A stretch of 64,000 nucleotides of DNA, taken from contig NZ_JAUSWX010000001.1 of the NCBI RefSeq assembly GCF_030815405.1, forward strand, positions 3,410,001 to 3,474,000, given 5' to 3'. This DNA is from Agromyces albus (GTDB taxonomy: Bacteria > Actinomycetota > Actinomycetes > Actinomycetales > Microbacteriaceae). The notes beneath the pieces are model-generated. The model was not told the origin of the DNA, did not search any database, and saw only the letters and a list, made by a program, of their open reading frames with translations. A program made the translations under genes and the position numbers. Positions 1-64,000 of the stretch are shown in pieces; positions within the stretch are counted from its first letter, which is position 1, and each line of letters begins with the position of its first letter.

Positions 1-803
1 TAGAACTGCCAGGTGTTGCGCACCTCGCGGATGAGGTCGAGGTCGAGGTCGCGGATGACGACCTCCTCGTGCTCATCGGAGCCGTACTCGCCGACGAGGT
101 TGCCGCGCGGATCGACGAACTGGCTCGACCCGTAGAAGGTGACGGCGAGGTCGCCGTACTCATTGTCTTCGGTGCCGACACGGTTGGGTGCGGCGACGAA
201 GTAGCCGTTGGCGGCAGCTGCGGCGGGCTGCTCGATCTGCCAGAGCCGGTTCGAGAGGGCCGGCTTCGTGGCGTTCGGGTTGAAGACGATCTGCGCGCCG
301 TTCAGGCCGAGCTCGCGCCATCCCTCGGGGAAGTGCCGGTCGTAGCAGATGTACACGCCGATCGGCCCGACGGCCGTGTTGAAGATGGGGTAGCCGAGGT
401 TGCCGGGGCGGAAGTAGAACTTCTCCCAGAACTTGTCGAGGTTCGGGATGTGGTGCTTGCGGTACTTGCCGAGGATCGTGCCGTCGGCATCGACGACGAC
501 GGCCGTGTTGTAGTAGACGCCCGGCTGTTCCTCTTCGTAGATCGGCAGGATCATGACCATGCCGAGTTCCTTCGCGAGCGCCGCGAAGCGCTGCACGATG
601 GGGCCGTCGGCCGGCTCGGCGTAGTCGTAGTACTTGACGTCTTCGGTGATGCCGAAGTACGGGCCGTAGAAGAGCTCCTGGAAGCAGATGACCTGTGCGC
701 CCTGCTCCTTGGCCTGCCGCGCGAAGTCCTCGTGCTTCTGGATCATCGACTCCTTGTCGCCGGTCCAGGTCGTCTGCGTGATGGCCGCCCTGACGATCGT
801 CAT
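1..803 (-). CDS. Nitrilase-superfamily amidohydrolase (beta-ureidopropionase-like), partial
   Basis: C-N hydrolase of the carbon-nitrogen hydrolase family, probably acting on an N-carbamoyl amino acid or similar amide in the cytoplasm. The reading frame starts at an ATG with AGGAGG just upstream and runs off the left edge, so the C-terminus is missing. The Glu-Lys-Cys triad is visible: E43 in FQELFYGP, K116 in YRKHHIP and C153 in YICYDRHFPEG. The spacing and the PEGWRE context fit beta-ureidopropionase or N-carbamoylputrescine amidase. It is divergent from the MocR regulator at 1036, which suggests substrate-dependent control. The substrate is an inference; the family is firm. Confidence 0.88.
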   Translation of the reverse strand, partial: MTIVRAAITQTTWTGDKESMIQKHEDFARQAKEQGAQVICFQELFYGPYFGITEDVKYYDYAEPADGPIVQRFAALAKELGMVMILPIYEEEQPGVYYNTAVVVDADGTILGKYRKHHIPNLDKFWEKFYFRPGNLGYPIFNTAVGPIGVYICYDRHFPEGWRELGLNGAQIVFNPNATKPALSNRLWQIEQPAAAAANGYFVAAPNRVGTEDNEYGDLAVTFYGSSQFVDPRGNLVGEYGSDEHEEVVIRDLDLDLIREVRNTWQF

Positions 804-954
804 AGTGCCTCCTGAGTCGGTCGGCGTCGTCGCCGCCGCTCGGTGTGCCCTGGGCGTGGAACTCAGTGCTCAGTGCTCACCGGGCGAATGCTGTGACGCC
901 GAGGGGTAATGCCGATGAGAAGTGCCGAACGGGGCTCGCGACCCGTTCTGTTAT

Positions 955-969
955 TGTTCGGCGTGAACA
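955..969. promoter_or_regulatory. Inverted repeat in the nitrilase/MocR divergent promoter
   Basis: TGTTC-ggcgt-GAACA is a perfect 5+5 inverted repeat in the 232-bp region between two divergent genes. It sits in an AT-richer stretch (about 945-1015) that should hold the promoters. A second motif, 2.6 copies of the 7-mer CTCAGTG, lies at 862-879. MocR regulators usually bind repeats in their own divergent promoter, so both are candidate operators. Binding is inferred. Confidence 0.4.
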
Positions 970-1035
970 TTTCTCTTTTGTTTCACCCTGTGACGCTGTG
1001 GTTACTTATCTTGTCTCTTGCTTCGTGAGGAGGCA

Positions 1036-2496
1036 ATGGTCGTGTCAGGTATTCATATGGCAGGTGCTCAGATGGCAGGTGCTCAGCTGACCGGCGTTCG
1101 CGTCGACGTCTCGGCGCTGATCGCGCTCGCCGAGTTCCCCGAGACGACGCCGCGAGCCATCGCCGGAGTGCTCGCGCGCCTCATCAACACGGGTGAACTG
1201 CCGCAGGGCGCCCGACTCCCGACCGTGCGCGAGCTCGCGGGCGAGCTCGCCGTGAGCCCCGCTACGGTGAGCCAGGCGTGGCAGGCCCTGTCGCGGGCCG
1301 GCCTCATCGAGTCGCGCGGCCGCGCGGGCAGCTTCGTGCGCGAGAGCTCGCCCGGTTGGCTCGCGCCGCGCATGCGCGGCATGGCGCCGCCGAACGATCC
1401 GGTTCGGCTCGACCTCTCCCGAGGGACGCCCGACCCGCTGCTCCTGCCGGCCCTCGGCCCGGCGCTCTCGCGGGTCTCGGTTCGCGCCGAGACCGACAGC
1501 TACCAGGACGAGCCCGTGATCCCCGCGCTCGCCGCGGTGCTCGCCGACTCGTGGCCGTCGCAGGCAGAGTCGATCATGGTCGTCGACGGCGCCCTCGACG
1601 CGATCTCGCGCACGCTCGGGCAACTCGTACGATTCGGGGATCGCGTCGTCGTCGAGAGCCCGGGCTTCCCGCCGTTCCTCGACCTGCTCGACGTGCTCGG
1701 CGCCGAGGCGGTGCCCGTGCGGCTCGACGAGCACGGGATCGTGCCCGAGGCGCTCGCCCGGGCGCTCCTCCGTCGACCGGTCGCCGTGCTGCTCCAGCCC
1801 CGCGCGCAGAACCCGACGGGCGCGTCGATGACCGCCTCGCGCGCGGCCGAGCTGGCCCGCGTCATCCGCTCGGCCAACGACGTCGACGGGCTCATCGTCG
1901 TCGAGGACGACCATTCAGGGCTCATCTCGACCGAAGGTGACGTGACGCTCGGGAACTCCCTGCCCGACCGCGTCGTGCACGTGCGGAGCTTCTCGAAGTC
2001 GCACGGACCCGACCTCCGCATCGCCGCGGTCGGCGGCCCGCGCGACCTCATCGAGCGGATCACCGCCCGGCGCATGCTCGGGCCGGGCTGGACCTCGCGG
2101 ATGCTGCAGACGATCCTCCTCGACCTCCTCACCGACGGCGCGTCGATCGACGCCGTCGCGGAGGCACGGCGCCAGTACTACACACGGCAACGCGCACTCG
2201 GCGAGGCGTTGCGCGCGCGTGGCGTCGCGGTCGCACCCGCCGACGGCATCAACCTGTGGATGCCGGTGCTGAGCGAACGCTCGGCGCTCGTGCAGCTCGC
2301 GGCCGCCGGCATCCGAGTGGCTGCCGGTACGCCGTTCCTCGCGGCGGCGGACTCGACGGATGCCTCGAACGCCGGGCGCGGGCGACCCGGCGACGAGTTC
2401 GTGCGGGTGACGGTCGGCGTGCTGCGCGAGGGAGCCGAGGAAGTGGCCGACGCGCTCGCGACCGCGGCGCAGCATCTGGCGGCGGGCGGGTACTGA
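1036..2496 (+). CDS. MocR-family regulator (GntR HTH fused to PLP aminotransferase fold)
   Basis: Transcriptional regulator with an N-terminal GntR winged helix (about residues 15-95; LPTVRELAGELAVSPATVSQ) and a class I aminotransferase-like domain (about 110-480). The PLP-binding lysine is K321 in RSFSKSHGPDLR, so it can probably bind pyridoxal phosphate or an amino compound as effector. The ATG at 1036 has GAGGAGG upstream with short spacing. ATGs at 1057 and 1072, inside a perfect 15-bp tandem duplication (MAGAQ MAGAQ), are in-frame alternatives. It is divergent from the nitrilase-like gene, its most likely target. Family assignment is strong; ligand and target are inference. Confidence 0.9.
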   Translation: MVVSGIHMAGAQMAGAQLTGVRVDVSALIALAEFPETTPRAIAGVLARLINTGELPQGARLPTVRELAGELAVSPATVSQAWQALSRAGLIESRGRAGSFVRESSPGWLAPRMRGMAPPNDPVRLDLSRGTPDPLLLPALGPALSRVSVRAETDSYQDEPVIPALAAVLADSWPSQAESIMVVDGALDAISRTLGQLVRFGDRVVVESPGFPPFLDLLDVLGAEAVPVRLDEHGIVPEALARALLRRPVAVLLQPRAQNPTGASMTASRAAELARVIRSANDVDGLIVVEDDHSGLISTEGDVTLGNSLPDRVVHVRSFSKSHGPDLRIAAVGGPRDLIERITARRMLGPGWTSRMLQTILLDLLTDGASIDAVAEARRQYYTRQRALGEALRARGVAVAPADGINLWMPVLSERSALVQLAAAGIRVAAGTPFLAAADSTDASNAGRGRPGDEFVRVTVGVLREGAEEVADALATAAQHLAAGGY

Positions 2497-2590
2497 AGGG
2501 GTGGTGAGCGGCGCGGATGCGGGGTGGCGGCGCGCGGTCGGCGCCCGTCGCCCGTCGCCCGGAAGCGTGAAGCGCGCCTCGCTCGCGCGC

Positions 2591-2629
2591 TCAGGTCTCG
2601 ACGTCAGGTCTCGACCTCAGGTCTCGACG
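2591..2629. repeat. Three 13-bp tandem repeats giving stops in all three minus frames
   Basis: Units of TCAGGTCTCGACG (last bases vary) begin at 2591, 2604 and 2617. Each unit starts with TCA, which is TGA on the minus strand. Because 13 is not a multiple of three, the three stops fall in the three different frames. The last one, 2617-2619, is the stop codon of the RraA-like gene. Confidence 0.85.
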
Positions 2630-3336
2630 GCGCCTCCCCGGGCCTTGAGGTGGTCGCGCAGCGAGTACATCGGATTCGCGGCGCGTTCTGCGAGATAGTC
2701 GGCGAAGCCGATCTGTTCGCGCAGTGAGGCACCATCGAGCATCCGCTGCGATTGCACCTGCTCTGTCTGGATGATGGATGCCGCCGATTCGCGCACCGCA
2801 TCGGCGGATGCCCCGGGCACGAAGAGGATGCCGTCGTCGTCGGCGATCACCCAGTCGTCGCGCAGCACGGGGATCCCGTCGATGATCGCCGTGCGCATCG
2901 CCGGGCCGGCCGGAGGGACCCGGATCGGCCCGCGAGGGTAGGCGCCGAGGCTGAAGACGGGGAGGCCGATGTCGACGAGCTGGGCCGTGTCGCGGTGGCA
3001 TCCCCAGATGACGATGCCCGCGAGGCCGGCCAGCTTGGCCTCGAGCGTCAACAGGTCGCCGACGCACGCTTCGTCGTGGCGGCCGCCATTGTCGACGACC
3101 ATGATGGCTCCGGGCGGCGCCTCGGCGATCGTCTCGAGCAGCACGTCGACGCTGCCGAGGTGCGTGATCGGCATCGCCGGGCCACTCGCGTGTGCGCCGG
3201 GGATCACCGGCCGGAAGGCGGAGGAGGCGGTGTTCGCCGGCAGGCCGAGGCGGACGAGGGCGTCGGCGGCGGCTGCCGTGCTGATGTGGGCGGCTGGTGT
3301 ATTCGGCTGGGCTGCTGTCGTGTTGTTCTCGGTCAT
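2617..3336 (-). CDS. RraA-family protein, probable 4-hydroxy-4-methyl-2-oxoglutarate/oxaloacetate aldolase-type
   Basis: 239-residue protein of the RraA/HMG aldolase fold. It carries the D-X20-R-D metal and substrate motif exactly: the Asp of CVGDLL, then 20 residues to RD in GCHRDTAQL. It also has the family glycine-rich stretch VVDNGGRHDEACVG. Enzymatic members cleave 4-hydroxy-4-methyl-2-oxoglutarate or decarboxylate oxaloacetate in the cytoplasm with a divalent metal. The first 20 residues are poorly conserved and Ala/Thr-rich. No aromatic-degradation neighbours are present, so the physiological substrate is open. The gene ends in a 13-bp tandem-repeat array. Confidence 0.85.
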   Translation of the reverse strand: MTENNTTAAQPNTPAAHISTAAAADALVRLGLPANTASSAFRPVIPGAHASGPAMPITHLGSVDVLLETIAEAPPGAIMVVDNGGRHDEACVGDLLTLEAKLAGLAGIVIWGCHRDTAQLVDIGLPVFSLGAYPRGPIRVPPAGPAMRTAIIDGIPVLRDDWVIADDDGILFVPGASADAVRESAASIIQTEQVQSQRMLDGASLREQIGFADYLAERAANPMYSLRDHLKARGGAVET

Positions 3337-3620
3337 TGTGCCGGGACCTTCCTGGAGGCGGAGGCATATCGCCTGCTCAGACTAGGACCGACGGGTGACC
3401 CCGACCAGCTGCCACCAGCCACCAGCCACCAGCCACCAGCCACCAGCCACCAGCCACCAGCCGCCAGCCGCCAGCGTTGCTCGACCAGACACCACCGAGG
3501 CGCCCAATCGACTTGTCCTCCACAGGGTGACCTTCGTGCGATCTATCCACAGGAGATGTGCTGATCAGGCGCGATTTCGTGCGCCGCTCGAATGTCAGTG
3601 GGTGGATGCATGATCGAAGT
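3337..3620. other. Intergenic region with 7-bp VNTR
   Basis: 284 bp between the divergent RraA-like gene and the HNH gene. It holds the minisatellite at 3411-3473 and, at about 3590-3620, the leader of the HNH gene. No further gene was recognised; the open frames across the repeat are simple repeats. Confidence 0.7.
3411..3473. repeat. Nine-unit 7-bp tandem repeat (VNTR)
   Basis: Seven perfect units of GCCACCA (starting at 3411 and then every 7 bp) are followed by two units of GCCGCCA. The total is 63 bp without interruption. It lies outside coding sequence upstream of the HNH gene. Such arrays usually vary in copy number by slippage. Confidence 0.95.
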
Positions 3621-5012
3621 ATGCAGCGGCCCCTAGACACCCTCGAGCGAGACCTCGAGGCGCTGCGTGCGGCGTGGGCCGACTCGATGCCGGCATTCGG
3701 GGCGACGTTCGGCGGCGCCCAGACCGAGATCGAGCAGATGAGCGACACCGGGCTCGTGCGTGTGACCGACCTGCTCGCTCAAGTGCGACGCGATGCCGAT
3801 GCCTTGCTCGCACGCGTGGCGGCCGAAGTCGCCAACCGCTCAAGTCAAGATTTCGGCGACACCGGACTGGCGAAGACCCACGGCTTCCATAGCCCGCAGC
3901 GGCTCATCGCCGCATCCACTGGGGCGTCCCGCAGCGATGCCGCGAAACTCATCGCGGTCGGCACTGCCACGGCAGAGCGGCAGACGTTCGGCGGCGAGCG
4001 CCTGCCGTCGCGGCATCCGCATGTCGCGGCCGCCCTTCAGACGGCCGATCTCAGCCTCGAGGCGGCATGCGCGATCACCTCAATGCTCGACCGCGTGGCG
4101 GTTCGGGCCGACCCGGCACAGGCCGAGATCGCGGAGGTCGCACTCGTCCGGCTGGCGTCGCAGGCGTCGCTCGAGCTGCTCATTCGCGGGGTGCGAGAAG
4201 CCGAGGCGCGGCTCGACCAAGACGGCGTCGAACCTCGCGAAGAAGAGCTTCGCCAAGAGCGCTCGCTCACGATGCGCGAAGACCGCAACGGCATGGTGCA
4301 CCTGCATGCGCGACTCGACCCTGAGAGCGCCGCCCCAGTCAAGGCGGCGATCGAGGCACTCGTGAGCGACGTGCTGCGTCGTCGTGAGCCCCAGTCTTGT
4401 GAAGCGGGTCCGGTGCTCGACGACTCGCGGTCGATCCCGCAGATCCAGGCCGACGCTCTCGCGGCGCTCGCTCGTCACACGCTCGGATGCACGCAGACCG
4501 TGACTCCACTCGCGAAGACCACGGTCGTGGTGCGGATGAACCTCGAGACGCTTCTCGACGGCCTCGGCCATGCCCGCATCGACGGCATCGACCAGCCGAT
4601 CTCCGCGTCGACCGCTCGCCGCATGGCCGCCGACGCCGACCTCATCCCCGCGGTGTTCGGGCGTGAGAGCCTTCCACTCGACCTCGGGCGAGCGGCGCGG
4701 TTGTTCACTCGCGCACAGCGACTCGCACTCGCCGAGCGCGATGGCGGCTGCGCCAGTTGTGGCCAGAACATCGGATATGTCGAGGCCCATCACATCGACT
4801 GGTGGGAACGCGACCGGGGCCCGACAGACATCGCCAACGGCGTGATGCTTTGCAGCTTCTGCCATCACACCGTGCATCGAGAAGATTGGCGCATTCGGGT
4901 GAGGGCGGGCGAGGTCTGGTTCATTCCGCCGCCGCATATCGATCCGCAACAGGTTCCGAGGCTCGGCGGGAGGGCGCGATTCGAGATGGGCGAGGCGGAT
5001 GCGGCGGCGTGA
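3621..5012 (+). CDS. DUF222/HNH endonuclease-signature protein (13E12-repeat family)
   Basis: 463 residues: an N-terminal helical DUF222 region (about 1-330) and a C-terminal HNH nuclease motif (about 373-425) with CASCGQ, AHHIDWW and LCSFCHHTVH. The two CxxC pairs should bind zinc and the HH pair is the catalytic part of the beta-beta-alpha metal fold. These proteins are multicopy in actinobacterial genomes and their role is unknown; an intron- or element-like origin has been proposed. ATG 3621 is chosen because the family starts just before the helical domain; in-frame ATGs at 3606 and 3558 are possible. The 3' end runs into a repeat array (5031-5210). Confidence 0.88.
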   Translation: MQRPLDTLERDLEALRAAWADSMPAFGATFGGAQTEIEQMSDTGLVRVTDLLAQVRRDADALLARVAAEVANRSSQDFGDTGLAKTHGFHSPQRLIAASTGASRSDAAKLIAVGTATAERQTFGGERLPSRHPHVAAALQTADLSLEAACAITSMLDRVAVRADPAQAEIAEVALVRLASQASLELLIRGVREAEARLDQDGVEPREEELRQERSLTMREDRNGMVHLHARLDPESAAPVKAAIEALVSDVLRRREPQSCEAGPVLDDSRSIPQIQADALAALARHTLGCTQTVTPLAKTTVVVRMNLETLLDGLGHARIDGIDQPISASTARRMAADADLIPAVFGRESLPLDLGRAARLFTRAQRLALAERDGGCASCGQNIGYVEAHHIDWWERDRGPTDIANGVMLCSFCHHTVHREDWRIRVRAGEVWFIPPPHIDPQQVPRLGGRARFEMGEADAAA

Positions 5013-5030
5013 TGCGGCCGTTCCGGGGCG

Positions 5031-5210
5031 TCGAGGCTGCACACGGATGCCGTGGCGTCACGTGTGTGCAATTACGGGCGTGTCGAGGCTGCACACGGAT
5101 GCCGCGGCGTGATGGCTGGGCGTTCCGGAGCGTCGAGGCTGGGCCCGGCGGATGCCGCGGGGTGGATTGTGGGCGGTTAGGGGCGCATCGAGCGGATGCA
5201 GCGGACTGAA
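5031..5210. repeat. Imperfect ~50-bp tandem repeats downstream of HNH gene
   Basis: The core GTCGAGGCTGCACACGGATG begins at 5031 and 5082. A diverged copy (GTCGAGGCTGGGCCCGG) begins at 5132 and a more decayed one near 5186. The period is about 50 bp. First and third copies also share the preceding GGCGTGATG and CGTTCCGG blocks. The array fills the gap between the HNH gene and the convergent EF-G-like gene. No gene is seen in it. Confidence 0.75.
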
Positions 5211-5234
5211 CGCCGCGCCTGAACGAATCCTCGC

Positions 5235-7352
5235 TCATGCCTTGACGGAGGAGTTCGGCGCCTTCGCGTACCGGTCGGGCGCGATCGTGAGCTCCGCCTG
5301 CCCGCCGGTCATCGACCGCAGGTCGAGCACGTACCGGCTCAGCTCCACGTCGGGAACACTCGCCACGACCCGGGTGCGGCCATCCTCGGCCGACTCCGTC
5401 GCGCTCACGTGCCCGCGCCGACCCGACAGGTCGGTGAGCACCGTGCCCTGCAGCTCCGACGGCACGGTGACGGTCACGACCGACAGTGGCTCGAGGATCA
5501 CCGTGCCGGCCTCAGCGAGCGCAGCCTTGACCCCGAGCGACCCCGCGGTGCGGAACGCCATCTCCGATGAATCCACCGAATGCGACTTGCCGTCGTAGAG
5601 CTCGACGCGCACGTCGACCACCGGGTGGCCCTGCGGCCCGCCCGCGGCGAGCGCATCGCGCGCGCCCTTCTCGACGGCCGGGATGTATGCCCTGGGCACG
5701 GCGCCACCGACCACCTTGTCGACGAACTCGAATCCCTGGCCCGTCGGAAGCGGCGAGACGCGCAACTGCACGATCGCGAACTGCCCGTGGCCACCCGACT
5801 GCTTCTTGAGCTTGCCCTCGGCTTGCGCGGGCCTCGCGATCGTCTCGCGATACGCCACCGGCGCCGGCCCCGTGGTCACGTGCACGCCGAACACGCGCGC
5901 AAGGCGCTCCACCGCGACCGCGACGTGCACGTCGCCGAGACCGCGCAGGATCGGCGTGCCACCGACACGATCGACGACGAGCGTCGGATCCTCCGCGACG
6001 AGCCGGGTGAGCGCGGTCGACAGCTTCTCGTCGTCCGACTGCGACGCCGGCGTGAGGGTCACCGCGAACACCGCGGCCCGCCTCGGCAGCGGCGCGGGTC
6101 GCGCTGTGCCGTTGGTCCGCGACCAGAGCAGGGATCCCGACGGCGACTCCGTCAGCTTTGCGACCGCACCCACCTCGCCGGCTCGCAGCGCGTCGATCGG
6201 CAGGTGCTCCGCGCCGCGGAGCAGGAAGAGGCCGTGGATGCGCTCGTCAGCGCCGCTCGTCGCGTTGTGCAACCGGTCACCCGTGCGCACGACGCCCGAC
6301 AGCACCTTGAGCATCGACACCTGCCCGACGAACGGGTCGGCGACGGTGCGGAACACGTGCACGAGCGGTTCGCCCTCGGGGTTCGGAGCGACCCTGAGCT
6401 CGGTGCCCGCCTCGCCGCCACCCTCGCCCCCGAGGCCCCCGGCGCCCCTGGAATCCTCAGCGCCCCCAGCGCCCCCGAGCACGATCCGGCCATCATGCTC
6501 GAGTGCCGACGGCGCCAGCGAGCACAGCAGATCGGCGAGACGGTCCACCCCCGTGCCCGTGACACCCGAGCACACGATCACCGGCACAGCTTCACCCGTC
6601 GCAACCTCCTTGGCGAGCGTCCGCTCGAGGTCTTCAGCGGCCGGCTCCCTTCCCTCCAGGTAGGCCTCGAGCTGCTCGTCGTCGTGCGAGACGATCTCCT
6701 CGGTCACGTCCACGTGCATCCGGTGCTCCTCGGCTTCGGCCTCGGGAGGCAACGGCGCGTTCCGATGACCGCCGGCGTCGTCGTACACGAGCGCCTGCTC
6801 GCTGAGCACATCCGCGATCGCGCGGAACGCCTGCTCCTCGCCGAGCGGCAGCTCGACCGCCCAGAGGTGGTCGCCGAACGCCGCGTGCAGCTCGCCGAGC
6901 ACCTTGCGGAAGTCGGCTCGGGCCTTGTCCTCCTGCGTGATCACGACGATGCGCGGCACGCCCGCCGCCTCGACAGCGGTCCATATGGCAAGGGTGCCCG
7001 CCGTGACGCCGTCGACCGCGCTCACCACCAGCACCGCGACATCCGCCACCGACAGCGCGGTGTCGACACCGCCGACGAAGTCGGGATGCCCCGGCGTATC
7101 GGCGAGCGTGATGGCGTGCTCGGCGCCGTCGGGGCCGGTCCAGTTGAACGGGGCGAGTGAGAGCCCGAGCGTCGTGCCTCGCGCGATCTCCTCGGGGTCA
7201 TGGTCACCGACCGTGGTGCCGTGCTCGACGTCACCGGCTCGCGAGATCGCGCCGGCGCGGAACAGCAGCCCTTCGGCCAGAGTCGTCTTGCCCGAACCTG
7301 TGCCGCCCACCAGGGCGACGGTCCGGTGGGTCGGGATCGATGCCGAGTTCAT
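5235..7352 (-). CDS. EF-G-like translational GTPase (EF-G2/FusA2 type)
   Basis: 705-residue paralogue of elongation factor G with all five EF-G domains. The GTPase core is divergent: P-loop GGTGSGKTT (16-24), G3 motif DTPGHPDF, and TQED (in VVITQEDKARAD) where EF-G has NKxD. Domain IV/V signatures remain (KKQSGGHGQFA, VVGGAVPRAYIPAVEKG, DLRSMTGGQAEL). Canonical EF-G translocates tRNA on the ribosome; actinobacterial EF-G2 proteins are dispensable and of uncertain role. The start at 7352 has GGGAGG upstream. It contains a Gly-rich insert (about residues 295-320). Divergent from fbiA with only 91 bp between. Confidence 0.9.
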   Translation of the reverse strand: MNSASIPTHRTVALVGGTGSGKTTLAEGLLFRAGAISRAGDVEHGTTVGDHDPEEIARGTTLGLSLAPFNWTGPDGAEHAITLADTPGHPDFVGGVDTALSVADVAVLVVSAVDGVTAGTLAIWTAVEAAGVPRIVVITQEDKARADFRKVLGELHAAFGDHLWAVELPLGEEQAFRAIADVLSEQALVYDDAGGHRNAPLPPEAEAEEHRMHVDVTEEIVSHDDEQLEAYLEGREPAAEDLERTLAKEVATGEAVPVIVCSGVTGTGVDRLADLLCSLAPSALEHDGRIVLGGAGGAEDSRGAGGLGGEGGGEAGTELRVAPNPEGEPLVHVFRTVADPFVGQVSMLKVLSGVVRTGDRLHNATSGADERIHGLFLLRGAEHLPIDALRAGEVGAVAKLTESPSGSLLWSRTNGTARPAPLPRRAAVFAVTLTPASQSDDEKLSTALTRLVAEDPTLVVDRVGGTPILRGLGDVHVAVAVERLARVFGVHVTTGPAPVAYRETIARPAQAEGKLKKQSGGHGQFAIVQLRVSPLPTGQGFEFVDKVVGGAVPRAYIPAVEKGARDALAAGGPQGHPVVDVRVELYDGKSHSVDSSEMAFRTAGSLGVKAALAEAGTVILEPLSVVTVTVPSELQGTVLTDLSGRRGHVSATESAEDGRTRVVASVPDVELSRYVLDLRSMTGGQAELTIAPDRYAKAPNSSVKA

Positions 7353-7443
7353 GGGGCCTCCCGCGGCGATGCGGATCTGTCCGTCCATCGTGGACCGATC
7401 GGGCCGGGAATGCCAGAGGCACGGACATCCCTAGGCTGGGTTC

Positions 7444-8466
7444 GTGCGAATCACGGTGCTGGCTGGCGGAGTCGGAGGATCGCGCTTCGTGCGCGGAGTG
7501 CGCGAGGAGTGCGCGAGGCGATGGCCCGACGGGAACGGCGGCACGACGGCATCCGTCACCGTGATCGTGAACACCGGCGACGACCTCTGGCTCGCGGGCG
7601 TGCGCCTGTCGCCCGACTTCGACTCGCTGCTCTACTCGCTCGCCGGCGTCAACGACACCGAGCGCGGTTGGGGGCGCGCGGGTGAGAGCGAGCGCGTCGC
7701 CGCCGAACTGCGCGAGTGGGGCGTCGGCTGGCCGTGGTTCACGCTCGGCGACCTCGACCTCGGCACGCACCTCGCCCGCACGTCGTGGTTGCGCGAGGGC
7801 GCGACGCCGTCAGAGGTCGCGACCCGACTGCAGACCCGGTGGCCGCTCGGGGTCCGGCTGATCCCCGCGACCGACACCGAGGTCGACACGGACGTCGACG
7901 TCGCCGACCCCGACGAGCCCGGCGGCGAGCGCACGATGCACTTCCAGGAGTGGTGGACGCGGTATCGCGCCGCTCTCCCCGCGATCGCATTCCGGCAACG
8001 GAACATCGAGACGGCTCGGCCAGCTCCCGGCGTCGTCGAGGAGATCCTCGGCGCCGACGTCGTGCTCATCGCGCCGTCGAATCCCGTCGTCTCGATCGGC
8101 ACGATCCTCGCCGTGCCCGGCATGCGGGAGGCCCTCGCCGAGACGTCGGCCCCCGTCGTCGGCGTCTCGCCGATCATCGGCGGCAAGGTCGTGCGCGGCA
8201 TGGCCGACGCGTGCCTCAGCGCCATCGGCGTGGCGACGAGCGCCGAAGCCGTGGCGCGCCACTACGGGGCACGCGCGAGCGGCGGCCTGCTCGACGTCTG
8301 GCTCGTCGACGAAGCGGATGACGCAGCGGCGGCTTCGCTCGAGGCATCGGGCCTGCACGCGGCATCCGTCCCACTCTGGATGCACGACCTCGACACCTCG
8401 GCGGCCCTCGCCGGCGCCGCCATCGACCTCGCCGCAAGCGCCACCCGCCGGCACCGCACCCAATAG
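7444..8466 (+). CDS. fbiA: FbiA/CofD: 2-phospho-L-lactate (PEP) transferase of F420 synthesis
   Basis: 340 residues, GTG start. Transfers the phospholactyl or phosphoenolpyruvyl group from the GDP-activated intermediate to the flavin Fo, giving F420-0 or its dehydro form, in the cytoplasm. The N-terminal AGGVGGSRF, the NTGDD turn with LWLAGVRLSPDFDSLLYSLAG, and the APSNPVVSIGTIL and PIIGGKVVRG motifs are diagnostic for CofD/FbiA. Its GDP-donor partner, fbiD, and the glutamate ligase gene are about 12-14 kb away on the other strand. It is followed after 107 bp by the ABC transporter genes proposed to act on F420-0. Assignment is firm. Confidence 0.95.
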   Translation: MRITVLAGGVGGSRFVRGVREECARRWPDGNGGTTASVTVIVNTGDDLWLAGVRLSPDFDSLLYSLAGVNDTERGWGRAGESERVAAELREWGVGWPWFTLGDLDLGTHLARTSWLREGATPSEVATRLQTRWPLGVRLIPATDTEVDTDVDVADPDEPGGERTMHFQEWWTRYRAALPAIAFRQRNIETARPAPGVVEEILGADVVLIAPSNPVVSIGTILAVPGMREALAETSAPVVGVSPIIGGKVVRGMADACLSAIGVATSAEAVARHYGARASGGLLDVWLVDEADDAAAASLEASGLHAASVPLWMHDLDTSAALAGAAIDLAASATRRHRTQ

Positions 8467-8472
8467 ACTTGA

Positions 8473-8531
8473 GGCGACCCGCCGGTTCGAATCACCGGTG
8501 AGTGTGGCCCGGGATTGGGCCGCGAGTCGCC
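8473..8531 (+). other. Candidate structured 5' leader of the F420-0 transporter operon
   Basis: Between fbiA and the binding-protein gene a closing stem GGCGAC (8473-8478)/GTCGCC (8526-8531) encloses two hairpins: CCGGT/ACCGG (8482-8498) and GGCCC/GGGCC (8506-8521). This can form a three-way junction about 40 nt before the start codon. I do not recognise the cobalamin riboswitch core or any other known class in it. It may be an attenuator, a processing site or a new cis element. Confidence 0.35.
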
Positions 8532-8573
8532 GACGTCGTCGGATTCCGATTGCACACCCGTCCCGGAGGCCTC

Positions 8574-9620
8574 ATGCCCGAATTCCCGTCGTTCCCCCGA
8601 TCCAGCGTGAACGCATCGCCCCGTCGTGCTCGCGCGGCGCTCCTCGCCGTTCCCGCACTCGCGCTCCTGCTCGCGGGGTGCGCGACCCCGGGCACCGCGA
8701 CGCCGAACGGCGACGACGCGGCCGCTGGGGGCGGCGACGCGGCATCCGGCTACCCGCTCACGCTCGACAACTGCGGCACCGAGGTGACCTTCGAATCCGC
8801 GCCCGAGCGCGTCGTGACGATCAAGTCGTCGACGCTCGAGCTGCTCCTCGCCCTCGGGCTGGAGAGCCGCATCGTCGGCACGGCCTTCGGTGACGGCCCG
8901 GTGCCCGACGAGTACGCCGACGCGGCATCCGGCCTCGAGGTGCTCTCCGACAAGGTGCCCTCGCAAGAGGTGACGCTCGCAGCCGAGCCAGACCTCGTCT
9001 TCGCCGGCTGGGAGTCGAACCTCACCGCCGAGGGTGCAGGCGACCGCGACGCCCTCGCGAGCCTCGGCGTCGCGAGCTACGTGGCGCCGGCGGCCTGCAA
9101 GGGCGAGGGCTACATGCCGAACCCGCTGACGTTCGACGAGGTCTTCCGCGAGTTCGAAGAAGCGGGCGCGATCTTCGGAGTGACGGATGCCGCAGCCGAC
9201 CTCGTCTCATCGCAGCAGGCCGAACTCGACGCGATCGAGCCCAGCACGGCCGGCCTCACCGCGCTCTGGTACAGCTCGGGCGACGACACCCCGTACGTCG
9301 GCGCCGGCATCGGCGCACCGCAGATGATCATGGCGGCAGCGGGCCTCGAGAACATCGCGGCCGACGTCGAGGACACGTGGACCGCGATGGGCTGGGAGGC
9401 CATCGTCGAGGCGAACCCCGACGTCATCGTGCTCGTCGACGCCGCCTGGAACACCGCCGAGCAGAAGATCGCCCACCTCGAGTCGAATCCCGCGACGGCC
9501 GCCCTTCCCGCCGTGCAGCAGCAGCGATACCTCGTCGTCGACTTCCCCGCGACCGAGGCCGGCGTGCGGAACGTCGGCGCGGTGGCGTCGCTCGTCGAGC
9601 AGCTCGAGGAACTCGGGTAG
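8574..9620 (+). CDS. ABC transporter substrate-binding lipoprotein (proposed F420-0 transporter)
   Basis: 348-residue lipoprotein. A Lys/Arg-rich signal peptide ends in LLLAGC (Cys36 lipidated). The rest is a type III (BtuF/FecB-like) binding fold: DNCGTEVTFESAPERVVTI, then ESRIVGTAFGD, EPDLVFAGWES and EANPDVIVLVDAAWN. GGAGG before ATG 8574 fixes the start. In actinobacteria this binding protein, permease and ATPase set next to fbiA was proposed from genome context to move F420-0. The transport substrate is therefore inference; a cobalamin- or heme-like ligand would also fit the fold. First gene of a three-gene operon. Confidence 0.85.
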   Translation: MPEFPSFPRSSVNASPRRARAALLAVPALALLLAGCATPGTATPNGDDAAAGGGDAASGYPLTLDNCGTEVTFESAPERVVTIKSSTLELLLALGLESRIVGTAFGDGPVPDEYADAASGLEVLSDKVPSQEVTLAAEPDLVFAGWESNLTAEGAGDRDALASLGVASYVAPAACKGEGYMPNPLTFDEVFREFEEAGAIFGVTDAAADLVSSQQAELDAIEPSTAGLTALWYSSGDDTPYVGAGIGAPQMIMAAAGLENIAADVEDTWTAMGWEAIVEANPDVIVLVDAAWNTAEQKIAHLESNPATAALPAVQQQRYLVVDFPATEAGVRNVGAVASLVEQLEELG

Positions 9621-9622
9621 CG

Positions 9623-10864
9623 ATGCCGCCTCCCCCGCACTCCGACGCCGACGAACGCGTCACTTCGCGACCTCCGGGCGACGAATCCGCCCCGGATCGG
9701 CCCAATGTGACGCGTTCGACGAGCGACGCGGAGTCGGGCGTGAATGCGGATGCGAGCGTGAGCGCGGAGCCGGGCGCGGAGCCGGGCGCGGAGCCGGGCG
9801 TGGGCGCGGGCACACAGGCGCAGGGGGAGCGGAAGACGCGCGGAGGCGCGGGAGACGGCGGCGTGCGCACCGCGGCGTGGGCCGTCGGGCTCGCGGTGCT
9901 GCTCGCGGCATCCGTCGTCACCGCCGTCGCGATCGGACCCGCGGGTCTCAGCCCCGCCGACGTGTGGGCGAGTGTGCTCGCGCACCTCGGCATCGGCGAA
10001 CCGACGCTCAGCCCGCTGCGCGACGGCATCGTGTGGCAGCTCCGGATGCCGCGAGTGCTCACCGCCGCCGCGGTCGGCGCGGGCCTCGCACTCTGCGGCG
10101 CCGTCATGCAGGCGCTCACGCGCAACCCGCTCGCCGACCCCTACCTGCTCGGCCTCTCGTCGGGCGCGTCGGTCGGCGCGGTCATCGTGATCGTGCTGGG
10201 CGCGGGCCTCGTGCTCCCGTTCGCGGCATTCGCGGGCGCGCTCGTCGCCCTCGTCGCGACCCTCGCCCTCGCGAACGCCGCCGGCCCGCTGAGCCCGACG
10301 CGAACGGTGCTCGCGGGCCTCGCCGTGTCCGCCGTCTTCGGCGCGATCACGAGTCTCGTCATCTTCTGGAGCGCGACGGGCGACAGCTACCGCGAGATCC
10401 TCAACTGGCTGCTCGGCTCGCTCGCCGGCACCGACTGGAGCTCGGTCGCCATCGCGGGCGGCGCGGTCGTCGTGATCGGCGTGCCGCTGCTCACGAGCGC
10501 GACGACGCTCGACGCGTTCGCCTTCGGCGACACGGCCGCGGCGGCGCTCGGCGTGCACGTCGGCCGCACCCGCGCCCTGCTGCTCACCGGCACGGCCCTC
10601 CTCACGGGCGCGCTCGTCGCGGTGAGCGGCTCGATCGGCTTCGTCGGTCTCGTGCTGCCACACGCGGTGCGCCTGATCGTCGGTTCGCGCCACCGCGCGC
10701 TGCTGCCGCTCTCCGCCCTCGCCGGCGCGATCTTCCTCGTGTGGGCCGACACCGGCGCACGCACCCTCTTCGACCCGCGCGAGCTGCCCGTCGGCATCCT
10801 CACCGCCCTCATCGGTGGCCCCGTGTTCGCCGTGCTCATGCTCCGCAACCGGAGGCTCACATGA
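9623..10864 (+). CDS. FecCD-type ABC transporter permease (proposed F420-0 transporter)
   Basis: 413 residues. After a cytoplasmic, low-complexity N-terminal extension of about 75 residues (three 12-bp repeats encode GAEPGAEPGAEPG) come roughly ten membrane helices of the FecCD/BtuC family. Family motifs include LRMPRVLTAAAVGAGLALCG, ALTRNPLADPYLLGLSSGAS and GFVGLVLPHAVRLIVGSRHR (the ATPase coupling region). The start lies 2 bp after the upstream stop and the 3' end overlaps the ATPase gene by ATGA, so the genes are co-translated. The long acidic extension is unusual for the family and may be a start-site choice; the next Met candidates are inside the membrane domain. Confidence 0.9.
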   Translation: MPPPPHSDADERVTSRPPGDESAPDRPNVTRSTSDAESGVNADASVSAEPGAEPGAEPGVGAGTQAQGERKTRGGAGDGGVRTAAWAVGLAVLLAASVVTAVAIGPAGLSPADVWASVLAHLGIGEPTLSPLRDGIVWQLRMPRVLTAAAVGAGLALCGAVMQALTRNPLADPYLLGLSSGASVGAVIVIVLGAGLVLPFAAFAGALVALVATLALANAAGPLSPTRTVLAGLAVSAVFGAITSLVIFWSATGDSYREILNWLLGSLAGTDWSSVAIAGGAVVVIGVPLLTSATTLDAFAFGDTAAAALGVHVGRTRALLLTGTALLTGALVAVSGSIGFVGLVLPHAVRLIVGSRHRALLPLSALAGAIFLVWADTGARTLFDPRELPVGILTALIGGPVFAVLMLRNRRLT

Positions 10865-11694
10865 CCGGGACCCTCCATACCGACCGCGTGCGCTTCTCCC
10901 GGGGACGCGCTCTCATCATCGACGACGTCGACTGCACCGTGCCGGCCGGCACCGTCGGTGCGCTCCTCGGCCCGAACGGCGCCGGCAAGAGCACCCTGCT
11001 CCATCTCATCGCGGGCATCGAGCGAGCGGATGCCGGGACCGCGCACTTCGGCGACCGCGATCTCGCCGCGATGCGTCGACGCGACCGTGCACGCGTCATC
11101 GCCCTCGCCGAGCAGGACGTGCAGGATGCCCCGGGGCTGCGCGTCGCGGAGGTCGTCGCACTCGGCCGAACCCCGTACCTCGGGGCGTTCGCCGGACCGG
11201 GCGAGCTCGACCGCGCGGTCGTGCGCCGCTGCATCGAGGACACCGGGCTCGTCGAGCTCGCCGACCGGGAGTACGCATCGCTCTCGGGCGGCGAGCGCCA
11301 GCGCGTGAACATCGCACGCGCCCTCGCGCAGGAGCCCGAGCTGCTGCTGCTCGACGAGCCGACGAACCACCTCGACGTACGTGCGCAGCTCACGATGCTG
11401 CGGCTGCTCCGCGAACTCGCGCACGGCGGGCTCACGGTGCTCGCGGCATTGCACGACCTCTCCCTCGCCGCGGGCTACGCCGAGCACGTCATCGTGCTCG
11501 CGAACGGCCGTGTGGTCGCTGCCGGTGAGCCGCGCACGGTGCTCACGCCCGAACGCATCCGCCTCGTGTGGGGTGTCGAGGCCGCGGTGCTCGAGCATCC
11601 GGTGACCGGTCGTCCGCTCATCGCCTATTCAGATGTCGCCGATGAGCGGATGCCGCACGCACGACCCGTCCCGACGGGCAGTACCGAGGCGTAG
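10861..11694 (+). CDS. ABC transporter ATP-binding protein (proposed F420-0 transporter)
   Basis: 277-residue nucleotide-binding domain energising the preceding permease at the inner face of the membrane. Walker A LGPNGAGKST (37-46), signature LSGGERQR, Walker B LLLLDEPTNHLD and H-loop AALHDLSLAA are all intact. The Q-loop region reads LAEQDVQDAP. It is closest to the BtuD/FecE group of importer ATPases. ATGA overlap with the permease marks tight coupling. The substrate is inferred from linkage to fbiA only. Confidence 0.9.
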   Translation: MTGTLHTDRVRFSRGRALIIDDVDCTVPAGTVGALLGPNGAGKSTLLHLIAGIERADAGTAHFGDRDLAAMRRRDRARVIALAEQDVQDAPGLRVAEVVALGRTPYLGAFAGPGELDRAVVRRCIEDTGLVELADREYASLSGGERQRVNIARALAQEPELLLLDEPTNHLDVRAQLTMLRLLRELAHGGLTVLAALHDLSLAAGYAEHVIVLANGRVVAAGEPRTVLTPERIRLVWGVEAAVLEHPVTGRPLIAYSDVADERMPHARPVPTGSTEA

Positions 11695-11704
11695 CCTTGA
11701 TCGC

Positions 11705-12223
11705 ATGAGCGAGGTGAGGGAGCAGGGCGAGCTGAGGGAGTTGAGCCAGCTCGGCGAGCTGAGCGAGAACAGGCGCTCACTGCTCGATTGGATCGCAGAG
11801 GAGTTCCTGCACAACTCGTGGGCAGGGCGACGACTCGTCGCGGTAGAGGGTGCATCCGACGAGCCCGCAGCCCGCTTCGCGAATGACCTGGCCGCGGTGC
11901 TCGCAACGCGAGGGCAGACCGTCGTGCGCCGTTCGCTCGGCGACGTCGACGAGGCGACGCTGCGCCGTGAGACCATCGAGCCGTTCCGCGCCGGGATCCT
12001 TCCGGGCGCGGAGGCCGCCGACGCGGTGCTCGTCGTCGACGGGCGCCGACTGCTGAACGACTCCGTTCGCGGCATCTGGCATTTCTCGGCGTGGACACTC
12101 GCCGGAGACGAACTGCCGCACGCCGGCGTGAACGTCATCGTTGACGTCACCGACGAGTCCGCCCCGAAGCGGTACTTCTACGACCTCTGCAAGCTGCCGC
12201 CGAGCGTGGGCGAGCGACGCTGA
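11705..12223 (+). CDS. Uridine kinase-like protein with degenerate P-loop
   Basis: 172 residues. RRLVAVEGASDEPAARFAND aligns by pattern with the start of uridine-kinase-like P-loop proteins (VAVDGxxGAGKST), but the GxxxxGK[ST] residues are gone (GASDEPAA). The downstream segments FRAGILPGAEAADAVLVVDGRRLL and VIVDVTDESAPKRYFYDLCKLP resemble the same family. It therefore looks like a kinase fold that has lost ATP binding. The N-terminus (ELRELSQLGELSENRR) is a short repetitive helix. It lies 10 bp after the ABC ATPase gene and may share its transcript. Function unknown. Confidence 0.55.
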   Translation: MSEVREQGELRELSQLGELSENRRSLLDWIAEEFLHNSWAGRRLVAVEGASDEPAARFANDLAAVLATRGQTVVRRSLGDVDEATLRRETIEPFRAGILPGAEAADAVLVVDGRRLLNDSVRGIWHFSAWTLAGDELPHAGVNVIVDVTDESAPKRYFYDLCKLPPSVGERR

Positions 12224-12251
12224 GTCGCGGCAGCATCCGTCGCGGCATCCG

Positions 12252-13139
12252 TCACGACAGCACGTCCTTCGTGAGGAACCGGCCGACGGCGAGCGCGCCG
12301 AACACCACGAGGTAGCCGGCCTGGAGCAGCGCATTGTCGGCGAACGTGTCCCACACGATCGGATCGCGCATGAGATCGCCGAAGCCGAGCCAGTAGTGCG
12401 TGAAGAGCCACGGATGCAGCCACTCGAGCTGCGGGAGCGCGTCGACGATCTGCGACACGACCGCGAGGATCGCCGTGGCAGCCATCGCCCCGATCGGCAC
12501 CGTCGTGAGGGTCGAGAGGAAGAGACCGATCGCCGACAGGCCGAGAAGCGAGACGGTCACGTACGCCGCGATCGCGAGGAAGCGCAGCAGGGCGTCGCCG
12601 ACGCCCACCGTCGCCCCCGAGAGGAGCGTGACGGGCCCGATCGGGAACAGCGCCCAGCCGATGAGCGTGCCGACCACGACGACGGTGAGCGTCGCGGCCA
12701 CGCAGAACACGGCGGCGGCGACGTACTTCACGAGGAGCAGCCGGATGCGGCCAGCGGGCGCGATGAGCAGGTAGCGGAGGGTCCCGTGGCTCGCCTCTCC
12801 GGCGATCGCGTCACCCGCCACGACGCCGATCGTGAGCGGCAGGAAGAGCGGGATCGCGACGAGGATCGCCGTGACGCCGACGAAGAACCCGTTGTTCGTG
12901 ATCTGGTCGAGGAAGGCCGGCCCGCGCCCGGTCGGCGGCCCGCCCGACAGGCGGACTGCCAGCGCGATGAGGATCGGGATGAGCGCGAGCGCTCCGAGCA
13001 GGGCCCACGTGCGCCGGCGACGGAAGAGCGTGAGCAGCTCGGAGCCGAGCAGGGAGAGCGTGCCGCCGCCAGCGCCGCCGCTGCGGCCCACGCGCGCGTC
13101 GAGCCCCACCGGCCCGTCGTTCGCCTCACGCGACGACAT
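12252..13139 (-). CDS. ABC-2 type transporter permease
   Basis: 295-residue membrane protein with about six transmembrane helices. A cytoplasmic N-terminus (LLGSELLTLFRRRRTW) and VVAGDAIAGEASHGTLRYLLIAPAGR are typical of ABC-2 exporters. It starts inside the 3' end of the upstream ATPase gene (14-bp overlap), so the two form one exporter. The upstream LolA-like gene probably belongs to the same operon. The substrate is unknown; lipid or peptide export would fit. Confidence 0.88.
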   Translation of the reverse strand: MSSREANDGPVGLDARVGRSGGAGGGTLSLLGSELLTLFRRRRTWALLGALALIPILIALAVRLSGGPPTGRGPAFLDQITNNGFFVGVTAILVAIPLFLPLTIGVVAGDAIAGEASHGTLRYLLIAPAGRIRLLLVKYVAAAVFCVAATLTVVVVGTLIGWALFPIGPVTLLSGATVGVGDALLRFLAIAAYVTVSLLGLSAIGLFLSTLTTVPIGAMAATAILAVVSQIVDALPQLEWLHPWLFTHYWLGFGDLMRDPIVWDTFADNALLQAGYLVVFGALAVGRFLTKDVLS

Positions 13140-14175
13140 CGAATCCCTCGCCCGTCAGGTCCACGAAGCGCTGCTCGAGGCTCGCTCGCTCGATCTCGAA
13201 TCCGCGCACCCGCACGCCGGCGTTCACGAGCGCGGCCACGATCGCCTCAGGTGCTGCATCGGTGTAGCCGCCATCCGCCGAAGCGCCATCCGCCCAGCCA
13301 CCGTCCCCCGAGCCGCCGTCCGCCGAATGGCGCTCGATTCGGCTGCCGAGCCGAGCCGTGACGAGCTCGTCGCCCGAGGCATCCATCGCCGAGCGGATGC
13401 CGCCCGCCGCCGTCTCCCCGATCGGCAGCCCGAGCTCCGCGAGCACGGCACGAGCCCGGCCGGGGTCTGGCGTGCGTACGAGCACACTGGAGCCGCTGCC
13501 GCGCAGCTCGTCGAGCGTGCCCTGTGCCACGAGTCGGCCCACGCTCATCACGGCGGCGTGCGTGCAGACCTGTTCGACCTCGGCGAGGAGATGACTCGAC
13601 ACGAACACCGTCGTGCCGCCGTCGGCGAGCGAGCGGATGAGCGAGCGCACCTCGCGCGTGCCCTGCGGGTCGAGCCCGTTCGTCGGCTCGTCGAGCACGA
13701 GGAGCTCCCGCCGCATCAGCAGGGCGTTCGCGAGCCCGAGCCGCTGCTTCATGCCGAGCGAGTAGGCGCCCACCTTCTTCTTCGCGGCGTGCGAGAGCCC
13801 GACGCGCTCGAGGGCCAAGGTCACACGGTCCGATCGGGTGCCGCGCGGCGCGTGCCGGTCGGCGGCGTCGAAGCGGCGCAGGTTCGCCTCGCCCGAGAGG
13901 TACGGCGAGAAGGCCGGTCCCTCGACGAGTGCGCCGACGCGCGGCAGCACCGAGTCGACGTGGTGCGGCATCTCGGCACCGAGCACGCGGGCATCGCCCG
14001 CAGTCGCCGCGACGAGGCCGAGCAGCATCCGGATCGTCGTGGTCTTTCCCGAGCCGTTCGGACCGAGGAATCCGAAGACCGAGCCCTCGGGCACGGCGAG
14101 ATCGAGCCCGTCGACGGCGACCTGCGAGCGGAAGCGCTTGGTGAGGCCGTGCGTCTCGATCGCGAGGTCGGGCAC
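13126..14175 (-). CDS. ABC transporter ATP-binding protein (exporter)
   Basis: 349 residues. ATPase of the ABC-2 exporter: Walker A LGPNGSGKTT, signature YSLGMKQRLG, Walker B LLVLDEPTNGLD, H-loop FVSSHLL. The C-terminal domain carries a Gly/Asp/Ser-rich stretch (about residues 290-315, repeating SADGG) that is not part of the fold. No ATG lies in the right place; GTG 14175 is chosen because the conserved LAIETHGLTKRF follows at once, and it leaves 11 bp after the upstream stop. Longer frames upstream are antisense extensions of the LolA-like gene. Confidence 0.88.
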   Translation of the reverse strand: MPDLAIETHGLTKRFRSQVAVDGLDLAVPEGSVFGFLGPNGSGKTTTIRMLLGLVAATAGDARVLGAEMPHHVDSVLPRVGALVEGPAFSPYLSGEANLRRFDAADRHAPRGTRSDRVTLALERVGLSHAAKKKVGAYSLGMKQRLGLANALLMRRELLVLDEPTNGLDPQGTREVRSLIRSLADGGTTVFVSSHLLAEVEQVCTHAAVMSVGRLVAQGTLDELRGSGSSVLVRTPDPGRARAVLAELGLPIGETAAGGIRSAMDASGDELVTARLGSRIERHSADGGSGDGGWADGASADGGYTDAAPEAIVAALVNAGVRVRGFEIERASLEQRFVDLTGEGFDVVA

Positions 14176-14186
14176 TGCGGCTGCCG

Positions 14187-15449
14187 TCAGCGCCCGGTTG
14201 CGGCGGCGTCGAGCAGGCGATCGGCGGTCACCGCGCCGGCGAACACGCGGCCGTCGTCGGTGATGAGCACGGTGACGAGCGAGGTGGAGAGGATGCGTCC
14301 GCCGTCGACGCGCTCGGTGAGTGTGCCGAGCATCGCGGCCGCCTCGCCGTTGAAGCCGGCGCCACCGACGGCTGCCGCCGGCAGCTCGACGACGGCCGAC
14401 CAGCCCTCGCCGTGCACGACGCGAGCCGTCTCGTCGCCGGGCTCGGCATCGGCCTGGGACTCCGCCTCCGCCTGGGCCTTCCACAGCTCGAGCTCTGCGA
14501 CGGTCGGGATCGGCACGGCGTGCTCGGTCACCTCGGTGCCCTCAGGCGGGGTGAACGCGAACACCGCGGCATCCGGCGCCTCGAACGAGACATCGGTGAA
14601 CGCGACGCTGAACGCCGGCTCGTCGGCGCCACGAGCGGTGACGGATGCCGCGAGCGCGACGCCCGTGTCGCCGTCGATCGCCACGGTGATGTCGCCCACG
14701 AGCGTGTCGGCGTCGCGCGGTTCGAGCACGAGCTCGTAGACCTCACGGCCGGCGACGCGACCATCGGTGCCGACGGAGACGTCGGTCGTCTGGTCGAGCT
14801 TCGCGAGCGCCTCGTCGAGCATCTGCTCGGGGGTCGGCAGTGGTGCGCTGAGCTCGGCCTCGAGCCGATCGCGGGCCTCGTCGTGGTGCGCCTGCGCTTT
14901 GGCTTCGAGCGCGTCGAGTGCAGCCTGGTCGACGGTGAAGTGCGTCGCGGCCTTTTCAGCGGAGTCGTAGATCCATGCGCCCTCTTCGGAGAGGTACACG
15001 TTGCGCTCGGCGAGCCGGTCGAGCACCTGCAGGCGCGCGTTCGAGCCGTCGAGGTAGACCTTGGCCGTGTGGGTTCCGGTCGCGAGCGAGATGAGGTCGT
15101 CGAGATCGGTGGCGGATGCTGCGGCGCCGCCGTCGCCGTCGCCCTCGCTGTCACCGTGGCCGAAGTCTTCGGTGCCGCCGCCACCGCTGCCGCCCCCCAT
15201 CGCCCCCGTGAGACCGGACAGGTCGGGGAGGCCGAGCTCGGAGCGCTGCTCGATCGTGCCCGAGAGCGACTCGACGTCGCTCGACGCGGCGAATTCGAGG
15301 AGCTCGGCGGGCGTGAGATCGGGGAGGTCGACCGCTGCATTCGCCTGCAACGGCACGAGCACCACGCCGACGCCGATCGCGATCGGCGCGACGATGGCGG
15401 GGATCCAGCGGGTGAGCCTGTGGGAGGCCCCGGTGTCGCGGGCGCGCAT
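14187..15449 (-). CDS. LolA/RseB-like secreted or membrane-anchored lipoprotein-carrier-fold protein
   Basis: 420 residues. The N-terminal hydrophobic segment (about 14-38, ending in QANA) is a signal peptide or anchor. The exported part has the LolA/RseB-like half-barrel pattern (GTHTAKVYLDGSNARLQVLDR, NVYLSEEGAWIYDS, GREVYELVLEPRD, FTDVSFEAPDAAVFAFTPPEGTEV). A Gly/Asp-rich linker lies near residues 83-110. It is first in an operon with an ABC exporter. In actinobacteria such proteins are found with ABC-2 transporters, and a role in handling a lipid or hydrophobic substrate outside the membrane is plausible. That role is inference. Confidence 0.75.
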   Translation of the reverse strand: MRARDTGASHRLTRWIPAIVAPIAIGVGVVLVPLQANAAVDLPDLTPAELLEFAASSDVESLSGTIEQRSELGLPDLSGLTGAMGGGSGGGGTEDFGHGDSEGDGDGGAAASATDLDDLISLATGTHTAKVYLDGSNARLQVLDRLAERNVYLSEEGAWIYDSAEKAATHFTVDQAALDALEAKAQAHHDEARDRLEAELSAPLPTPEQMLDEALAKLDQTTDVSVGTDGRVAGREVYELVLEPRDADTLVGDITVAIDGDTGVALAASVTARGADEPAFSVAFTDVSFEAPDAAVFAFTPPEGTEVTEHAVPIPTVAELELWKAQAEAESQADAEPGDETARVVHGEGWSAVVELPAAAVGGAGFNGEAAAMLGTLTERVDGGRILSTSLVTVLITDDGRVFAGAVTADRLLDAAATGR

Positions 15450-15731
15450 GGGTTCAGGCTACGCCTGCCCGCGGCATCCGGGACCTGATCAGTGGGAACA
15501 CTCAGGATCACGGGCGTTATCGCTCGCCGCCGATCGGCGAACGCACCCCGAACTGGGGAGAGGCGCCGACGCCGCCATCGAGATAGCTTGATGCGACGCG
15601 AGCGACATGCTGCTCGCGAACGTCGGCGTCGCCGCGCCCGAACCGCGGCTGACCCCGAACTGAACCGTGACGCTTCTGGGGGGCGCCACGGTTCAGTCGT
15701 TTCCAGGCGAGGTCGTCTCTACGGCACGTCC
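15450..15731. other. Intergenic region, no gene seen
   Basis: 282 bp between two minus-strand genes. It holds the terminator at 15660-15696 and should hold the promoter of the LolA-like operon near its right part. I see no coding pattern and no repeat here. Confidence 0.6.
15660..15696 (-). terminator. Strong hairpin, probable terminator of the 15732-16325 gene
   Basis: CTGAACCGTG and CACGGTTCAG form a perfect 10-bp stem, extended after one A-C mismatch by CGC/GCG, with a 9-nt loop. It lies 36 nt after the stop codon of the minus-strand membrane gene. There is no U-run on the minus strand; actinobacterial terminators often lack one. Confidence 0.65.
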
Positions 15732-16325
15732 CTACGGCGCGAGCGACGGCGACGTGAGGAGGATCACCACTCCCGCCAGCAGGGTGACGACGTAGAAGAA
15801 GAACGGTGGCATGTCCCGAAGGACGATCGTCAGGACGATCAGCAGCGCCATGCCGACGATCACTACCCACCCGAGCCAGTCCGGATACGGGCTCACGAGG
15901 AGCGCCACGCCGAAGATCGCCAGGCCCACCTCGGTCAGCGCGGCGTAGAGCAGGAACAGCCAGGCGGGCATCGCCCCCTCGGCGAACGCCGCCGGATCCG
16001 CGGCACGTGCGTACAGGTGCCCGAACCACGGAACCAGCGCGAGCATCAGCAGCGCCGTGCTGATCAACATGAGCCAGGCGAACGACCCGTCGCGCCCGTC
16101 GGAGGCGAGGAGGCCGATCCCGATGACGGTGACGAGCGACCCGAGACCGAACAGCACCTGGGACACGATCCAGGCCCTCATGGATTCGGAGATGCGCTCC
16201 AGCTTCTTCGCCGGGGAGGTCTCGGGGAACACCCGGGCGGAAATGGGCATGAAGGCGGCGACGAGGAAGAGCACCGATCCCAGGATCATCACGGCGCCGC
16301 TCACCTGGCTCAGACCGATATTCAT
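15732..16325 (-). CDS. Polytopic membrane protein of unknown function
   Basis: 197 residues with about six hydrophobic segments, rich in Leu/Val/Phe (for example SGAVMILGSVLFLVAAFMP and WLMLISTALLMLALVPWFGH). No enzymatic motif is visible. ATG 16325 follows a GGGGG tract at good distance; two further in-frame ATGs lie 12 and 18 bp upstream. It stands alone between a terminator and the divergent ggt gene. I do not recognise a family. Confidence 0.7.
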   Translation of the reverse strand: MNIGLSQVSGAVMILGSVLFLVAAFMPISARVFPETSPAKKLERISESMRAWIVSQVLFGLGSLVTVIGIGLLASDGRDGSFAWLMLISTALLMLALVPWFGHLYARAADPAAFAEGAMPAWLFLLYAALTEVGLAIFGVALLVSPYPDWLGWVVIVGMALLIVLTIVLRDMPPFFFYVVTLLAGVVILLTSPSLAP

Positions 16326-16416
16326 CGCAGCCCCCATGACCAACCATTGCCCCGTGTCCCTGCTCGGGTCTAGCGTGAGGCACCAGATGCTCTGTACCCA
16401 GTTCGGGGGGAATCAC

Positions 16417-18279
16417 ATGGTCAGCTACGTCGCCCACGACCGCTCCGCGCTCCGCCGGGTGGCGCTCGGTCTCGCCGCCGCACTCGCGGCGGGAGCCGTC
16501 GCCACGGCCGCGCCGGCGTCCGCGCAGTCACTCGCCGCCCCGTCGACCGCCTCGACCGGTCGCCCGACGCCGCCGGCTCCGTCCACCTCGACCGGGTACG
16601 GGGGTGCCGTCTCGTCGGTGGATGCCTCGGCGAGTGCAGTCGGCCTCGAGGTGCTTCGCGAAGGCGGGAATGCAGCGGATGCCGCGGTCGCCACGGCCGC
16701 TGCGCTCGGGGTCACCGAGCCGTACAGCGCGGGCATCGGCGGCGGCGGATACTTCGTGTACTTCGATGCCGCGACGGGAGAGGTCACCACCATCGACGGA
16801 CGTGAGACGGCGCCGGCGACGATGCCGGCGGATGCGTTCATCGACCCGGCAACCGACCAGCCGTACCCGTTCGCGAACGCCGTGTCCTCGGGCCTCTCGG
16901 TCGGTGTGCCGGGCACACTCGCAACGTGGGAGGCCGCGCTCGACCGGTTCGGCACCGAGTCGCTTCGCGACATCCTGGAGCCGTCGATCCTCCTGGCGAC
17001 GAAGGGGTTCACCGTCGACCAGACGTTCCGGCAGCAGACGCTCGACAACAAGGCTCGATTCGCGGCCTTCCCCGACACGGCCGAGCTGTTCCTTCCCGAT
17101 GGGGATGCGCCGCAGGTCGGCTCGATCTTCAAGAATCTCGATCTCGCCGCGACCCTGCGCACCATCGCCCTCAAGGGCACCGACGAGTTCTACACCGGAC
17201 CGATCGCCGACGAGATCGCCGAACTCGTGCAGGAGCCGCGAAAGGATCCGGCCTCGCCGCTGCCCGCGCCGCCCGGCTTCATGACGGCGGACGACATCGC
17301 GGCATACGAGGTCCTCGAGCAGGCGCCGACCCACGTGGAGTACCGCGGGCTCGACGTCTACGGCATGGCCCCGTCGTCGTCGGGCGGCACGACGGTCGGC
17401 GAGTCCCTGAACATCCTCGAGAACTACGACCTCTCAGCCGACGACATCGGGCAGAGCCTGCACTTGTACCTCGAGGCCACGGCTCACGCCTTCGCCGATC
17501 GCAACGCGTACGTCGGCGACCCGGCATTCGTCGACGTGCCGACCGAGACCCTGCTCAGCCAGGACTTCGCCGACGCCCGCGCCTGCGAGATCGATCCGGC
17601 CCAGGCCTCGACGAGGCCGGTTCCCCCCGGCGATCTGGATGCCGCCGGCTGCGCCGCGGTCGCGCTCGAGGAGCGCGAGGACACCGAGAACGTCTCGACC
17701 ACGCACCTCTCGGTCGTCGACCAGTGGGGCAACGCGGTTGCGTACACGCTCACGATCGAGCAGACCGGCGGGTCGGGCATGACGCTGCCGGGGCGGGGAT
17801 TCCTCCTGAACAACGAGCTGACCGACTTCAGCTTCCTCCCGAGCGAGACGGACCCGAACCGCGTCGAGCCAGGCAAGCGCCCGCGGTCGTCGATGTCGCC
17901 GACGATCGTGCTCGAAGACGGCGCCGTGCGCTTCGTGGTCGGTTCGCCGGGCGGATCCACGATCATCACGACCGTGGTGCAGATCCTCATGAACCGGATC
18001 GACCTCGGCATGACGCTGCCCGAAGCGGTCGCCGCGCCGCGAGCCGCGCAACGGAACACCGCGGCGACGACGGCCGAGCCCGAGTTCATCGCCGCCTACC
18101 AGGAGGTGCTCACGCCGTACGGGCAGGTGCTCGTACCGTCGGGCGACCAGTTCACCTCGGCCGCGCAGATCGGGGCCGCCGCCGCGATCGAGGTCGATTC
18201 GAGCGGGCTCATGACCGCCGCAGCCGAACCCGTACGCCGTGGCGGGGGCACTGGGCTGGTCGTCGAGCCCGCAGACTGA
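16417..18279 (+). CDS. ggt: Gamma-glutamyltransferase, secreted
   Basis: 620-residue precursor with a Sec signal peptide (ALGLAAALAAGAVATAAPASA, about residues 14-36). The enzyme removes the gamma-glutamyl group from glutathione or similar peptides and transfers it to water or an acceptor, outside the membrane. The autocatalytic nucleophile is T428 in the NVSTTHLSVVDQWGN motif; processing before it gives large and small subunits. GKRPRSSMSPTIV and the oxyanion GSPGGSTIITT are intact, as is the large-subunit REGGNAADAAVA motif. GGGGGG stands 6 nt before ATG 16417. Actinobacteria of this family use mycothiol rather than glutathione, so peptide or poly-glutamate scavenging is a likely role. Confidence 0.95.
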   Translation: MVSYVAHDRSALRRVALGLAAALAAGAVATAAPASAQSLAAPSTASTGRPTPPAPSTSTGYGGAVSSVDASASAVGLEVLREGGNAADAAVATAAALGVTEPYSAGIGGGGYFVYFDAATGEVTTIDGRETAPATMPADAFIDPATDQPYPFANAVSSGLSVGVPGTLATWEAALDRFGTESLRDILEPSILLATKGFTVDQTFRQQTLDNKARFAAFPDTAELFLPDGDAPQVGSIFKNLDLAATLRTIALKGTDEFYTGPIADEIAELVQEPRKDPASPLPAPPGFMTADDIAAYEVLEQAPTHVEYRGLDVYGMAPSSSGGTTVGESLNILENYDLSADDIGQSLHLYLEATAHAFADRNAYVGDPAFVDVPTETLLSQDFADARACEIDPAQASTRPVPPGDLDAAGCAAVALEEREDTENVSTTHLSVVDQWGNAVAYTLTIEQTGGSGMTLPGRGFLLNNELTDFSFLPSETDPNRVEPGKRPRSSMSPTIVLEDGAVRFVVGSPGGSTIITTVVQILMNRIDLGMTLPEAVAAPRAAQRNTAATTAEPEFIAAYQEVLTPYGQVLVPSGDQFTSAAQIGAAAAIEVDSSGLMTAAAEPVRRGGGTGLVVEPAD

Positions 18280-18298
18280 CCGATCGCGGCAGCGGCCC

Positions 18299-19336
18299 CT
18301 ACAACCACCGGCGGCGTTTGAATATCAGGTAGACGATCACATCGATGGTCACGATCACGGCGCCGACCACGATCCAGCCGTACTCGAATTGCACGAATGG
18401 GAGGTTCTTGAAGTTCATCCCCCAGAGCCCCGCCATGACCGTGGGCACGGCGAGGAGCGCGGCGATCGCCGAGATCGTTCGCATGTCCTGGTTCTGGCGG
18501 GCGGCGACGTTGTTCTCATGGCTCGAGAGCACGGCGTCGAGCGCCCTCGACTGGTTGTTGATCAATGCGACGGTGCCCGCGGTGTCGTCGAGCAGGTCGT
18601 GGAGGTAGGGGACGATGAGGTTCTTGCCGAGTTTCGTCTCCTCGAGGTGATCGGTGCTCTCCCGCAGAGCGGCGGCGATGCTCGAGACGGCACGGTCGAT
18701 GCGACCCATGTCCTTGCGAACCTTGTAGATGCGCCGGTGGTCCGTGTCGCCGGCGTCGCTGAAGACCTGCTCCTCGAGCTCCCCCAGGTACGCCTCGACA
18801 CTCGCGGCGGCCTTGGCATAGCCGTCGACGACATCCGCCATGATCGTGTACGCCGCGGCCATCGCGCCATCGTGGAGATCCTCCGGACCGTCTTCGAGCA
18901 GCTGCCGTAGGTCGGGCAGCCTCCCGCCGTTGCCGCGCTGCACGGTGAGCAACCACCCGTCGCCGATGTACAGGTACGTCTGGCCGAGCACCAGCTCGTC
19001 GGTCTCGGTGCTCTCCAGGACGTTCCACAGGAGCACGAAGAGATGCCCCTCGAACAGCTGCACCTTCGGCTGCTGGCGCCCCGAGACGACGTCGGCCGCG
19101 GCCACCGGATGGATGCCCAGGACCTTGCGCGCGTCGTCGACGGTCTGCTCGTCGGGATCCACCAGGTGCAGCCAGACGAAGCCGTGGCGGCTCTGGGCCT
19201 CGACCACCTCGTCGGGCACGCCCTCGAGTTCGACCCCCGACTGCCGCTCGATGACGCCGTCGACGATGAAGGTCTGCAGGCGCGGCGATGGGGCGGCGTT
19301 CTCGCCGCTGGGGTCCGGCCGGGTCGTACTGGCCAT
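18299..19336 (-). CDS. corA: CorA-family magnesium/cobalt transporter
   Basis: 345 residues. An N-terminal cytoplasmic domain and long helix (about 40-280) lead to two C-terminal membrane helices. The selectivity signature is present as LWGMNFKNLP after helix 1, followed by a second helix and a basic tail (FKRRRWL). CorA channels work as pentamers to admit Mg2+. The gene is convergent with ggt (19 bp apart). Start at ATG 19336 gives the usual length. Longer frames reach into fgd and are not real. Confidence 0.93.
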   Translation of the reverse strand: MASTTRPDPSGENAAPSPRLQTFIVDGVIERQSGVELEGVPDEVVEAQSRHGFVWLHLVDPDEQTVDDARKVLGIHPVAAADVVSGRQQPKVQLFEGHLFVLLWNVLESTETDELVLGQTYLYIGDGWLLTVQRGNGGRLPDLRQLLEDGPEDLHDGAMAAAYTIMADVVDGYAKAAASVEAYLGELEEQVFSDAGDTDHRRIYKVRKDMGRIDRAVSSIAAALRESTDHLEETKLGKNLIVPYLHDLLDDTAGTVALINNQSRALDAVLSSHENNVAARQNQDMRTISAIAALLAVPTVMAGLWGMNFKNLPFVQFEYGWIVVGAVIVTIDVIVYLIFKRRRWL

Positions 19337-19395
19337 GCTTGATGGTACGCCCGCCGGCATCGCGAGTGTCGGGAATGACGCCGTCGAAGCCGCCG

Positions 19396-20418
19396 TCAGG
19401 CGTCGAGCGCCCGCAGCCGCGGCGCCAGGTCGCGCTCGAACAGCTCGAGGAACCGGCGCTGGTCGTGGCCGGGCGCGTGGAACACGAGGTGGTTGAAGCC
19501 CGCGTCGACGTACTGCTTGATGTCGGCGACGACCGCGTCGGGGTCGGTGCCGACGATCCAGCGCTTCGCGATCTCCTCGATCGGCAGCGCGTCGGCCGCG
19601 CGCTCCATCTCGACGGGGTCGGTGATGTCGTGCTTCTGCTCCTTCGAGAGCGAGAGCGGCGACCAGAAGCGGGTGTTCTCGAGCGCGGCGTGCTCGGTCT
19701 CCTCGTACGAGAGCTTGATCTCGATCATGCGGTCGATCGCGTCGTACGAGCGGCCCGCGGCATCCGCCCCCTCCTTGACGGCGGGGATGAGCTGCTCGGT
19801 GTAGAGCTCCATGCCCTTGCCCGACGTGCAGATGAACCCGTCGCCCGCGCGGCCCGCGTACTTCGCGACGACCGGCCCGCCTGCCGCGATGTAGACCGGC
19901 ACGCCGCCCTCGGGGCGGTCGTAGATCGACGCGTCGTGCGTCGAGTAGTAGTCGCCCTCGAAGTTCACGCGATCGGCGGTCCAGAGCTCGCGCATGAGCC
20001 GGATCGACTCGCGCAGCCGCCCGAAGCGCTCCTTGAACTCGGGCCAGTCCTGCGCGCCCGCGCCGCGGAATCCCGTCGCGATCTCGTTGAGCGCCTCGCC
20101 CGTGCCGACGCCGAGGATGATGCGGCCGGGGTAGAGGCAGCCGAACGACGCGAACGCCTGCGCGAGCACGGCGGGGTTGTAGCGGAACGTCGGCGTCATC
20201 ACCGAGGTGCCGATGCGGATGTTCGAAGTGCGCTCGCCCACCGCGGCGATCCACGCCAGCGAGAAGGGCGCGTGCCCGCCCTCGTGCCGCCACGGCTGGA
20301 AGTGGTCGCTCGTGAACACCGACTCCATGCCGTGCCCTTCGGCCGCGACCGCGATCTCGACGAGCTCCCGGGGGGCGAACTGCTCGGCCGAGGCCTTGTA
20401 TCCGAGTGTGAGCGTCAT
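19396..20418 (-). CDS. fgd: F420-dependent glucose-6-phosphate dehydrogenase
   Basis: 340 residues, a luciferase-like (LLM) barrel nearly collinear with mycobacterial Fgd1. It shares the [17 protein letters not shown] start, [72 protein letters not shown] and [14 protein letters not shown]. It oxidises glucose-6-phosphate and reduces F420 to F420H2 in the cytoplasm, the main recharging step of the cofactor. It is the last gene of the fbiB-LLM-fbiD-fgd row and overlaps fbiD by ATGA. Assignment is very strong. Confidence 0.96.
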
Positions 20419-21062
20419 GGTGTTCCCTTTCGGTCGGCGAGGCGCGCGACGGCTTCGGCGGTGTGGTCGCCCACTCCATGGTGCAGCACGGCTTCGAGTC
20501 CGTCGACGGTGTCGACGTCCCGGGCGAGGCCAGGGGCGGCGGATGCCTCGAGCTCGACGAACCCGGCCGCGACGTGCAGCGCCGCCGAACCGGGCCCGAA
20601 CCGCGGCTCGAACGGCACCCCGGCTGCAGCGGTCGCGAGCGTCGTGCCCGTGCCGTCGGCATCGCGGACGAAGGCAAGCGGATGCCGCGCCGCGGCCTCG
20701 AGCGCCGCGTCGAGCTCATCAGGATGCAGTCCCGGCAGGTCGCCGAGCAGCACGGCGACGGCGCTCGGCCCCATGGAACGTGCATGCGCGATACCGTGGC
20801 GGATCGCCGGCAGCAGGCCGCGCTCGGCCCCGGCCGGCTCGGCGAGGAACTCCGCTCCGTCGGCGAGGGAGGCGTCGTCGCCCACGACGATCACCCGCTC
20901 GACCGAGATGGCCGCGAGGGCGGCGGCGATCGTGTCGAGCGCGAACGCCCGGGCGAGCAGCGCGCGAGCGTCGTCGGCGAGCGCCGGCGAGAGTCGCGTC
21001 TTGCCGACGGCGGGCGCCTTGACGGGGATCACGACGGTCCAACGCGCGACAGTCGAGCTCAT
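20415..21062 (-). CDS. fbiD: FbiD/CofC: phospholactate or PEP guanylyltransferase
   Basis: 215 residues with a nucleotidyltransferase fold. It activates phosphoenolpyruvate or 2-phospholactate with GTP, giving the substrate of FbiA. Diagnostic parts are [17 protein letters not shown] (GTP-binding loop), [15 protein letters not shown] (metal-binding Asp), [13 protein letters not shown] and [17 protein letters not shown] overlaps on both sides join it to the LLM gene upstream and to fgd downstream. It is separated from its partner fbiA by about 12 kb. Confidence 0.94.
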
Positions 21063-22057
21063 GCGCGGAGCGCCGGCAGCACCTCGCGGCCGAAGACCTC
21101 GAGGAACTCGGCCTGGTTGCGGCCGACGTTGTGGAGGTAGACGCGGTCGAAGCCGAGGTCGAGGTGCCGCTGGATGTCGGCGCGATGCACGTCAGGATCG
21201 GCCGAGACGACCATCTGGCCCTCGAAGTCCTCCGCGCGCACCGTACGGGCGAGCTGCTCGAACTCGAACGGCGAGCGGATGTCGCTGCGTGCGAAGCGCA
21301 TGCCGCCGTTCGGCCATTCGACGAGGGCGTTGCGCATCGCCTCCTCGTCGGTCGCGGCCCAGGAGAGGTGCAGTTGCAGCACCTTCGGCATCTTGGAGGG
21401 GTCGCGCCCGCCCTCGCGCGCGCCCTCGGCGAAGCGAGTGAGGAGCGCGGCGAGCCGGTCGGTGGGCGCGCCCGTGGTGATGAGTCCGTCGACGTTGCGC
21501 CCCGCACGGCGAGCGGTCACGGGGCCGGATGCCGCGACGAAGATCTGGGGCGCGACCTTGGGCATCGTCCAGAGCCGCGTGGACTCCAGCTTGAAGTACT
21601 GGCCCGAATGGCGCACGTCGCGACCGGCGAGCGAGCCCGCGAAGAGCTTCTTGATCACGTCGACGGCCTCGAACATGCGATTGATGCGCTCGGGGGCCTC
21701 TGGCCAGTAGTGGCCGACGACGTGCTCGTTGAGCGCCTCGCCCGAGCCGATGCCGAGCCAGTGCCGGCCGGGGTAGAGCGCGCCGAGCGTCGCGCTCGCC
21801 TGGGCGACCATGGCCGGATGCCAGCGGAACGTCGGTGTCGTCACGCCGGGGCCGAGGTCGCCCGTGGTGCGCTCCCCGAGCGCGGCGAGCACGCTCCACA
21901 CGAACGACGACTGCCCCTGCGCCGGCAGCCACGGCTGGAAGTGATCGCTCGCCATGACGCCCGTGAAGCCGTGCGACTCGGCGAGCGCGGCGAGCGTCAC
22001 CGCTTCGGCGGGCGGGAACCGTTCGAGCATCGCGGCATAGCCGATGTGCACTGGCAT
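21059..22057 (-). CDS. LLM-class F420-dependent oxidoreductase (Fgd-like family)
   Basis: 332 residues, a paralogue of Fgd with the same barrel: VMASDHFQPWLPAQGQSSFVWS, GIGSGEALNEHVVG and IFVAASGPVTARRAGR. The phosphate-binding residues of true Fgd (around EQKHDITDP) are replaced, so the substrate is not glucose-6-phosphate. It probably uses F420H2 or F420 in a hydride transfer on an unknown small molecule. It overlaps fbiD by ATGA, which ties it to cofactor supply. The exact reaction is not predictable from sequence alone. Confidence 0.88.
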   Translation of the reverse strand: MPVHIGYAAMLERFPPAEAVTLAALAESHGFTGVMASDHFQPWLPAQGQSSFVWSVLAALGERTTGDLGPGVTTPTFRWHPAMVAQASATLGALYPGRHWLGIGSGEALNEHVVGHYWPEAPERINRMFEAVDVIKKLFAGSLAGRDVRHSGQYFKLESTRLWTMPKVAPQIFVAASGPVTARRAGRNVDGLITTGAPTDRLAALLTRFAEGAREGGRDPSKMPKVLQLHLSWAATDEEAMRNALVEWPNGGMRFARSDIRSPFEFEQLARTVRAEDFEGQMVVSADPDVHRADIQRHLDLGFDRVYLHNVGRNQAEFLEVFGREVLPALRA

Positions 22058-22091
22058 CCCCCTATCCTCCCGCGTTCGGCCCTCGCAATCT

Positions 22092-22238
22092 CCAGAATTC
22101 AGGAACCAGCCTGTCGGCTCTGTTCACAATTCAGGAACCCACCGGTCTCACCGGCCCGAGACGCGTGATTTCGCGCACCCGATCGGCCGATCGAGACGAC
22201 CCCTCCTGAATTCTGAAGGGCGAGCTCCTGAATTCTGG
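22092..22238. repeat. 147-bp element bounded by perfect 13-bp inverted repeats, with nested inner copies
   Basis: CCAGAATTCAGGA at 22092-22104 and its exact reverse complement at 22226-22238 flank the element. Inner copies lie at 22129-22140 (AATTCAGGAACC) and, inverted, 22204-22215 (TCCTGAATTCTG). The right end abuts the fbiB stop codon. The element is AT-richer than its surroundings. No open reading frame is inside. It may be a small non-autonomous element, a palindromic intergenic repeat or an RNA hairpin between fbiB and the LLM gene. Confidence 0.75.
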
Positions 22239-23057
22239 TCAGGCGGAATCGAGCGGACCCTCGGCTTGCGACTCGTCGAAGCCGTCGCGGTACCCCTCGT
22301 TGTACGCCTCATCGGCCCCGATGCGGAAGAGGTCGCGGTCGGCGGGGCGCTGGATGCTGCGCGCACCCGGCAGGTCGAGGTCGCCGACGAACCGGCCGAG
22401 TCCACGCACCACGGCGACCGGCACTCCCGAGCTCTTGCCCTTCACGAGCTCGCCCGCGCCCGCGATCTCGTCCGCGACGCACGGCATCGTGACGGCGAGC
22501 GGCTTGCCCGCGGCATCCGTCGACCCTCGAAGGTCCTCGAAGACGTGCACGCCGGCGGCGCCGATCGCGATATCGGTCTGACCCTCGCGCCACGGCCGGC
22601 CGAGGGTGTCGGAGAGGATGACGCCGACGGCAGCGCCCGTGAGCGCACGGATGCCGGTGGCGAGCGCTCGCGCCGAGGCATCCGGGTCGACCGGAAGCAG
22701 CAGCACCGTGCCGTCTGGGGCGTTGGACGCGTCGACGCCCGCCGCCGCGCCGATGATGCCCTGGCGGTTCTCGACGATGCGGGTGACGCCGCCCTCGAAG
22801 ACGCGCGTCGCGACGACGCGCACGGTCTCGTCGGTGATCGCCTGCTCGCGGTCGGCGGCCTGAACGAAGCGCCCTTCGGCCTTCGAGACGATCTTCGACG
22901 TGATGACGAGGATGTCGCCCTCGGCGAGATCGACCGCGTCGACGATGAGCGCGGCGAGGTCGTCGCCTCGCGTGATCTCGGGGAGCCCCTCGACGCCTTC
23001 GATGCTGAACTTCACGGCCACCCCCAGCTCGTCGATACTCCTCGATCTTGGCAGCAT
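22239..23057 (-). CDS. fbiB: CofE-type coenzyme F420-0:L-glutamate ligase (single-domain FbiB)
   Basis: 272 residues. Adds gamma-linked glutamates to F420-0 with GTP. Motifs: [57 protein letters not shown] and [24 protein letters not shown]. It matches only the N-terminal half of mycobacterial FbiB; the C-terminal FMN/nitroreductase-like domain is absent. ATG 23057 has AGGGG at good distance, but GTGs at 23021 or 23015 fit the family start ([14 protein letters not shown]) as well. It heads the minus-strand F420 gene row, separated from the next gene by the inverted-repeat element. Confidence 0.92.
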
Positions 23058-23070
23058 CCGTGCGCCCCTG

Positions 23071-23111
23071 CCAGAATGCGGTTGCGGGCCCGCCAGAATG
23101 CGATCGCGGGC
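23071..23111. repeat. Two 19-bp direct repeats upstream of the DUF6328 gene
   Basis: CCAGAATGCGGTTGCGGGC (23071-23089) and CCAGAATGCGATCGCGGGC (23093-23111) differ at two positions and are 22 bp apart start to start. They lie in the divergent region between fbiB and the DUF6328 gene. Two helical turns of spacing would suit a regulator binding both copies on one face. Confidence 0.55.
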
Positions 23112-23200
23112 GGTGGATCCCGCGACGATGGAGGCTGGCGCGTTCCACGATTGCGCGCAAGGGCTTGAACCTGTCTCCCTCCTCGTGGCTACGATCGAGC

Positions 23201-23815
23201 ATGAACCGTCGCCACGCCAGGCCCGAGGTCGGCCCCGTCGGCACCAGTGGCCGCGTCGATCCCGCGAACCGCGTGAATCACCGCGCCGACGACGGACGCA
23301 ATGAGACGCCCAACGAGCGCAGCGACCGCAACTGGAACGACATCCTCCAGGAGCTGCGCGTGGCGCTCACCGGCACGCAGCTCATCGGCGGCTTCCTGCT
23401 CGCCGTGGCGTTCCAGCCGCGGTTCGAGGAGCTCGACGCCTACCAGCTCACGCTCTACCTCGTGCTCGTCGCCCTCGCCGGGCTCGCGACGGTGATCGGG
23501 CTGGCCCCGGTCACGCTGCACCGCACGTTGTTCCGGCGGCAGGCGAAGGAACGAGTCGTGCGCACCGGCAACCGGCTGCTCATCGCCGACCTCGCCGTGG
23601 TCGCTCTGCTCGTCATCGGCGTGACGAGCCTCGTCTTCGACTTCGCCCTCAGCCGGATCGCCGGCTTCGTGGCGCTCGGCATCGGTGCCGTCATCCTCGC
23701 GGCCCTCTGGCTCGTGCTGCCGCGCCTGCAGGCCGCAGAGGTCGGCGACGACGCGGACGTGGTCGACGCGGCCGCCGGCGTGCGGAATGCCGGCGACGCG
23801 GCCGCCGGCGACTGA
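23201..23815 (+). CDS. DUF6328 family membrane protein
   Basis: 204 residues. After a charged cytoplasmic N-terminus (about 45 residues) comes the DUF6328 pattern [20 protein letters not shown], with four hydrophobic segments (about 60-80, 92-112, 135-155, 163-180). The C-terminal tail repeats GDAAAG. No function is known for the family. The ATG at 23201 is the first Met before the conserved part and lies about 140 bp from the divergent fbiB. Confidence 0.8.
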
Positions 23816-23865
23816 CGCTCACCGACAGCACCTGCCCTGTCGCCCGGCCGTCCTAGGCTTGGTCC

Positions 23866-24705
23866 ATGCGCATCGCCACCTGGAACGTCAACTCGATCCG
23901 CACCCGCTTCAGCCGTGTCGTCGACTGGATGGTGCGCGAAGACGTCGACGTGCTCGCGATGCAGGAAATCAAGTGCACTCCCGAGCAGTTCCCGGCGGCG
24001 GCGTTCGAGGAGGCGGGCTACGAGCTCGCGATCCATGGCTTCAGTCAGTGGAACGGCGTGGCGATCGCGAGTCGCTCGCCCATCCTCGACGTGGCCACGA
24101 GCTTCCCCGGCATGCCCGGCTTCCTGAAGGGCGAGGAGGGCCCCGACCTGCCGAAGGAAGCGCGAGCCATGGGGGCGACCGTCGACGGCGTGCGCATCTG
24201 GAGCCTCTACGTGCCCAACGGCCGTTCGCTCGGCGACCCGCACTACACCTACAAGCTCGACTGGCTCGCGGCCCTCACCGAGCACACCCGAGCCGAGACC
24301 TCCTCACGGCCCGAGCTGCCGTTCGTGCTCATGGGCGACTTCAACATCGCGCCCTTCGACCAGGACAACGGCGACCCGGCCGTCGTCGAGGGCGTCACGA
24401 CGCACGTGTCGCCGCCCGAGCGGCAGGCCTTCTTCAACCTCGAGAACGCCGGCGTCACCGATGTGGTGCGCCCGCGCATCCCCGAGGGCTACACCTATTG
24501 GGACTACAAGCAGCTGAAGTTCCCGCGCAACGAGGGGCTCCGCATCGACTTCATCCTCGGCTCGGCGAAGTTCGCAGAAGCGGTGACGGATGCCTCCATC
24601 CACCGCAATGAGCGCAAGGGTGACGTGCCGTCCGACCACGTGCCCGTGCTCGTCGAGGTCGCCCTCTCCGAAGATGCCGATGACCTCCCGATGATCTTCG
24701 GCTGA
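23866..24705 (+). CDS. xthA: Exodeoxyribonuclease III (AP endonuclease)
   Basis: 279 residues of the exonuclease-endonuclease-phosphatase fold. It cleaves DNA at abasic sites and trims 3' ends in base-excision repair. Catalytic motifs are present: WNVNSIR at the start, the metal-binding Glu in MQEIK, YVPNGRSLGDPHY, GDFNIAPFD, LRIDFILGS and the C-terminal catalytic SDHVPV. It stands as a single gene with its own short upstream region. Confidence 0.95.
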   Translation: MRIATWNVNSIRTRFSRVVDWMVREDVDVLAMQEIKCTPEQFPAAAFEEAGYELAIHGFSQWNGVAIASRSPILDVATSFPGMPGFLKGEEGPDLPKEARAMGATVDGVRIWSLYVPNGRSLGDPHYTYKLDWLAALTEHTRAETSSRPELPFVLMGDFNIAPFDQDNGDPAVVEGVTTHVSPPERQAFFNLENAGVTDVVRPRIPEGYTYWDYKQLKFPRNEGLRIDFILGSAKFAEAVTDASIHRNERKGDVPSDHVPVLVEVALSEDADDLPMIFG

Positions 24706-24816
24706 CCTTCGACAGACATCCGGCTGACAGGTCGGCGTAATACCGCACCTCGGCTCCACAGCCAACCCCGGTCGTGAAACGGAGCTCTTTCAGGCGGGGC
24801 GGGTACCCTCGAAGAT

Positions 24817-26118
24817 GTGACGACCTCCCCTGATCGCGTGGTCGGCGATCCATTCGTCGGCGCCACGCTCGACTCCCGCTACCGCCTCGACGCCCTCATC
24901 GGCCGCGGCGGAATGGCGGCCGTGTACCGCGGTGAAGACCTGGCCCTGGGCCGCGCCGTCGCGGTGAAGGTGTTCGCCGAGGCCGCCGAGGGCATCGACG
25001 ACAGCGACCGCCGCAAATCCGAGACCGCGCTGCTCGCGAGCCTCACGCACCGAGCGCTCGTGCGGTTGTACGACGCATGCCGCGATCCCGCGACGGGTCG
25101 CGAGTTCCTCGTGATGGAGCTCGTCGACGGCCGCGACCTGCGTGAGGCCCTGAAGTTCGGGTCCGTCGGCCCCGCGGATGCCGCGGGCATGCTCGCCGAC
25201 CTCGCCGAGGCCCTGCACGTCATCCACTCCCGCGGCATCGTGCACCGCGACGTGAAGCCCGCGAACGTGCTGCTCGAACCCGCGCATCTGCCCGGGCGCG
25301 CGTGGAACGCGAAGCTCGCCGACTTCGGCATCGCGCGGCTCATCGACGACGCCCGGCTCACCCGCACGGGGCTCCTCGTGGGCACCCCCGGCTACCTCAG
25401 CCCAGAGCAGGTCAGCGGTGCGGCGCCGGGTCCCGCCGCCGACATCTACTCGCTCGGCCTCCTCGTGCTCGAGGCGCGCACGGGCGTGACGGCGTTCCCC
25501 GGGCCGGCCGTCGAGGCCGCGAGCGCCCGGCTCGTGCGCGATCCCGAGATCCCCGATTCGCTCGGCGCCGACTGGGTGTCGCTGCTTCGCAGCATGACCG
25601 CTCGTGAGCCGGGCGACCGGCCGAGCGCACTCGACGTCGCCGTCGCCGCCACGACCCTCGACACCTCGCTCGACCCGTCGAGCACCGCCGATCGCGAGGT
25701 CACCGCGCCGACGATCTCGTTCGCCGACGTCTCAGCTGCAGCAACCCAGCCGGCCGAGGTCGCGGCATCGGGGGTCGGGTCATCAGGGGCCGAATCATCG
25801 GAGAACGGCTCCGCGACGGCTGCCACGCAGGTGCTCCCGTCGCCCGACCGGTCGTTCTTCGAGGCTCCGGCCGGCACGGAAACGGCGGAGCCGACGACGG
25901 GCGCGGCCCACGCGGCATCCGAGCAGCGCTCGCGCCGCTGGGTGCGGCCGACGATCGCGATCTCGCTCCTCGCCGTCATCGGCGCCGTGGTCGCGGTGCT
26001 CGTGTTCTCGTCGCTCAACGCCGAGCAGGCCGCGACGACGCCCGAGCCGCTGCCGGCCGTGCCGGGCGAGCTGGGCGTGCACCTCGAAGAGCTCGACGAG
26101 GCGGTGACCGGCGAATGA
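24817..26118 (+). CDS. Transmembrane Ser/Thr protein kinase (PknB-like)
   Basis: 433 residues, GTG start. Kinase domain about 20-285: Gly-rich loop IGRGGMAAVYRGED, Lys in VAVKVF, catalytic HRDVKPANVLL, DFGIARL and GTPGYLSPEQ, so it should be active. A Ser/Ala/Glu-rich juxtamembrane linker (about 290-370) leads to one membrane helix (PTIAISLLAVIGAVVAVLVF). The outside tail is only about 35 residues and has no PASTA repeats, so muropeptide sensing is unlikely. It overlaps the next lipoprotein gene by ATGA, suggesting that the lipoproteins are its sensor or targets. That link is inference. Confidence 0.93.
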   Translation: MTTSPDRVVGDPFVGATLDSRYRLDALIGRGGMAAVYRGEDLALGRAVAVKVFAEAAEGIDDSDRRKSETALLASLTHRALVRLYDACRDPATGREFLVMELVDGRDLREALKFGSVGPADAAGMLADLAEALHVIHSRGIVHRDVKPANVLLEPAHLPGRAWNAKLADFGIARLIDDARLTRTGLLVGTPGYLSPEQVSGAAPGPAADIYSLGLLVLEARTGVTAFPGPAVEAASARLVRDPEIPDSLGADWVSLLRSMTAREPGDRPSALDVAVAATTLDTSLDPSSTADREVTAPTISFADVSAAATQPAEVAASGVGSSGAESSENGSATAATQVLPSPDRSFFEAPAGTETAEPTTGAAHAASEQRSRRWVRPTIAISLLAVIGAVVAVLVFSSLNAEQAATTPEPLPAVPGELGVHLEELDEAVTGE

Positions 26119-26696
26119 CGCGCAGTGCGCAGCGCCTCCCGCGCCGGCACGCGGTCCTTCCCGCCGTGGCGATCGCCGTCGCCCTCACGTTCGGAGTGTC
26201 GGCGTGCGCTTCGGCTGAGCAGACGGCCGACGCGATGCACTCGTCGGTGGTGCAGATCGCCGAACGGGCCGTGGCGGGCGACTTCGTCGGTGCCCTTGCC
26301 GAGCTCGAACTGCTCGATCGCGACGTCACGGTCGCGCTCGACGCGGGGAGCATCGATGCCGATCGCGAGCAGGTGATCCGCGCGGCCATCGATCTCGTGC
26401 GCGCCGACCTCGAGGCGGCCCTGGCCGCCGCGACTCCTTCGCCCGCGCCTGCGCCCGACGACGACGACGAGGGAGACGACGGGGACGGCAACGGGAACGG
26501 GAACGAGAACGGCGGGAACTCCGGGAACGGGAACGGGAACGGGAACGGCGGCGGAAGCGGCTCGGGCGACAGCACCGAGCCACCCGCCACTGCGCCCCCT
26601 GCCACGGAGCCCCCCGTCACCGAGCCACCGGTCACCGAGCCACCCACCACCGAGCCACCCGCCACCGACCCTCCCGACGACGAGGGCGAGGGCTGA
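26115..26696 (+). CDS. Lipoprotein with Gly/Asn and Pro/Thr repeat tail
   Basis: 193 residues. Signal peptide ending in FGVSAC (lipidated Cys about 31). A helical domain (about 35-110, from SSVVQIAERAVAGDFVGAL to DLVRADLEAALAAA) is followed by a disordered tail: an Asp block, GNGNGN repeats and PPxTEPP repeats. The helical domain is clearly related to that of the next gene. ATGA overlap with the kinase gene means co-translation. No LPxTG sorting signal is seen. Likely a cell-envelope partner of the kinase; the biochemical role is unknown. Confidence 0.8.
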   Translation: MTRSAQRLPRRHAVLPAVAIAVALTFGVSACASAEQTADAMHSSVVQIAERAVAGDFVGALAELELLDRDVTVALDAGSIDADREQVIRAAIDLVRADLEAALAAATPSPAPAPDDDDEGDDGDGNGNGNENGGNSGNGNGNGNGGGSGSGDSTEPPATAPPATEPPVTEPPVTEPPTTEPPATDPPDDEGEG

Positions 26697-26701
26697 GCGC
26701 C

Positions 26702-27163
26702 GTGGTCGCAAGATCTGGCGCGGGCGCTCGCGTGCGCACCCGTCGATCCGCTTCCCGTGCTGCCGCGGTCGCACTCGTACTCGCGCTCGGCCTCGGTCTC
26801 GGCTCGTGCGCGGCACAGGGTCCATCGCAGTCCGAGGACTTCCACGGCACCGTCGTGAGCATCGCGAACCATGCTGCAAGCGGCGACTTCGCGGCGGCCC
26901 GCGCTGCGCTCGACCTCCTCGAAGCGGAGGTCACCGAGGCCGGTACTGACGGCGATCTCGACGCGGCGCGCGAGCGCGACATCCGCGACGCCATCGCGCT
27001 CGTGCGGGCCGACCTCGAGGCGGCAGAGGTGGCGAGCACCCCGACCCCGATCGCCACGCCCACGCCCGCGCCCGAAGACGACGATGGGCCGGGCAACGGC
27101 GACGACAAGGGCGGCGACAAGGGCAAAGACGGCGACAAGGGCAAGGGCTCGGGCAAGGACTGA
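26702..27163 (+). CDS. Second lipoprotein, paralogue of the preceding gene
   Basis: 153 residues, GTG start 5 bp after the upstream stop. Signal peptide with ALGLGLGSC lipobox (Cys about 37). The helical domain (GTVVSIANHAASGDFAAARA ... IALVRADLEAAEVA) matches the neighbouring lipoprotein segment by segment, so the two arose by tandem duplication. The tail differs: Thr-Pro repeats, then a Lys/Gly/Asp run (DKGGDKGKDGDKGKGSGKD). One tail is acidic and neutral, the other lysine-rich, which could give opposite charge. Function unknown; expected to act with the kinase. Confidence 0.8.
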   Translation: MVARSGAGARVRTRRSASRAAAVALVLALGLGLGSCAAQGPSQSEDFHGTVVSIANHAASGDFAAARAALDLLEAEVTEAGTDGDLDAARERDIRDAIALVRADLEAAEVASTPTPIATPTPAPEDDDGPGNGDDKGGDKGKDGDKGKGSGKD

Positions 27164-27215
27164 CGGATGCCGGTGGCCGGCTGGCCGCGCGCATCGTGTC
27201 CCGTACCCTCGAGAC

Positions 27216-28031
27216 ATGCCCCACCTCGCCGTCCCGGGTGCCGAGCTCGCCTACGAATCCGCCGGTCACGCGTCGGCGCCCGCCCTCGTGCTGCTGCACT
27301 CGGGAATCGCGACGATGCGTATGTGGGAACCGCAAGTGCCGGCGCTCGCAACGGGTCACTTCGTGGTGCGACTCGACGCACGCGGATTCGGTGCCACGCG
27401 GCACGACGGCGCGCCCTTCTCCGATCGCGACGACGTGCGCTCGGTGCTCGACCACCTCGGCGTCGAGCGTGCCACGATGATCGGCGCCGGCCGAGGCGGC
27501 ACCACCGCCCTCGACCTCGCGCTCGAGTCCCCAGACCGCGTCACTGGCATCGTGACGGTGGGATCGGGCCCGAGCGGATTCCCCGAGCTCCCGCTCTCCG
27601 ACGAGGAGCATCGCCGCATCGACGAGCTCGACGCGGCGTTCGCGGCATCCGACTGGCGACGCCTCGCCCGTCTCGAGACCGCCATGTGGGCCGCGGGCAG
27701 CGGTCGGCTCGAAGACGATCTCGATCCCGAGTTCGTCGCGCTCGTCCACGAGATCGCGGCGCCGAACGTCGCGCACGCCGAGGAGGCGGTGAGCCCCGAG
27801 CCGCTCGAACCGCCCGCGTACGGCCGGCTCGCCGACATCCGGATCCCCGCACTCATCCTGGTCGGCGAGTACGACCTGGGGCCCACGCGAGCACACTACG
27901 AACACGTGCTCGAGGCGCTGCCCGACGCGACCGGATTCAGCTTCGAGGATGCCGCGCACCTGCCGAACCTCGAGCGGCCGACGGAGTTCGAGCTCGTGCT
28001 GCTCGACTGGCTCGGCGAACGCGGGCTCTGA
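27216..28031 (+). CDS. Alpha/beta-hydrolase fold protein lacking the nucleophile serine
   Basis: 271 residues with the alpha/beta-hydrolase layout: oxyanion region LVLLHSGIATMRMWEPQ, strand 5 nucleophile elbow, Asp in LVGEYDLGPTRA and His in FEDAAHLPNLERP. At the elbow the usual G-x-S-x-G reads GAGRG, so the serine is a glycine (codons ggc gcc ggc cga ggc). The protein is thus unlikely to be a serine hydrolase. Cofactor-independent oxygenases and non-catalytic receptors with this fold exist, so it may have another role. The ATG at 27216 begins directly before the conserved fold. Confidence 0.85.
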   Translation: MPHLAVPGAELAYESAGHASAPALVLLHSGIATMRMWEPQVPALATGHFVVRLDARGFGATRHDGAPFSDRDDVRSVLDHLGVERATMIGAGRGGTTALDLALESPDRVTGIVTVGSGPSGFPELPLSDEEHRRIDELDAAFAASDWRRLARLETAMWAAGSGRLEDDLDPEFVALVHEIAAPNVAHAEEAVSPEPLEPPAYGRLADIRIPALILVGEYDLGPTRAHYEHVLEALPDATGFSFEDAAHLPNLERPTEFELVLLDWLGERGL

Positions 28032-28049
28032 CGGGCGCTCGTCGAGCAG

Positions 28050-28889
28050 CTACGAGCGACCGGTGAACCGCTCCATCGAGCGGTAGACCCCGAAGGCGTC
28101 GCCCACGACGCGATCGAACACCCGCGTCGGCAGGATGCCGCGCACCGCCCGCGAGAGCCCGACGCTGCGTGGCAGCTCGAGGAGCGGCTTGCCCGCGAGC
28201 ATCGCGCGCCACACTCGGTCGACGACATACTCGGGCTCGAGGATGGGAGCCAGGACCGGCGCCCTGGCGCCCGCGAACATTCCCGTCGAGACATAGCCCG
28301 GCGTGACCGTCGTGACCCGCACGTTGGTGTGGCCGGCCTGCTCGAGCTCGATGCGCAGCGATTCGCTCCAGCCGATGAGCGCGGCCTTCGAGGCCGCATA
28401 TACAGCCATGCGCGGGTTGGCGAGCGTGCCGGCGGCCGACGCGATGTTGACGATGCGCGCCGCGCGGTACGACGAGGAGATCATTCCCGGGAGGAACTCG
28501 CGGGTGATGTACATGGGCGCCAGCGCGTTGACCTGCATCGTCGGGCGGGTGTCGTCGCCGCTGTCGGTCTCCCAGAAGTAGCGATTGCCGCGCACGATTC
28601 CGGCGTTGTTGATGAGCACGTCGGGATTGCCGACGTCGCGCCGCACCCGCTGCGCGTGCTTCGCGATCGCGCCGGGGTCGCTGACGTCGACGACGTACGA
28701 CTGCACGCGAGTGATCCCGCGTGAGGCGGCGCCCAACTCGTCGACCGCGCGAGAGAGCGCGGTGACGTCGCGATCCCAGAGGGTGACGGAGGTCGCGCCC
28801 TCGGCCACCGCTCGATCGGCGAACAGGCGGCCCATGCCACCGGCCGCGCCGGTGATGAGGACCTTCGCGCCGCGCACCGTTCTCGTCAT
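28050..28889 (-). CDS. Classical short-chain dehydrogenase/reductase
   Basis: 279 residues. Rossmann motif TGAAGGMG (13-20), NNAG (94-97), catalytic Ser near 151 and YAASK (Y164, K168). The ending (VFDRVVGDAFGVYRSMERF) resembles actinobacterial SDRs that act on lipids or steroids, but the substrate cannot be told. NADP(H) or NAD(H) preference is not clear: the residue after the second strand is Asp (LWDRD), which hints at NAD. It converges with the hydrolase-fold gene 19 bp away. Confidence 0.9.
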   Translation of the reverse strand: MTRTVRGAKVLITGAAGGMGRLFADRAVAEGATSVTLWDRDVTALSRAVDELGAASRGITRVQSYVVDVSDPGAIAKHAQRVRRDVGNPDVLINNAGIVRGNRYFWETDSGDDTRPTMQVNALAPMYITREFLPGMISSSYRAARIVNIASAAGTLANPRMAVYAASKAALIGWSESLRIELEQAGHTNVRVTTVTPGYVSTGMFAGARAPVLAPILEPEYVVDRVWRAMLAGKPLLELPRSVGLSRAVRGILPTRVFDRVVGDAFGVYRSMERFTGRS

Positions 28890-28938
28890 CCCCCCATTCT
28901 CGCAATCAATGCGCGGTCGCCCGTGAGCGGCGCCTGGC

Positions 28939-29304
28939 TCAGTCGGCGGATGCCCCGCTTCGACGCCGCACGATCTCTGCCGACATCCGGCTGATGAGGT
29001 CGTATGGCACGGGCCGGGAGTACGGGAAGTTCACCGAGTCCTTCTTCGCGCGGTACGGCTCCACCTCCGCTTCGAGGTCGCCGTCGAACACGGGCACGGG
29101 GTAGAGGCCGACGTGGTGCTTCCAGCCGGCGAAGTGGATCGCGTACCGTCCTCCGAGCATGACGGCGGCGATGCCGTAGCGGATCTTCTCCTCGGCCCCC
29201 GGCACGCTCGCGTGGATCGCCTCACGCACGGCTTGGAGCACCGGCTGTACGTCGGGAGGGAAGGAGGCGATGTACTCGTCGACCGTCTCGAATGCCACTG
29301 TCAT
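28939..29304 (-). CDS. DUF1801 / iron-chaperone-like small protein
   Basis: 121 residues. Pattern FETVDEYIASFPPDVQPVLQ, then VPGAEEKIRYGIAAV, then FAGWKHHVGLYPVP is the DUF1801 (YdhG-like) fold, related to CyaY-like proteins. Members are small cytoplasmic proteins without a proven reaction. ATG 29304 lies 2 bp after the stop of the DUF6069 gene, so translation is coupled. Confidence 0.85.
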   Translation of the reverse strand: MTVAFETVDEYIASFPPDVQPVLQAVREAIHASVPGAEEKIRYGIAAVMLGGRYAIHFAGWKHHVGLYPVPVFDGDLEAEVEPYRAKKDSVNFPYSRPVPYDLISRMSAEIVRRRSGASAD

Positions 29305-29306
29305 GC

Positions 29307-29747
29307 TCACAGTCTGCCCCCGCTGGCGGCTCGCAGGGCGAGCAGGCCCAGGACGGTCGTCGGCACGAGTGCCACGTGGCAGAGCGCGAGCGTGACCGTG
29401 CTCGTCGCGTCGAACGCCGCGGGAAGGGTCATCAGCGGGATGGTCGTCAGCGCGAGAGCCGGGGCGACGAAGAGCGCCACGGTCACGACCCAGGGCCAGA
29501 CGCGCACGAGGAGCGCGACGACGGTCATGCCGACGAGCAACGGGACGACGGTGAACCCGACGACCGTGAGCACGTCGACCTCGGCCGGGCCGGACTGCGT
29601 CGTGAACCGGAAGGATCCGCCGGCCGCGCGCCCGGCTGTAGAGATGACGACGTTGACGAGGACCGCGACCGCCACCGTCGCGGCGACGATCGCGGGACGC
29701 CCGGGCAGGCGCCGCGTGGGACGTGAGACCAGCGATTGCTGAACCAT
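29307..29747 (-). CDS. DUF6069-like four-helix membrane protein, probably leaderless
   Basis: 146 residues with four hydrophobic segments (about 19-40, 60-82, 85-105, 115-138). The family is uncharacterised and in actinobacteria is often near TetR regulators. The start codon lies directly behind a good promoter (see 29739-29783) and has no ribosome-binding site, so the mRNA is probably leaderless. No regulator gene is adjacent here. The next gene in the operon is the DUF1801 protein. Confidence 0.75.
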   Translation of the reverse strand: MVQQSLVSRPTRRLPGRPAIVAATVAVAVLVNVVISTAGRAAGGSFRFTTQSGPAEVDVLTVVGFTVVPLLVGMTVVALLVRVWPWVVTVALFVAPALALTTIPLMTLPAAFDATSTVTLALCHVALVPTTVLGLLALRAASGGRL

Positions 29748-29783
29748 ACGGTTCAGTGTAAATCACTGAACCAGATAGTTCAA
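29739..29783 (-). promoter_or_regulatory. Promoter with overlapping palindromic operator
   Basis: On the minus strand TTGAAC (29783-29778) and TACACT (29760-29755) are 17 bp apart, a standard promoter, with the transcription start expected at or next to the ATG at 29747. GGTTCAGTG-taaat-CACTGAACC (29750-29772) is a perfect 9+9 palindrome across the spacer and -10. CTGAACC-atac-GGTTCAG (29739-29756) is a second, overlapping one across the start codon. A repressor bound there would block initiation. Confidence 0.65.
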
Positions 29784-29816
29784 TGATGGTCCTGATCGTC
29801 ATGCGAGCATGGACGG

Positions 29817-30284
29817 ATGGTGACGAACGACCTGAGCCTTGTGCCGAAGTCCGTCGACGAGACCGCGGAATGGCTGCCGATCGCGATGTCGGCCTACGAA
29901 GAGGCCCGCATTGCCGCAGGCGACACCCCCGAGGCTGCGGCCATCGCCCGGCAGGCCTCCGAGGAGCAGTTCTTCCCCGACGGCACGCTCATCGACGGTC
30001 ACTTCCTCTTCACGATCGTGGCCGACGGGGAGGACGCCGGATGGCTCTGGATCGGGCCCTCGAGCGACGCGTCGAGCTGGTGGGTCTGGGACATCAGGGT
30101 GCATGATGCGTTGCGGCGGCGCGGGATCGGCCGGGCCGCCATGCTGCTGGCCGAAGACGTCGCCCGCTCGCAGGGCGCGACGTCGGTGCGGCTCAACGTG
30201 TTCGCCGACAACGAGGGGGCCATCCGCCTCTACGACCAGCTCGGCTATGAGACGGCGGCGATGCACAAGCAGAAGCGGCTCTGA
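29817..30284 (+). CDS. GNAT-family N-acetyltransferase
   Basis: 155 residues. The acetyl-CoA loop is RVHDALRRRGIGRAAMLL, followed by VRLNVFADNEGAIRLYDQLGYE, the standard GNAT C-terminal motif. The N-terminal half (ARIAAGDTPEAAAIARQASE) is typical of the actinobacterial subgroup. Acceptor unknown. Start at ATG 29817; GTG 29820 is an equal alternative. It is divergent from the DUF6069 gene. Confidence 0.88.
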   Translation: MVTNDLSLVPKSVDETAEWLPIAMSAYEEARIAAGDTPEAAAIARQASEEQFFPDGTLIDGHFLFTIVADGEDAGWLWIGPSSDASSWWVWDIRVHDALRRRGIGRAAMLLAEDVARSQGATSVRLNVFADNEGAIRLYDQLGYETAAMHKQKRL

Positions 30285-30302
30285 CCCAGCCAAGCCGCCG
30301 AC

Positions 30303-31973
30303 TCAGTCCGCGAGGCGCACGACCTCGACGCGACTCCCGGGGCCGGCAAGCACGAGCACGCGCTTGCCGGTCACGCCCTCGAGCGCGCCGGCGAGCGCTG
30401 CGGCATCCGGACCAGAACCCGGTTCGTCGAGCGAGCGCCAGACGGCGACCGACGCGCCTGTGGCATCCGCTATCGCCTGCTCGAGTGCGACGGCGTCGCC
30501 GGAGGTCACGAGGATGACCCGCCCGATCCGTCGCGCAGGCGCCAGGCCCTCGGCGGCGATCACCGAGCGGTCGCGCCGCCAGAGCGCGAAGTGGTAGCCG
30601 AACACGAGCCCGGTCGCGACGAGGAGGCCGAACGGCGCGCGCACCTCGTCGACGAGGCTGGCCGTCGTCGTGGGATCGAGCCCGAACTCGAACAGCAGGT
30701 AGCCGACCACGAGCACGGTGATGAGCGCCACGATGGCGCTGATGCCGAACACGGCGATGAGGTACACGCGGCGACCGGTGGAGCCGACCTCCGCTGCTTC
30801 GACTCGCCGGGCGGGCTTCCAGTTGAGCCACCAGACCGGTCCGCCGATGACGAGCGCGCTGATGCCGCCGAGGAGGAGCGAGCGGGTGTCGGATGCCGCG
30901 AGGGGGCTGACGAGCGCGGCGAGCGTCGCGTTGATGATGACGCCGATTCCCGACGCGGCCGCCACGAGGCCGAGACCCGACATGACGAGCGCGCCGGCAC
31001 GACGCGTGCCCGCCGAGTGCCCGGCCACGATGCCGCGGTGGTAGACCCACACGAGAGCGCCGACGGATGCCGCGGCGAGCGCCGTTCCCAGTGGGCGGAG
31101 GATCTCGCTCGCCGGGTCACTCGGGTCGAAAGCGAGCCGCAGCAGCACGAAGAGCACGGTGCCGAGTCCGGCGAGCATCACGAAGCCGGCCCACAGCACG
31201 CCGATGACGACGAGCGCCACTCGGGCGAGGCCGGCGTCGAGTCGCCTGGCATCGTCGCGGAACCAGTGCCACGACCAGATCGCCGCGCCGGCCACGGCCC
31301 AGATGAGCGACTCGAGCGGCGCCTGCCACCACGTGGTGCCGGCGAACACCTGCTCGGAGGCTCGCCGAATCGCCGTGTCGAAGAGCGAACCGAGTGCGGT
31401 CACGCCGCCACCGATGCCGATGATGAGGCCGTACACCGAGGCGGTGACGACGGGCACCGTGCCCAGCCTGATCGGGCCCCTGGCCGGATGCCGCCACATC
31501 CATCGGTGCCAGGCCCACACGAGAGCCCACACCACGCCGATGGAGAAGTCCCCCGGACGCCACCCGTCGCCCACGAGCGACGACAACGTGCCCACGAGCG
31601 CCGAGGTCGCCACGACGAGCGACACCGGGTACATGAGGGCGAGGTAGAGGCCCCATGCCAGCGACGACCGCTCCGAGTCATCCGTGAGCCGGCGCCACAC
31701 CACCCACCAGAGCAGCGCCGCGAGCGGCCCTCCGATGAGCATGAAGGCGAGCGACAGCGCAAGGCCCGCATTGCCGCCGGCGGTGAGCGGAGTGCCGGTC
31801 TCGAGCAGCCGCGCGAGGAGGCCGCTCAGGCCGACGGCGGCGATCGTGACCAGTACGAAGAGGAGCGTGTAGACGATGAGGCGCCGCACGGTACGTTGCG
31901 CCGAACCCGTGACCGGGCTCGGGCCCGGGCCGGGGCCGGGGCCTGGTCCGGCGGGGAGTGTCGTGGCGGTCAT
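30303..31973 (-). CDS. DUF5671 domain multi-pass membrane protein
   Basis: 556 residues with about 12 hydrophobic segments in a repeating arrangement; the DUF5671 pattern VRRLIVYTLLFVLVTIAAVGLSGLLARLL opens the first repeat. A soluble C-terminal part (about 470-556; RVILVTSGDAVALEQAIADA) lies after the last helix. The N-terminus has a Gly-Pro run (GPGPGPGPGPSP). ATG 31973 shares one base with the upstream stop (TGATG), so it is coupled to the anchored protein encoded before it. No function is known for the family. Confidence 0.8.
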   Translation of the reverse strand: MTATTLPAGPGPGPGPGPSPVTGSAQRTVRRLIVYTLLFVLVTIAAVGLSGLLARLLETGTPLTAGGNAGLALSLAFMLIGGPLAALLWWVVWRRLTDDSERSSLAWGLYLALMYPVSLVVATSALVGTLSSLVGDGWRPGDFSIGVVWALVWAWHRWMWRHPARGPIRLGTVPVVTASVYGLIIGIGGGVTALGSLFDTAIRRASEQVFAGTTWWQAPLESLIWAVAGAAIWSWHWFRDDARRLDAGLARVALVVIGVLWAGFVMLAGLGTVLFVLLRLAFDPSDPASEILRPLGTALAAASVGALVWVYHRGIVAGHSAGTRRAGALVMSGLGLVAAASGIGVIINATLAALVSPLAASDTRSLLLGGISALVIGGPVWWLNWKPARRVEAAEVGSTGRRVYLIAVFGISAIVALITVLVVGYLLFEFGLDPTTTASLVDEVRAPFGLLVATGLVFGYHFALWRRDRSVIAAEGLAPARRIGRVILVTSGDAVALEQAIADATGASVAVWRSLDEPGSGPDAAALAGALEGVTGKRVLVLAGPGSRVEVVRLAD

Positions 31974-32434
31974 CACTGCACCACCTTCGGAGCGCAGACC
32001 GAGAGCGACCACGGGGCCGACTCGATGAGCCAGCCTCCGTCGGCCGCGACGAGGTCGAACACGGCCTCCTCCTCGTACTCCGACGATCCGAACAGGCCGC
32101 CGTCGTACGACGTGACCATGAGCACGTTCACGTCGGCCGAGTCGTCGCGTTCCGTGGTGGAGACGAGGGTCACCCGCATGCCGTCGACGGGGCCGATCGC
32201 CGTGCGCTCGCAGGAGTCGGCGAGCTCGGGAACCAGGTACTCCATGGCGACCGCCTCATCGCCCTCGATCACCGCGGCCGAGTAGCGCTGCACGACGCCC
32301 TCGGGCGTGGACTCGTCGAGGGGTTCGGGCTCACCGCTCGCGAACACGACGATCAGCGCCACGATCACCAGCACGCCGATCACGCCGAGGATGACGATGA
32401 GGGTGCGGTCGGGCTTCGCCACCGAGGATTCCAT
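31973..32434 (-). CDS. Single-pass membrane protein with an NTF2-like or DUF4878-like exterior
   Basis: 153 residues. A short N-terminus, one membrane helix (about 13-33, TLIVILGVIGVLVIVALIVV) and an exported domain that begins STPEGVVQRYSAAVIEGDEAVAMEYL, a pattern seen in NTF2-like/DUF4878 exported domains. Two Cys residues (in ADSCERT and SVCAPK) could form a disulfide. Stop and start overlap with the DUF5671 gene. ATG 32434 is chosen for the short N-terminus; the upstream codons look non-coding. Confidence 0.65.
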   Translation of the reverse strand: MESSVAKPDRTLIVILGVIGVLVIVALIVVFASGEPEPLDESTPEGVVQRYSAAVIEGDEAVAMEYLVPELADSCERTAIGPVDGMRVTLVSTTERDDSADVNVLMVTSYDGGLFGSSEYEEEAVFDLVAADGGWLIESAPWSLSVCAPKVVQ

Positions 32435-32538
32435 GCTCCACATCATGGCGCGGCGTGGCGGCCGGCGACAGCATGAATGCCTGCGCACATGGAAGCGGGG
32501 CCCTCGTCGTCGGACGCCGGCCAGCGCCGGAGACGCCA

Positions 32539-32577
32539 ACGGAGTCCCCGTCCGGCCTGGCCGATCGGGGACTCCGT
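32539..32577 (-). terminator. Perfect 12-bp hairpin, probable terminator
   Basis: ACGGAGTCCCCG (32539-32550) and CGGGGACTCCGT (32566-32577) pair without mismatch around a 15-nt loop. It lies about 50 nt after the stop of the DUF4190 gene on the minus strand. No U-run follows, as is common in high-GC actinobacteria. Confidence 0.75.
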
Positions 32578-32626
32578 GTGCGTGAAACCTCGGTGGAACC
32601 TCCCTGGAACCTCGGGAGCCGAGGGC

Positions 32627-32911
32627 CTAGTAGGTCGTGAGCTCCGGGTTCGCCGCGACGAGCGCGATGCCCGCGATCACCCAGATGATGATGAAGACGA
32701 GCGACACGAAGCCGATGATGATCGCAGCGAGGGCGAGGCCGCGGCCGCGCTCACCGGTCTTCTTCACCTGGTTGAGGCCGATGAAGCCGAGCACGATCGC
32801 GATGACGTTGAAGCCGACGAGCGACAGCACGAAGGCGACGATCGAGAGGACATTCCACTTCTCGGCGGGCGCCGACTGAGCGGGGACGGGAGCGGGCGCG
32901 GGAGTAGTCAT
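32627..32911 (-). CDS. DUF4190 domain small membrane protein
   Basis: 94 residues. A Pro/Ala-rich N-terminus is followed by two hydrophobic segments split by the DUF4190 motif IVLGFIGLNQVKKTGERGRGLALAAIIIG. AAGGAA precedes ATG 32911. The family is uncharacterised and often accompanies envelope genes. It stands alone between a terminator and the sugar ABC operon. Confidence 0.85.
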   Translation of the reverse strand: MTTPAPAPVPAQSAPAEKWNVLSIVAFVLSLVGFNVIAIVLGFIGLNQVKKTGERGRGLALAAIIIGFVSLVFIIIWVIAGIALVAANPELTTY

Positions 32912-33036
32912 GAGGGTTCCTTGCTGTGTTTGAGATCGGCGAACTGCCGAACGCATACTGGCAGCGCTCGCGTGCCGCTGTCAATGGAAAGCGGTGCCCA
33001 TGTGCCGGCGCTGTGCCGTCAGCGCCGGCCGCCCGG

Positions 33037-34287
33037 TCAAGCGCGACCGTGCGAACTGCGGGAGCGACGGGCGACCGCATCGAGCGCGACCGCGATGAGC
33101 ACGACGGCGCCGGTCACCATGTAGCGGATCGACGAGTCGAGGTTGAGCAGGGTCAAGCCGCTCGAGATCGACTGGATGACGAGGATGCCGAGCAGCGCCG
33201 CGAACGCCGATCCGCGCCCGCCGAACAGGCTCGTGCCGCCGATCACAGCCGCAGCGATCGCGTTGAGGTTGACGTCGCCGCCGCCGCTCGATTGCGCGGC
33301 CGATGCGAGTCGCCCGGCCGCGAGCAGGCCGCCGACCGCGGCAAGGGTCGTGCACGCGATGAACGCCGACGTATAGATCGCGGTGATACGGATGCCGGAG
33401 CGCCGCGCCGCCTCCCGGTTGCCGCCGACCGCGAAGAGCGAGCGGCCCCAGCTCGTGCGGGTGAGGGCGTAGTTCGCGAACAGCACGAGCGCGACGAAGA
33501 AGACGACCATCCAGCCGACCCCCCGCGCCTGGTAGAGGTACCAGACCGCGAAGGCGAGCAGCACGGCGAGCAGGCCGGCGCGGATGAGGATCAGGCTCAG
33601 CGCGGGCGCCGAGAGGCCGGCGTTTCGGCGGATGCGGGCGCGGAGTATCCCGCCGATGAGCACCGCCGCGGCGGCGAGCGCGATGAACGCGTAGGCGAGC
33701 CATTGGGGCACGAAGGCGAGCTGGCCGAAGTAGACGAGGGGCGAGTCGAACGGCAGGTTGATCGTGCCCTTCGGGCCGAGCACGAACAGCTGCAGTCCGA
33801 GGAACCCGAGGAGCCCGGCGAGCGTGATGACGAACGAGGGCACGCCGATCCGGTTGTAGATGAAGCCGTAGGCGAACCCGATCACGACCGCGATGCCGAC
33901 GGCTGCCGCGATGGCGAGCGGCAGGGGCCAGCGGTTGTCGATGAAGTTGATCGCCATGATGGCGGCGGCGAGGCCGCTCACGGATCCCACCGAGAGGTCG
34001 ATCTCGCCGACGAGCAGCACGAAGACGATCCCGAGTGCGATGACGCCGACCGGGGCCGACTCCATGAGGAGGTTCGTGAGATTGCCGCTGGAGAGGAAGT
34101 ACGGGTTCAGCACCTGGAAGATGGTCCAGATGATCGCGAGCCCGGCGATGACGGGCAGGAACCCGAGATCGCCACCCCGGATGCGGTCGATGCCCGCACG
34201 GATGGCGCCGCCCACGCCCGTGTCGGCACGGAGCCGCTCGTCCTGGAGGTCGGTGGGGGTCGGGCTGGGGGTGGTTGTGGTGGTCAT
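33037..34287 (-). CDS. Sugar ABC transporter permease (ribose/xylose class, XylH/RbsC-like)
   Basis: 416 residues with about ten membrane helices. The family signature is GIVFVLLVGEIDLSVGSVSGLAAAI, and GGNREAARRSGI marks the ATPase-coupling loop. IAAAVIGGTSLFGGRGS completes the pattern. It forms the channel of a carbohydrate importer with the upstream ATPase and binding protein. It overlaps the ATPase gene by ATGA. The sugar is not known; the co-regulated kinases suggest a polyol, pentose or tetrose. Confidence 0.92.
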   Translation of the reverse strand: MTTTTTPSPTPTDLQDERLRADTGVGGAIRAGIDRIRGGDLGFLPVIAGLAIIWTIFQVLNPYFLSSGNLTNLLMESAPVGVIALGIVFVLLVGEIDLSVGSVSGLAAAIMAINFIDNRWPLPLAIAAAVGIAVVIGFAYGFIYNRIGVPSFVITLAGLLGFLGLQLFVLGPKGTINLPFDSPLVYFGQLAFVPQWLAYAFIALAAAAVLIGGILRARIRRNAGLSAPALSLILIRAGLLAVLLAFAVWYLYQARGVGWMVVFFVALVLFANYALTRTSWGRSLFAVGGNREAARRSGIRITAIYTSAFIACTTLAAVGGLLAAGRLASAAQSSGGGDVNLNAIAAAVIGGTSLFGGRGSAFAALLGILVIQSISSGLTLLNLDSSIRYMVTGAVVLIAVALDAVARRSRSSHGRA

Positions 34288-35147
34288 CGTTCCGCGTCCT
34301 CGGTGGTGATGGCGTCGGTGGTCGGGGATGCCGCGTCGCCCCGGGAGCGTCGGCGCGTGACGGCGTTGTCGGTTGCGCCGGTGATGGCGGAGATGATCTC
34401 CTCGGTCGAGACGTCGCCGACCCGGAACTCGCCGTTGTTGCGGCCAAGTCGCAACACGACGACGCGATCGGCGACGGCCTTCACGTCCTCCATGTTGTGG
34501 CTGATGAGGATGACGGCATGCCCGCGTTCGCGCAGCCGCTCGATGAGGTTCAGCACCTCGGCCGTCTGCGCGACGCCGAGCGCTGCAGTGGGCTCGTCGA
34601 GGATGATGAGCTTCGGGTCGCCGAGGAGCGAGCGAGCGATCGCGACGGTCTGGCGCTGGCCGCCCGAGAGCGAGGCGATCGGGATTCGCACCGACGGGAT
34701 CTTCGCCGAGAGCTGCCGCAGCAGCTCCCAGGCGCGCACCTCCATGCCCACCTCGTCGAGCCGCAACGGGCGCCGCTCGCGGCCGAGGAAGAGGTTCTGC
34801 ACGACGTCGAGGTTGTCGCAGAGGGCGAGGTCCTGGAACACCGTGGCGATGCCGCGCTCGAGCGCAGCCATCGGGGTCGGCAGGGTCACCCGCTCACCGC
34901 CGAAGTCGATCGTGCCCGAGTCGGGCGCGTGCACGCCCGAGAGCACCTTGACGAGGGTGGACTTGCCGGCGCCGTTGTCGCCGACGATCGCGACGACCTC
35001 GCTCGAATCGACGTCGAGGTCGATGTCGGTGAGGGCGGCCACGGCTCCGAAGCTCTTCGAGATCCCCCGCATCGAGAGCACGGTATGGATGTTCGGGCTG
35101 GCGCCGTCCGGCGCGGCCGCGGTGTCGGTTGCGGTGCTTGCGTTCAC
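34284..35147 (-). CDS. Sugar ABC transporter ATPase, single nucleotide-binding domain
   Basis: 287 residues. Walker A VGDNGAGKST, signature LSGGQRQT, Walker B LIILDEPTAALG, H-loop ISHNMED. Most RbsA/XylG-type ATPases have two fused domains (about 500 residues); this one has only one, like FrcA, and would work as a homodimer. The C-terminus carries a charged tail (RRRSRGDAASPTTD). It follows the binding-protein gene after a strong hairpin at 35207-35241. Confidence 0.92.
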   Translation of the reverse strand: MNASTATDTAAAPDGASPNIHTVLSMRGISKSFGAVAALTDIDLDVDSSEVVAIVGDNGAGKSTLVKVLSGVHAPDSGTIDFGGERVTLPTPMAALERGIATVFQDLALCDNLDVVQNLFLGRERRPLRLDEVGMEVRAWELLRQLSAKIPSVRIPIASLSGGQRQTVAIARSLLGDPKLIILDEPTAALGVAQTAEVLNLIERLRERGHAVILISHNMEDVKAVADRVVVLRLGRNNGEFRVGDVSTEEIISAITGATDNAVTRRRSRGDAASPTTDAITTEDAER

Positions 35148-35206
35148 GGGGTGACCTCTTCGTCGGTGCGATGCGGTGGGGTGTGAGTCGGGTGGGTGAA
35201 TCCGCC

Positions 35207-35241
35207 CGGATGCCGCCCGCGACGTGCGCGGGCGGCATCCG
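35207..35241 (-). terminator. Perfect 15-bp intercistronic hairpin after the binding-protein gene
   Basis: CGGATGCCGCCCGCG (35207-35221) and CGCGGGCGGCATCCG (35227-35241) are exact inverse copies around a 5-nt loop. It starts 6 nt after the binding-protein stop codon and lies 60 nt before the ATPase gene of the same operon. Such a structure should act as a partial terminator or 3' stabiliser, giving more binding protein than membrane components. Confidence 0.7.
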
Positions 35242-35246
35242 ATGTA

Positions 35247-36326
35247 TCAGGCGATGCCGAGCGCCTCGCACGCGGCAGCGTACTCGGCGGTGCATACCTC
35301 GTCGACGGTGTAGATCTCGCCGTCGAAGATGATCTCCTTGACGTTCTCCTGCGTCACGACCTCGGGCGTGAACAACTGGGAGGGGGTGTCGAAGAGCGTC
35401 GTCTCGCCCTCGGGCGGGTTGCCCGTGAGGAAGGCGTAGGCGACTTCGGCCGCCGCCTCGGCGACGATGCGGATCGGCTTCGAGATGGTGTTGTACTGGT
35501 CGCCGGCGATGATGCGCTGGATCGCGGCGATCTCGGCGTCGTTGCCCGTGACGGGTGGCGTCGGCGTGACGCCGGCCGCCTTGAAGGCCGCGATGGATCC
35601 GCCGCCCGTTCCGTCGTTCGCCGCCACGACCCCGACGATCTGCGGGCCGAACTGCGTGATCTGGCCCGAGACCCAGTCCTGTGCCTTCTGCGGCTCCCAA
35701 CCGGGGGTGTCGAACTCGGCGAGTACCTCGAAGTCGCTCGAGTCGACGCCCGTGTGGATGCCCTTCTTGATGAGCTGGGCGGCGTCGTCGGTCGACGAGC
35801 CGTTGACGATGAGCACCCCTCCGCTCGCGCCGGCCGCCGCGAGGCCTTCGACGAGCGAGGTGCTGATGAGCTCGCCGATGCCCTCGTTGTCGAATGACAC
35901 GTAGTAGTCGGCGGGGGTGTCGACGATGGGGCGGTCGTACGTGATGACCGGGATGTTCTGAGACTGGGCGTTCACGACGATGGATGCCGCGGCCTTCGTG
36001 TCGACCGCGTCGAGCACGATGACCTTCACGCCCTGCGCGATCGCCGAGTCCGCCTGCTGCTGCTGCTTCGCGGGGTCGGAGTCGGCGTTCTGGTAGATGA
36101 TCTCGCAGTCGGGGCAGAGCTCCTCCATCTTCGCCGTGAAGAGCGGGCTGTCCTGCTGCTCGTACCTGGTCGACGCGAGGTCGGGCATGAGGAAGGCGAT
36201 CTTGCCGGATGCCGCACCGTCGCCGGTGCCGCCGGAGCCGGTGGTGTCGGCCGCACATGCTGCGAGCGCCGTGACGAGCGTGATGGACCCGAGTACTGCT
36301 GCGAGTCGCTTTTGGGATTTCTTCAT
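35247..36326 (-). CDS. Sugar ABC transporter substrate-binding lipoprotein (XylF/RbsB-like)
   Basis: 359 residues. Signal peptide with the lipobox TALAAC (Cys about 24). The mature part is a periplasmic-binding-protein fold I: KIAFLMPDLASTRYEQQDSP, then GVKVIVLDAVDTKAAASIV, PVITYDRPI, VVAANDGTGGGSIAAF and the hinge GNDAEIAAIQRIIAGDQYNT. GAGGAG precedes ATG 36326. It is divergent from a DeoR regulator and heads the importer operon. The family binds pentoses, hexoses or autoinducer-like sugars; the ligand is open. Confidence 0.93.
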   Translation of the reverse strand: MKKSQKRLAAVLGSITLVTALAACAADTTGSGGTGDGAASGKIAFLMPDLASTRYEQQDSPLFTAKMEELCPDCEIIYQNADSDPAKQQQQADSAIAQGVKVIVLDAVDTKAAASIVVNAQSQNIPVITYDRPIVDTPADYYVSFDNEGIGELISTSLVEGLAAAGASGGVLIVNGSSTDDAAQLIKKGIHTGVDSSDFEVLAEFDTPGWEPQKAQDWVSGQITQFGPQIVGVVAANDGTGGGSIAAFKAAGVTPTPPVTGNDAEIAAIQRIIAGDQYNTISKPIRIVAEAAAEVAYAFLTGNPPEGETTLFDTPSQLFTPEVVTQENVKEIIFDGEIYTVDEVCTAEYAAACEALGIA

Positions 36327-36423
36327 TGAATCTCCTCGGTGGGTCCCCGGGGCGGGGAGGATGTCCGGTGCAAGGGCGGCCCTGTGGTGTCGCGACGCAT
36401 TCACTGGGCCGTTGCCGGGAACT

Positions 36424-36463
36424 CTACCAAACCGCGCGTTATAACTGTCAACTTGTTTGGTAG
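36424..36463. promoter_or_regulatory. Inverted operator sites in the sugar-locus divergent promoter
   Basis: CTACCAAAC (36424-36432) and GTTTGGTAG (36455-36463) are perfect inverse copies; with flanks the arms are 10 bp and the centres 31 bp apart, about three helical turns. On the minus strand a TTGACA at about 36450-36445 lies between them, so they flank the importer promoter. A further half-site CTTGGTAAAG begins near 36509 before the DeoR gene. The adjacent DeoR protein is the expected binder. Confidence 0.65.
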
Positions 36464-36542
36464 ATCGGGTTTTCGTCGATACCCGGTGCTGGTCGTTCTC
36501 TCGATCGGCTTGGTAAAGTTCGGCAGGCTCGAAGGAGGACCC

Positions 36543-37349
36543 ATGAGTTCGAACAGCAACGGCCCGTCCTCGCGCAGCGCACGGCAACGGATGATCCTCG
36601 ATCACGTGCTCACCGCCGGCTCCGCCACCGCGGCGGAGCTCGCCGAGCTCACGGGACGCAGCCTGATGACCGTGCACCGCGATCTCGAAGACCTCGCGGC
36701 CCGCCAGCTCGTGCGGAAGTTCCACGGCGGCGTCTCGGCGCTCCCGACGAGCGTGTTCGAGTCGAGTTCGGAGTTCCGCATGCACCGCCGGGCCGAGGAG
36801 AAGGCTGCGCTCGCCCAGGTCGCCCAGTCGTTCGTCGAACCGGGCATGGCCATCATGCTCGACGACTCCACGACGGTGCTCGCGCTCGCCGGACTGCTGA
36901 AGGACAAGGCTCCGCTCACGGTCGTCTCCAACTACCGGCAGGTGCTCGAGGAGCTCCGTGAAGCGCCCGACGTGCACCTCATCATGATCGGCGGGGCCTA
37001 CTCGCGCACTCACGATTCGTTCATCGGCCCGCCCGACCAGACGAACCTCGAGGCCTACGCGGTCGACGTCGCGTTCCAGTCGACGTCGACGATGGACGAG
37101 CGCATGACCTACCACCAGGAGCAGGACGTCGTGAGCATGAAGCGCGTGATGCTGCAGACCGGCCGGCGCCGCGTGCTCATGATGGACGGCTCGAAGGTCG
37201 GGCACACCTCCCTCCACCGCTTCGTGCCGATCGCGGAGTTCACGGACGTGATCCTCACCGACGATGTCGACCCCGCCATGGTCGAGCGCATCGGCGACCA
37301 CGCCACCGTGCACGTTGCGGCGATCCCCTCACGCGGGGTCATCCGGTGA
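36543..37349 (+). CDS. DeoR/GlpR-family transcriptional regulator
   Basis: 268 residues. N-terminal winged helix (about 13-68: RQRMILDHVLTAGSATAAEL, RSLMTVHRDLEDLAARQLVRKFHGG) and a C-terminal DeoR sugar-phosphate sensor domain (DDSTTVLALAGLL, TVVSNYRQVLEEL, IMIGGAY, VLMMDGSKVGHTS). GAAGGAGGA precedes ATG 36543. Family members are repressors released by a phosphorylated sugar. Its position between the importer and the catabolic operon, and the shared TTGGTA-type sites, make it the local regulator. Confidence 0.92.
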   Translation: MSSNSNGPSSRSARQRMILDHVLTAGSATAAELAELTGRSLMTVHRDLEDLAARQLVRKFHGGVSALPTSVFESSSEFRMHRRAEEKAALAQVAQSFVEPGMAIMLDDSTTVLALAGLLKDKAPLTVVSNYRQVLEELREAPDVHLIMIGGAYSRTHDSFIGPPDQTNLEAYAVDVAFQSTSTMDERMTYHQEQDVVSMKRVMLQTGRRRVLMMDGSKVGHTSLHRFVPIAEFTDVILTDDVDPAMVERIGDHATVHVAAIPSRGVIR

Positions 37350-37381
37350 CCCTTCATCACCACCGCCCCCACCACGACTGG

Positions 37382-37404
37382 TAAAAATAACATCCTGCGT
37401 GTTA
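37382..37404 (+). promoter_or_regulatory. Candidate operator before the catabolic operon
   Basis: The stretch TGGTAAAA ending at 37387 resembles the TTGGTA half-sites at 36424-36463. TAACA-tcctgcg-TGTTA (37388-37404) is an adjacent perfect 5+5 inverted repeat. Both lie in the 116-bp region before the dehydrogenase gene, in an AT-rich patch suited to a promoter. This suggests that the same DeoR protein controls both operons. Confidence 0.45.
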
Positions 37405-37465
37405 CGCTCGGCACGATTCGACCGATGCACCATGCACGGTCTGCTGCACTGCAGGAAGGCGCGCA

Positions 37466-38530
37466 ATGACGCACATCTTGATCGCGGGCGACCACTTCGT
37501 CACCCCTGGACTGTTCAGGGCCGCGCTCGACCGCGAGCTGCCCGAGACCGAATCGCCGCGGTACACCGAGCTCACCCTGCCGTGGCCGCACGAGCCCTTC
37601 GGCGACGTCGCGAGCGTGCACGAGGCGAGCGGCACCGTCGACGAGACGATCGCCGCACTCGACGGCGTCGACATCGCCGTGACGCAGATGGCGCCGTTCA
37701 CCGAAGAGGTGTTCGCCGCCAGTCCGGCACTCCGCTTCATCGGCGTGTGCCGCGGCGGCCCTGTCAACGTCGACCTCGAGGCCGCGACGGCAGCAGGGGT
37801 GCTCGTGACCTTCGCCCCCGGACGCAACGCCCAGGCGGCGGCCGAGTTCACGATCGGCCTCATCCTCGCGGCCATGCGCGGCATCCCGATGACGGATGCC
37901 GCGCTGAAGCAGGGCGACTGGCGCGGCGACCACTACGCGTGGGAGAACGTCGGGGGCGAGCTCGGCGGCGCCACCGTGGGACTCGTGGGGTACGGCGCGA
38001 TCGGTCGTATCGTCGCCCGGATCCTCCGCGCGTTCGGCGCTCACGTGCTCGCATTCGATCCCTACGCAGATCCGGCGGCGCTCGTGTCCGACGGCGTGGC
38101 GACCGTGGAGCTCGACGACCTCCTCCGGCGCAGCTCGGTCGTGAGCCTGCACGCCCGGCTCACGAGCGAGACCCGGCACCTCATCGATCGGCGCGCACTC
38201 GACCTGATGCCCGAGGGCGCCGTGCTCGTGAACTCGGCCCGCGGAGGCCTTCTCGACTACGCCCCGCTCCCCGAGCTGCTGCGCTCCGGGCGCCTCGGCG
38301 GGCTCGCCCTCGACGTGTACGACGTCGAGCCGCCCCCCGCCGACTGGCCGCTCTTCAGCGCCCCGAACGTCGTCGTGTCGCCGCACCTCGCGGGTGCCAC
38401 CCGCCAGACGGCGATGCGCGCGGCCGACATCGTCGCGGGCGACGTCGCCGACTTCGTCGCCGGCCGCACTCCAGAGCACCTCGCCAATCCCGCGGTGCTC
38501 GAGCGGCTGCGGCCAGGAGTCGCGCGATGA
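37466..38530 (+). CDS. D-isomer specific 2-hydroxyacid dehydrogenase
   Basis: 354 residues. NAD-binding motif GLVGYGAIGRIVARIL, catalytic Arg in NSARGGLLD, Glu in DVYDVEPPP and His in SPHLAG: a complete active site. It would oxidise or reduce a 2-hydroxyacid, perhaps a sugar acid or phosphorylated sugar acid made in this pathway. AGGAAGG precedes ATG 37466. First gene of a four-gene operon; the next start overlaps by ATGA. The exact substrate is not predictable. Confidence 0.92.
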   Translation: MTHILIAGDHFVTPGLFRAALDRELPETESPRYTELTLPWPHEPFGDVASVHEASGTVDETIAALDGVDIAVTQMAPFTEEVFAASPALRFIGVCRGGPVNVDLEAATAAGVLVTFAPGRNAQAAAEFTIGLILAAMRGIPMTDAALKQGDWRGDHYAWENVGGELGGATVGLVGYGAIGRIVARILRAFGAHVLAFDPYADPAALVSDGVATVELDDLLRRSSVVSLHARLTSETRHLIDRRALDLMPEGAVLVNSARGGLLDYAPLPELLRSGRLGGLALDVYDVEPPPADWPLFSAPNVVVSPHLAGATRQTAMRAADIVAGDVADFVAGRTPEHLANPAVLERLRPGVAR

Positions 38531-40047
38531 CGACCGCCACTACGGGCACGACCCCCACCGCCGCCACCCTGTGCGTCGACGCCGGCACGACGCTCATCAA
38601 GGCCGTCGTCTTCGACGATGCCGGCCGGGAGCTCGTCGTCACGCGGCGCACCACCGCGATCCGCTCCCCGCGTCCGGGCTGGTCCGAGCAGGACATGCAC
38701 GAAGTGCTCGGCGCGGTGCTCGAGTGCGTCGAGGAGGCCGCACGCCAGTCGCCCCTGCCGATCGACGCGCTCGCCCTCACCGCCCAGGGCGACGGCGCCT
38801 GGATGCTCGATACCGCGGGCCTCCCGGTCGGGAACGCCGTGCTGTGGAACGACGCGCGCGCGCACGACGTCATCGATCGATGGACTCGCGACGGCGTGCT
38901 CGAGGCGGCGTTCCGCACCAACGGCTCCCTCGGCAACCTCGGCCTGCCGCACGCGATCCTCGCGTGGACCCGTGCGAACGACCCGTCGGCGCTCGACGGC
39001 GTCGCCGAGGTCACGACGTGCGGCAGCTGGATCTTCGGTTCGCTCACGGGAACGCACGGGCTGCACGCGTCGGAGGCATCCGCGCCGTGGCTCGACATCG
39101 CCACGGGAACGATCTCCGACGACCTCCTCGAACTCTATGGACTCACCGACGTGCGATCGCTCGTGCCCGCGGTGCTGCACGACGACGAACTCACCCAGCC
39201 GCTCCTGCCCGAGATCGCCGAGCGACTCGGCCTCCCCGCAGGCATCCCCGTGACCCTTGCCGCCTACGACGTCGTGTCGACGGCCTTCGGCGGCGGCTCG
39301 GTCGCACCGGGCTCGGCGTTCTGCATCCTCGGCACGACGCTCTGCACGGGCATCCTCCTCGACGCCCCCGACACCACCGGCGAACCCTCGGGGCTCACCC
39401 TCCTCGACGGTCGCGCTGATGCCGTCGTACGGGCGTTCCCGACGCTCGCGGGCACGGGCGTCATCGAGTGGATGCGCGCGCTCCTCGGCCTCGCCGACGC
39501 CGCCGAGCTCACCACCCTCGCGGGCGAAGCGGAGCCCGGGGCATCCGGGGTGCGCGTCTGGCCGTACTTCTCTCCGGCCGGCGAGCGGGCGCCCTTCCTC
39601 GACCCGGCCGCACGCGGCGTCATCGCGGGCATGTCGTTCGAGCACACCCGGGCCGACCTCGCGCGAGCCACGGTGGAAGGGCTCGCGCACGTCATCCGCG
39701 ACTGCCTCGCGGCATCCGGCGCATCGCCGTCGGAGCTCGTGCTCTCGGGCGGAGGCTCAGCGAGCGACCTCTGGTGCCGGAGCATCGCCGACATCACGGG
39801 CGTGCCAACGCGGCGCGTCGACGGCACCCAGGTGGGCGCGAAGGGCGCGCTGCTCGCCGCGCTCGTGGCCTCGGGTCGCTACTCCTCGCTCGCCGACGCA
39901 GCGGACGCGCTCGTCGCGACGAGCGGGATCTTCGAACCGGATGCCTCACGCCGCGCGTTCTTCGACGAGCGCCACGACGACTTCCTCGCCACCCGCGCTG
40001 CACTCGCTGAGCGGTGGACCGCCTGGGCCGCGGAGCCGCGCCGTTGA
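38527..40047 (+). CDS. FGGY-family carbohydrate kinase 1 (erythritol/xylulose kinase-like)
   Basis: 506 residues. N-terminal ATPase-fold motif CVDAGTTLIKAVVFDDAGRE, central ALTAQGDGAWMLD and LWNDARA, catalytic-site Asp in TLAAYDVVSTAFGGG, and C-terminal LSGGGSASDLWCRSIADITG. The AQGDG and NDARA motifs recall erythritol kinase and L-xylulokinase more than glycerol kinase. It phosphorylates a polyol or ketose with ATP after uptake. It overlaps both neighbours. Substrate is inference. Confidence 0.88.
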   Translation: MTTATTGTTPTAATLCVDAGTTLIKAVVFDDAGRELVVTRRTTAIRSPRPGWSEQDMHEVLGAVLECVEEAARQSPLPIDALALTAQGDGAWMLDTAGLPVGNAVLWNDARAHDVIDRWTRDGVLEAAFRTNGSLGNLGLPHAILAWTRANDPSALDGVAEVTTCGSWIFGSLTGTHGLHASEASAPWLDIATGTISDDLLELYGLTDVRSLVPAVLHDDELTQPLLPEIAERLGLPAGIPVTLAAYDVVSTAFGGGSVAPGSAFCILGTTLCTGILLDAPDTTGEPSGLTLLDGRADAVVRAFPTLAGTGVIEWMRALLGLADAAELTTLAGEAEPGASGVRVWPYFSPAGERAPFLDPAARGVIAGMSFEHTRADLARATVEGLAHVIRDCLAASGASPSELVLSGGGSASDLWCRSIADITGVPTRRVDGTQVGAKGALLAALVASGRYSSLADAADALVATSGIFEPDASRRAFFDERHDDFLATRAALAERWTAWAAEPRR

Positions 40048-41564
40048 GCGAGCCGGCCTGGGTTGGCGTCGATCTCGGCACGCAGAGCGTGCGTGCGATC
40101 GCCCTTGACGACGAGGGCCGCAGCCTCGCCTCGGCGTCGTCGCCGCTGCGCAGTTCGCGGCACGGCGGCCGGCACGAGCAGGACGCCGAGCAGTGGTGGT
40201 CGGCCATCGTGTCGGTGCTCGGCGACGTGACCTCGCAGCTGCCGACCGGGGTGGAAGTGCGAGCGGTCGCCGTCTCGGGAACCTCGGGCACCGTGGTCCC
40301 GGTCGACGCCGCTTCCGGCCGCGCGACCGGACCGGCCGTCATGTACGACGACCGCCGGGGCGCGCCGCACCTCGACCGGGTGGCGGCCGCGGGGTCCGCC
40401 GTCTGGACCCGACTCGGCTACCGCATGCAGGCGTCGTGGGCGCTGCCCAAGCTCCTGGCCATGCTCGAGGAGGGCGCGCTGCCGCGGGGCAGCGCGATCG
40501 CCCACCAGCCCGACGTGATCACGAGCCGGCTCGCGGGGCACCCGATGCCGAGCGACCTGAGCTCGGCCCTGAAATCGGGTGCCGACCTCGATACGGTCTC
40601 CTGGCCGATCTCGGTGTTCGAGGAGCTCGGCCTCGACGTCGAGCGGATGCCGCAGCTCGCGCCCTCAGGCGCGCTGGTCGGCGAGGTGAGCGACGCCGCC
40701 TCGCGCGAGACGGGCCTGCCCGCCGGCTGCGCGATCGTGGCCGGCATGACCGACGGCTGCGCCGCCCAGATCGCCGCCGGAGCACTCGCGCCGGGCGCCT
40801 GGAACTCCGTGCTCGGGACGACCCTCGTGCTGAAGGGCGTGGCGCTCGAGCGCCGCGTCGACCCGAGCGGTGCCGTGTACTCGCACCGCGCGCCGTTCGG
40901 CTCCGGCTGGTACCCGGGCGGCGCCTCGAGCACGGGCGCGGGAGCGATCTCGGCGTGGCTGCCGGGCCGCGACCTCAACGCGCTGACGGGGGCCTTCGAC
41001 GCCGGTGCTCCGCCGCCCGTTGCCTACCCGCTCGTCGGGAGCGGCGAGCGATTCCCGTTCGTCTCGTCTCACGCCGAGGCCTTCCTGCCGGGCGACGGTG
41101 ATGACGCCTCGCTGTTCGCGGCGATCCTGCACGGGGTCGCGTTCGTCGAGCGCCTCGCCTTCGATCTCCTCGCCGCGACGGGTTACGACGTGAACGGACC
41201 CGTGCTCGTCACGGGCGGGGGCGCGCGCAATCCCGTGTGGACGCAGCTCCGTGCCGATGTGCTCGGCCGGCCCGTGCACCTGCCCGAGCACGGCGAGGGC
41301 GCGGCCGGGATGGCCGTGCTCGCCGCCGCGGGCGCCACCGCCGCTTCAGACGCAAGCACTCGTGCAAGCGCAGGCGCGACCTCCGACGACCCGCTTGCAG
41401 CAGCAGCGGAACGGATGCTCCGGCCGCCGCGCATCGTGCCCGCCGCCGCGGATCGACACGAGCGCCTGATGCCCGCGTACAACCGGTTCGTCGACGAGCT
41501 CGACGCGCGCGGCTGGATCGGCGCGGAGCTCGCGGCATCCGCACGGGAACGGAGCATCCGATGA
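40044..41564 (+). CDS. FGGY-family carbohydrate kinase 2 (ribulokinase/xylulokinase-1-like)
   Basis: 506 residues, not a close copy of kinase 1. Motifs: GVDLGTQSVRAIALDDEGR, VSGTSGTVVPVD, VMYDDRRGAPHL, GMTDGCAAQIAAGA, SVLGTTLVLKG and VTGGGARNPVWTQLRADVLG. The SGTSGT and MYDDRR pattern is that of the D-ribulokinase/plant xylulokinase-1 branch. TTG 40044 overlaps the preceding stop (TTGA) with GGAG 9 nt before, and fits the family start; ATG 40014 is the alternative. Two distinct FGGY kinases in one operon imply two phosphorylations or two substrates. Confidence 0.88.
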   Translation: MSEPAWVGVDLGTQSVRAIALDDEGRSLASASSPLRSSRHGGRHEQDAEQWWSAIVSVLGDVTSQLPTGVEVRAVAVSGTSGTVVPVDAASGRATGPAVMYDDRRGAPHLDRVAAAGSAVWTRLGYRMQASWALPKLLAMLEEGALPRGSAIAHQPDVITSRLAGHPMPSDLSSALKSGADLDTVSWPISVFEELGLDVERMPQLAPSGALVGEVSDAASRETGLPAGCAIVAGMTDGCAAQIAAGALAPGAWNSVLGTTLVLKGVALERRVDPSGAVYSHRAPFGSGWYPGGASSTGAGAISAWLPGRDLNALTGAFDAGAPPPVAYPLVGSGERFPFVSSHAEAFLPGDGDDASLFAAILHGVAFVERLAFDLLAATGYDVNGPVLVTGGGARNPVWTQLRADVLGRPVHLPEHGEGAAGMAVLAAAGATAASDASTRASAGATSDDPLAAAAERMLRPPRIVPAAADRHERLMPAYNRFVDELDARGWIGAELAASARERSIR

Positions 41565-42190
41565 CGACCGTTCACCTCGCACGCCACGGCGAGACGACCT
41601 GGCACGCGGAGAACCGCTACGCGGGTTCGAGCGACGTGCCCCTCACCCCTCTCGGCCGGGAGCAGGGGGCCGCGCTCGCCCGGTGGGCCGCGGAAGCCGG
41701 CATCGACGTGGTGGCGACCTCCGACCTCTCGCGAGCGGTCGAGACGGGCGACGCGGCCGCGAAGCTGCTCGGCGTCGACCTCGTGATCGATGCCCGGCTG
41801 CGCGAGGTCGACTTCGGTTCCGGCGAGGGCCTCACGCGCGCCGAGATGACCGAGCTCTTCCCCGAGCAGCTCGCCGCGTTCGTCGCCGCACCGGCCTCAT
41901 CGCCGCTTCCGGGTGGCGAACCCGGCGCGGCGGCGGTCGCGCGCGGGCTCGACGCCGTCGCCGGGCTCACGCGGGTCGCCGGTGCCGACGGCACGGTGCT
42001 CGTGGTGGCGCACTCGACGCTCATCCGGCTCGTGCTGTGCTGCGTGCTCGGGCTGCCGCTCGACGAGTACCGGAGGCGCTTCCCCGGTCTCGCGAACACC
42101 GCCGTGACCACGGTCGAGCTTCCGTCGGCCGCCGACGCCGCCGCGCTCGTCGAACGAGGGGCGCTCATCAGGTTCAACGTGCCCCTGTGA
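41561..42190 (+). CDS. Histidine phosphatase (phosphoglycerate mutase-like)
   Basis: 209 residues. Phosphohistidine motif LARHGETTWHAENRYAG at the N-terminus, Arg in SDLSRAVET, Glu in REVDFGSGEG and second His in VVAHSTLIRLV: the complete branch 1 active site. It removes phosphate from a small metabolite. Here it is the last gene of the dehydrogenase-kinase-kinase operon (ATGA overlap), so a sugar or sugar-acid phosphate is the likely substrate. A strong terminator follows. Confidence 0.9.
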   Translation: MTTVHLARHGETTWHAENRYAGSSDVPLTPLGREQGAALARWAAEAGIDVVATSDLSRAVETGDAAAKLLGVDLVIDARLREVDFGSGEGLTRAEMTELFPEQLAAFVAAPASSPLPGGEPGAAAVARGLDAVAGLTRVAGADGTVLVVAHSTLIRLVLCCVLGLPLDEYRRRFPGLANTAVTTVELPSAADAAALVERGALIRFNVPL

Positions 42191-42243
42191 GACTCGGCCG
42201 CGAATCACCTCGATCGGCGACACGACAGCCACTCGCGCACATG

Positions 42244-42281
42244 GACGGGCGCGGTGTCATCATCGACACACCGCGCCCGTC
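42244..42281. terminator. Perfect 14-bp bidirectional terminator hairpin
   Basis: GACGGGCGCGGTGT (42244-42257) and ACACCGCGCCCGTC (42268-42281) pair exactly around a 10-nt loop. It lies between the convergent phosphatase and lipoprotein genes and can serve both. Confidence 0.85.
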
Positions 42282-42304
42282 AGCGGGAGATTCCCGATCG
42301 CCGG

Positions 42305-42859
42305 TCAGCGTGGGCCTCCGAGTGGCGACAGGTAGTCGTCGACGGGCACCGGTGCGCTGCCCTTCAGCTCGCGCTTCGCTGCATCGCTCCATGCCTCGGC
42401 GTACTCGCTGAGGCGCGCGCCCTGCATCTCTGCAGCGGTCACGCTGGCAGCTGCGTATGCCTCCGCGTACGCGCTGAGACGCCTGCCCTGCGTGTCTGCT
42501 GCACTCTCGGCGACCGGTGCGTTTCCCTTCAGCTCGCGCTTCGCTGCGTCACTGAACGGCTGCTCGACCGTGGTCGGTGCGCTGCCCTTCAACTCACGGA
42601 TCGCCTCGGCGCTGAACGGCTGCTCGACCGTGGTCGGTGCGCTGCCCTTCAACTCACGGATCGCCTCGGCGCTGAACGGCTGCGACGAGAAGGCGTCCTT
42701 GTCGATGACGTGGCCACGTGCGAGACCCATGGCCGCGGCGTTGGCCAGCGGCTTCAGGTTGTCGTTCACCTGGCTCTCCACGGCTGCTCCAGCGCAACCG
42801 CTCAGGAGTACTGCGAGCGACCCGATGACGAGCACCGGTGCCGCTTTCCTTGTGTTCAT
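42305..42859 (-). CDS. Repeat-containing lipoprotein (RELKGSAP repeats)
   Basis: 184 residues. Signal peptide with lipobox AVLLSGC (Cys about 22). The mature part is built from repeats: QPFSAEAIRELKGSAPTTVE twice in exact tandem, then QPFSDAAKRELKGNAPVAES, and near the C-terminus WSDAAKRELKGSAPVPVD. Two QGxRLSxYAEA units lie between. Each unit is an amphipathic helix with an Ala-Pro turn. AAAGGAATGG precedes ATG 42859. I do not recognise a family; a repeated surface-exposed helix protein is the best description. Confidence 0.75.
   Translation of the reverse strand: MNTRKAAPVLVIGSLAVLLSGCAGAAVESQVNDNLKPLANAAAMGLARGHVIDKDAFSSQPFSAEAIRELKGSAPTTVEQPFSAEAIRELKGSAPTTVEQPFSDAAKRELKGNAPVAESAADTQGRRLSAYAEAYAAASVTAAEMQGARLSEYAEAWSDAAKRELKGSAPVPVDDYLSPLGGPR
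42541..42675. repeat. 60-bp tandem repeats inside the lipoprotein gene
   Basis: Blocks 42541-42600 and 42601-42660 are identical except for a few bases at their left end, and a partial third copy runs to about 42683. The unit encodes the 20-residue RELKGSAP repeat. Near identity at silent sites means a recent duplication. Confidence 0.9.
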
Positions 42860-43205
42860 GGTTCCATTCCTTTCGAGTGGGATGCCCTGAAGGTATGCGC
42901 GACGCGGGCGCGCGGAATCCGGGGAGCCCCGGCCCTCGACCTCGGAATTTTCCTGAGACTTCCTCAGTGTCGACGCCGCGCGACCACTCCGAACAGAGCC
43001 TCCCCACCCTGAGAGCCCTCGCGCGGCGCGGGCGTTGCGCGGAGCGGCGAAGTCCGCCGCGAAATCCTGCGTGCGCGCAAGAAGGCTGCACCGGGCCGCA
43101 ACACATCGCGGGAAGCTTGCACCTAGCCTTGATGCAGGGCCGATCGGCCGCATCACCCCGCATCGCGCCGCACGCGCGGGCACGCAACCGGGAACGGAGG
43201 TTCAC
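42860..43205. other. 346-bp divergent intergenic region
   Basis: Lies between the repeat lipoprotein (minus) and the DUF6421 gene (plus), so it should hold both promoters. A CTGAG-acttc-CTCAG inverted repeat is at 42953-42967 beside an AT-rich GGAATTTTCC stretch. I see no convincing coding sequence, no tRNA and no larger repeat. Confidence 0.5.
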
Positions 43206-44666
43206 ATGTCGAGCACCACCAGTGTCGACGCCATCATCGGCGAACCCGAGGTTCTCGAAGACGAGATCACGGCCACGCAGCTCGCCCTCGCCGAGGGCGT
43301 CGAGCACGACCCGGCATGGCTCCGCCTCAAGGAGTCGGCGACCGCGCTGCAGGCGCTGCAGGTGAAAGACGGCTCGGTTCCCGACGAGGGCGACCGGCCC
43401 GCGGCATCCGACCTCGTCGACGCCATCGTCGAGTCGATCCAGGCGCTCGCACCGCGATTCCCGCACCAGGCGGCGTACGTCGCGGCATCCGTGCAGGACT
43501 TCCGGCGCTGGCAGGCCGGGGGTCTCGGCGTGCCCGACTTCCTCGACTCGCTCCAGGAGTTCCAGCCGCAGCGGCATCGCATCGACGGCATCCGTCATCT
43601 CGTGGTCTTCCCCATGTACACGCAGAACGGGTCGACCGACCGGCACGTCGAGGCACTCGTGGTCGAGACGATCTGGCCCGAGTTCATCGCCGCGCTCGAG
43701 GCGGGCGACTACTCGAACAAGCTCTTCGTGAGCCTTCGCTTCGTGGACTTCACGCCTGGATACGACACCAACTCGGCGGTGCTCTTCCCCGAGACCGTCG
43801 CGATGCGCGAGATTCCCGCGTTCACGTGGGGGGCGATCTTCCAGGATCGCGAGGCCGCGCGGTACCGTACCGTCGTGCGCGCGGCATCCGAGATCACGAA
43901 GCTCGACGTTCCCGACGACGCTGCGCGCCTGCTCGACGACCAGGAGCTCGCCGAGCGCACGTTCGTGATGTGGGACATCATCCACGACCGCACGCACATG
44001 CGCGGCGACCTGCCGTTCGACCCGTTCATGATCAAGCAGCGCATGCCGTTCTTCCTCTACTCGCTCGAGGAGCTGCGGTGCGACCTCACCGCGTTCCGAG
44101 AGTCGGTGAAGATCACGCGGGCCCTGCGCGCCCGCGTCGCCGGGGGCGAGACGCTCAGCGCGCTCGAGGGCGAGATGCTCGAGCACGCGACCCTCGTGCA
44201 GTACGCCGTGATCTTCGACCGGATCTTCCGGTTCGCGATCACGGGCTCGCGCGTGCGCAACTACGACGGGCTCGGCGGGCAGCTGCTCTTCGCGTGGCTG
44301 CACCAGAAGGGCGTGCTCGAGTGGACGGATGTCTCGCTGAGCTTCGACTGGGACGCCGTGCCCGACGCCGTCGTGGCGCTCGGTGACGCGATCGACGAGC
44401 TGTACTGGAAGTCGATCGACCGCCCGAAGACGGCGCACTGGCTCGCAGCGTACGAACTCGTGCGCAGCGTGCTGACGCCGAATCCGGCGTCGGTGTGGGC
44501 CGCCGGCCTGCCCCGCGAGGTGCTCGCCGGCCCGCCAAAGGGCTACACCGACCTCGTGATGGACGACGAGTTCCCGCTCTCGATGTTCTACGAGGCGCTC
44601 GACAAGAAGATGAAGCCGGTCATCGAGTCGACCGTCGGCATCACGGGATCGCGGGCCGATGGCTGA
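43206..44666 (+). CDS. DUF6421 family protein, possible metal-binding hydrolase-like
   Basis: 486 residues, cytoplasmic, no signal or membrane segment. The sequence has a conserved-looking core: FPMYTQNGSTDRHVEALVVE, then WDIIHDRTHMRGDLPFDP, then SLEELRCDLTAFRE. The spacing of HDRTH (H-x3-H) followed about 30 residues later by EELRCD recalls zinc metallopeptidases with a second-site Glu, such as DPP III (HExxGH and EECRAE), but the catalytic Glu of the first motif is absent. The function of the family is not known. ACGGAGG precedes ATG 43206. The 3' end overlaps the SDR gene by 8 bp. Confidence 0.75.
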   Translation: MSSTTSVDAIIGEPEVLEDEITATQLALAEGVEHDPAWLRLKESATALQALQVKDGSVPDEGDRPAASDLVDAIVESIQALAPRFPHQAAYVAASVQDFRRWQAGGLGVPDFLDSLQEFQPQRHRIDGIRHLVVFPMYTQNGSTDRHVEALVVETIWPEFIAALEAGDYSNKLFVSLRFVDFTPGYDTNSAVLFPETVAMREIPAFTWGAIFQDREAARYRTVVRAASEITKLDVPDDAARLLDDQELAERTFVMWDIIHDRTHMRGDLPFDPFMIKQRMPFFLYSLEELRCDLTAFRESVKITRALRARVAGGETLSALEGEMLEHATLVQYAVIFDRIFRFAITGSRVRNYDGLGGQLLFAWLHQKGVLEWTDVSLSFDWDAVPDAVVALGDAIDELYWKSIDRPKTAHWLAAYELVRSVLTPNPASVWAAGLPREVLAGPPKGYTDLVMDDEFPLSMFYEALDKKMKPVIESTVGITGSRADG

Positions 44667-45330
44667 GGTGGGCGTGACCGGTCGCACGGTGCTCGTCACC
44701 GGAGCGACCGGCGCGTCCGGCCGCATCGTCGTTCGCGCGCTGCTCGACGCGGGCGCGCGAGTCATCGCGATCGGCAGCGATGAGGACCGCCTCGGCGCCC
44801 TCGAAGACGAGCTGCCCGGCGCCATCGGTGAGCACGCCGATCTCACCGACGTCGACGACGTGCTCGAGCTCGCGATGCGCGTGCACGCCAGGGTGGGCGA
44901 CATCGACGGGATCATCCACCTCGTCGGCGGATGGCGCGGTGGCGGCGGCATCCCGGGCCAGAGCGACGAGGACTACCGATTCCTCGAGCGCTCGTTCACC
45001 GCGCTGCGGCACGTGAGCCGGGCATTCTGGGACGACCTGCTCGCCTCCCATGCCGGTCGCATCGCGATCGTCTCCTCGACGACGGTCGCCGCTCCCACCG
45101 CGGGCGGGGCGAACTACGCCGCCGTCAAGGCCGCGAGCGAGTCGTGGATGCGATCGCTCGCGCACGGTTTCACGGCGGCCGGGGAGGGGGGCGGCGCGAC
45201 GGCCGCGGCGGTCACGTTCCGCGTGCGCGCGCTCGCGGGGCTCGAAGACCGGCTCGCGACCTCCGTCGTCGACCTCTGGCGAGCGGATGCCGCGACGCTC
45301 AACGGAACCGTGACGGAACTCACCGCCTGA
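44659..45330 (+). CDS. Short-chain dehydrogenase coupled to DUF6421
   Basis: 223 residues. Rossmann motif TGATGASG, Asp in EHADLTDVDD, HLVGGW where most SDRs have NNAG, and YAAVKAASE with catalytic Tyr and Lys. The second active-site Ser lies in IVSSTTVA. It starts inside the end of the DUF6421 gene, so both products are made together and probably act in one step or complex. The HLVGGW variant at the NNAG position is unusual. Cofactor and substrate unknown. Confidence 0.85.
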   Translation: MAEVGVTGRTVLVTGATGASGRIVVRALLDAGARVIAIGSDEDRLGALEDELPGAIGEHADLTDVDDVLELAMRVHARVGDIDGIIHLVGGWRGGGGIPGQSDEDYRFLERSFTALRHVSRAFWDDLLASHAGRIAIVSSTTVAAPTAGGANYAAVKAASESWMRSLAHGFTAAGEGGGATAAAVTFRVRALAGLEDRLATSVVDLWRADAATLNGTVTELTA

Positions 45331-45353
45331 CCCGGGACGCTCGTCGCGGCGGC

Positions 45354-46019
45354 TCAGCTCGCGCCGGCCGAAGCGTGCACGGCGTAGCCCCAGCAGCCGG
45401 CGTCTTCCCAGCGGTAGTCGTCGCCCGTTCCGGTGTTGCCGTCGAGCGCGAGCTCCCACGCTGCGGCCTGCGCCTCGGTGAGGCCGGTCGGCATGCCGGG
45501 GTGGGTGCCGGTCGAATGATCGGTGTTCCACCATTCCCACATGACGTAGCCCTGGCCGGCACCGGCCATGCAGTCGCGCACGAGCCGCTGAAACGCGAGC
45601 CACGCCTCCTGCTCGGCCTCGGACGGAGTCGCCTCTGGGGCGGCGTCGGGATCGGGAGTGCCGTCGAGATCGGGCGTCGGAGTCGGCGCGGGCGTGGGCG
45701 TCGGGGTCGGGGTCGGGGTGGGCTCCGGAGTCGGCGTCGGAGTCGGCTCAGGAGCCGGAGCCGGAGCCGGCGTCGGCTCGGGGCTCGGCGGTGCAGCGTC
45801 GTCGGTGTCCGCCTCGTCGACGGGCGCAGCCGCGTCGGGAGCGACCTCGCCGTCAGGGCCCTCGACGACGCCGAATCGGTCGGTCGCCACGGGAGCCGGC
45901 TGCACGTAGCGGGCGTCTTCACGGATCGGCGCGCCAGTCGTGGCTGCAGCGACCCCCACGAACACCGCGCCGATGAGCAGGGCCATCGCGGTGACGCTCG
46001 CCAGCATGACCTTTCGCAC
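45354..46019 (-). CDS. Secreted protein with Pro/Thr-rich stalk and small Cys/Trp domain
   Basis: 221 residues, GTG start behind a GGGGG tract (ATG 46007 is the alternative). An N-terminal hydrophobic segment (about 5-26) acts as signal or anchor. A long stalk of Pro-Thr-Glu repeats (about 78-118) follows. The C-terminal domain (about 130-221) contains RDCMAGAGQGYVMWEWWNTD and DAGCWGYAVH; the two Cys may form a disulfide. This looks like a small exported domain held away from the membrane. Family not recognised. Confidence 0.7.
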   Translation of the reverse strand: MRKVMLASVTAMALLIGAVFVGVAAATTGAPIREDARYVQPAPVATDRFGVVEGPDGEVAPDAAAPVDEADTDDAAPPSPEPTPAPAPAPEPTPTPTPEPTPTPTPTPTPAPTPTPDLDGTPDPDAAPEATPSEAEQEAWLAFQRLVRDCMAGAGQGYVMWEWWNTDHSTGTHPGMPTGLTEAQAAAWELALDGNTGTGDDYRWEDAGCWGYAVHASAGAS

Positions 46020-46140
46020 CGCGCACCCCCAAGTTCGCCTGCACCGGTCGGCCCCTCGGCCGTTCGGCGTGTCCGGTCATGTTACACGGTTGACCCGCGA
46101 ACGGGGGGCTTGACGGTGACGCGGACGTGAACGGCGACGG

Positions 46141-47487
46141 TCAGGCGGATGACGCCGGCGGCGCCCCTGGGGCGGCATCGGGGGCGGCATCGGGCGCGGC
46201 ATCGGATTCGGGCTCCGACGCGACGCCGGTCGAGACATCCGACGCCGATCCCTGCCGCCGGCTCGCGATCAGGAACGGCACCGCGATGAGGTCGATGAGC
46301 CCGCCGATCAGGAGTGATCCCGGGTAGCCGTAGACGTCGGCCGAGCGCCCGAGCACCGGCTGGATCACGACGCCGCCCGCGCTGCCGAGGAGCGAGTCGA
46401 ACGAGAGCACCGTCGCCCGATGGCTCGATGGGATCATGTCGTTCAGGTAGGCCTGCCGCACCGGTCCGGCCGCGGCGAACACGAGGCCCCACAGCGCAAG
46501 CAGCACGATCGCGACCCAGAAGCTGCGGTTCAGGCCCAACACCACGAGGATCAACGCGCTCGAGATGGTGGCGATGATGATCGTCGTCGTGCGCTTGCGG
46601 AACAGGCGGCGCACGCTCGGCGCGAGCCATCCGCCCGCGATCTGTGCGCCGGCGACGATCGCGGCGGCGAGACCGGCGATGGAGTAGGCGCCCTCGTCTC
46701 CCCAGAGCTCGAGCAGGTACGGCTGCAGCGCATAGAACACGTAGATGCCGACGCCAGCGCTGAAGCACGACGCGAGCATCACGTAGCGCACCGGCGGGTT
46801 GCCGAGCCCGTGCCTGACGGATGCCTGGAACACCTCGCGCGTCGCCCGCAGCGGGTTGGCCCGCCCGGCTGGCGTGAAGCCGAGGTCTCTCATGACGACG
46901 GCGGCGACGATGAACATCACGATGAGAATGCCCGCGCGCACGAGGAACGGCACGCCGAGGTCGGTCACCTGCGCGAGCACTCCGCCCAGCACCGAGCCGC
47001 CGAGCATCGCCGCGCCGGATGCCGCCTGGCCGCGGCCGAACACCTTCTCGAGGCTGCCACGGTAGCCCGTGGCGTGCAGCGCGTCGACGAGCCACGCCTC
47101 GACCGCCCCCGAGAAGAACGTGAAGCCGAGCCCGAGCAGCACCGAGACGACCGCCCAGGCCCAGAACGGCGCCGACACGACCCACATCAGGTAGTAGAGG
47201 AAGGTCGTCACGGACAGAGTCACGGTGCCGAGCAGGTACGACACGCGCCGGCCCCAAGTGTCGGCGACCACGCCCGTCGGCACCTCGAAGAGCACCATGC
47301 CGACGGTGAAGAACGCGTTGGCGGCGAAGGCCTCGAGATTCGTGAGGCCCGCATCGAGGAGGAACAGCGTGTTGATTCCCCAGATGAAGGATGCCGCGAG
47401 CGTGTTGCCGACCAGGAGCGTGAAGTAGATCGACTGCACGCGGCGGGCGGCCGGGTTGGGCGCGGCGGGCGCGGCGGATTGGCTCAT
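46141..47487 (-). CDS. MFS transporter (DHA1-like)
   Basis: 448 residues with 12 hydrophobic segments. The loop 2-3 motif reads EVPTGVVADTWGRRVSYLLG (motif A variant), followed by LLGLGFTFFSGAVEAWLVDAL, typical of the actinobacterial drug or sugar-like MFS group. The C-terminal tail repeats DAAPDAAPDAAPG. It is a proton-coupled exporter or importer of unknown substrate. Divergent from the small membrane gene at 47633. Confidence 0.9.
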   Translation of the reverse strand: MSQSAAPAAPNPAARRVQSIYFTLLVGNTLAASFIWGINTLFLLDAGLTNLEAFAANAFFTVGMVLFEVPTGVVADTWGRRVSYLLGTVTLSVTTFLYYLMWVVSAPFWAWAVVSVLLGLGFTFFSGAVEAWLVDALHATGYRGSLEKVFGRGQAASGAAMLGGSVLGGVLAQVTDLGVPFLVRAGILIVMFIVAAVVMRDLGFTPAGRANPLRATREVFQASVRHGLGNPPVRYVMLASCFSAGVGIYVFYALQPYLLELWGDEGAYSIAGLAAAIVAGAQIAGGWLAPSVRRLFRKRTTTIIIATISSALILVVLGLNRSFWVAIVLLALWGLVFAAAGPVRQAYLNDMIPSSHRATVLSFDSLLGSAGGVVIQPVLGRSADVYGYPGSLLIGGLIDLIAVPFLIASRRQGSASDVSTGVASEPESDAAPDAAPDAAPGAPPASSA

Positions 47488-47632
47488 GTGCTCCCCCGAC
47501 GGCTCATGGATTCATCTTGCTCGACTCGACGCGTCACGCCAAGAGGCGCGGCGTGCGTCACGCGCGCGCCGCGGCCGGGTCTCCGCCGCGCGACGGATCC
47601 GCTCGGGTGACACCCGCCGATACCGTTGGATC

Positions 47633-47983
47633 ATGTCCGAAATCGCGGCATCGCCCGTCATCGACGGGGTCGAATGGGTGCGCCCCCGCCCGGATCGCCT
47701 GGGGCTCCGCCGCGATCTCGTGGTCGCGCTCGTGCTCGCCGCCGGCACGGCCGGGAGGGTCGTGCTCTATCGCGCCACCGGCTTCGGCGAGGGCGCGCCG
47801 TGGTGGGGGTCGGCGCTCTGGGTCTGGAACCTCATCTTCTACTCGGCCGTACAGGACTACCTGCCCGAGCTCTCGCGCGGCGGCGACGGGCCGCTCTCGC
47901 CGTACCTCGCCTACGGGCTCATCAATGTGATCACCAACCTGCTCTCCTTCGGCGCGTGCTCGGCGGTCTGGTGGCGCGGCTGA
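47633..47983 (+). CDS. Small membrane protein of unknown function
   Basis: 116 residues with about three hydrophobic segments (DLVVALVLAAGTAGRVVLY, WWGSALWVWNLIFYSAVQDY, YLAYGLINVITNLLSFGACS). No motif is recognised. ATG 47633 lies about 145 bp from the divergent MFS gene. Codon use (high GC3) fits a real gene. Followed by a large imperfect hairpin. Confidence 0.6.
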   Translation: MSEIAASPVIDGVEWVRPRPDRLGLRRDLVVALVLAAGTAGRVVLYRATGFGEGAPWWGSALWVWNLIFYSAVQDYLPELSRGGDGPLSPYLAYGLINVITNLLSFGACSAVWWRG

Positions 47984-47993
47984 CAAAGCGCCT

Positions 47994-48071
47994 CCTGCCG
48001 AAATGCAGGGGATTCAGCGCCATGACCCCCTATTCAGCACCTATGACACGGATTCCCCTGCGTTCGGCGGG
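47994..48071. terminator. Long imperfect hairpin between convergent genes
   Basis: The arms CCTGCCGAAATGCAGGGG (47994 on) and CCCCTGCGTTCGGCGGG (to 48071) pair over about 18 bases with two irregularities, around a loop of about 35 nt. It lies between the small membrane gene and the convergent cupin gene. Confidence 0.5.
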
Positions 48072-48096
48072 CGAGGCGATCTCGGGCCGTCGCGAT

Positions 48097-48483
48097 TCAG
48101 TCGAGGCCGATGTCCTGCAGGGGGGCGGTGCGCTCGCTCGGAGAGTCGCCCGTGTTGACGGTGCCCTGCGGCTCGATGAGCAGCGCCGAGACCTCGCCGT
48201 CGGCGCGCGGGCAGTGCTCGACGCCCCGCGGCACGACGTACACGTCGTTCGGTCCGAGCTCGACGTCGCCGTCGCGGAGCTGGATGGTGAGGCGGCCAGA
48301 GATCACGAGGAAGAGCTCGTCGGTGTCGGGATGCGAGTGCCAGGTGAACTCGCCCTGCGCCTTGAAGACCTTCACGTCGTAGTCGTTCACGGTCACGAGC
48401 CGGCGCGGAGCCCAGTGCTCGGTGAACGCGTCGAGGGTCGCGGTGAGGTTTCGCACGTCGGAGTTTCGCAGCTCGGAGCTCAT
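48097..48483 (-). CDS. Cupin-domain protein
   Basis: 128 residues, one cupin barrel. Motif 1 GEFTWHSHPDTDELFLVISG supplies His-His-Glu metal ligands; motif 2 PNDVYVVPRGVEHCPRADG supplies the last His. This subgroup is common as a small metal-dependent isomerase-like or sugar-binding protein without a known reaction. It is divergent from the ArsR operon and shares its promoter region. Confidence 0.9.
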   Translation of the reverse strand: MSSELRNSDVRNLTATLDAFTEHWAPRRLVTVNDYDVKVFKAQGEFTWHSHPDTDELFLVISGRLTIQLRDGDVELGPNDVYVVPRGVEHCPRADGEVSALLIEPQGTVNTGDSPSERTAPLQDIGLD

Positions 48484-48504
48484 GCACCCATTGTGCGCCG
48501 AGGG

Positions 48505-48556
48505 TTGACGGAGCCGGCATCCCGCGTTACGTTTAAGGAAATCCTTACATAAGGAG
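48505..48556 (+). promoter_or_regulatory. ArsR operon promoter with palindromic operator
   Basis: TTGACG (48505-48510) and TACGTT (48528-48533) are 17 bp apart. Just downstream TAAGGA-aa-TCCTTA (48534-48547) is a perfect palindrome at the expected transcription start, and a third TAAGGA copy (48550-48555) forms the ribosome-binding site. The downstream ArsR repressor is the likely binder, so it would control itself and could also mask its own Shine-Dalgarno copy at DNA level. Confidence 0.65.
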
Positions 48557-48565
48557 TTGCTTACC

Positions 48566-48907
48566 TTGGCCGATTCGCCCGACGAGCTCAGCCGGGTGTT
48601 CCAGGCGCTCGCCGATCCGACGCGACGCGAGATCCTCTCGCGCCTCCGCGACGGCTCGATGACCGTCGGCGCACTCGCCGAGCCCTTCGCGATGAGCCGC
48701 CCCGCGATCTCGCAGCACCTCAAGGTGCTCGAGCGGGCAGGCCTCATCGAGCGCACCGCCTCGGCACAGTGGCGCACGTGCACCCTTCGCACCGAACCGC
48801 TCGACGAGGCATCCGCCTGGGTCGATCGCCACCGCGGCGAGTGGGCCGAGCGCTTCGACCTGCTCGATGAGCGACTCCGCGAACTGAAAGGGAAGACGGA
48901 TGCCTGA
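48566..48907 (+). CDS. ArsR-family winged-helix repressor
   Basis: 113 residues. LSRVFQALADPTRREILSRL and MSRPAISQHLKVLERAGLIER form the ArsR helix-turn-helix. No metal-binding Cys is present, so it belongs to the metal-independent (SdpR-like) branch often paired with SRPBCC proteins. No ATG is available; TTG 48566 is 9 nt after AAGGAG, while TTG 48557 abuts it. It overlaps the SRPBCC gene by 8 bp and is the first gene of a three-gene operon. Confidence 0.9.
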   Translation: MADSPDELSRVFQALADPTRREILSRLRDGSMTVGALAEPFAMSRPAISQHLKVLERAGLIERTASAQWRTCTLRTEPLDEASAWVDRHRGEWAERFDLLDERLRELKGKTDA

Positions 48908-49367
48908 ACAGACCGCCACGAGCGAGCAGCAGTTCACCATCACGCGGGTCTTCGACGCACCCCGCGCGGCCATCTGGCGGGCGTGGACCGATCCCGACGA
49001 GGCCGCCACGTGGTGGCACCCTCGAGGGGTCACCACTCCACGCGAATCGGTCGAGATCGACGTGCGCCCCGGAGGCCGCTACCGGTACACGATGATCGCA
49101 CCCGACGGCACCGAGTACCCAACCGCGGGCGTCTACCGCGAGGTCGTCGAGCCCGAGCGACTCGTCTTCACGTGGGGGTCGCCCGGCGATGCCGACGACG
49201 TCGCACCGCTCATCACGGTGACCCTCGCCGAGCTCGGCGACCGAACGGAGATGACCTTCCACCTCGACGGCATCGCGGGCGTGCCCGGCGACGAGAACGT
49301 CTACGACGGCTGGAGCGAGGCGTTCGACGTGCTCGTCGAGCGGCTCGACGAAGGAAGGCAAGGCTGA
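48900..49367 (+). CDS. SRPBCC (AHSA1-like) protein
   Basis: 155 residues of the START/AHSA1 fold: FTITRVFDAPRAAIWRAWTD, WWHPRGVTTP, VRPGGRYRYTMIAPDGTEYP and a final YDGWSEAFDVLVERL helix. Such proteins bind hydrophobic ligands or stress partners; with ArsR they form small, auto-controlled operons of unknown purpose. Overlaps the ArsR gene and joins the next gene by TGATG. Confidence 0.9.
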   Translation: MPEQTATSEQQFTITRVFDAPRAAIWRAWTDPDEAATWWHPRGVTTPRESVEIDVRPGGRYRYTMIAPDGTEYPTAGVYREVVEPERLVFTWGSPGDADDVAPLITVTLAELGDRTEMTFHLDGIAGVPGDENVYDGWSEAFDVLVERLDEGRQG

Positions 49368-49945
49368 TGGGACGCCTCATCGTCGAGCAGGTCGTCACCG
49401 CCGACGGCTACGCGTCCGACCTCGAGGGTGGCATCGAGTTCTTCGAGGCGCTCGTGCGGCCCGGCGAGAACGGCGAGGTCGACCTCAACGACGCCGAGCA
49501 GCTCGACTACGTCTCGCAGGCCGACGCGATCCTCTTCGGCGCCACGACCTACCGCATGTTCGCCGACTACTGGCCGGCGGTCGACCCGAAGGTCGAGCAG
49601 GTCGCAGAGCTCATCAACCGGCTGCCGAAGTTCGTGGTCTCGAACACGCTGACGGAAGCGCCGTGGGGCGACGGACGAATCGAGATCCTCCGCGGCGACG
49701 GCGCCGAGGCCGCCGCCGCACTGAAGGAGCGCTTCAAGGCCGTCATCGTGTGGGGAAGCCTCACCCTCGCCGACGCGCTGCTTCGCGCAGGACTCGTCGA
49801 CGAGCTGCACCTGCGCATCGTGCCGGTGCTCCTCGGCGACGGCCGCTCGTTCATCCCGGCCGACGTCGGCGACCGCCGGCTCGAGCTCGACCACGTCGAG
49901 GCGAGGCCGGGCGGCGTCGTCAGCCTCCGCTACGTCGTGCGCTGA
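49367..49945 (+). CDS. Dihydrofolate reductase-family (RibD C-terminal-like) protein
   Basis: 192 residues. LIVEQVVTADGYASD, ILFGATTYRMFADYWP, KFVVSNTLTEAPW, IVWGSLTLADALLRAGLVDE and LRIVPVLLGDGRSF are typical of the DHFR-like RibD C-terminal family. It is likely an NADPH-dependent reductase, but not the folate enzyme itself. The start shares a base with the SRPBCC stop. Its last 16 bp overlap the 3' end of the convergent MFS gene. Confidence 0.9.
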   Translation: MGRLIVEQVVTADGYASDLEGGIEFFEALVRPGENGEVDLNDAEQLDYVSQADAILFGATTYRMFADYWPAVDPKVEQVAELINRLPKFVVSNTLTEAPWGDGRIEILRGDGAEAAAALKERFKAVIVWGSLTLADALLRAGLVDELHLRIVPVLLGDGRSFIPADVGDRRLELDHVEARPGGVVSLRYVVR

Positions 49946-51420
49946 GTCGACGCGGGGTCGGATGCCTCGGGCTCGCCCTCCGGCTCCCCGGCCTCGCCCT
50001 CGACATGCGTCTCGCCCTCCGGCTCCTCGGGCTCAGCGCCCTGGTACTCCGCCGACAGCAGGCGGTAGGAGCGCGTGCCGAACGCGATGAGGGCCATCGC
50101 GACCATGATGAGCCCGGAGAAGAAGAACACGAGCGCGATGCCGCGGGCGTCACCCTCGCCGAGCAGCCATCCCCAGGTCGCTCGCCCGTCGGCGGAGTCC
50201 ATGTAGGGGATGATCCAGAACTGGGCGATGGGGGCGATGAGGAACGCCGTGATCGGCGCGGCCGCCGCCTCGAACGCCTGCGCGAAGCCGAAGACGCGGC
50301 CCTGGCGACGGAACGGCACGACCTTCTGGATGACGGTCTGCTCGGCCGCCTCGACCACCGGGATCAGCGTCATGTAGAGCCAGATGCCGAGCGCGTACAG
50401 CAGCCACCACTCACGGATGGTGAACAGCGCACCGAGCAGCCCCATGATGACGACGACGAGCAGCATCGTGCGGATCGGGTTGCGACCCAGCCCCCATTTC
50501 GCGATCACGAGTCCACCGATGATGAACCCCGTCGCGGTGACGCCGAGCACGACACCCCACGCCTCCACCGGGAAGAGCGTCAGGCCGTACGGGTCCATCA
50601 GTGCGATGTAGACACCGCCGATGAAGTTGTTGAAGGTCGAGAACAGGATGAGGGCGAACAGTCCGGGCGCGGCCCGGATCGCGGAGATGCTGCCCTTCAG
50701 GTCGATCGGCGGCGGCCGCTCGCCATCGGCGACCGGGTGGTCCTCGGGAATGCGAACGAAGAACAGGTGCACGAGCGCGACGAGGGTCGCCGCGATTGCG
50801 ATCGCGAGGGTCCAGCCCATGCCGACGAAGCCGATGGCGAGCCCGCTGAACACGCTCGTGACGATGAACGCGAGCCCCTGAACCGTGCCGACCATGCCGT
50901 TCGCGTTCGCGTGCCGCTCCTCGGGCACGAGCAGGGTGACTGTGGTCGACAGCGCGATGTTGCGCATGTTCTCGACGACCGAGCCGAAGAGGATGATGCC
51001 GGAGAACAGCCAGAACCACGGCCCGCGGAGATCGACGAGCGTGGATTCGGGATGCGCCAGGTACAGGAGCCCGGCCACGATGAACGAGCCGAGGGTGATG
51101 ACGCTCGAGAGCACCATGACCCGGTGCTTGCGGTGGCGGTCGACGATCGTGCCGAAGAGGATCGAGAACACGGCGATGAGGAGCATGTACGCACCGCCGA
51201 TGATGCCGGTCGCGAGCACCGAGCGGGTCTCGAGGTACACCCAGAACGTGAGCGCGAACCAGAGGAAGCTCGTCGTGACGTTCGCGATCATCGTGTTCGC
51301 GAGCACGTGCAGGAACATCCGCATGCCGCCCGGCGGAGGCGACACGGCGGTAGACGACGTGGGGGTCGACGTCGATGTCGACGCTTCCCCCGCCTCGGAT
51401 CCGTTGAATCCGTTGGTCAC
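49930..51420 (-). CDS. MFS transporter
   Basis: 496 residues, about 12 helices. A Ser/Thr/Pro-rich N-terminus precedes TM1. The loop 2-3 motif is FGTIVDRHRKHRVMVLSS and VPEERHANANGMVGTVQGLAF follows, as in the MFS_3-like group linked to enterobactin or drug efflux. The C-terminal tail is strongly acidic (EPEEPEGETHVEGEAGEPEGE). Substrate unknown. Convergent overlap of 16 bp with the reductase gene. Confidence 0.9.
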   Translation of the reverse strand: MTNGFNGSEAGEASTSTSTPTSSTAVSPPPGGMRMFLHVLANTMIANVTTSFLWFALTFWVYLETRSVLATGIIGGAYMLLIAVFSILFGTIVDRHRKHRVMVLSSVITLGSFIVAGLLYLAHPESTLVDLRGPWFWLFSGIILFGSVVENMRNIALSTTVTLLVPEERHANANGMVGTVQGLAFIVTSVFSGLAIGFVGMGWTLAIAIAATLVALVHLFFVRIPEDHPVADGERPPPIDLKGSISAIRAAPGLFALILFSTFNNFIGGVYIALMDPYGLTLFPVEAWGVVLGVTATGFIIGGLVIAKWGLGRNPIRTMLLVVVIMGLLGALFTIREWWLLYALGIWLYMTLIPVVEAAEQTVIQKVVPFRRQGRVFGFAQAFEAAAAPITAFLIAPIAQFWIIPYMDSADGRATWGWLLGEGDARGIALVFFFSGLIMVAMALIAFGTRSYRLLSAEYQGAEPEEPEGETHVEGEAGEPEGEPEASDPASTQRTT

Positions 51421-51562
51421 CGTGCGATCCTAACCAGCGGCAGCGACATCCGGAAGCCCCCTCCGCGTCCGCTGCGCGACGCCGCGCGACGGAGCACGAC
51501 GGAGCACGAGAACCCATCGTGCGGCGGATGCCCCGGCCACGCGGCATCCGTAGCGTGGAGCC

Positions 51563-52024
51563 ATGCTCGAACTCCATGACGTCAGCAAGCGCTACGGCGA
51601 CCGGCCCGCCCTCGATGCGGTGAGCTTCACCGCCGGCGACGGCCGCCTCACGGGATTCGTCGGCGGCAACGGCGCCGGCAAGACCACCGCGATGCGCATC
51701 ATCCTCGGCGTGCTCGCCGCCGACTCGGGCAGCGTCACCCTCGGCGGCATGCCGCTCGGCGAGTCGCTCTCGCTCGGCAACCAGCAGCGCGCGCAGATCG
51801 CGGCGGCGCTCGTGCATCGCCCAGAGGTGCTCGTGCTCGACGAGCCGTTCTCCGGGCTCGACCCGATGGCCGTCGAGACGGTGCAGGGCGTGCTCGCCGA
51901 CGTCGCGGCATCCGGCGCCCCAGTGCTCTTCTCGTCGCACCAGCTCGACATCGTCGAGGCGACGAGCAACTCGCTGCTGAAGACGGGTGCGCGTGTGAAG
52001 CTCGCCGAGGCGCTCCGCGGCTGA
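51563..52024 (+). pseudogene. ABC ATPase remnant with internal deletion
   Basis: 153 codons of an ABC-2 type exporter ATPase. The start is normal (LELHDVSKRYGDRPALDAVS, Walker A GGNGAGKTT), but after GSVTLGGMPLG the frame jumps straight to SLSLGNQQRAQIAAAL, so about 80 residues with the Q-loop and helical subdomain are missing. Walker B VLVLDEPFSGLD and the H-loop SSHQLD remain, then a short unrelated end (SNSLLKTGARVKLAEALRG) replaces the C-terminal 100 or more residues. No permease gene follows. An ATPase of this shape cannot be functional, so a decaying gene is the best call. Confidence 0.8.
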
Positions 52025-52054
52025 GCGGATGCCGGCGGGTGGGAGGATGGTTCG

Positions 52055-53131
52055 GTGACCGAGCAGCTCCATGACACCGCCGTCCGCGGCTTCGCCTCCG
52101 ACAACTACTCCGGGGTGCACCCCGAGGTGCTCGCCGCGATCGCCACGGCGAACGGCGGGCACCAGGTGGCCTATGGCGAAGACGTCTACACCGACCGCCT
52201 GCAAGAGGTGTTCGCGCAGCACTTCGGCGAGGGCGTCGAGGTCTTCCCCGTCTTCAACGGCACGGGCGCGAACGTCACGGGGCTCCAGTCGATGCTGCCC
52301 CGCTGGGGCGCGGTCATCAGCGCGACCACCGCGCACATCAACTCCGACGAGGGCGGGGCGCCCGAGCGCGTCGGCGGCATCAAGCTGCTCACGGTGCCGA
52401 CGCCCGGCGGCAAGCTCACCCCCGAGCTCATCGACCGCGAGGCGTGGGGCTGGGGCGACGAGCACCGCGCGCAGCCGCTCGTCGTGTCGATCACGCAGAC
52501 CACCGAGCTCGGCACGGCCTACACGGCCGATGAGATCCGCACGATCGCCGACCACGCGCACGAGCGCGGCATGAAGCTGCACATGGACGGCGCCCGCGCC
52601 TCGAACGCCGCGGCATCCCTCGGCCTCCCCCTGCGCGCCTTCACGCGCGACGCCGGCGTCGACGTGCTGAGCTTCGGCGGCACCAAGAACGGCGCGCTCG
52701 GCGCCGAGGCGATCGTGGTGCTGAACCCCGAGGCATCCGAGGGCCTGAAGTTCCTGCGCAAGCTCAACATGCAGCTCGCGTCGAAGATGCGGTTCGTCTC
52801 GGCGCAGCTCATCACGCTGCTCGAGGGCGACCTCTGGCTCGAGAGCGCCGGGCACGCGAACGCGATGGCGCGGCGCTTGCGCGACGCGCTCGATGCGGGC
52901 ATCGCCGCCGGCGACCTGCCCGGCCTCGGCTTCACGCAGCAGACCCAGTCGAACGGCGTGTTCGCGACGCTTCCGGCCGGCGTCGCCGACCGGCTTCGCG
53001 AGCGTGGCTTCCGGTTCTACGACTGGGATGCCGCGAAGGGCGAGGTGCGCTGGATGTGCTCGTTCGACACGAGCGAGGCCGACATCGACGCGTTCGTCGC
53101 CGGCATCCGCGAGGAGCTCGCGCGCGCGTAA
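52055..53131 (+). CDS. Threonine aldolase-family (beta-eliminating lyase) enzyme
   Basis: 358 residues, PLP-dependent, fold type I. The Schiff-base lysine is K211 in SFGGTKNGALG. ASDNYSGVHPEVLAAI at the start, YGEDVYTDRLQE, FNGTGANVTGLQS and HMDGARASNAAASL are typical of low-specificity L-threonine aldolases, which split L-threonine or allo-threonine to glycine and acetaldehyde. GTG start at 52055. Stand-alone gene. Confidence 0.92.
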   Translation: MTEQLHDTAVRGFASDNYSGVHPEVLAAIATANGGHQVAYGEDVYTDRLQEVFAQHFGEGVEVFPVFNGTGANVTGLQSMLPRWGAVISATTAHINSDEGGAPERVGGIKLLTVPTPGGKLTPELIDREAWGWGDEHRAQPLVVSITQTTELGTAYTADEIRTIADHAHERGMKLHMDGARASNAAASLGLPLRAFTRDAGVDVLSFGGTKNGALGAEAIVVLNPEASEGLKFLRKLNMQLASKMRFVSAQLITLLEGDLWLESAGHANAMARRLRDALDAGIAAGDLPGLGFTQQTQSNGVFATLPAGVADRLRERGFRFYDWDAAKGEVRWMCSFDTSEADIDAFVAGIREELARA

Positions 53132-53266
53132 GCGGCTTGGGCCCGCGAACGGGCGCCCTCGCCTGAGAATATGCATAATCATGGAATAGCGGATGCCACG
53201 GCACGTTGCATCACGCGGGACGATGGCGCCCCGGCACCCGTTCATCCCCATGAAAGCTGTGATCGC

Positions 53267-53860
53267 ATGACGCTCATCACCGATGTCACCTCCCGCAACG
53301 CCCAGACCGAGGCCCCGCTCATCACCCCGCTCGTCGAGCGCTGGAGCCCGCGCGCCTACGACCCGACCGCCGAGGTCGACCCCGCCGTGATCCGAACGAT
53401 CCTCGAGGCCGCGCGCTGGGCGCCGTCGGCGAACAACACCCAGCCGTGGCGCTTCATCGTCGCGCGTCGCGGCAGTGACGCGTTCACCACGGTGCACGAC
53501 GCGATGGCGGGCTTCAACAAGGCGTGGGCCGACTCGGCCGCCGTGCTCATCGTGAACGTCGCCGAGATCATCGACACCGAGGGCGAGGCACGCCCGTGGG
53601 CCCGCTACGACCTCGGCCAGGCGGTCGCCCACCTCACGGTGCAGGCGCAGCACGAGGGCCTGCACACCCACCAGCTGGGCGGGTTCGACGCCGCGAGGCT
53701 CCACGCCGAGTTCGACCTCGACGCGCGCTTCGAGGTCGTGTCGATCACCGCGATCGGCGTGCTCGGCGACCTCGACACCCTGCCCGACGTACTGCGCGAG
53801 CGCGAGGTCGCGCCGCGCCTGCGCAAGCCGCTCGAGGAGCTCGTGCTCGCCGGCGAGTGA
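53267..53860 (+). CDS. Nitroreductase-family FMN protein
   Basis: 197 residues. RWSPRAYDPTAEVDPAVIRT, EAARWAPSANNTQPWRFIV (FMN phosphate binding) and the C-terminal AIGVLGDLDTLPD are typical nitroreductase features. It uses NAD(P)H to reduce nitro groups, quinones or related compounds as a dimer. The promoter region has an AT-rich TATGCATAAT at about 53170. ATG 53267 is chosen over one at 53171 because the extra residues are not conserved in pattern. Confidence 0.9.
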   Translation: MTLITDVTSRNAQTEAPLITPLVERWSPRAYDPTAEVDPAVIRTILEAARWAPSANNTQPWRFIVARRGSDAFTTVHDAMAGFNKAWADSAAVLIVNVAEIIDTEGEARPWARYDLGQAVAHLTVQAQHEGLHTHQLGGFDAARLHAEFDLDARFEVVSITAIGVLGDLDTLPDVLREREVAPRLRKPLEELVLAGE

Positions 53861-53896
53861 CGGCGGGCGTTTCCGAAGCGCTCGCCGGCAACGCAA

Positions 53897-53924
53897 CGGG
53901 CCGGCCTCCGAAGAGACCGGCCCG
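53897..53924. terminator. Bidirectional terminator between nitroreductase and subtilase genes
   Basis: CGGGCCGG (53897-53904) and CCGGCCCG (53917-53924) form a perfect 8-bp stem with a 12-nt A-rich loop between two convergent genes. Confidence 0.75.
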
Positions 53925-53952
53925 GTCGGTGTGCGTCAGCGGATGCCGCGGA

Positions 53953-55722
53953 TCAGCGTCCGATCGCAGCGAGCGCGTTCACGATGCCGTCGCCGAAGAA
54001 GCCGTTCTTCGTCGGCCCGCCCTCGCAGGTGTGCGTCGTCGTGGCGGTCGCACCGGTCGGCAGGTGCCGCACGTACGTGAAGGCCGCCGGGTCGGGGCAC
54101 GCCGTGTCGACGGCCGTCGAGAGCAGGATCGACTCGGTCTTCGCGGGCGACAGCGTCGTGCCGCCGTGCGCCTTGTCGAACTTGCCGTACTGCCCGACGA
54201 TGAGCGCGGCGACACCCGCAGCGTGCGGAGAGGCCATCGACGTTCCCTGCAGGTACTGGTAGTACGCGCAGGTCTCGCCCGAGGCGTCGCAGTTCTTCAC
54301 CGCCCACGGAACGACGACGTCGCCGTTCTCGTCGATCGCGCCCTCCTCCTCAGCGAGAGCGGCCGGGTAGGCCGCGAGGATGCCGCCGGGGTACTGGCGG
54401 GTGCCCTCGGCGTTGTCGTACACATCACCGCCGGGAGCGGCGACATCAACGTACCCGTTCCCGTAGTCGGAGTAGTAGGCCTTGCGGTCGCTCTGGCCCG
54501 TGCTGCTCACCGTGATCACGCCTTCGCCCTCGCTCGGCATCGAGATGCACGAAGCCGGGTCGAGCAGGTCACGCGTGTACGCGACCTCGCCGGGTTCGCT
54601 CGCGAAGTCGGGGCTCGAGGAATCCGAGATCGCCTTGGTGTAGTCCGTCGCGCCGTTCCCGGCCGCCGATACCAGCGTGACACCGTGATCGCGCGCGTAG
54701 TCGAGGGCGCGCTGCATGGCGGTGATGATCGTCTGCTGTTCGGCCTGGTCTTCAGCTGAGTCGGCCGGGTGCGACGTGCAGTTGAACAGCCACGGGTCGA
54801 CGTAGTAGCTCATGTTCACGACGTCGATGCCGACGTCACCGGCGTAGGTGAGCGCATCGACGGATGCCTGCAGGAAGAAGTAGCCCGAGTCCTGGGCGGC
54901 GCGCAGGTTCACGAGCGTCACGTCGGGCGCGACGCCCGCGATGCCGATGCCATTGATGGGCGAGCCGATCGTGGAGGCGACGTGGGTGCCGTGTCCGTTC
55001 TCATCGACGTCGGCTGCGTCCTCGCACGACTGGTCGGGCTCGTCGGCGCAGGGGCCGTCGACCGGATCACCGTTCGCGTCCACCTCGATGTCGACCGTGA
55101 AGTTGCGGCTCAGTTCAGCGTCGAAGTTCGGGGCGATGTCGGGGTGCGAACCGTCGACGCCCGTGTCGATGATGCCCACGAGCACGCCCTTGGTCTTGTC
55201 GTGTCGGTACGAGCCGTCGACCGTCGCGCCGATCGCCTGCATGTCCCATTGGAGGTCGGCGAGCGGCTCGGCGATCGGCTTCCCCTGCGAGGGGCGCGTC
55301 GCAGGGGCTCCGGTCACGGCAGCTGCCCCAGTCCCGGCGCTGCGGAGGTCGGCCTTCGCTGAATCGAGCTTCTTGCCGGCACCCGCGCCCTTCTGCGCCT
55401 CGGGCACGTCGGCGATGACACGGTTGAGGGCCGTCCCCTCGATCACCGATTGCGCCGCGGCTTGGGCGGCGAAGTCCGAGTCGGTGGTCACGACCGTCGC
55501 GACGCCGACCTCGGTGTTCTCGGCGACGATCGTGCCGCCGGCTGCCTCCACTGCGGCTCGCGTAGCCGACTCAGAGGCGCCCTCGGCGAACAGCACGACA
55601 TACTGCTGCTCACCCGCCACTTCGCTGTCGGCCGAAGTGATCGCACCGGCCGGCGAGGCGACGAGCGCCGTCAAGGCCAGTGCGAGGGTGGATGTCGCGG
55701 CGAGAGATCTCAATCCGGGCAT
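53953..55722 (-). CDS. Secreted subtilisin-like serine protease (S8)
   Basis: 589-residue precursor: signal peptide (about 1-27, ASPAGA), inhibitor-I9-like propeptide (about 38-105, QQYVVLFAEGASESATRAAV), then the S8 domain. The triad is D186 (IIDTGVDGSHPD), H244 (ENGHGTHVAS) and S495 (QGTSMASPHAAG). Cys residues at about 225, 233 and several in the C-terminal half suggest disulfides. No sorting signal or C-terminal anchor is seen, so it is probably released. Nutrient-scavenging protease by inference. Confidence 0.94.
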   Translation of the reverse strand: MPGLRSLAATSTLALALTALVASPAGAITSADSEVAGEQQYVVLFAEGASESATRAAVEAAGGTIVAENTEVGVATVVTTDSDFAAQAAAQSVIEGTALNRVIADVPEAQKGAGAGKKLDSAKADLRSAGTGAAAVTGAPATRPSQGKPIAEPLADLQWDMQAIGATVDGSYRHDKTKGVLVGIIDTGVDGSHPDIAPNFDAELSRNFTVDIEVDANGDPVDGPCADEPDQSCEDAADVDENGHGTHVASTIGSPINGIGIAGVAPDVTLVNLRAAQDSGYFFLQASVDALTYAGDVGIDVVNMSYYVDPWLFNCTSHPADSAEDQAEQQTIITAMQRALDYARDHGVTLVSAAGNGATDYTKAISDSSSPDFASEPGEVAYTRDLLDPASCISMPSEGEGVITVSSTGQSDRKAYYSDYGNGYVDVAAPGGDVYDNAEGTRQYPGGILAAYPAALAEEEGAIDENGDVVVPWAVKNCDASGETCAYYQYLQGTSMASPHAAGVAALIVGQYGKFDKAHGGTTLSPAKTESILLSTAVDTACPDPAAFTYVRHLPTGATATTTHTCEGGPTKNGFFGDGIVNALAAIGR

Positions 55723-55912
55723 ATGCGTCCAATCCGTGAGCGGTCAATGAGCGCGATACTTCCATGCCCCGTGAACGGGGGACAGGAGCGACGCGCGCAT
55801 GAGCCGCCGAATCGGCGTGCTCCGGCGTGACGCGGCAGGAACGTGCGTCGGATGAACGAATCTTGCGCCGCTCGGGTTCGTCGCGTGCGCAACTCCGGAG
55901 CATCCGTTGAAC

Positions 55913-55945
55913 ACACCGCTCGCCCACTCCGCGGGAGCGGCGTGT
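55913..55945 (-). terminator. Imperfect terminator hairpin after the alcohol dehydrogenase gene
   Basis: ACACCGCTC (55913-55921) pairs with GAGCGGCGTGT (55935-55945) with a small bulge. It lies about 30 nt past the minus-strand stop at 55976. Confidence 0.5.
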
Positions 55946-55975
55946 CGCACCGCCATCCGGAGTTGCGCTCGCTGC

Positions 55976-57025
55976 TCAGGGGCGCAGCAGCACCTTGATC
56001 GCCCGGCGCTCGTCCATCGCGGCATACGCCTCGGCGGCCTCGGCGAGCGGCAGCTCGAGGTCGAAGACCCGGCCGGGCTCGATCGCGCCCGAGAGCACGT
56101 CGGGCAGCAGCTCCTCGATGTAGCCGCGCACGGGCGCGACGCCGCCGTTGACGCCCACGTTGCGGTCGAACAGGGTGCGCACGGGCAATTCGGGCCCGCC
56201 GTTCGGCACGCCGACGTAGCCCACCATGCCACCGGGGCGCGTCGAGCGGATCGCCTGGTCCATCGACTCCTTCGTGCCGACGCACTCGAGCACCTGGTTG
56301 GCGCCGATCCCGCCGGTGAGCTCACGCACCCGGGCGACTCCCTCGTCGCCGCGCTCCTCGACGACGTGGGTCGCGCCGAACGCGCGCGCGAGCGCCTGGC
56401 GCTCGGGATGCCGCGACATCGCGATGATCACCGACGCCCCGAGCCGCTTCGCCGCGATGATCGCGCACAGCCCGACGGCGCCATCGCCGACGACGGCGAC
56501 CGTGTCGCCCTCGCCGACGCCGGCCGACACCGCGGCGTGGTGGCCGGTGCCCATCACGTCGCTGAGCGTCAGCAGCCCAGGCACGAGCTCATCGGGGACC
56601 GGTCCGGGCACGACCACGAGGGTGCCGTCGGCGAGCGGCACGCGCACTCGCTCGCCTTGGCCGGCGTCGGCGAAGGCGCCCGTCCGGTCGTTGCCGCCCC
56701 ACCAACCGCCGCCCAGGCACGAGGTGCTCACGCCATTGCGGCAGTTCGCGCACGTGTTGTCGCACACGTAGAAGGGGGCGATCACGAAATCGCCGACGGC
56801 GACGTTCGCGACATCCGGCCCGATCTCCTCGACGACGCCAACGAACTCGTGCCCGATGCGGTGCGGCTCGCGCGTCGGCGTGATGCCGCGGTAGGGCCAG
56901 AGGTCGGAGCCGCAGACACAGGCGGCGACGACCTTGACGATCGCATCGACGCCGGTCGACAGCACGGGGTCGGGCACGGTCTCGACGCGGATGTCACGTT
57001 CGGCGTGAATGAGGGTCGCGAGCAT
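55976..57025 (-). CDS. Zinc-dependent alcohol dehydrogenase (MDR family)
   Basis: 349 residues. Catalytic-zinc ligands in ACVCGSDLWPYRG and RIGHEFVGVVEEIG, structural-zinc Cys group CDNTCANCRNGVSTSC, and the NAD(P) motif VVGDGAVGLCAIIAAKRLGA. The insert GGGWWGGNDRTGAFADAGQ is typical of the actinobacterial subgroup. It oxidises or reduces alcohols or aldehydes with NAD(P). Stand-alone gene with its own terminator. Confidence 0.93.
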   Translation of the reverse strand: MLATLIHAERDIRVETVPDPVLSTGVDAIVKVVAACVCGSDLWPYRGITPTREPHRIGHEFVGVVEEIGPDVANVAVGDFVIAPFYVCDNTCANCRNGVSTSCLGGGWWGGNDRTGAFADAGQGERVRVPLADGTLVVVPGPVPDELVPGLLTLSDVMGTGHHAAVSAGVGEGDTVAVVGDGAVGLCAIIAAKRLGASVIIAMSRHPERQALARAFGATHVVEERGDEGVARVRELTGGIGANQVLECVGTKESMDQAIRSTRPGGMVGYVGVPNGGPELPVRTLFDRNVGVNGGVAPVRGYIEELLPDVLSGAIEPGRVFDLELPLAEAAEAYAAMDERRAIKVLLRP

Positions 57026-57084
57026 GGAATCGAGCCTATTCGAACGAGATGACCGGCTGGTTTCGAGGCCGGCCCGCCGGCGCC

Positions 57085-58644
57085 TCACACGTGGGGCACG
57101 AACGCCTGCCACGCGAGTCGCTTCTCGCGGCGTGGGTCGGCTTCGACGCGGTCCACGCCGTCGAAGACCAGGGTGCGGCGCTCGCCTTCCTCGTATGCGG
57201 GCCATTCAGGGCCCGGTGCGCCGGATGCCGCGAACCGGGTCCAGTGCCGCTGCATCCGGAGCCCGACCTCACGGAACATCCGGCGCCCGCCGAGCAGGGT
57301 GAGCCCCGTGCCGACGACCGTGTCGAACCGCTCGAACAGGGCGAAGAGCTCGAGCCCGTGCGTCGCGTCGAGACCCATGAGTCGAGCGGTCCGGGGTGCT
57401 GCATCGAACCGGTAGAAGAATACGGGCGCGTAGCGGGAGTGCCGTTCGGCGGCCTTCACGGTCGGGAACCAGAACGTGAAGTCGCCGGCGAAGTCGGCGG
57501 CGGGCCTGCGTTCGGGAAGTCCGGGATACAGCCGCTTGATGGCCTTGCGCGACTTCTTCCTCGTGTTCGTGAAGATCGCGCGGATGCGCGGCTTCGTCGT
57601 CGGCAGGATGCTGATGCGCCCCTCGAAGAGTGATCCCTCCCGGTCGTTCGTGCCGATGATGAGTGGTAGGCGGTGCGCGAGGCCGTCGCGGAATGCGTCC
57701 AGTGGGCGGTGCGGGAGGAACTCCCCGTCGATGACGGGCGCGAGGCTGATCGTGCCCGGGTTCTCGTCGGGCGTGCGGATGGTGAGGGCGGTCGTCGCCT
57801 CGGCGAGCACCATCGGGTCGGCCGCGCAGAGCATCGCCGCCGCGGCATCCGTCGACTCGCTCTCGAGGTCGTCGTCGTCGACGATGCCGCTGAGGATGCC
57901 CACGTACTCGCGCGCCCAGGTCGCCGCCGTCTCGGGGAGGTAGACCGCGTTCGCCGGCGAACTCTGGGCGATCGCCCGCGCGAACAGCCCCTCTGCAGAG
58001 GGCACCGTCATGAGCGTCGTGACCGAGTTGGCGCCGGCGGACTCGCCGAGCAGGGTGACGTTGTCGGGGTCGCCGCCGAAGGCGCGGATGTTGCGGCGCA
58101 CCCACTCGAGCGCGGCCACCTGGTCGCGGAGTCCCAGGTTGCATTCGATGGGGCGATCGGCGGTGGAATAGGCACGGAAGTCGAGCCACCCGAGGGCCCC
58201 GAGGCGATAGTTGAGGCTCACGTAGACGACGCCGTGTCGCCGCACGAGGCGTTCGCCCTGGCGCGGATACTCGCCCGAGGAGCCGACGCTGTACGCGCCG
58301 CCGTGGATGAAGACCATCACCGGGCGCCCGCGACCCGGCGCCTCGCCGTCGTCGGGCGCGGTGACGTTCAGGCTCAGGCAGTCCTCGCTGCGCGGCAGGT
58401 GGTCGGCGGCGCCGATGAACTGGCCCTTGCGCTTCTGGGGAGCGACCGGACCGAACACCGAGGCGTCGCGCACGCCGTCCCAGCCGGGCGACGGTCGCGG
58501 TGCGCGGAACCGCAGCTCACCCGCCGGCGCCGCTGCATACGGGATGCCCCGCCACAGGCGCACCCCTCGACGGCGGATGCCGCGCAGTGCGCCCGCGTCG
58601 GTCTCGACCACGAGTTCGCGTGGCGTCCCCTCGCGCAACAGCAT
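57085..58644 (-). CDS. Type B carboxylesterase/lipase
   Basis: 519 residues of the alpha/beta-hydrolase carboxylesterase family. Oxyanion hole in FIHGGAYSVGSSGEY, nucleophile S202 in LLGESAGANSV, acid residue in the central part and His in DATHGLELF. SEDCLSLNVTAP is the second family signature. No signal peptide is seen, so it is probably cytoplasmic. It hydrolyses carboxyl esters; substrate unknown. Follows the same strand as the alcohol dehydrogenase, but with about 60 bp between, so co-transcription is possible. Confidence 0.93.
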   Translation of the reverse strand: MLLREGTPRELVVETDAGALRGIRRRGVRLWRGIPYAAAPAGELRFRAPRPSPGWDGVRDASVFGPVAPQKRKGQFIGAADHLPRSEDCLSLNVTAPDDGEAPGRGRPVMVFIHGGAYSVGSSGEYPRQGERLVRRHGVVYVSLNYRLGALGWLDFRAYSTADRPIECNLGLRDQVAALEWVRRNIRAFGGDPDNVTLLGESAGANSVTTLMTVPSAEGLFARAIAQSSPANAVYLPETAATWAREYVGILSGIVDDDDLESESTDAAAAMLCAADPMVLAEATTALTIRTPDENPGTISLAPVIDGEFLPHRPLDAFRDGLAHRLPLIIGTNDREGSLFEGRISILPTTKPRIRAIFTNTRKKSRKAIKRLYPGLPERRPAADFAGDFTFWFPTVKAAERHSRYAPVFFYRFDAAPRTARLMGLDATHGLELFALFERFDTVVGTGLTLLGGRRMFREVGLRMQRHWTRFAASGAPGPEWPAYEEGERRTLVFDGVDRVEADPRREKRLAWQAFVPHV

Positions 58645-58734
58645 GTCCGCAGCGTAGAGCCGAAAGGTGAACCTCCGGTGTGCGGATGTCGGTGGAGGGC
58701 GTATGACGCTGCACCACCGAGAAGCTGACTCCAG

Positions 58735-60117
58735 CTACGCGAGCGACTCCCCGATGAGCCGCGCGAGCCCCTCCAGCCCCGGCCGGCTGTACTCCCGCAG
58801 CCGCGCCCGCGCGTCGTCGAGCGCCGGCGATCCGGGATGCCCCGGTGGGATCCGCGCCGGGTTGATCGCCACGCGGGCGGACCACTCGGCGATGTCCGGC
58901 TCCGCACCGAACGACATCGTGGACCGTGTGCCGACGAGCACCATCCGCGCCCATGCCGCGAGCGAGTCAGGGAAGGGCGAGGGCGCGCAGATCCGGTTCT
59001 TCTCCGCGTCGTCGTGGCGGGTCGCCTCGACGTACCCGATCAGCGCCGCTCCGAAGCAGGGGAAGCCTGCCCGGATCGGCTGCAGGGTGATGGCCTCGGG
59101 CCGCCAAACGGGGATCAGCGGCGGATACTTGAGCCCGTCCGCCGCGCAGTGCACCACGACCGCGTCGTCGGCGACGGCGACCGATCCGTCGGCGAAGCCG
59201 AGCCTGCCCCGGTCGACGGTCACGATGTGCCCGCGACGCACGACGTTCTCGAGGGTCCGAAGCTGGTCGAGCTCCCACGTCGCCAGCGTGGGCGCCTTCG
59301 CCATGGTCGGCATGACCGAGCGATCGATCCGCAGCATGACGCCGGCGTCCTCGAGCCGGAGGAACAAGTCGTCGAGGGAGGTGGCGCCCGCCGCCAGCTG
59401 CATCGTGTCGGCGGCCATGCCCAGGAAGACGGGCGGGTCGGGCTGCACGACGGCGCGGTTGAGCATCCACGGTTCGCGGGGCCGCACCCAGCAGATCGCG
59501 TCGGCGTCCACGCCGTGCGAGAGCAGCCAGATGCAGGCGTCGGTCGCCGTCTTTCCGGCACCGGCGATCACGTACTGACTCGGCGCGTCCTCGAGCCGGG
59601 CGAGGTCGTTGACCGGCAGCACGTGTACGTCGTCGGCGACCCCGAAGGGGGGAGGCTTCTCCGCAGGGATGCTCGGCGCCAGGTAGCGTGCGTCGACGAT
59701 CCGGCAGTGCTCCGGCACCTCGAACCGCTCGCCGGAGATGCGCGAGACGAAGGCACGGCCGCCGAGGTACTCGCTGTTGGCGAAGAACTCGACCTTGCCG
59801 GACTCGACCAACCGGTCGAGCACCCGCGCGTAGTAGAGGCAGATCTCGGTCTGGGTGGCGCGCTCCTGCAGGCCCTTCTCCGGCCCGCGCTGCTGCACCT
59901 GCCCACCGCCGAGCAGGGTCGAGGCGACCCCGTAGAAGGCGGACGCCTGGTGCAGCCGGACGAATGGATACGCCTCGAGCCAGTGTCCGCTCACGCCGTG
60001 GCGGCGATCGACGAGGGCGACGCGCACGTCGGCTTGGGCGGTCAGGGCGTCCGTGAAGGCCATCCCCATGGCTCCGGCTCCGACCACGAGATAGTCCGCT
60101 TCGACGATGCGCGTCAT
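58735..60117 (-). CDS. FAD-dependent oxidoreductase (flavin monooxygenase-like)
   Basis: 460 residues. FAD motif YLVVGAGAMGMAFTDAL at residues about 9-25 and a second nucleotide motif YVIAGAGKTATDACIWLL near 190. The stretch GVSGHWLEAYPFVRLHQAS is like that of FMO and related NAD(P)-binding oxidoreductases. It may hydroxylate or oxidise a small hydrophobic molecule. It is divergent from an MFS transporter with 90 bp between, a common arrangement for paired modification and export. Substrate not predictable. Confidence 0.85.
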   Translation of the reverse strand: MTRIVEADYLVVGAGAMGMAFTDALTAQADVRVALVDRRHGVSGHWLEAYPFVRLHQASAFYGVASTLLGGGQVQQRGPEKGLQERATQTEICLYYARVLDRLVESGKVEFFANSEYLGGRAFVSRISGERFEVPEHCRIVDARYLAPSIPAEKPPPFGVADDVHVLPVNDLARLEDAPSQYVIAGAGKTATDACIWLLSHGVDADAICWVRPREPWMLNRAVVQPDPPVFLGMAADTMQLAAGATSLDDLFLRLEDAGVMLRIDRSVMPTMAKAPTLATWELDQLRTLENVVRRGHIVTVDRGRLGFADGSVAVADDAVVVHCAADGLKYPPLIPVWRPEAITLQPIRAGFPCFGAALIGYVEATRHDDAEKNRICAPSPFPDSLAAWARMVLVGTRSTMSFGAEPDIAEWSARVAINPARIPPGHPGSPALDDARARLREYSRPGLEGLARLIGESLA

Positions 60118-60207
60118 GAACCCACGATGGCACTCCGGTGGCCCGGCATCCATACCCAACAGGAGGTACCGTCGTGCGATGTCGGTGGGGTCGGGCAGAA
60201 TACTGAG

Positions 60208-61470
60208 GTGATCGGCATCAGGGGGTTCTGGAGCGCGCTGCCCACCGAAGGTCGATGGCTGCTGTCGACGGTCGCGATCCAGACGCTCGGCCGCGGGCTG
60301 ACCCTGCCGTTCACGATCATCTACCTGCACGAGGTGCGGGGCTTCGACCTCGGGCTCTCCGGCGGGTTGATGAGCCTGATCGCGATCGTCGGACTGATCG
60401 TCACCGGCCCGGGCGGCACCCTCATCGACCGGTTCGGCGCCCGCAAGGTCCTGCTCATCGGGCTCGCGGCGATGATCGCCGGCTGCACCCTGCTCGCGTT
60501 CGCGACCCACCCCGCGGTCGCGGCCGTCGCGCTCGTGCTCATCGGCGTGAACTTCGGCGTCTCCTGGCCGGGCTTCAACGCACTCATCGCGGCGGTGGTC
60601 GAGGGCGACCTGCGGCAGCAGTACTTCGGTGTCAACTTCGCCCTCGTCAACCTCGGCATCGGCGTGGGCGGCGTCATCGGCGGGTTCTTCGTCGACGTCG
60701 ACTCCCCCGCCACCTTCACCGCGATCTTCCTCGTCGACGCCATCAGCTGCCTCGTGCCGGTGGCACTGCTGCTCGGTCCGCTCCGGCACGTCCGCACGCA
60801 GGCCGAGCACGACGACGACGCCCCACCGGTCGGCGGCTATCGCGAGATCCTCCGGCAGCCCGCGGTGCTGTGGCTGACGCTGCTCACCTTCCTCGCGGTC
60901 TTCGTCGGCTACGGCCAGTTCGAGGCTGGGTTCCCGGCCTACGCACGGCAGGTCGCCGAAGTCTCGACCAGGGTGGTCGGGCTCGCGTTCGCCGTCAACA
61001 CCGCGGTGATCGTGCTGTTGCAGTTCACCGTGCTCAAGCGCATCAGCGGGCGCCGTCGCACGCGCGTCATGTGGGTGATGGCGGCGGTGTGGGCGTGTTC
61101 GTGGCTGGTCTTGGGTGCCGCCGGGCTGCTGCCCGATTCTGTGGCGGCCGCGATCGGCGTCCTGGCATTCATGGGCGTCTTCGCGTTCGGCGAGACCCTG
61201 CTGCAACCGACGGTGCCCGCGATCTACAACGACCTCGCCTCCGATCACAACCGCGGCCGCTACAACGCGATCAACTCGGCGGCGTTCCAGGGTGGTGCGA
61301 TCACCGGGCCGATCGCCGCGGGCCTGTTGCTCGACTGGGGCCTGAACGAGGTGTACATCGTCGTCATGGTCCTCGGCTGTGTCGGCATCGGCGTGCTGGC
61401 CGCCGCGCTCGAACGCCGCATCCCGGCGAGCGCGAACGGCGTTCGCACGTCGGAGCCGGTCAGCGGCTGA
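60208..61470 (+). CDS. MFS transporter
   Basis: 420 residues with 12 helices. Motif A reads GGTLIDRFGARKVLLIG after TM2, and HNRGRYNAINSAAFQGGAITGP near TM11. Similar to the drug-efflux MFS group. GTG 60208 is the only start in the right place; the same frame is open far upstream through the divergent FAD gene, but that part is antisense shadow. Paired with the divergent FAD oxidoreductase. Confidence 0.9.
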   Translation: MIGIRGFWSALPTEGRWLLSTVAIQTLGRGLTLPFTIIYLHEVRGFDLGLSGGLMSLIAIVGLIVTGPGGTLIDRFGARKVLLIGLAAMIAGCTLLAFATHPAVAAVALVLIGVNFGVSWPGFNALIAAVVEGDLRQQYFGVNFALVNLGIGVGGVIGGFFVDVDSPATFTAIFLVDAISCLVPVALLLGPLRHVRTQAEHDDDAPPVGGYREILRQPAVLWLTLLTFLAVFVGYGQFEAGFPAYARQVAEVSTRVVGLAFAVNTAVIVLLQFTVLKRISGRRRTRVMWVMAAVWACSWLVLGAAGLLPDSVAAAIGVLAFMGVFAFGETLLQPTVPAIYNDLASDHNRGRYNAINSAAFQGGAITGPIAAGLLLDWGLNEVYIVVMVLGCVGIGVLAAALERRIPASANGVRTSEPVSG

Positions 61471-61482
61471 CGCCGCACATCG

Positions 61483-63714
61483 TCACAGCTCGTCGTCGAT
61501 GATCTCGGCGTCGATGACCTCGTCACCTTCGGCACCCGGGTCACGGTCGTCGGCGAGCACGTCGGCCTTGGCGACGGTGAGCGACTCGCCGTCGTCGGCG
61601 AGCGCGACCATGACCGTGTCGCCGTCGCGGATGTCGCCCGTGAGGAGCGCCCGCGCGAGCCGGTCGTCGATCTCGTGCTGCATGAGGCGGCGCAGCGGGC
61701 GAGCACCGTAGAGCGGGTCGTAGCCGCGCTCGGCGAGCCAGGCCCGCGCATCGGGCGTGACGCCGAGCTCGAGTCGCCGCTCGTGCAGCCGCGCAGAAAG
61801 CCGGTCGACATAGAGGTTCACGATCTCGCCGAGCTCCTCCTCGGAGAGCGAGGAGAACACAACGATGTCGTCGAGCCGGTTCACGAACTCGGGCTTGAAC
61901 GCCTGGCGAACGGCGGCGAGCACGGCCTGCTCCTTGTCATCCCAGCTAAGCGTCGGGTCGATGAGGTACTGCGAGCCGAGGTTCGACGTCAGCACGAGGA
62001 TGACGTTGCGGAAATCGACGGTGCGGCCTTGGCCGTCGGTCAACCGCCCCTCGTCGAGCACCTGCAGCAGCACGTCGAACACCTCGGGGTGCGCCTTCTC
62101 AACCTCGTCGAGGAGGATCACCGAATAGGGGCGCCGACGCACGGCCTCGGTGAGCTGTCCGCCCTGTTCGTAGCCGATGTACCCGGGAGGGGCACCCACG
62201 AGCCGGGAGACCGAGAACTTCTCGCCGTACTCCGACATGTCGATGCGCACCATCGCGTGCTCGTCGTCGAAGAGGAACTCGGCGAGCGCCTTCGCGAGCT
62301 CGGTCTTGCCGACACCCGTGGGGCCGAGGAAGAGGAACGAGCCGGTGGGGCGGTTCGGGTCGCTGAGTCCTGCGCGCGAACGGCGCACGGCGTCGGCGAC
62401 GGACATGACCGCTCGCTTCTGGCCGATGAGCCGCTTGCCGAGCTCGCTCTCGAGCTGCAGGAGCTTCTCGGTCTCACCCTGCAGCAGCCGGCCGACGGGG
62501 ATGCCGGTCCACGCGGCGATGACCTGCGCGATGTCCTCCTCGGTGACCTGCTCGTTGACCATGCGCGGCTCGTCGGGTGCGCTCTCGGCCTGCTCGGCCG
62601 CAGCGAGGTCACGCTCGAGCTGCTTGATGGTCTCGTATTCGAGCTTCGAGGCGCGCTGGTAGTCGGCCTCGCGCATCGCCCGGTCGCGCTCGGTGATCGC
62701 CTCGTCGAGCCGCTTCTTCAGCTCGCCGACTCGGTTCAGGCTCATGCGTTCGCGCGCCCACCGCTCCTCGAGCGACGCGAGCTCCCGCTCCTGGTCGACG
62801 AGGGTCTCGCGCAGCTTCGCGAGCCGCTCCTTCGACGCCTCGTCCTTCTCCTTCTTGAGCGCGAGCTCCTCGAGCTTCAGGCGGTCGACCTGGCGCTTCA
62901 ACTGGTCGATCTCGACAGGGGACGAGTCGATCTCCATCTTGAGGCGCGACATCGCCTCGTCGACGAGGTCGATGGCCTTGTCGGGCAGCTGGCGTGCCGG
63001 GATGTAGCGATTGGAGAGGGATGCCGCGGCGACGAGCGCGGCATCCGAGATCGTCACTCCGTGGTGCGCCTCGTACCGGCCCTTGAGCCCGCGGAGGATC
63101 GCCACCGTGTCTTCGACGTTCGGCTCGCCGACGTACACCTGCTGGAAGCGGCGCTCGAGCGCGCCGTCCTTCTCGATGTGCTCGCGGTACTCGTTGAGGG
63201 TCGTGGCGCCGATGAGCCGCAACTCGCCGCGCGCGAGCATCGGCTTCAGCATGTTGGAGGCAGCGACGGAGCCCTCGCCGCCGCCGGCACCCATGAGCAG
63301 GTGCAACTCGTCGACGAAGGTGATGATCTGGCCCTCGGCGTCGTTGATCTCTCGGAGCACGGCCTTCAGGCGCTCCTCGAACTGGCCGCGGTACATCGCA
63401 CCGGCCACGAGCGCCGAGATGTCGAGCGCGACGAGCTGCTTGTCCTTCAGCGAGTCGGCGACATCGCCGGCGACGATGCGCTGTGCGAGCCCCTCGACGA
63501 CGGCCGTCTTGCCGACGCCGGGCTCACCGATGAGCACGGGATTGTTCTTCGTGCGGCGCGTCAGCACCTGGCTGACACGACGGATCTCGGCGTCGCGCCC
63601 GATCACCGGATCGAGCTTGCCCGCCTTGGCGATCTCGGTGAGGTTGATGCCGAACTGCTCGAGCGCCGACTTCTGCTCCTCTTGCGTGCCCGGCGCACCC
63701 TGCATATTGGCCAC
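61483..63714 (-). CDS. clpB: ClpB-type AAA+ disaggregase without the N-terminal domain
   Basis: 743 residues. Two AAA+ modules: NBD1 from about 30 (Walker [10 protein letters not shown], Walker [10 protein letters not shown]) and NBD2 (Walker [10 protein letters not shown], Walker [10 protein letters not shown]), separated by the coiled-coil M-domain (about 270-390, [20 protein letters not shown]). It unfolds aggregated proteins with DnaK. The usual 140-residue Clp N-domain is absent; the protein begins about 16 residues before [22 protein letters not shown] 63714 has AAGGGA upstream. Regulated from the HAIR operator at 63734-63754. Confidence 0.93.
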
Positions 63715-63733
63715 AGCTATTCCCTTCGACAAA

Positions 63734-63754
63734 CTTGAGTCTACTAGAGTCAAC
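63734..63754 (-). promoter_or_regulatory. HAIR operator (HspR site) upstream of clpB
   Basis: CTTGAGT-N7-AGTCAAC matches the HAIR consensus CTTGAGT-N7-ACTCAAG at 12 of 14 positions; the left arm is perfect. It lies 20 bp before the clpB start. HspR represses clpB and dnaK genes in actinobacteria through such sites, so heat-shock control is expected. Confidence 0.85.
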
Positions 63755-63906
63755 TTTTCCCGAGCGAGTGCTATTTCCGCTAACCGGCCAGGGGCACTCG
63801 ATCACCTCCCAGCCACATCCAAGGCAACACATAGAGAGTTCAAACAGATCTTCGGCAGGCTCGAATGCGGAGCACCTACCGCTCCCCGAACGCTCAGGAG
63901 CCGCCC

Positions 63907-64000
63907 ATGCGCAAACGTACCGTCATCGTCTCGATCATCGCCGGGGCCGTCGTCCTCGGCACGACGGCGGCCGTGGCCGGCCCGATCGTCTACCGCGACC
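63907..64000 (+). CDS. N-terminus of a secreted or anchored protein, cut by the right edge
   Basis: 31 codons are visible. [20 protein letters not shown] and [11 protein letters not shown] give a positively charged start and one hydrophobic helix, a signal peptide or anchor. AGGAG precedes ATG 63907. Proteins of this look in related bacteria include YceI-like lipocalin-fold proteins, but too little is present to decide. Confidence 0.6.

Follow-up and report, generated by a model that had tools for sequence, protein, structure and literature searches.

A gene set of Agromyces albus in which a 2-hydroxyacid dehydrogenase, two FGGY kinases (K1 and K2) and a histidine phosphatase are encoded next to a CUT2 importer and a DeoR-family regulator is one conserved unit, and its members very likely serve one pathway rather than being unrelated genes. 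The best explanation, which we put forward tentatively, is an inducible cassette for a C4-C5 polyol or a close sugar that would feed the pentose phosphate pathway. The cassette looks complete, regulated and dispersed. It lies in a 64-kb stretch of contig NZ_JAUSWX010000001.1 (the window, to which all coordinates refer), where importer genes on the minus strand (33037-36326) diverge from the regulator and enzyme genes on the plus strand:

33037-34287, minus strand, CUT2 ABC permease (BPD_transp_2; Pfam PF02653), kept in related cassettes
34284-35147, minus strand, single-domain CUT2 ATPase (PF00005), 4-bp overlap with the permease gene
35247-36326, minus strand, XylF/ChvE-like sugar-binding lipoprotein (PF13407)
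36423-36464, between the binding-protein and DeoR genes, candidate regulator site, a 10-bp inverted repeat TCTACCAAAC/GTTTGGTAGA with arms 22 bp apart
36543-37349, plus strand, DeoR-family regulator (PF00455, PF08220)
37388-37404, candidate DeoR operator TAACA-N7-TGTTA, ending 61 bp 5' of the dehydrogenase start
37466-38530, plus strand, 2-hydroxyacid dehydrogenase (PGDH-like) of the RGGPVN subfamily (PF02826/PF00389)
38527-40047, plus strand, FGGY kinase 1 (K1), of a clade beside EryA (PF00370/PF02782)
40044-41564, plus strand, FGGY kinase 2 (K2), predicted SePSK/AtXK-1 type, TTG start overlapping the TGA of K1
41561-42190, plus strand, histidine phosphatase (branch 1; PF00300), catalytic residues intact

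The gene set and the protein families named in a first-pass annotation of this DNA were borne out, each family by Pfam, but its claim that all genes are joined by 4-bp overlaps holds only for the dehydrogenase-K1-K2-phosphatase series and the permease-ATPase pair: the DeoR gene is separated from the dehydrogenase gene by 116 bp and the ATPase gene from the binding-protein gene by 99 bp. An alternative start of K2 is GTG at 40014. The top NCBIfam match of the permease is GguB, with a score under the cut-off of that model, and the ATPase, with its 287 aa, matches the N-terminal half of the roughly 500-position XylG/AraG-type models. The TAACA-N7-TGTTA site is the sole match in the 64 kb at one mismatch or less (0.01 expected), and it is also found 5' of dehydrogenase, deoR, binding-protein or MFS genes in part of the related cassettes; upstream of the dehydrogenase gene it occurs in just 6/69, most of these genes being without it. 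Judging by their sequences, this site may act as the DeoR operator and the inverted repeat as another regulator site.

The first-pass annotation had proposed that the same genes be sought in other genomes, and all four enzymes do recur: the dehydrogenase, K2 and the phosphatase are found in 19/19 of the best K1 loci kept from a genome collection. At 35% identity and half coverage none of the three was found in 61 weaker K1 loci, where an absent neighbour is weaker evidence because several contigs are only 3.5-12 kb; such K1 relatives without the cassette (L043-L103 in the collection, L015 and L018 in the family) were scored as misses. Among 44 dehydrogenase loci of the class (own locus excluded), K1 is present in 43, K2 in 36 and the histidine phosphatase in 35. 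The 19 loci belong mostly to Actinomycetota, with one Acidobacteriaceae isolate and MAG contigs labelled Verrucomicrobiota and Acidimicrobiales, and cassette gene order and transporter type differ between lineages. The A. albus genome has six FGGY genes, and no relative of the dehydrogenase, K2 or the phosphatase was found at its other four FGGY loci (L020-L023); two haloarchaeal kinase loci with high scores against K1 have different neighbours. In agreement with the earlier judgement that the gene combination matches no known pathway, no description of a dehydrogenase with two kinases and a phosphatase was found in CC-licensed PMC text. The proposal of an undescribed tetrose, pentose or sugar-acid route is thus supported in part, as regards the conserved unit and the combination not found described; the substrate could belong to any of these classes.

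The two kinases belong to different FGGY branches, as had been claimed, K1 on the EryA side and K2 on the SePSK side. In the kinase tree the 69 cassette K1 sequences are monophyletic (support 0.997), two EryA and two rhizobial kinases form a separate clade (support 1.0), and these clades and one Paracoccus kinase are joined at just 0.68 support; the comparison with EryA suggested earlier places K1 beside EryA but outside its clade. The substrate-loop motif QGDG is found in 69/69 cassette K1 sequences and in both EryA references. Erythritol operons (eryA-eryB-eryC) of roseobacters and rhizobial plasmids are similar in their QGDG FGGY kinase from the same side of the tree, in their SorC/DeoR regulators and in RpiB, which one cassette variant has. 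They differ in that K1 of the window lies outside the EryA clade and in that a 2-hydroxyacid dehydrogenase, a phosphatase and a second kinase are present instead. A plain erythritol operon was ruled out by the clade of K1 and by missing genes, as no GlpD-like EryB, EryC or triose-phosphate isomerase (TpiB-type) was found among the eight proteins of 33037-42190.

K2 aligns with SePSK (PDB 5htn, E=7.1e-41) and AtXK-1 (PDB 5htr, E=2.3e-43) over most of the chain lengths, a comparison of proteins only, K2 belonging to a catabolic operon. Of the SePSK residues D8, T11, D221, K163 and the ligand-contacting Ser222 (PMC4880283), K2 keeps the positions of the first four, along with the GTSGT loop, and has Gly in place of Ser222. 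The cassette K2 relatives have TSG[TS] in 60/60, TDG in 60/60 and [AG]LK[TS]G in 56/60. K2 scores 73.5 bits against the pentulose-kinase model TIGR01315, below its cut-off of 408.7, and is predicted to be a SePSK-like, D-ribulose-type kinase.

The dehydrogenase has its Pfam domains and an intact Arg/Glu/His triad, which is used for carboxylate substrates and counts against a polyol phosphate. Its 69 cassette relatives contain RGGP[VT]N (69/69), PGRNA (65/69), N.ARG (68/69) and PH[LQ][AG]G (60/69), and the extra arginines in the first two motifs could bind phosphate. To our knowledge, no member of the 2-hydroxyacid dehydrogenase superfamily has been proven to act on a polyol phosphate, nor is polyol-phosphate oxidation known anywhere in it. 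The phosphatase carries the RH, Arg, Glu and His of the histidine phosphatase superfamily: an alignment of 62 sequences, that of the window among them, has RH, R58 and E82 in all 62 and H151 in 61, with one gap.

Six variant loci (L124, L126, L129-L132) encode an HAD phosphatase, a dihydroxyacetone-kinase (DAK) family protein and an RpiB-type isomerase; five of them lack K2 and the histidine phosphatase, and L132 carries both sets. When models were run on L129, the HAD phosphatase had the hexitol phosphatase HxpB as its top NCBIfam match, under the cut-off, and the DAK-family protein matched PRK14479 above the cut-off. Because these two enzymes, unrelated to the histidine phosphatase and K2, stand in for them in five loci, removal of the phosphate and renewed phosphorylation probably form a genuine step of the pathway. 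In some other genomes the cassette is accompanied by an RbtT/DalT/CsbX-family permease or a CUT1 importer, and 6/6 MFS proteins tested (L041, L042, L105, L124, L131 and L132) score above the cut-off of that permease family (TIGR00897). A transaldolase gene lies directly 3' of the dehydrogenase gene in L032 and L042. Dehydrogenase relatives outside Actinomycetota have FGGY kinase and class II aldolase genes as neighbours (L106-L109, L197); the aldolases at L107 and L197 are FucA-like and would fit a product that is a ketose-1-phosphate. A Bacillota locus (L196) has RpiB, DhaK, DhaL and xylulokinase genes near the dehydrogenase gene, and a galactitol-type PTS subunit adjoins a Bacillota relative; two Bacillota kinases are outside the kinase tree and are labelled from the best tblastn query alone. 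Some neighbouring genes seem to form part of separate transcription units. Near L133 these encode an alpha-L-rhamnosidase and an inositol monophosphatase, with a phosphate permease gene between them and the cassette; at L157 there is a convergent rhamnose isomerase gene, and beside L017 there are DeoC and ribose-type ABC genes.

The polyol permeases, the transaldolase and the operator-like site point to inducible use of a tetritol, pentitol or small sugar that would be channelled into the pentose phosphate pathway, and the RbtT/DalT/CsbX permeases, DAK with RpiB, transaldolase and the galactitol-type PTS subunit favour a C4-C5 polyol or ketose. We consider a polyol or ketose substrate slightly better than an even bet. 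The binding protein, however, suggests a ring-forming sugar. It aligns best with XylF/ChvE (PDB 3m9w, E=1.9e-45; 181.4 bits against TIGR02634 xylF, below the cut-off of 389.55) and keeps most residues at what we take to be the XylF sugar site, with the NN pair of XylF replaced in cassette pockets (DA in the window); proteins that are presumably the M. smegmatis polyol binders give far lower scores against it. The motifs AFLMPDxASTRYE, YDRP, DTPxW, AANDGT, TGND and ISKPI are common to 28 cassette binding proteins. XylF-like binding proteins are present in 15/19 K1 and 8/44 dehydrogenase loci, and polyol-type permeases in 3/19 and 9/44. An aldose or a sugar acid may instead be the substrate, given that the binding protein is of XylF type and the dehydrogenase triad is intact; the polyol route is weakened by both of these features as well as by the Gly of K2, the 0.68 support joining K1 to EryA, the 6/69 occurrence of the DNA site, and a locus (L157) with just a CUT2 importer, the dehydrogenase and one XylB-like kinase.

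From these data we infer the following route. The substrate would be taken in by the CUT2 importer (in other genomes by the permease or CUT1 importer) and phosphorylated by K1, and the RGGPVN-type dehydrogenase would oxidise this phosphorylated intermediate, yielding a ketose phosphate whose phosphate is at the end unusable by the pentose phosphate pathway. The histidine phosphatase would strip this phosphate, and K2 would act on the resulting free ketose, D-ribulose or D-erythrulose, adding a phosphate at the opposite end; repression by DeoR at TAACA-N7-TGTTA sites would end when it binds a metabolite of the pathway. That the route leads into the pentose phosphate pathway is reasonably probable, while exactly this order of kinase, dehydrogenase, phosphatase and kinase is a working proposal that we hold at less than even odds. 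We regard as rather unlikely, though worth stating, that the cassette embodies a new route design, in which a polyol is phosphorylated, oxidised as the phosphate, dephosphorylated and re-phosphorylated at the other end, with two of the steps refilled by unrelated families. If the proposed order is true, it is a puzzle why a catabolic route spends two ATP and throws away a phosphate, and a 2-hydroxyacid-dehydrogenase subfamily gains a sugar-kinase-linked role in several phyla.

Alternatively, but with only about one chance in four, K1 phosphorylates an aldonate or ketoaldonate, the carbon beside the carboxylate undergoes reduction or oxidation by the dehydrogenase, and K2 and the phosphatase form a side branch. 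KguK and KguD act on 2-ketogluconate and PdxB on 4-phosphoerythronate, and the intact triad, the PGDH-like sequence, the potentially phosphate-binding arginines, the short L157 locus and an SDR gene ahead of K1 in L039 would all agree with such chemistry. The kguEKTD operon likewise combines a kinase with a reductase of the 2-hydroxyacid dehydrogenase family, but its kinase is from another family and it has no phosphatase or second kinase. The B. subtilis yoaDCB genes (2-hydroxyacid dehydrogenase, FGGY kinase, permease), on which PMC2885750 and PMC517825 touch, show the same dehydrogenase-kinase pairing, a likeness by description only. A 2009 guess ties YoaDC to cysteine degradation. A sugar acid is difficult to reconcile with the polyol-type permeases, DAK, RpiB and transaldolase of some related loci, or with K1, an EryA-side kinase whose score with the gluconokinase model is 123 bits (cut-off 648.55); a side branch hardly explains why the phosphatase and second kinase are kept in most loci and have class-matched unrelated stand-ins in five.

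It is still less probable, at about one in five, that the cassette serves two ketopentoses entering through one importer, K1 being xylulokinase-type, K2 D-ribulokinase-type, and the phosphatase and dehydrogenase clearing side products. The best NCBIfam family of K1 is XylB (227.8 bits, cut-off 380.25), yet K1 lacks the XylB motif GQMHG and has the QGDG of EryA. SePSK, which K2 resembles, responded to D-ribulose according to PMC4880283, and PMC12307932, which also covers a ribitol locus, describes uptake of free D-ribulose by a CUT2 importer in C. rodentium and EHEC. Against this, conservation of the dehydrogenase and the phosphatase is about as strict as that of the kinases, and in five loci a protein of another fold takes the place of the phosphatase. 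A branched or unusual aldose, such as hamamelose or some other sugar of plants, that enters as a pyranose and is led oxidatively to D-ribulose or erythrulose would fit the XylF/ChvE-like pocket with its replaced NN pair and the D-ribulose-type second kinase; we think it improbable, as the window cassette has no decarboxylase or aldose dehydrogenase, the chemistry is on paper only, and, in the parts of the literature available, no bacterial route for such sugars was found described and texts on methionine salvage and hamamelose/carboxyarabinitol were not found to mention the cassette. That genes of unrelated pathways are neighbours by accident, as the varying gene order and transporter type might suggest, is extremely improbable and already contradicted by the conservation counts, since the enzymes co-occur in 19/19 K1 and 36/44 dehydrogenase loci (K2 counted) despite rearrangement, their genes overlap, and related cassettes have a DNA site in common.

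Returning to the proposed polyol or small-sugar cassette, its parts recall several other sugar operons. The D-xylose operon (XylFGH-XylAB) was rejected, as no isomerase is among the eight proteins, XylB, XylF and XylG scores fall far under the NCBIfam cut-offs, and the window ATPase is not a two-domain XylG. Klebsiella rbt/dal, the ribitol and D-arabinitol operons, share a pentulose-type kinase and, with several cassettes, the permease family, but the cassette has no ribitol or arabinitol dehydrogenase and K2 is below the TIGR01315 cut-off; a polyol permease and a polyol dehydrogenase by the kinase were not found in the window, which has the CUT2 importer and the 2-hydroxyacid dehydrogenase there, the permease family occurring in related cassettes only. 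Threitol and erythritol pathways use DAK-type erythrulose kinases and DerI, to which the DAK-family kinase and RpiB/DerI-type isomerase of the six variant loci are similar; these variants differ in their extra EryA-side kinase, 2-hydroxyacid dehydrogenase and HAD phosphatase, and the window cassette in having no DAK or RpiB. Annotated cassette proteins bear the general names FGGY kinase, 2-hydroxyacid dehydrogenase and histidine phosphatase, and one source names some K1 relatives erythritol kinase or xylulokinase.

The cassette is real and conserved, and it is apparently undescribed: no description of its combination of enzymes was found in CC-licensed PMC text, and a subscription paper could exist. 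The window covers 3410001-3474000 of a 4.27-Mb genome in a single contig, and the gene set that the first-pass annotation had described is present there, with coordinates set by ORF lists, codon-position GC and translation and with every family borne out by Pfam:

33037-34287, minus strand, permease of the CUT2 importer
34284-35147, minus strand, ATPase
35247-36326, minus strand, binding protein
36543-37349, plus strand, DeoR regulator
37466-38530, plus strand, dehydrogenase
38527-40047, plus strand, first FGGY kinase (K1)
40044-41564, plus strand, second FGGY kinase (K2)
41561-42190, plus strand, histidine phosphatase

The start of K2 is a TTG overlapping the K1 stop, with an alternative GTG at 40014. 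Among the matches listed (for the ATPase, 25 of 193 rows), none of the eight proteins reaches a curated NCBIfam cut-off, and therefore annotation rules give no specific function. Convergent to the phosphatase gene lies an ORF for a small predicted lipoprotein (42305-43183, minus strand) with degenerate tandem repeats (motif QPFSAEAIRELKGSAPTTVE), one of 60 bp x 2.8 at 42515-42683 and a second of 66 bp x 2 at 42391-42522.

The first-pass annotation called for the cassette to be sought across the family. K1 matches at E up to 1e-60 occur in seven of 150 family genomes, the window genome counted, and the cassette is present at four of the six other loci (L014, L016, L017, L019) and absent at L015 and L018. 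When a genome collection was scanned with a K1 alignment, at least 591 stretches matched and the best 80 were kept; dehydrogenase, K2 and phosphatase are all found in the top 19 (L024-L042; K1 identity 41-62%) and, with thresholds of 35% identity and half coverage, were not found in the other 61, several of which are short contigs. Among the top 19, L041 comes from an Acidobacteriaceae isolate, and L039 and L027 lie on MAG contigs that bear the labels Acidimicrobiales and Verrucomicrobiota; the contig of L027 is only 10 kb long and therefore possibly mis-binned. A class-level dehydrogenase search (394 genomes, E up to 1e-80) gave matches in 44 genomes, our own included, at 45 places. With the window itself set aside, 44 places remain, of which 43 have a K1-type kinase, 36 K2 and 35 the histidine phosphatase. 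Five of the eight loci without K2 have the replacement described below; of the others, L125 is a 3.9-kb contig, L149 abuts the end of its contig on the flank that carries K2 in its relatives, and L157 is a simpler, minimal relative that has a CUT2 importer, an RGGPTN dehydrogenase and a XylB-like kinase but neither phosphatase nor second kinase. The ninth locus without a counted phosphatase, L161, runs off the end of the fetched stretch. A congener (G358, locus L133) has a different version of the cassette, with a K1 of the second type and no importer found with the queries used, and no dehydrogenase match at 1e-80 was found in the five other congeners of the class sample; this patchy distribution suggests horizontal transfer.

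K1 had been read as resembling erythritol or L-xylulose kinases. In a tree of 69 cassette K1 sequences and 13 references (E. coli and plasmid-borne), the 69 are monophyletic (support 0.997) and form their own clade outside that of EryA and the rhizobial kinases (1.0); the junction with the EryA clade has a support of only 0.68, and a larger group containing LyxK has 0.992. All 69 carry QGDG, as does EryA, at the position where XylB has GQMHG. There are two K1 types: the K1 of L016, L017 and L019 are just 34-36% identical to that of the window, despite dehydrogenases that are 64-66% identical to the window's. K2 aligns with SePSK (E = 7.1e-41) and AtXK-1 (E = 2.3e-43), and TSG[TS] and TDG are present in 60 of 60 cassette K2 sequences and [AG]LK[TS]G in 56. 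Of the SePSK residues named in PMC4880283, K2 retains D8, T11, D221, K163 and the GTSGT loop, whereas the ligand-contacting Ser222 is Gly; the same paper reports a stronger SePSK response to D-ribulose than to L-ribulose, the xyluloses or glycerol.

All four catalytic residues of the histidine phosphatase are present, and in an alignment of 62 sequences they are conserved in 62, 62, 62 and 61, with one gap. The dehydrogenase retains the triad of its superfamily, and its second strand is followed by an Asp, which is typical of NAD use. Its relatives share RGGP[VT]N (69/69) and PGRNA (65/69), loops whose additional arginines would fit a substrate that carries a phosphate. What we take to be a similar pair of dehydrogenase and kinase genes is yoaDC of B. 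subtilis. The function of yoaDC is just a guess in PMC2885750.

At six loci (L124, L126, L129-L132) a HAD phosphatase, a dihydroxyacetone-kinase family protein and an RpiB-type isomerase lie near the dehydrogenase and K1; five of them are without K2 and the histidine phosphatase, and L132 has both sets. NCBIfam models were run on the L129 proteins. The HAD phosphatase scores best with the model for hexitol phosphatase HxpB (122.2 bits against a cut-off of 191), and the kinase exceeds the PRK14479 cut-off (636.9 vs 492). The isomerase passes the threshold of PRK05571, an RpiB subfamily model, and narrowly misses that of RPI_actino, the next model being D-erythrulose-4-phosphate isomerase (161.1 vs 240). 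Because a phosphatase and a kinase of other folds replace the same two genes, removal of phosphate and a second phosphorylation appear to be pathway steps and not clean-up. This replacement is the best evidence for such steps, and the loci may share one origin.

We propose that the substrate would be imported and, as a polyol, phosphorylated by K1, that the dehydrogenase would yield a ketose phosphorylated at the wrong end, and that the phosphatase would free the ketose for phosphorylation at the other end by K2 or the dihydroxyacetone kinase. RpiB or housekeeping enzymes and transaldolase could then lead into the pentose phosphate pathway; in the rhizobial relatives a FucA-like aldolase could cleave the ketose-1-phosphate instead. 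This order would account for three variants in one scheme. The ring-type site of the binding protein and the carboxylate triad of the dehydrogenase speak against it, and a route for a sugar acid is the main rival to the polyol scheme. D-ribulose is described as a nutrient taken up by a CUT2 importer that is paired with an FGGY kinase (PMC12307932), and a haloarchaeal sugar-phosphate route as having a phosphatase, then a FucA-type aldolase (PMC9700705).

In the wider dehydrogenase family, the neighbouring genes centre on polyol and ketose metabolism. Relatives of 42-44% identity occur on rhizobial and rhodobacterial plasmids (L106-L109), each with an FGGY kinase and an aldolase of class II as neighbours. 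In L106 and L107 this kinase groups with EryA, and S. meliloti L107 also has a K2-like kinase, an annotated glycerol-3-phosphate dehydrogenase, triose-phosphate isomerase and RpiB. In the phylum to which a Clostridium record belongs, 13 of 249 genomes have a dehydrogenase match (threshold 1e-60), with an FGGY kinase within 1.5 kb in nine by that search's own query set. At L196 (46% identity; kinase closest to the EryA-like query), RpiB, DhaK, DhaL and xylulokinase are over their cut-offs and a zinc alcohol dehydrogenase is below every one. L202 has an SDR, a ketose-bisphosphate aldolase, a kinase whose closest query is LyxK, and a PTS IIC subunit of galactitol type that scores below cut-off. 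The Rhodobacterales rows L108 and L109 further hold three CoA transferases, a protein annotated as acetolactate synthase and a molybdopterin oxidoreductase; the Bacillota locus L196 (1-15400) holds a FucA-like aldolase and a UgpC-type ABC ATPase. A K1-like kinase on a haloarchaeal plasmid (L167) has GlpABC, inositol monophosphatase and a class II aldolase beside it.

XylF and ChvE are the nearest matches of the binding protein. Judged by the XylF sugar-site residues, whose identity we in part assume, the aligned Arg, Asp-Arg, Trp, Asn, Asp and Lys are retained among 28 cassette relatives and the NN pair is not. Binding proteins of the window type occur at 15 of the 19 top K1 loci and 8 of the 44 class loci, and permeases related to that of L041/L042 at 3 and 9, respectively; all six permeases tested (L041, L042, L105, L124, L131, L132) exceed the cut-off of the RbtT/DalT/CsbX model. 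CUT1-type importer genes lie near L136 and L144.

The cassette is probably co-regulated. With up to one mismatch allowed, the window has a single copy of the palindrome TAACA-N7-TGTTA (37388-37404; 0.01 expected), its end 61 bp upstream of the dehydrogenase start; in the divergent region, a 10-bp inverted repeat (36423-36464) is found instead. Within 260 bp upstream of genes in related loci, at the same tolerance, the palindrome precedes the dehydrogenase in 6/69, deoR in 12/40, the binding protein in 8/27 and MFS genes in 5/13 (background means 0.02-0.08 per set, 50 single-base shuffles), and it is missing from most loci. L037 has a SorC-type regulator. In L042 the palindrome precedes the permease gene of a row whose last gene is transaldolase.
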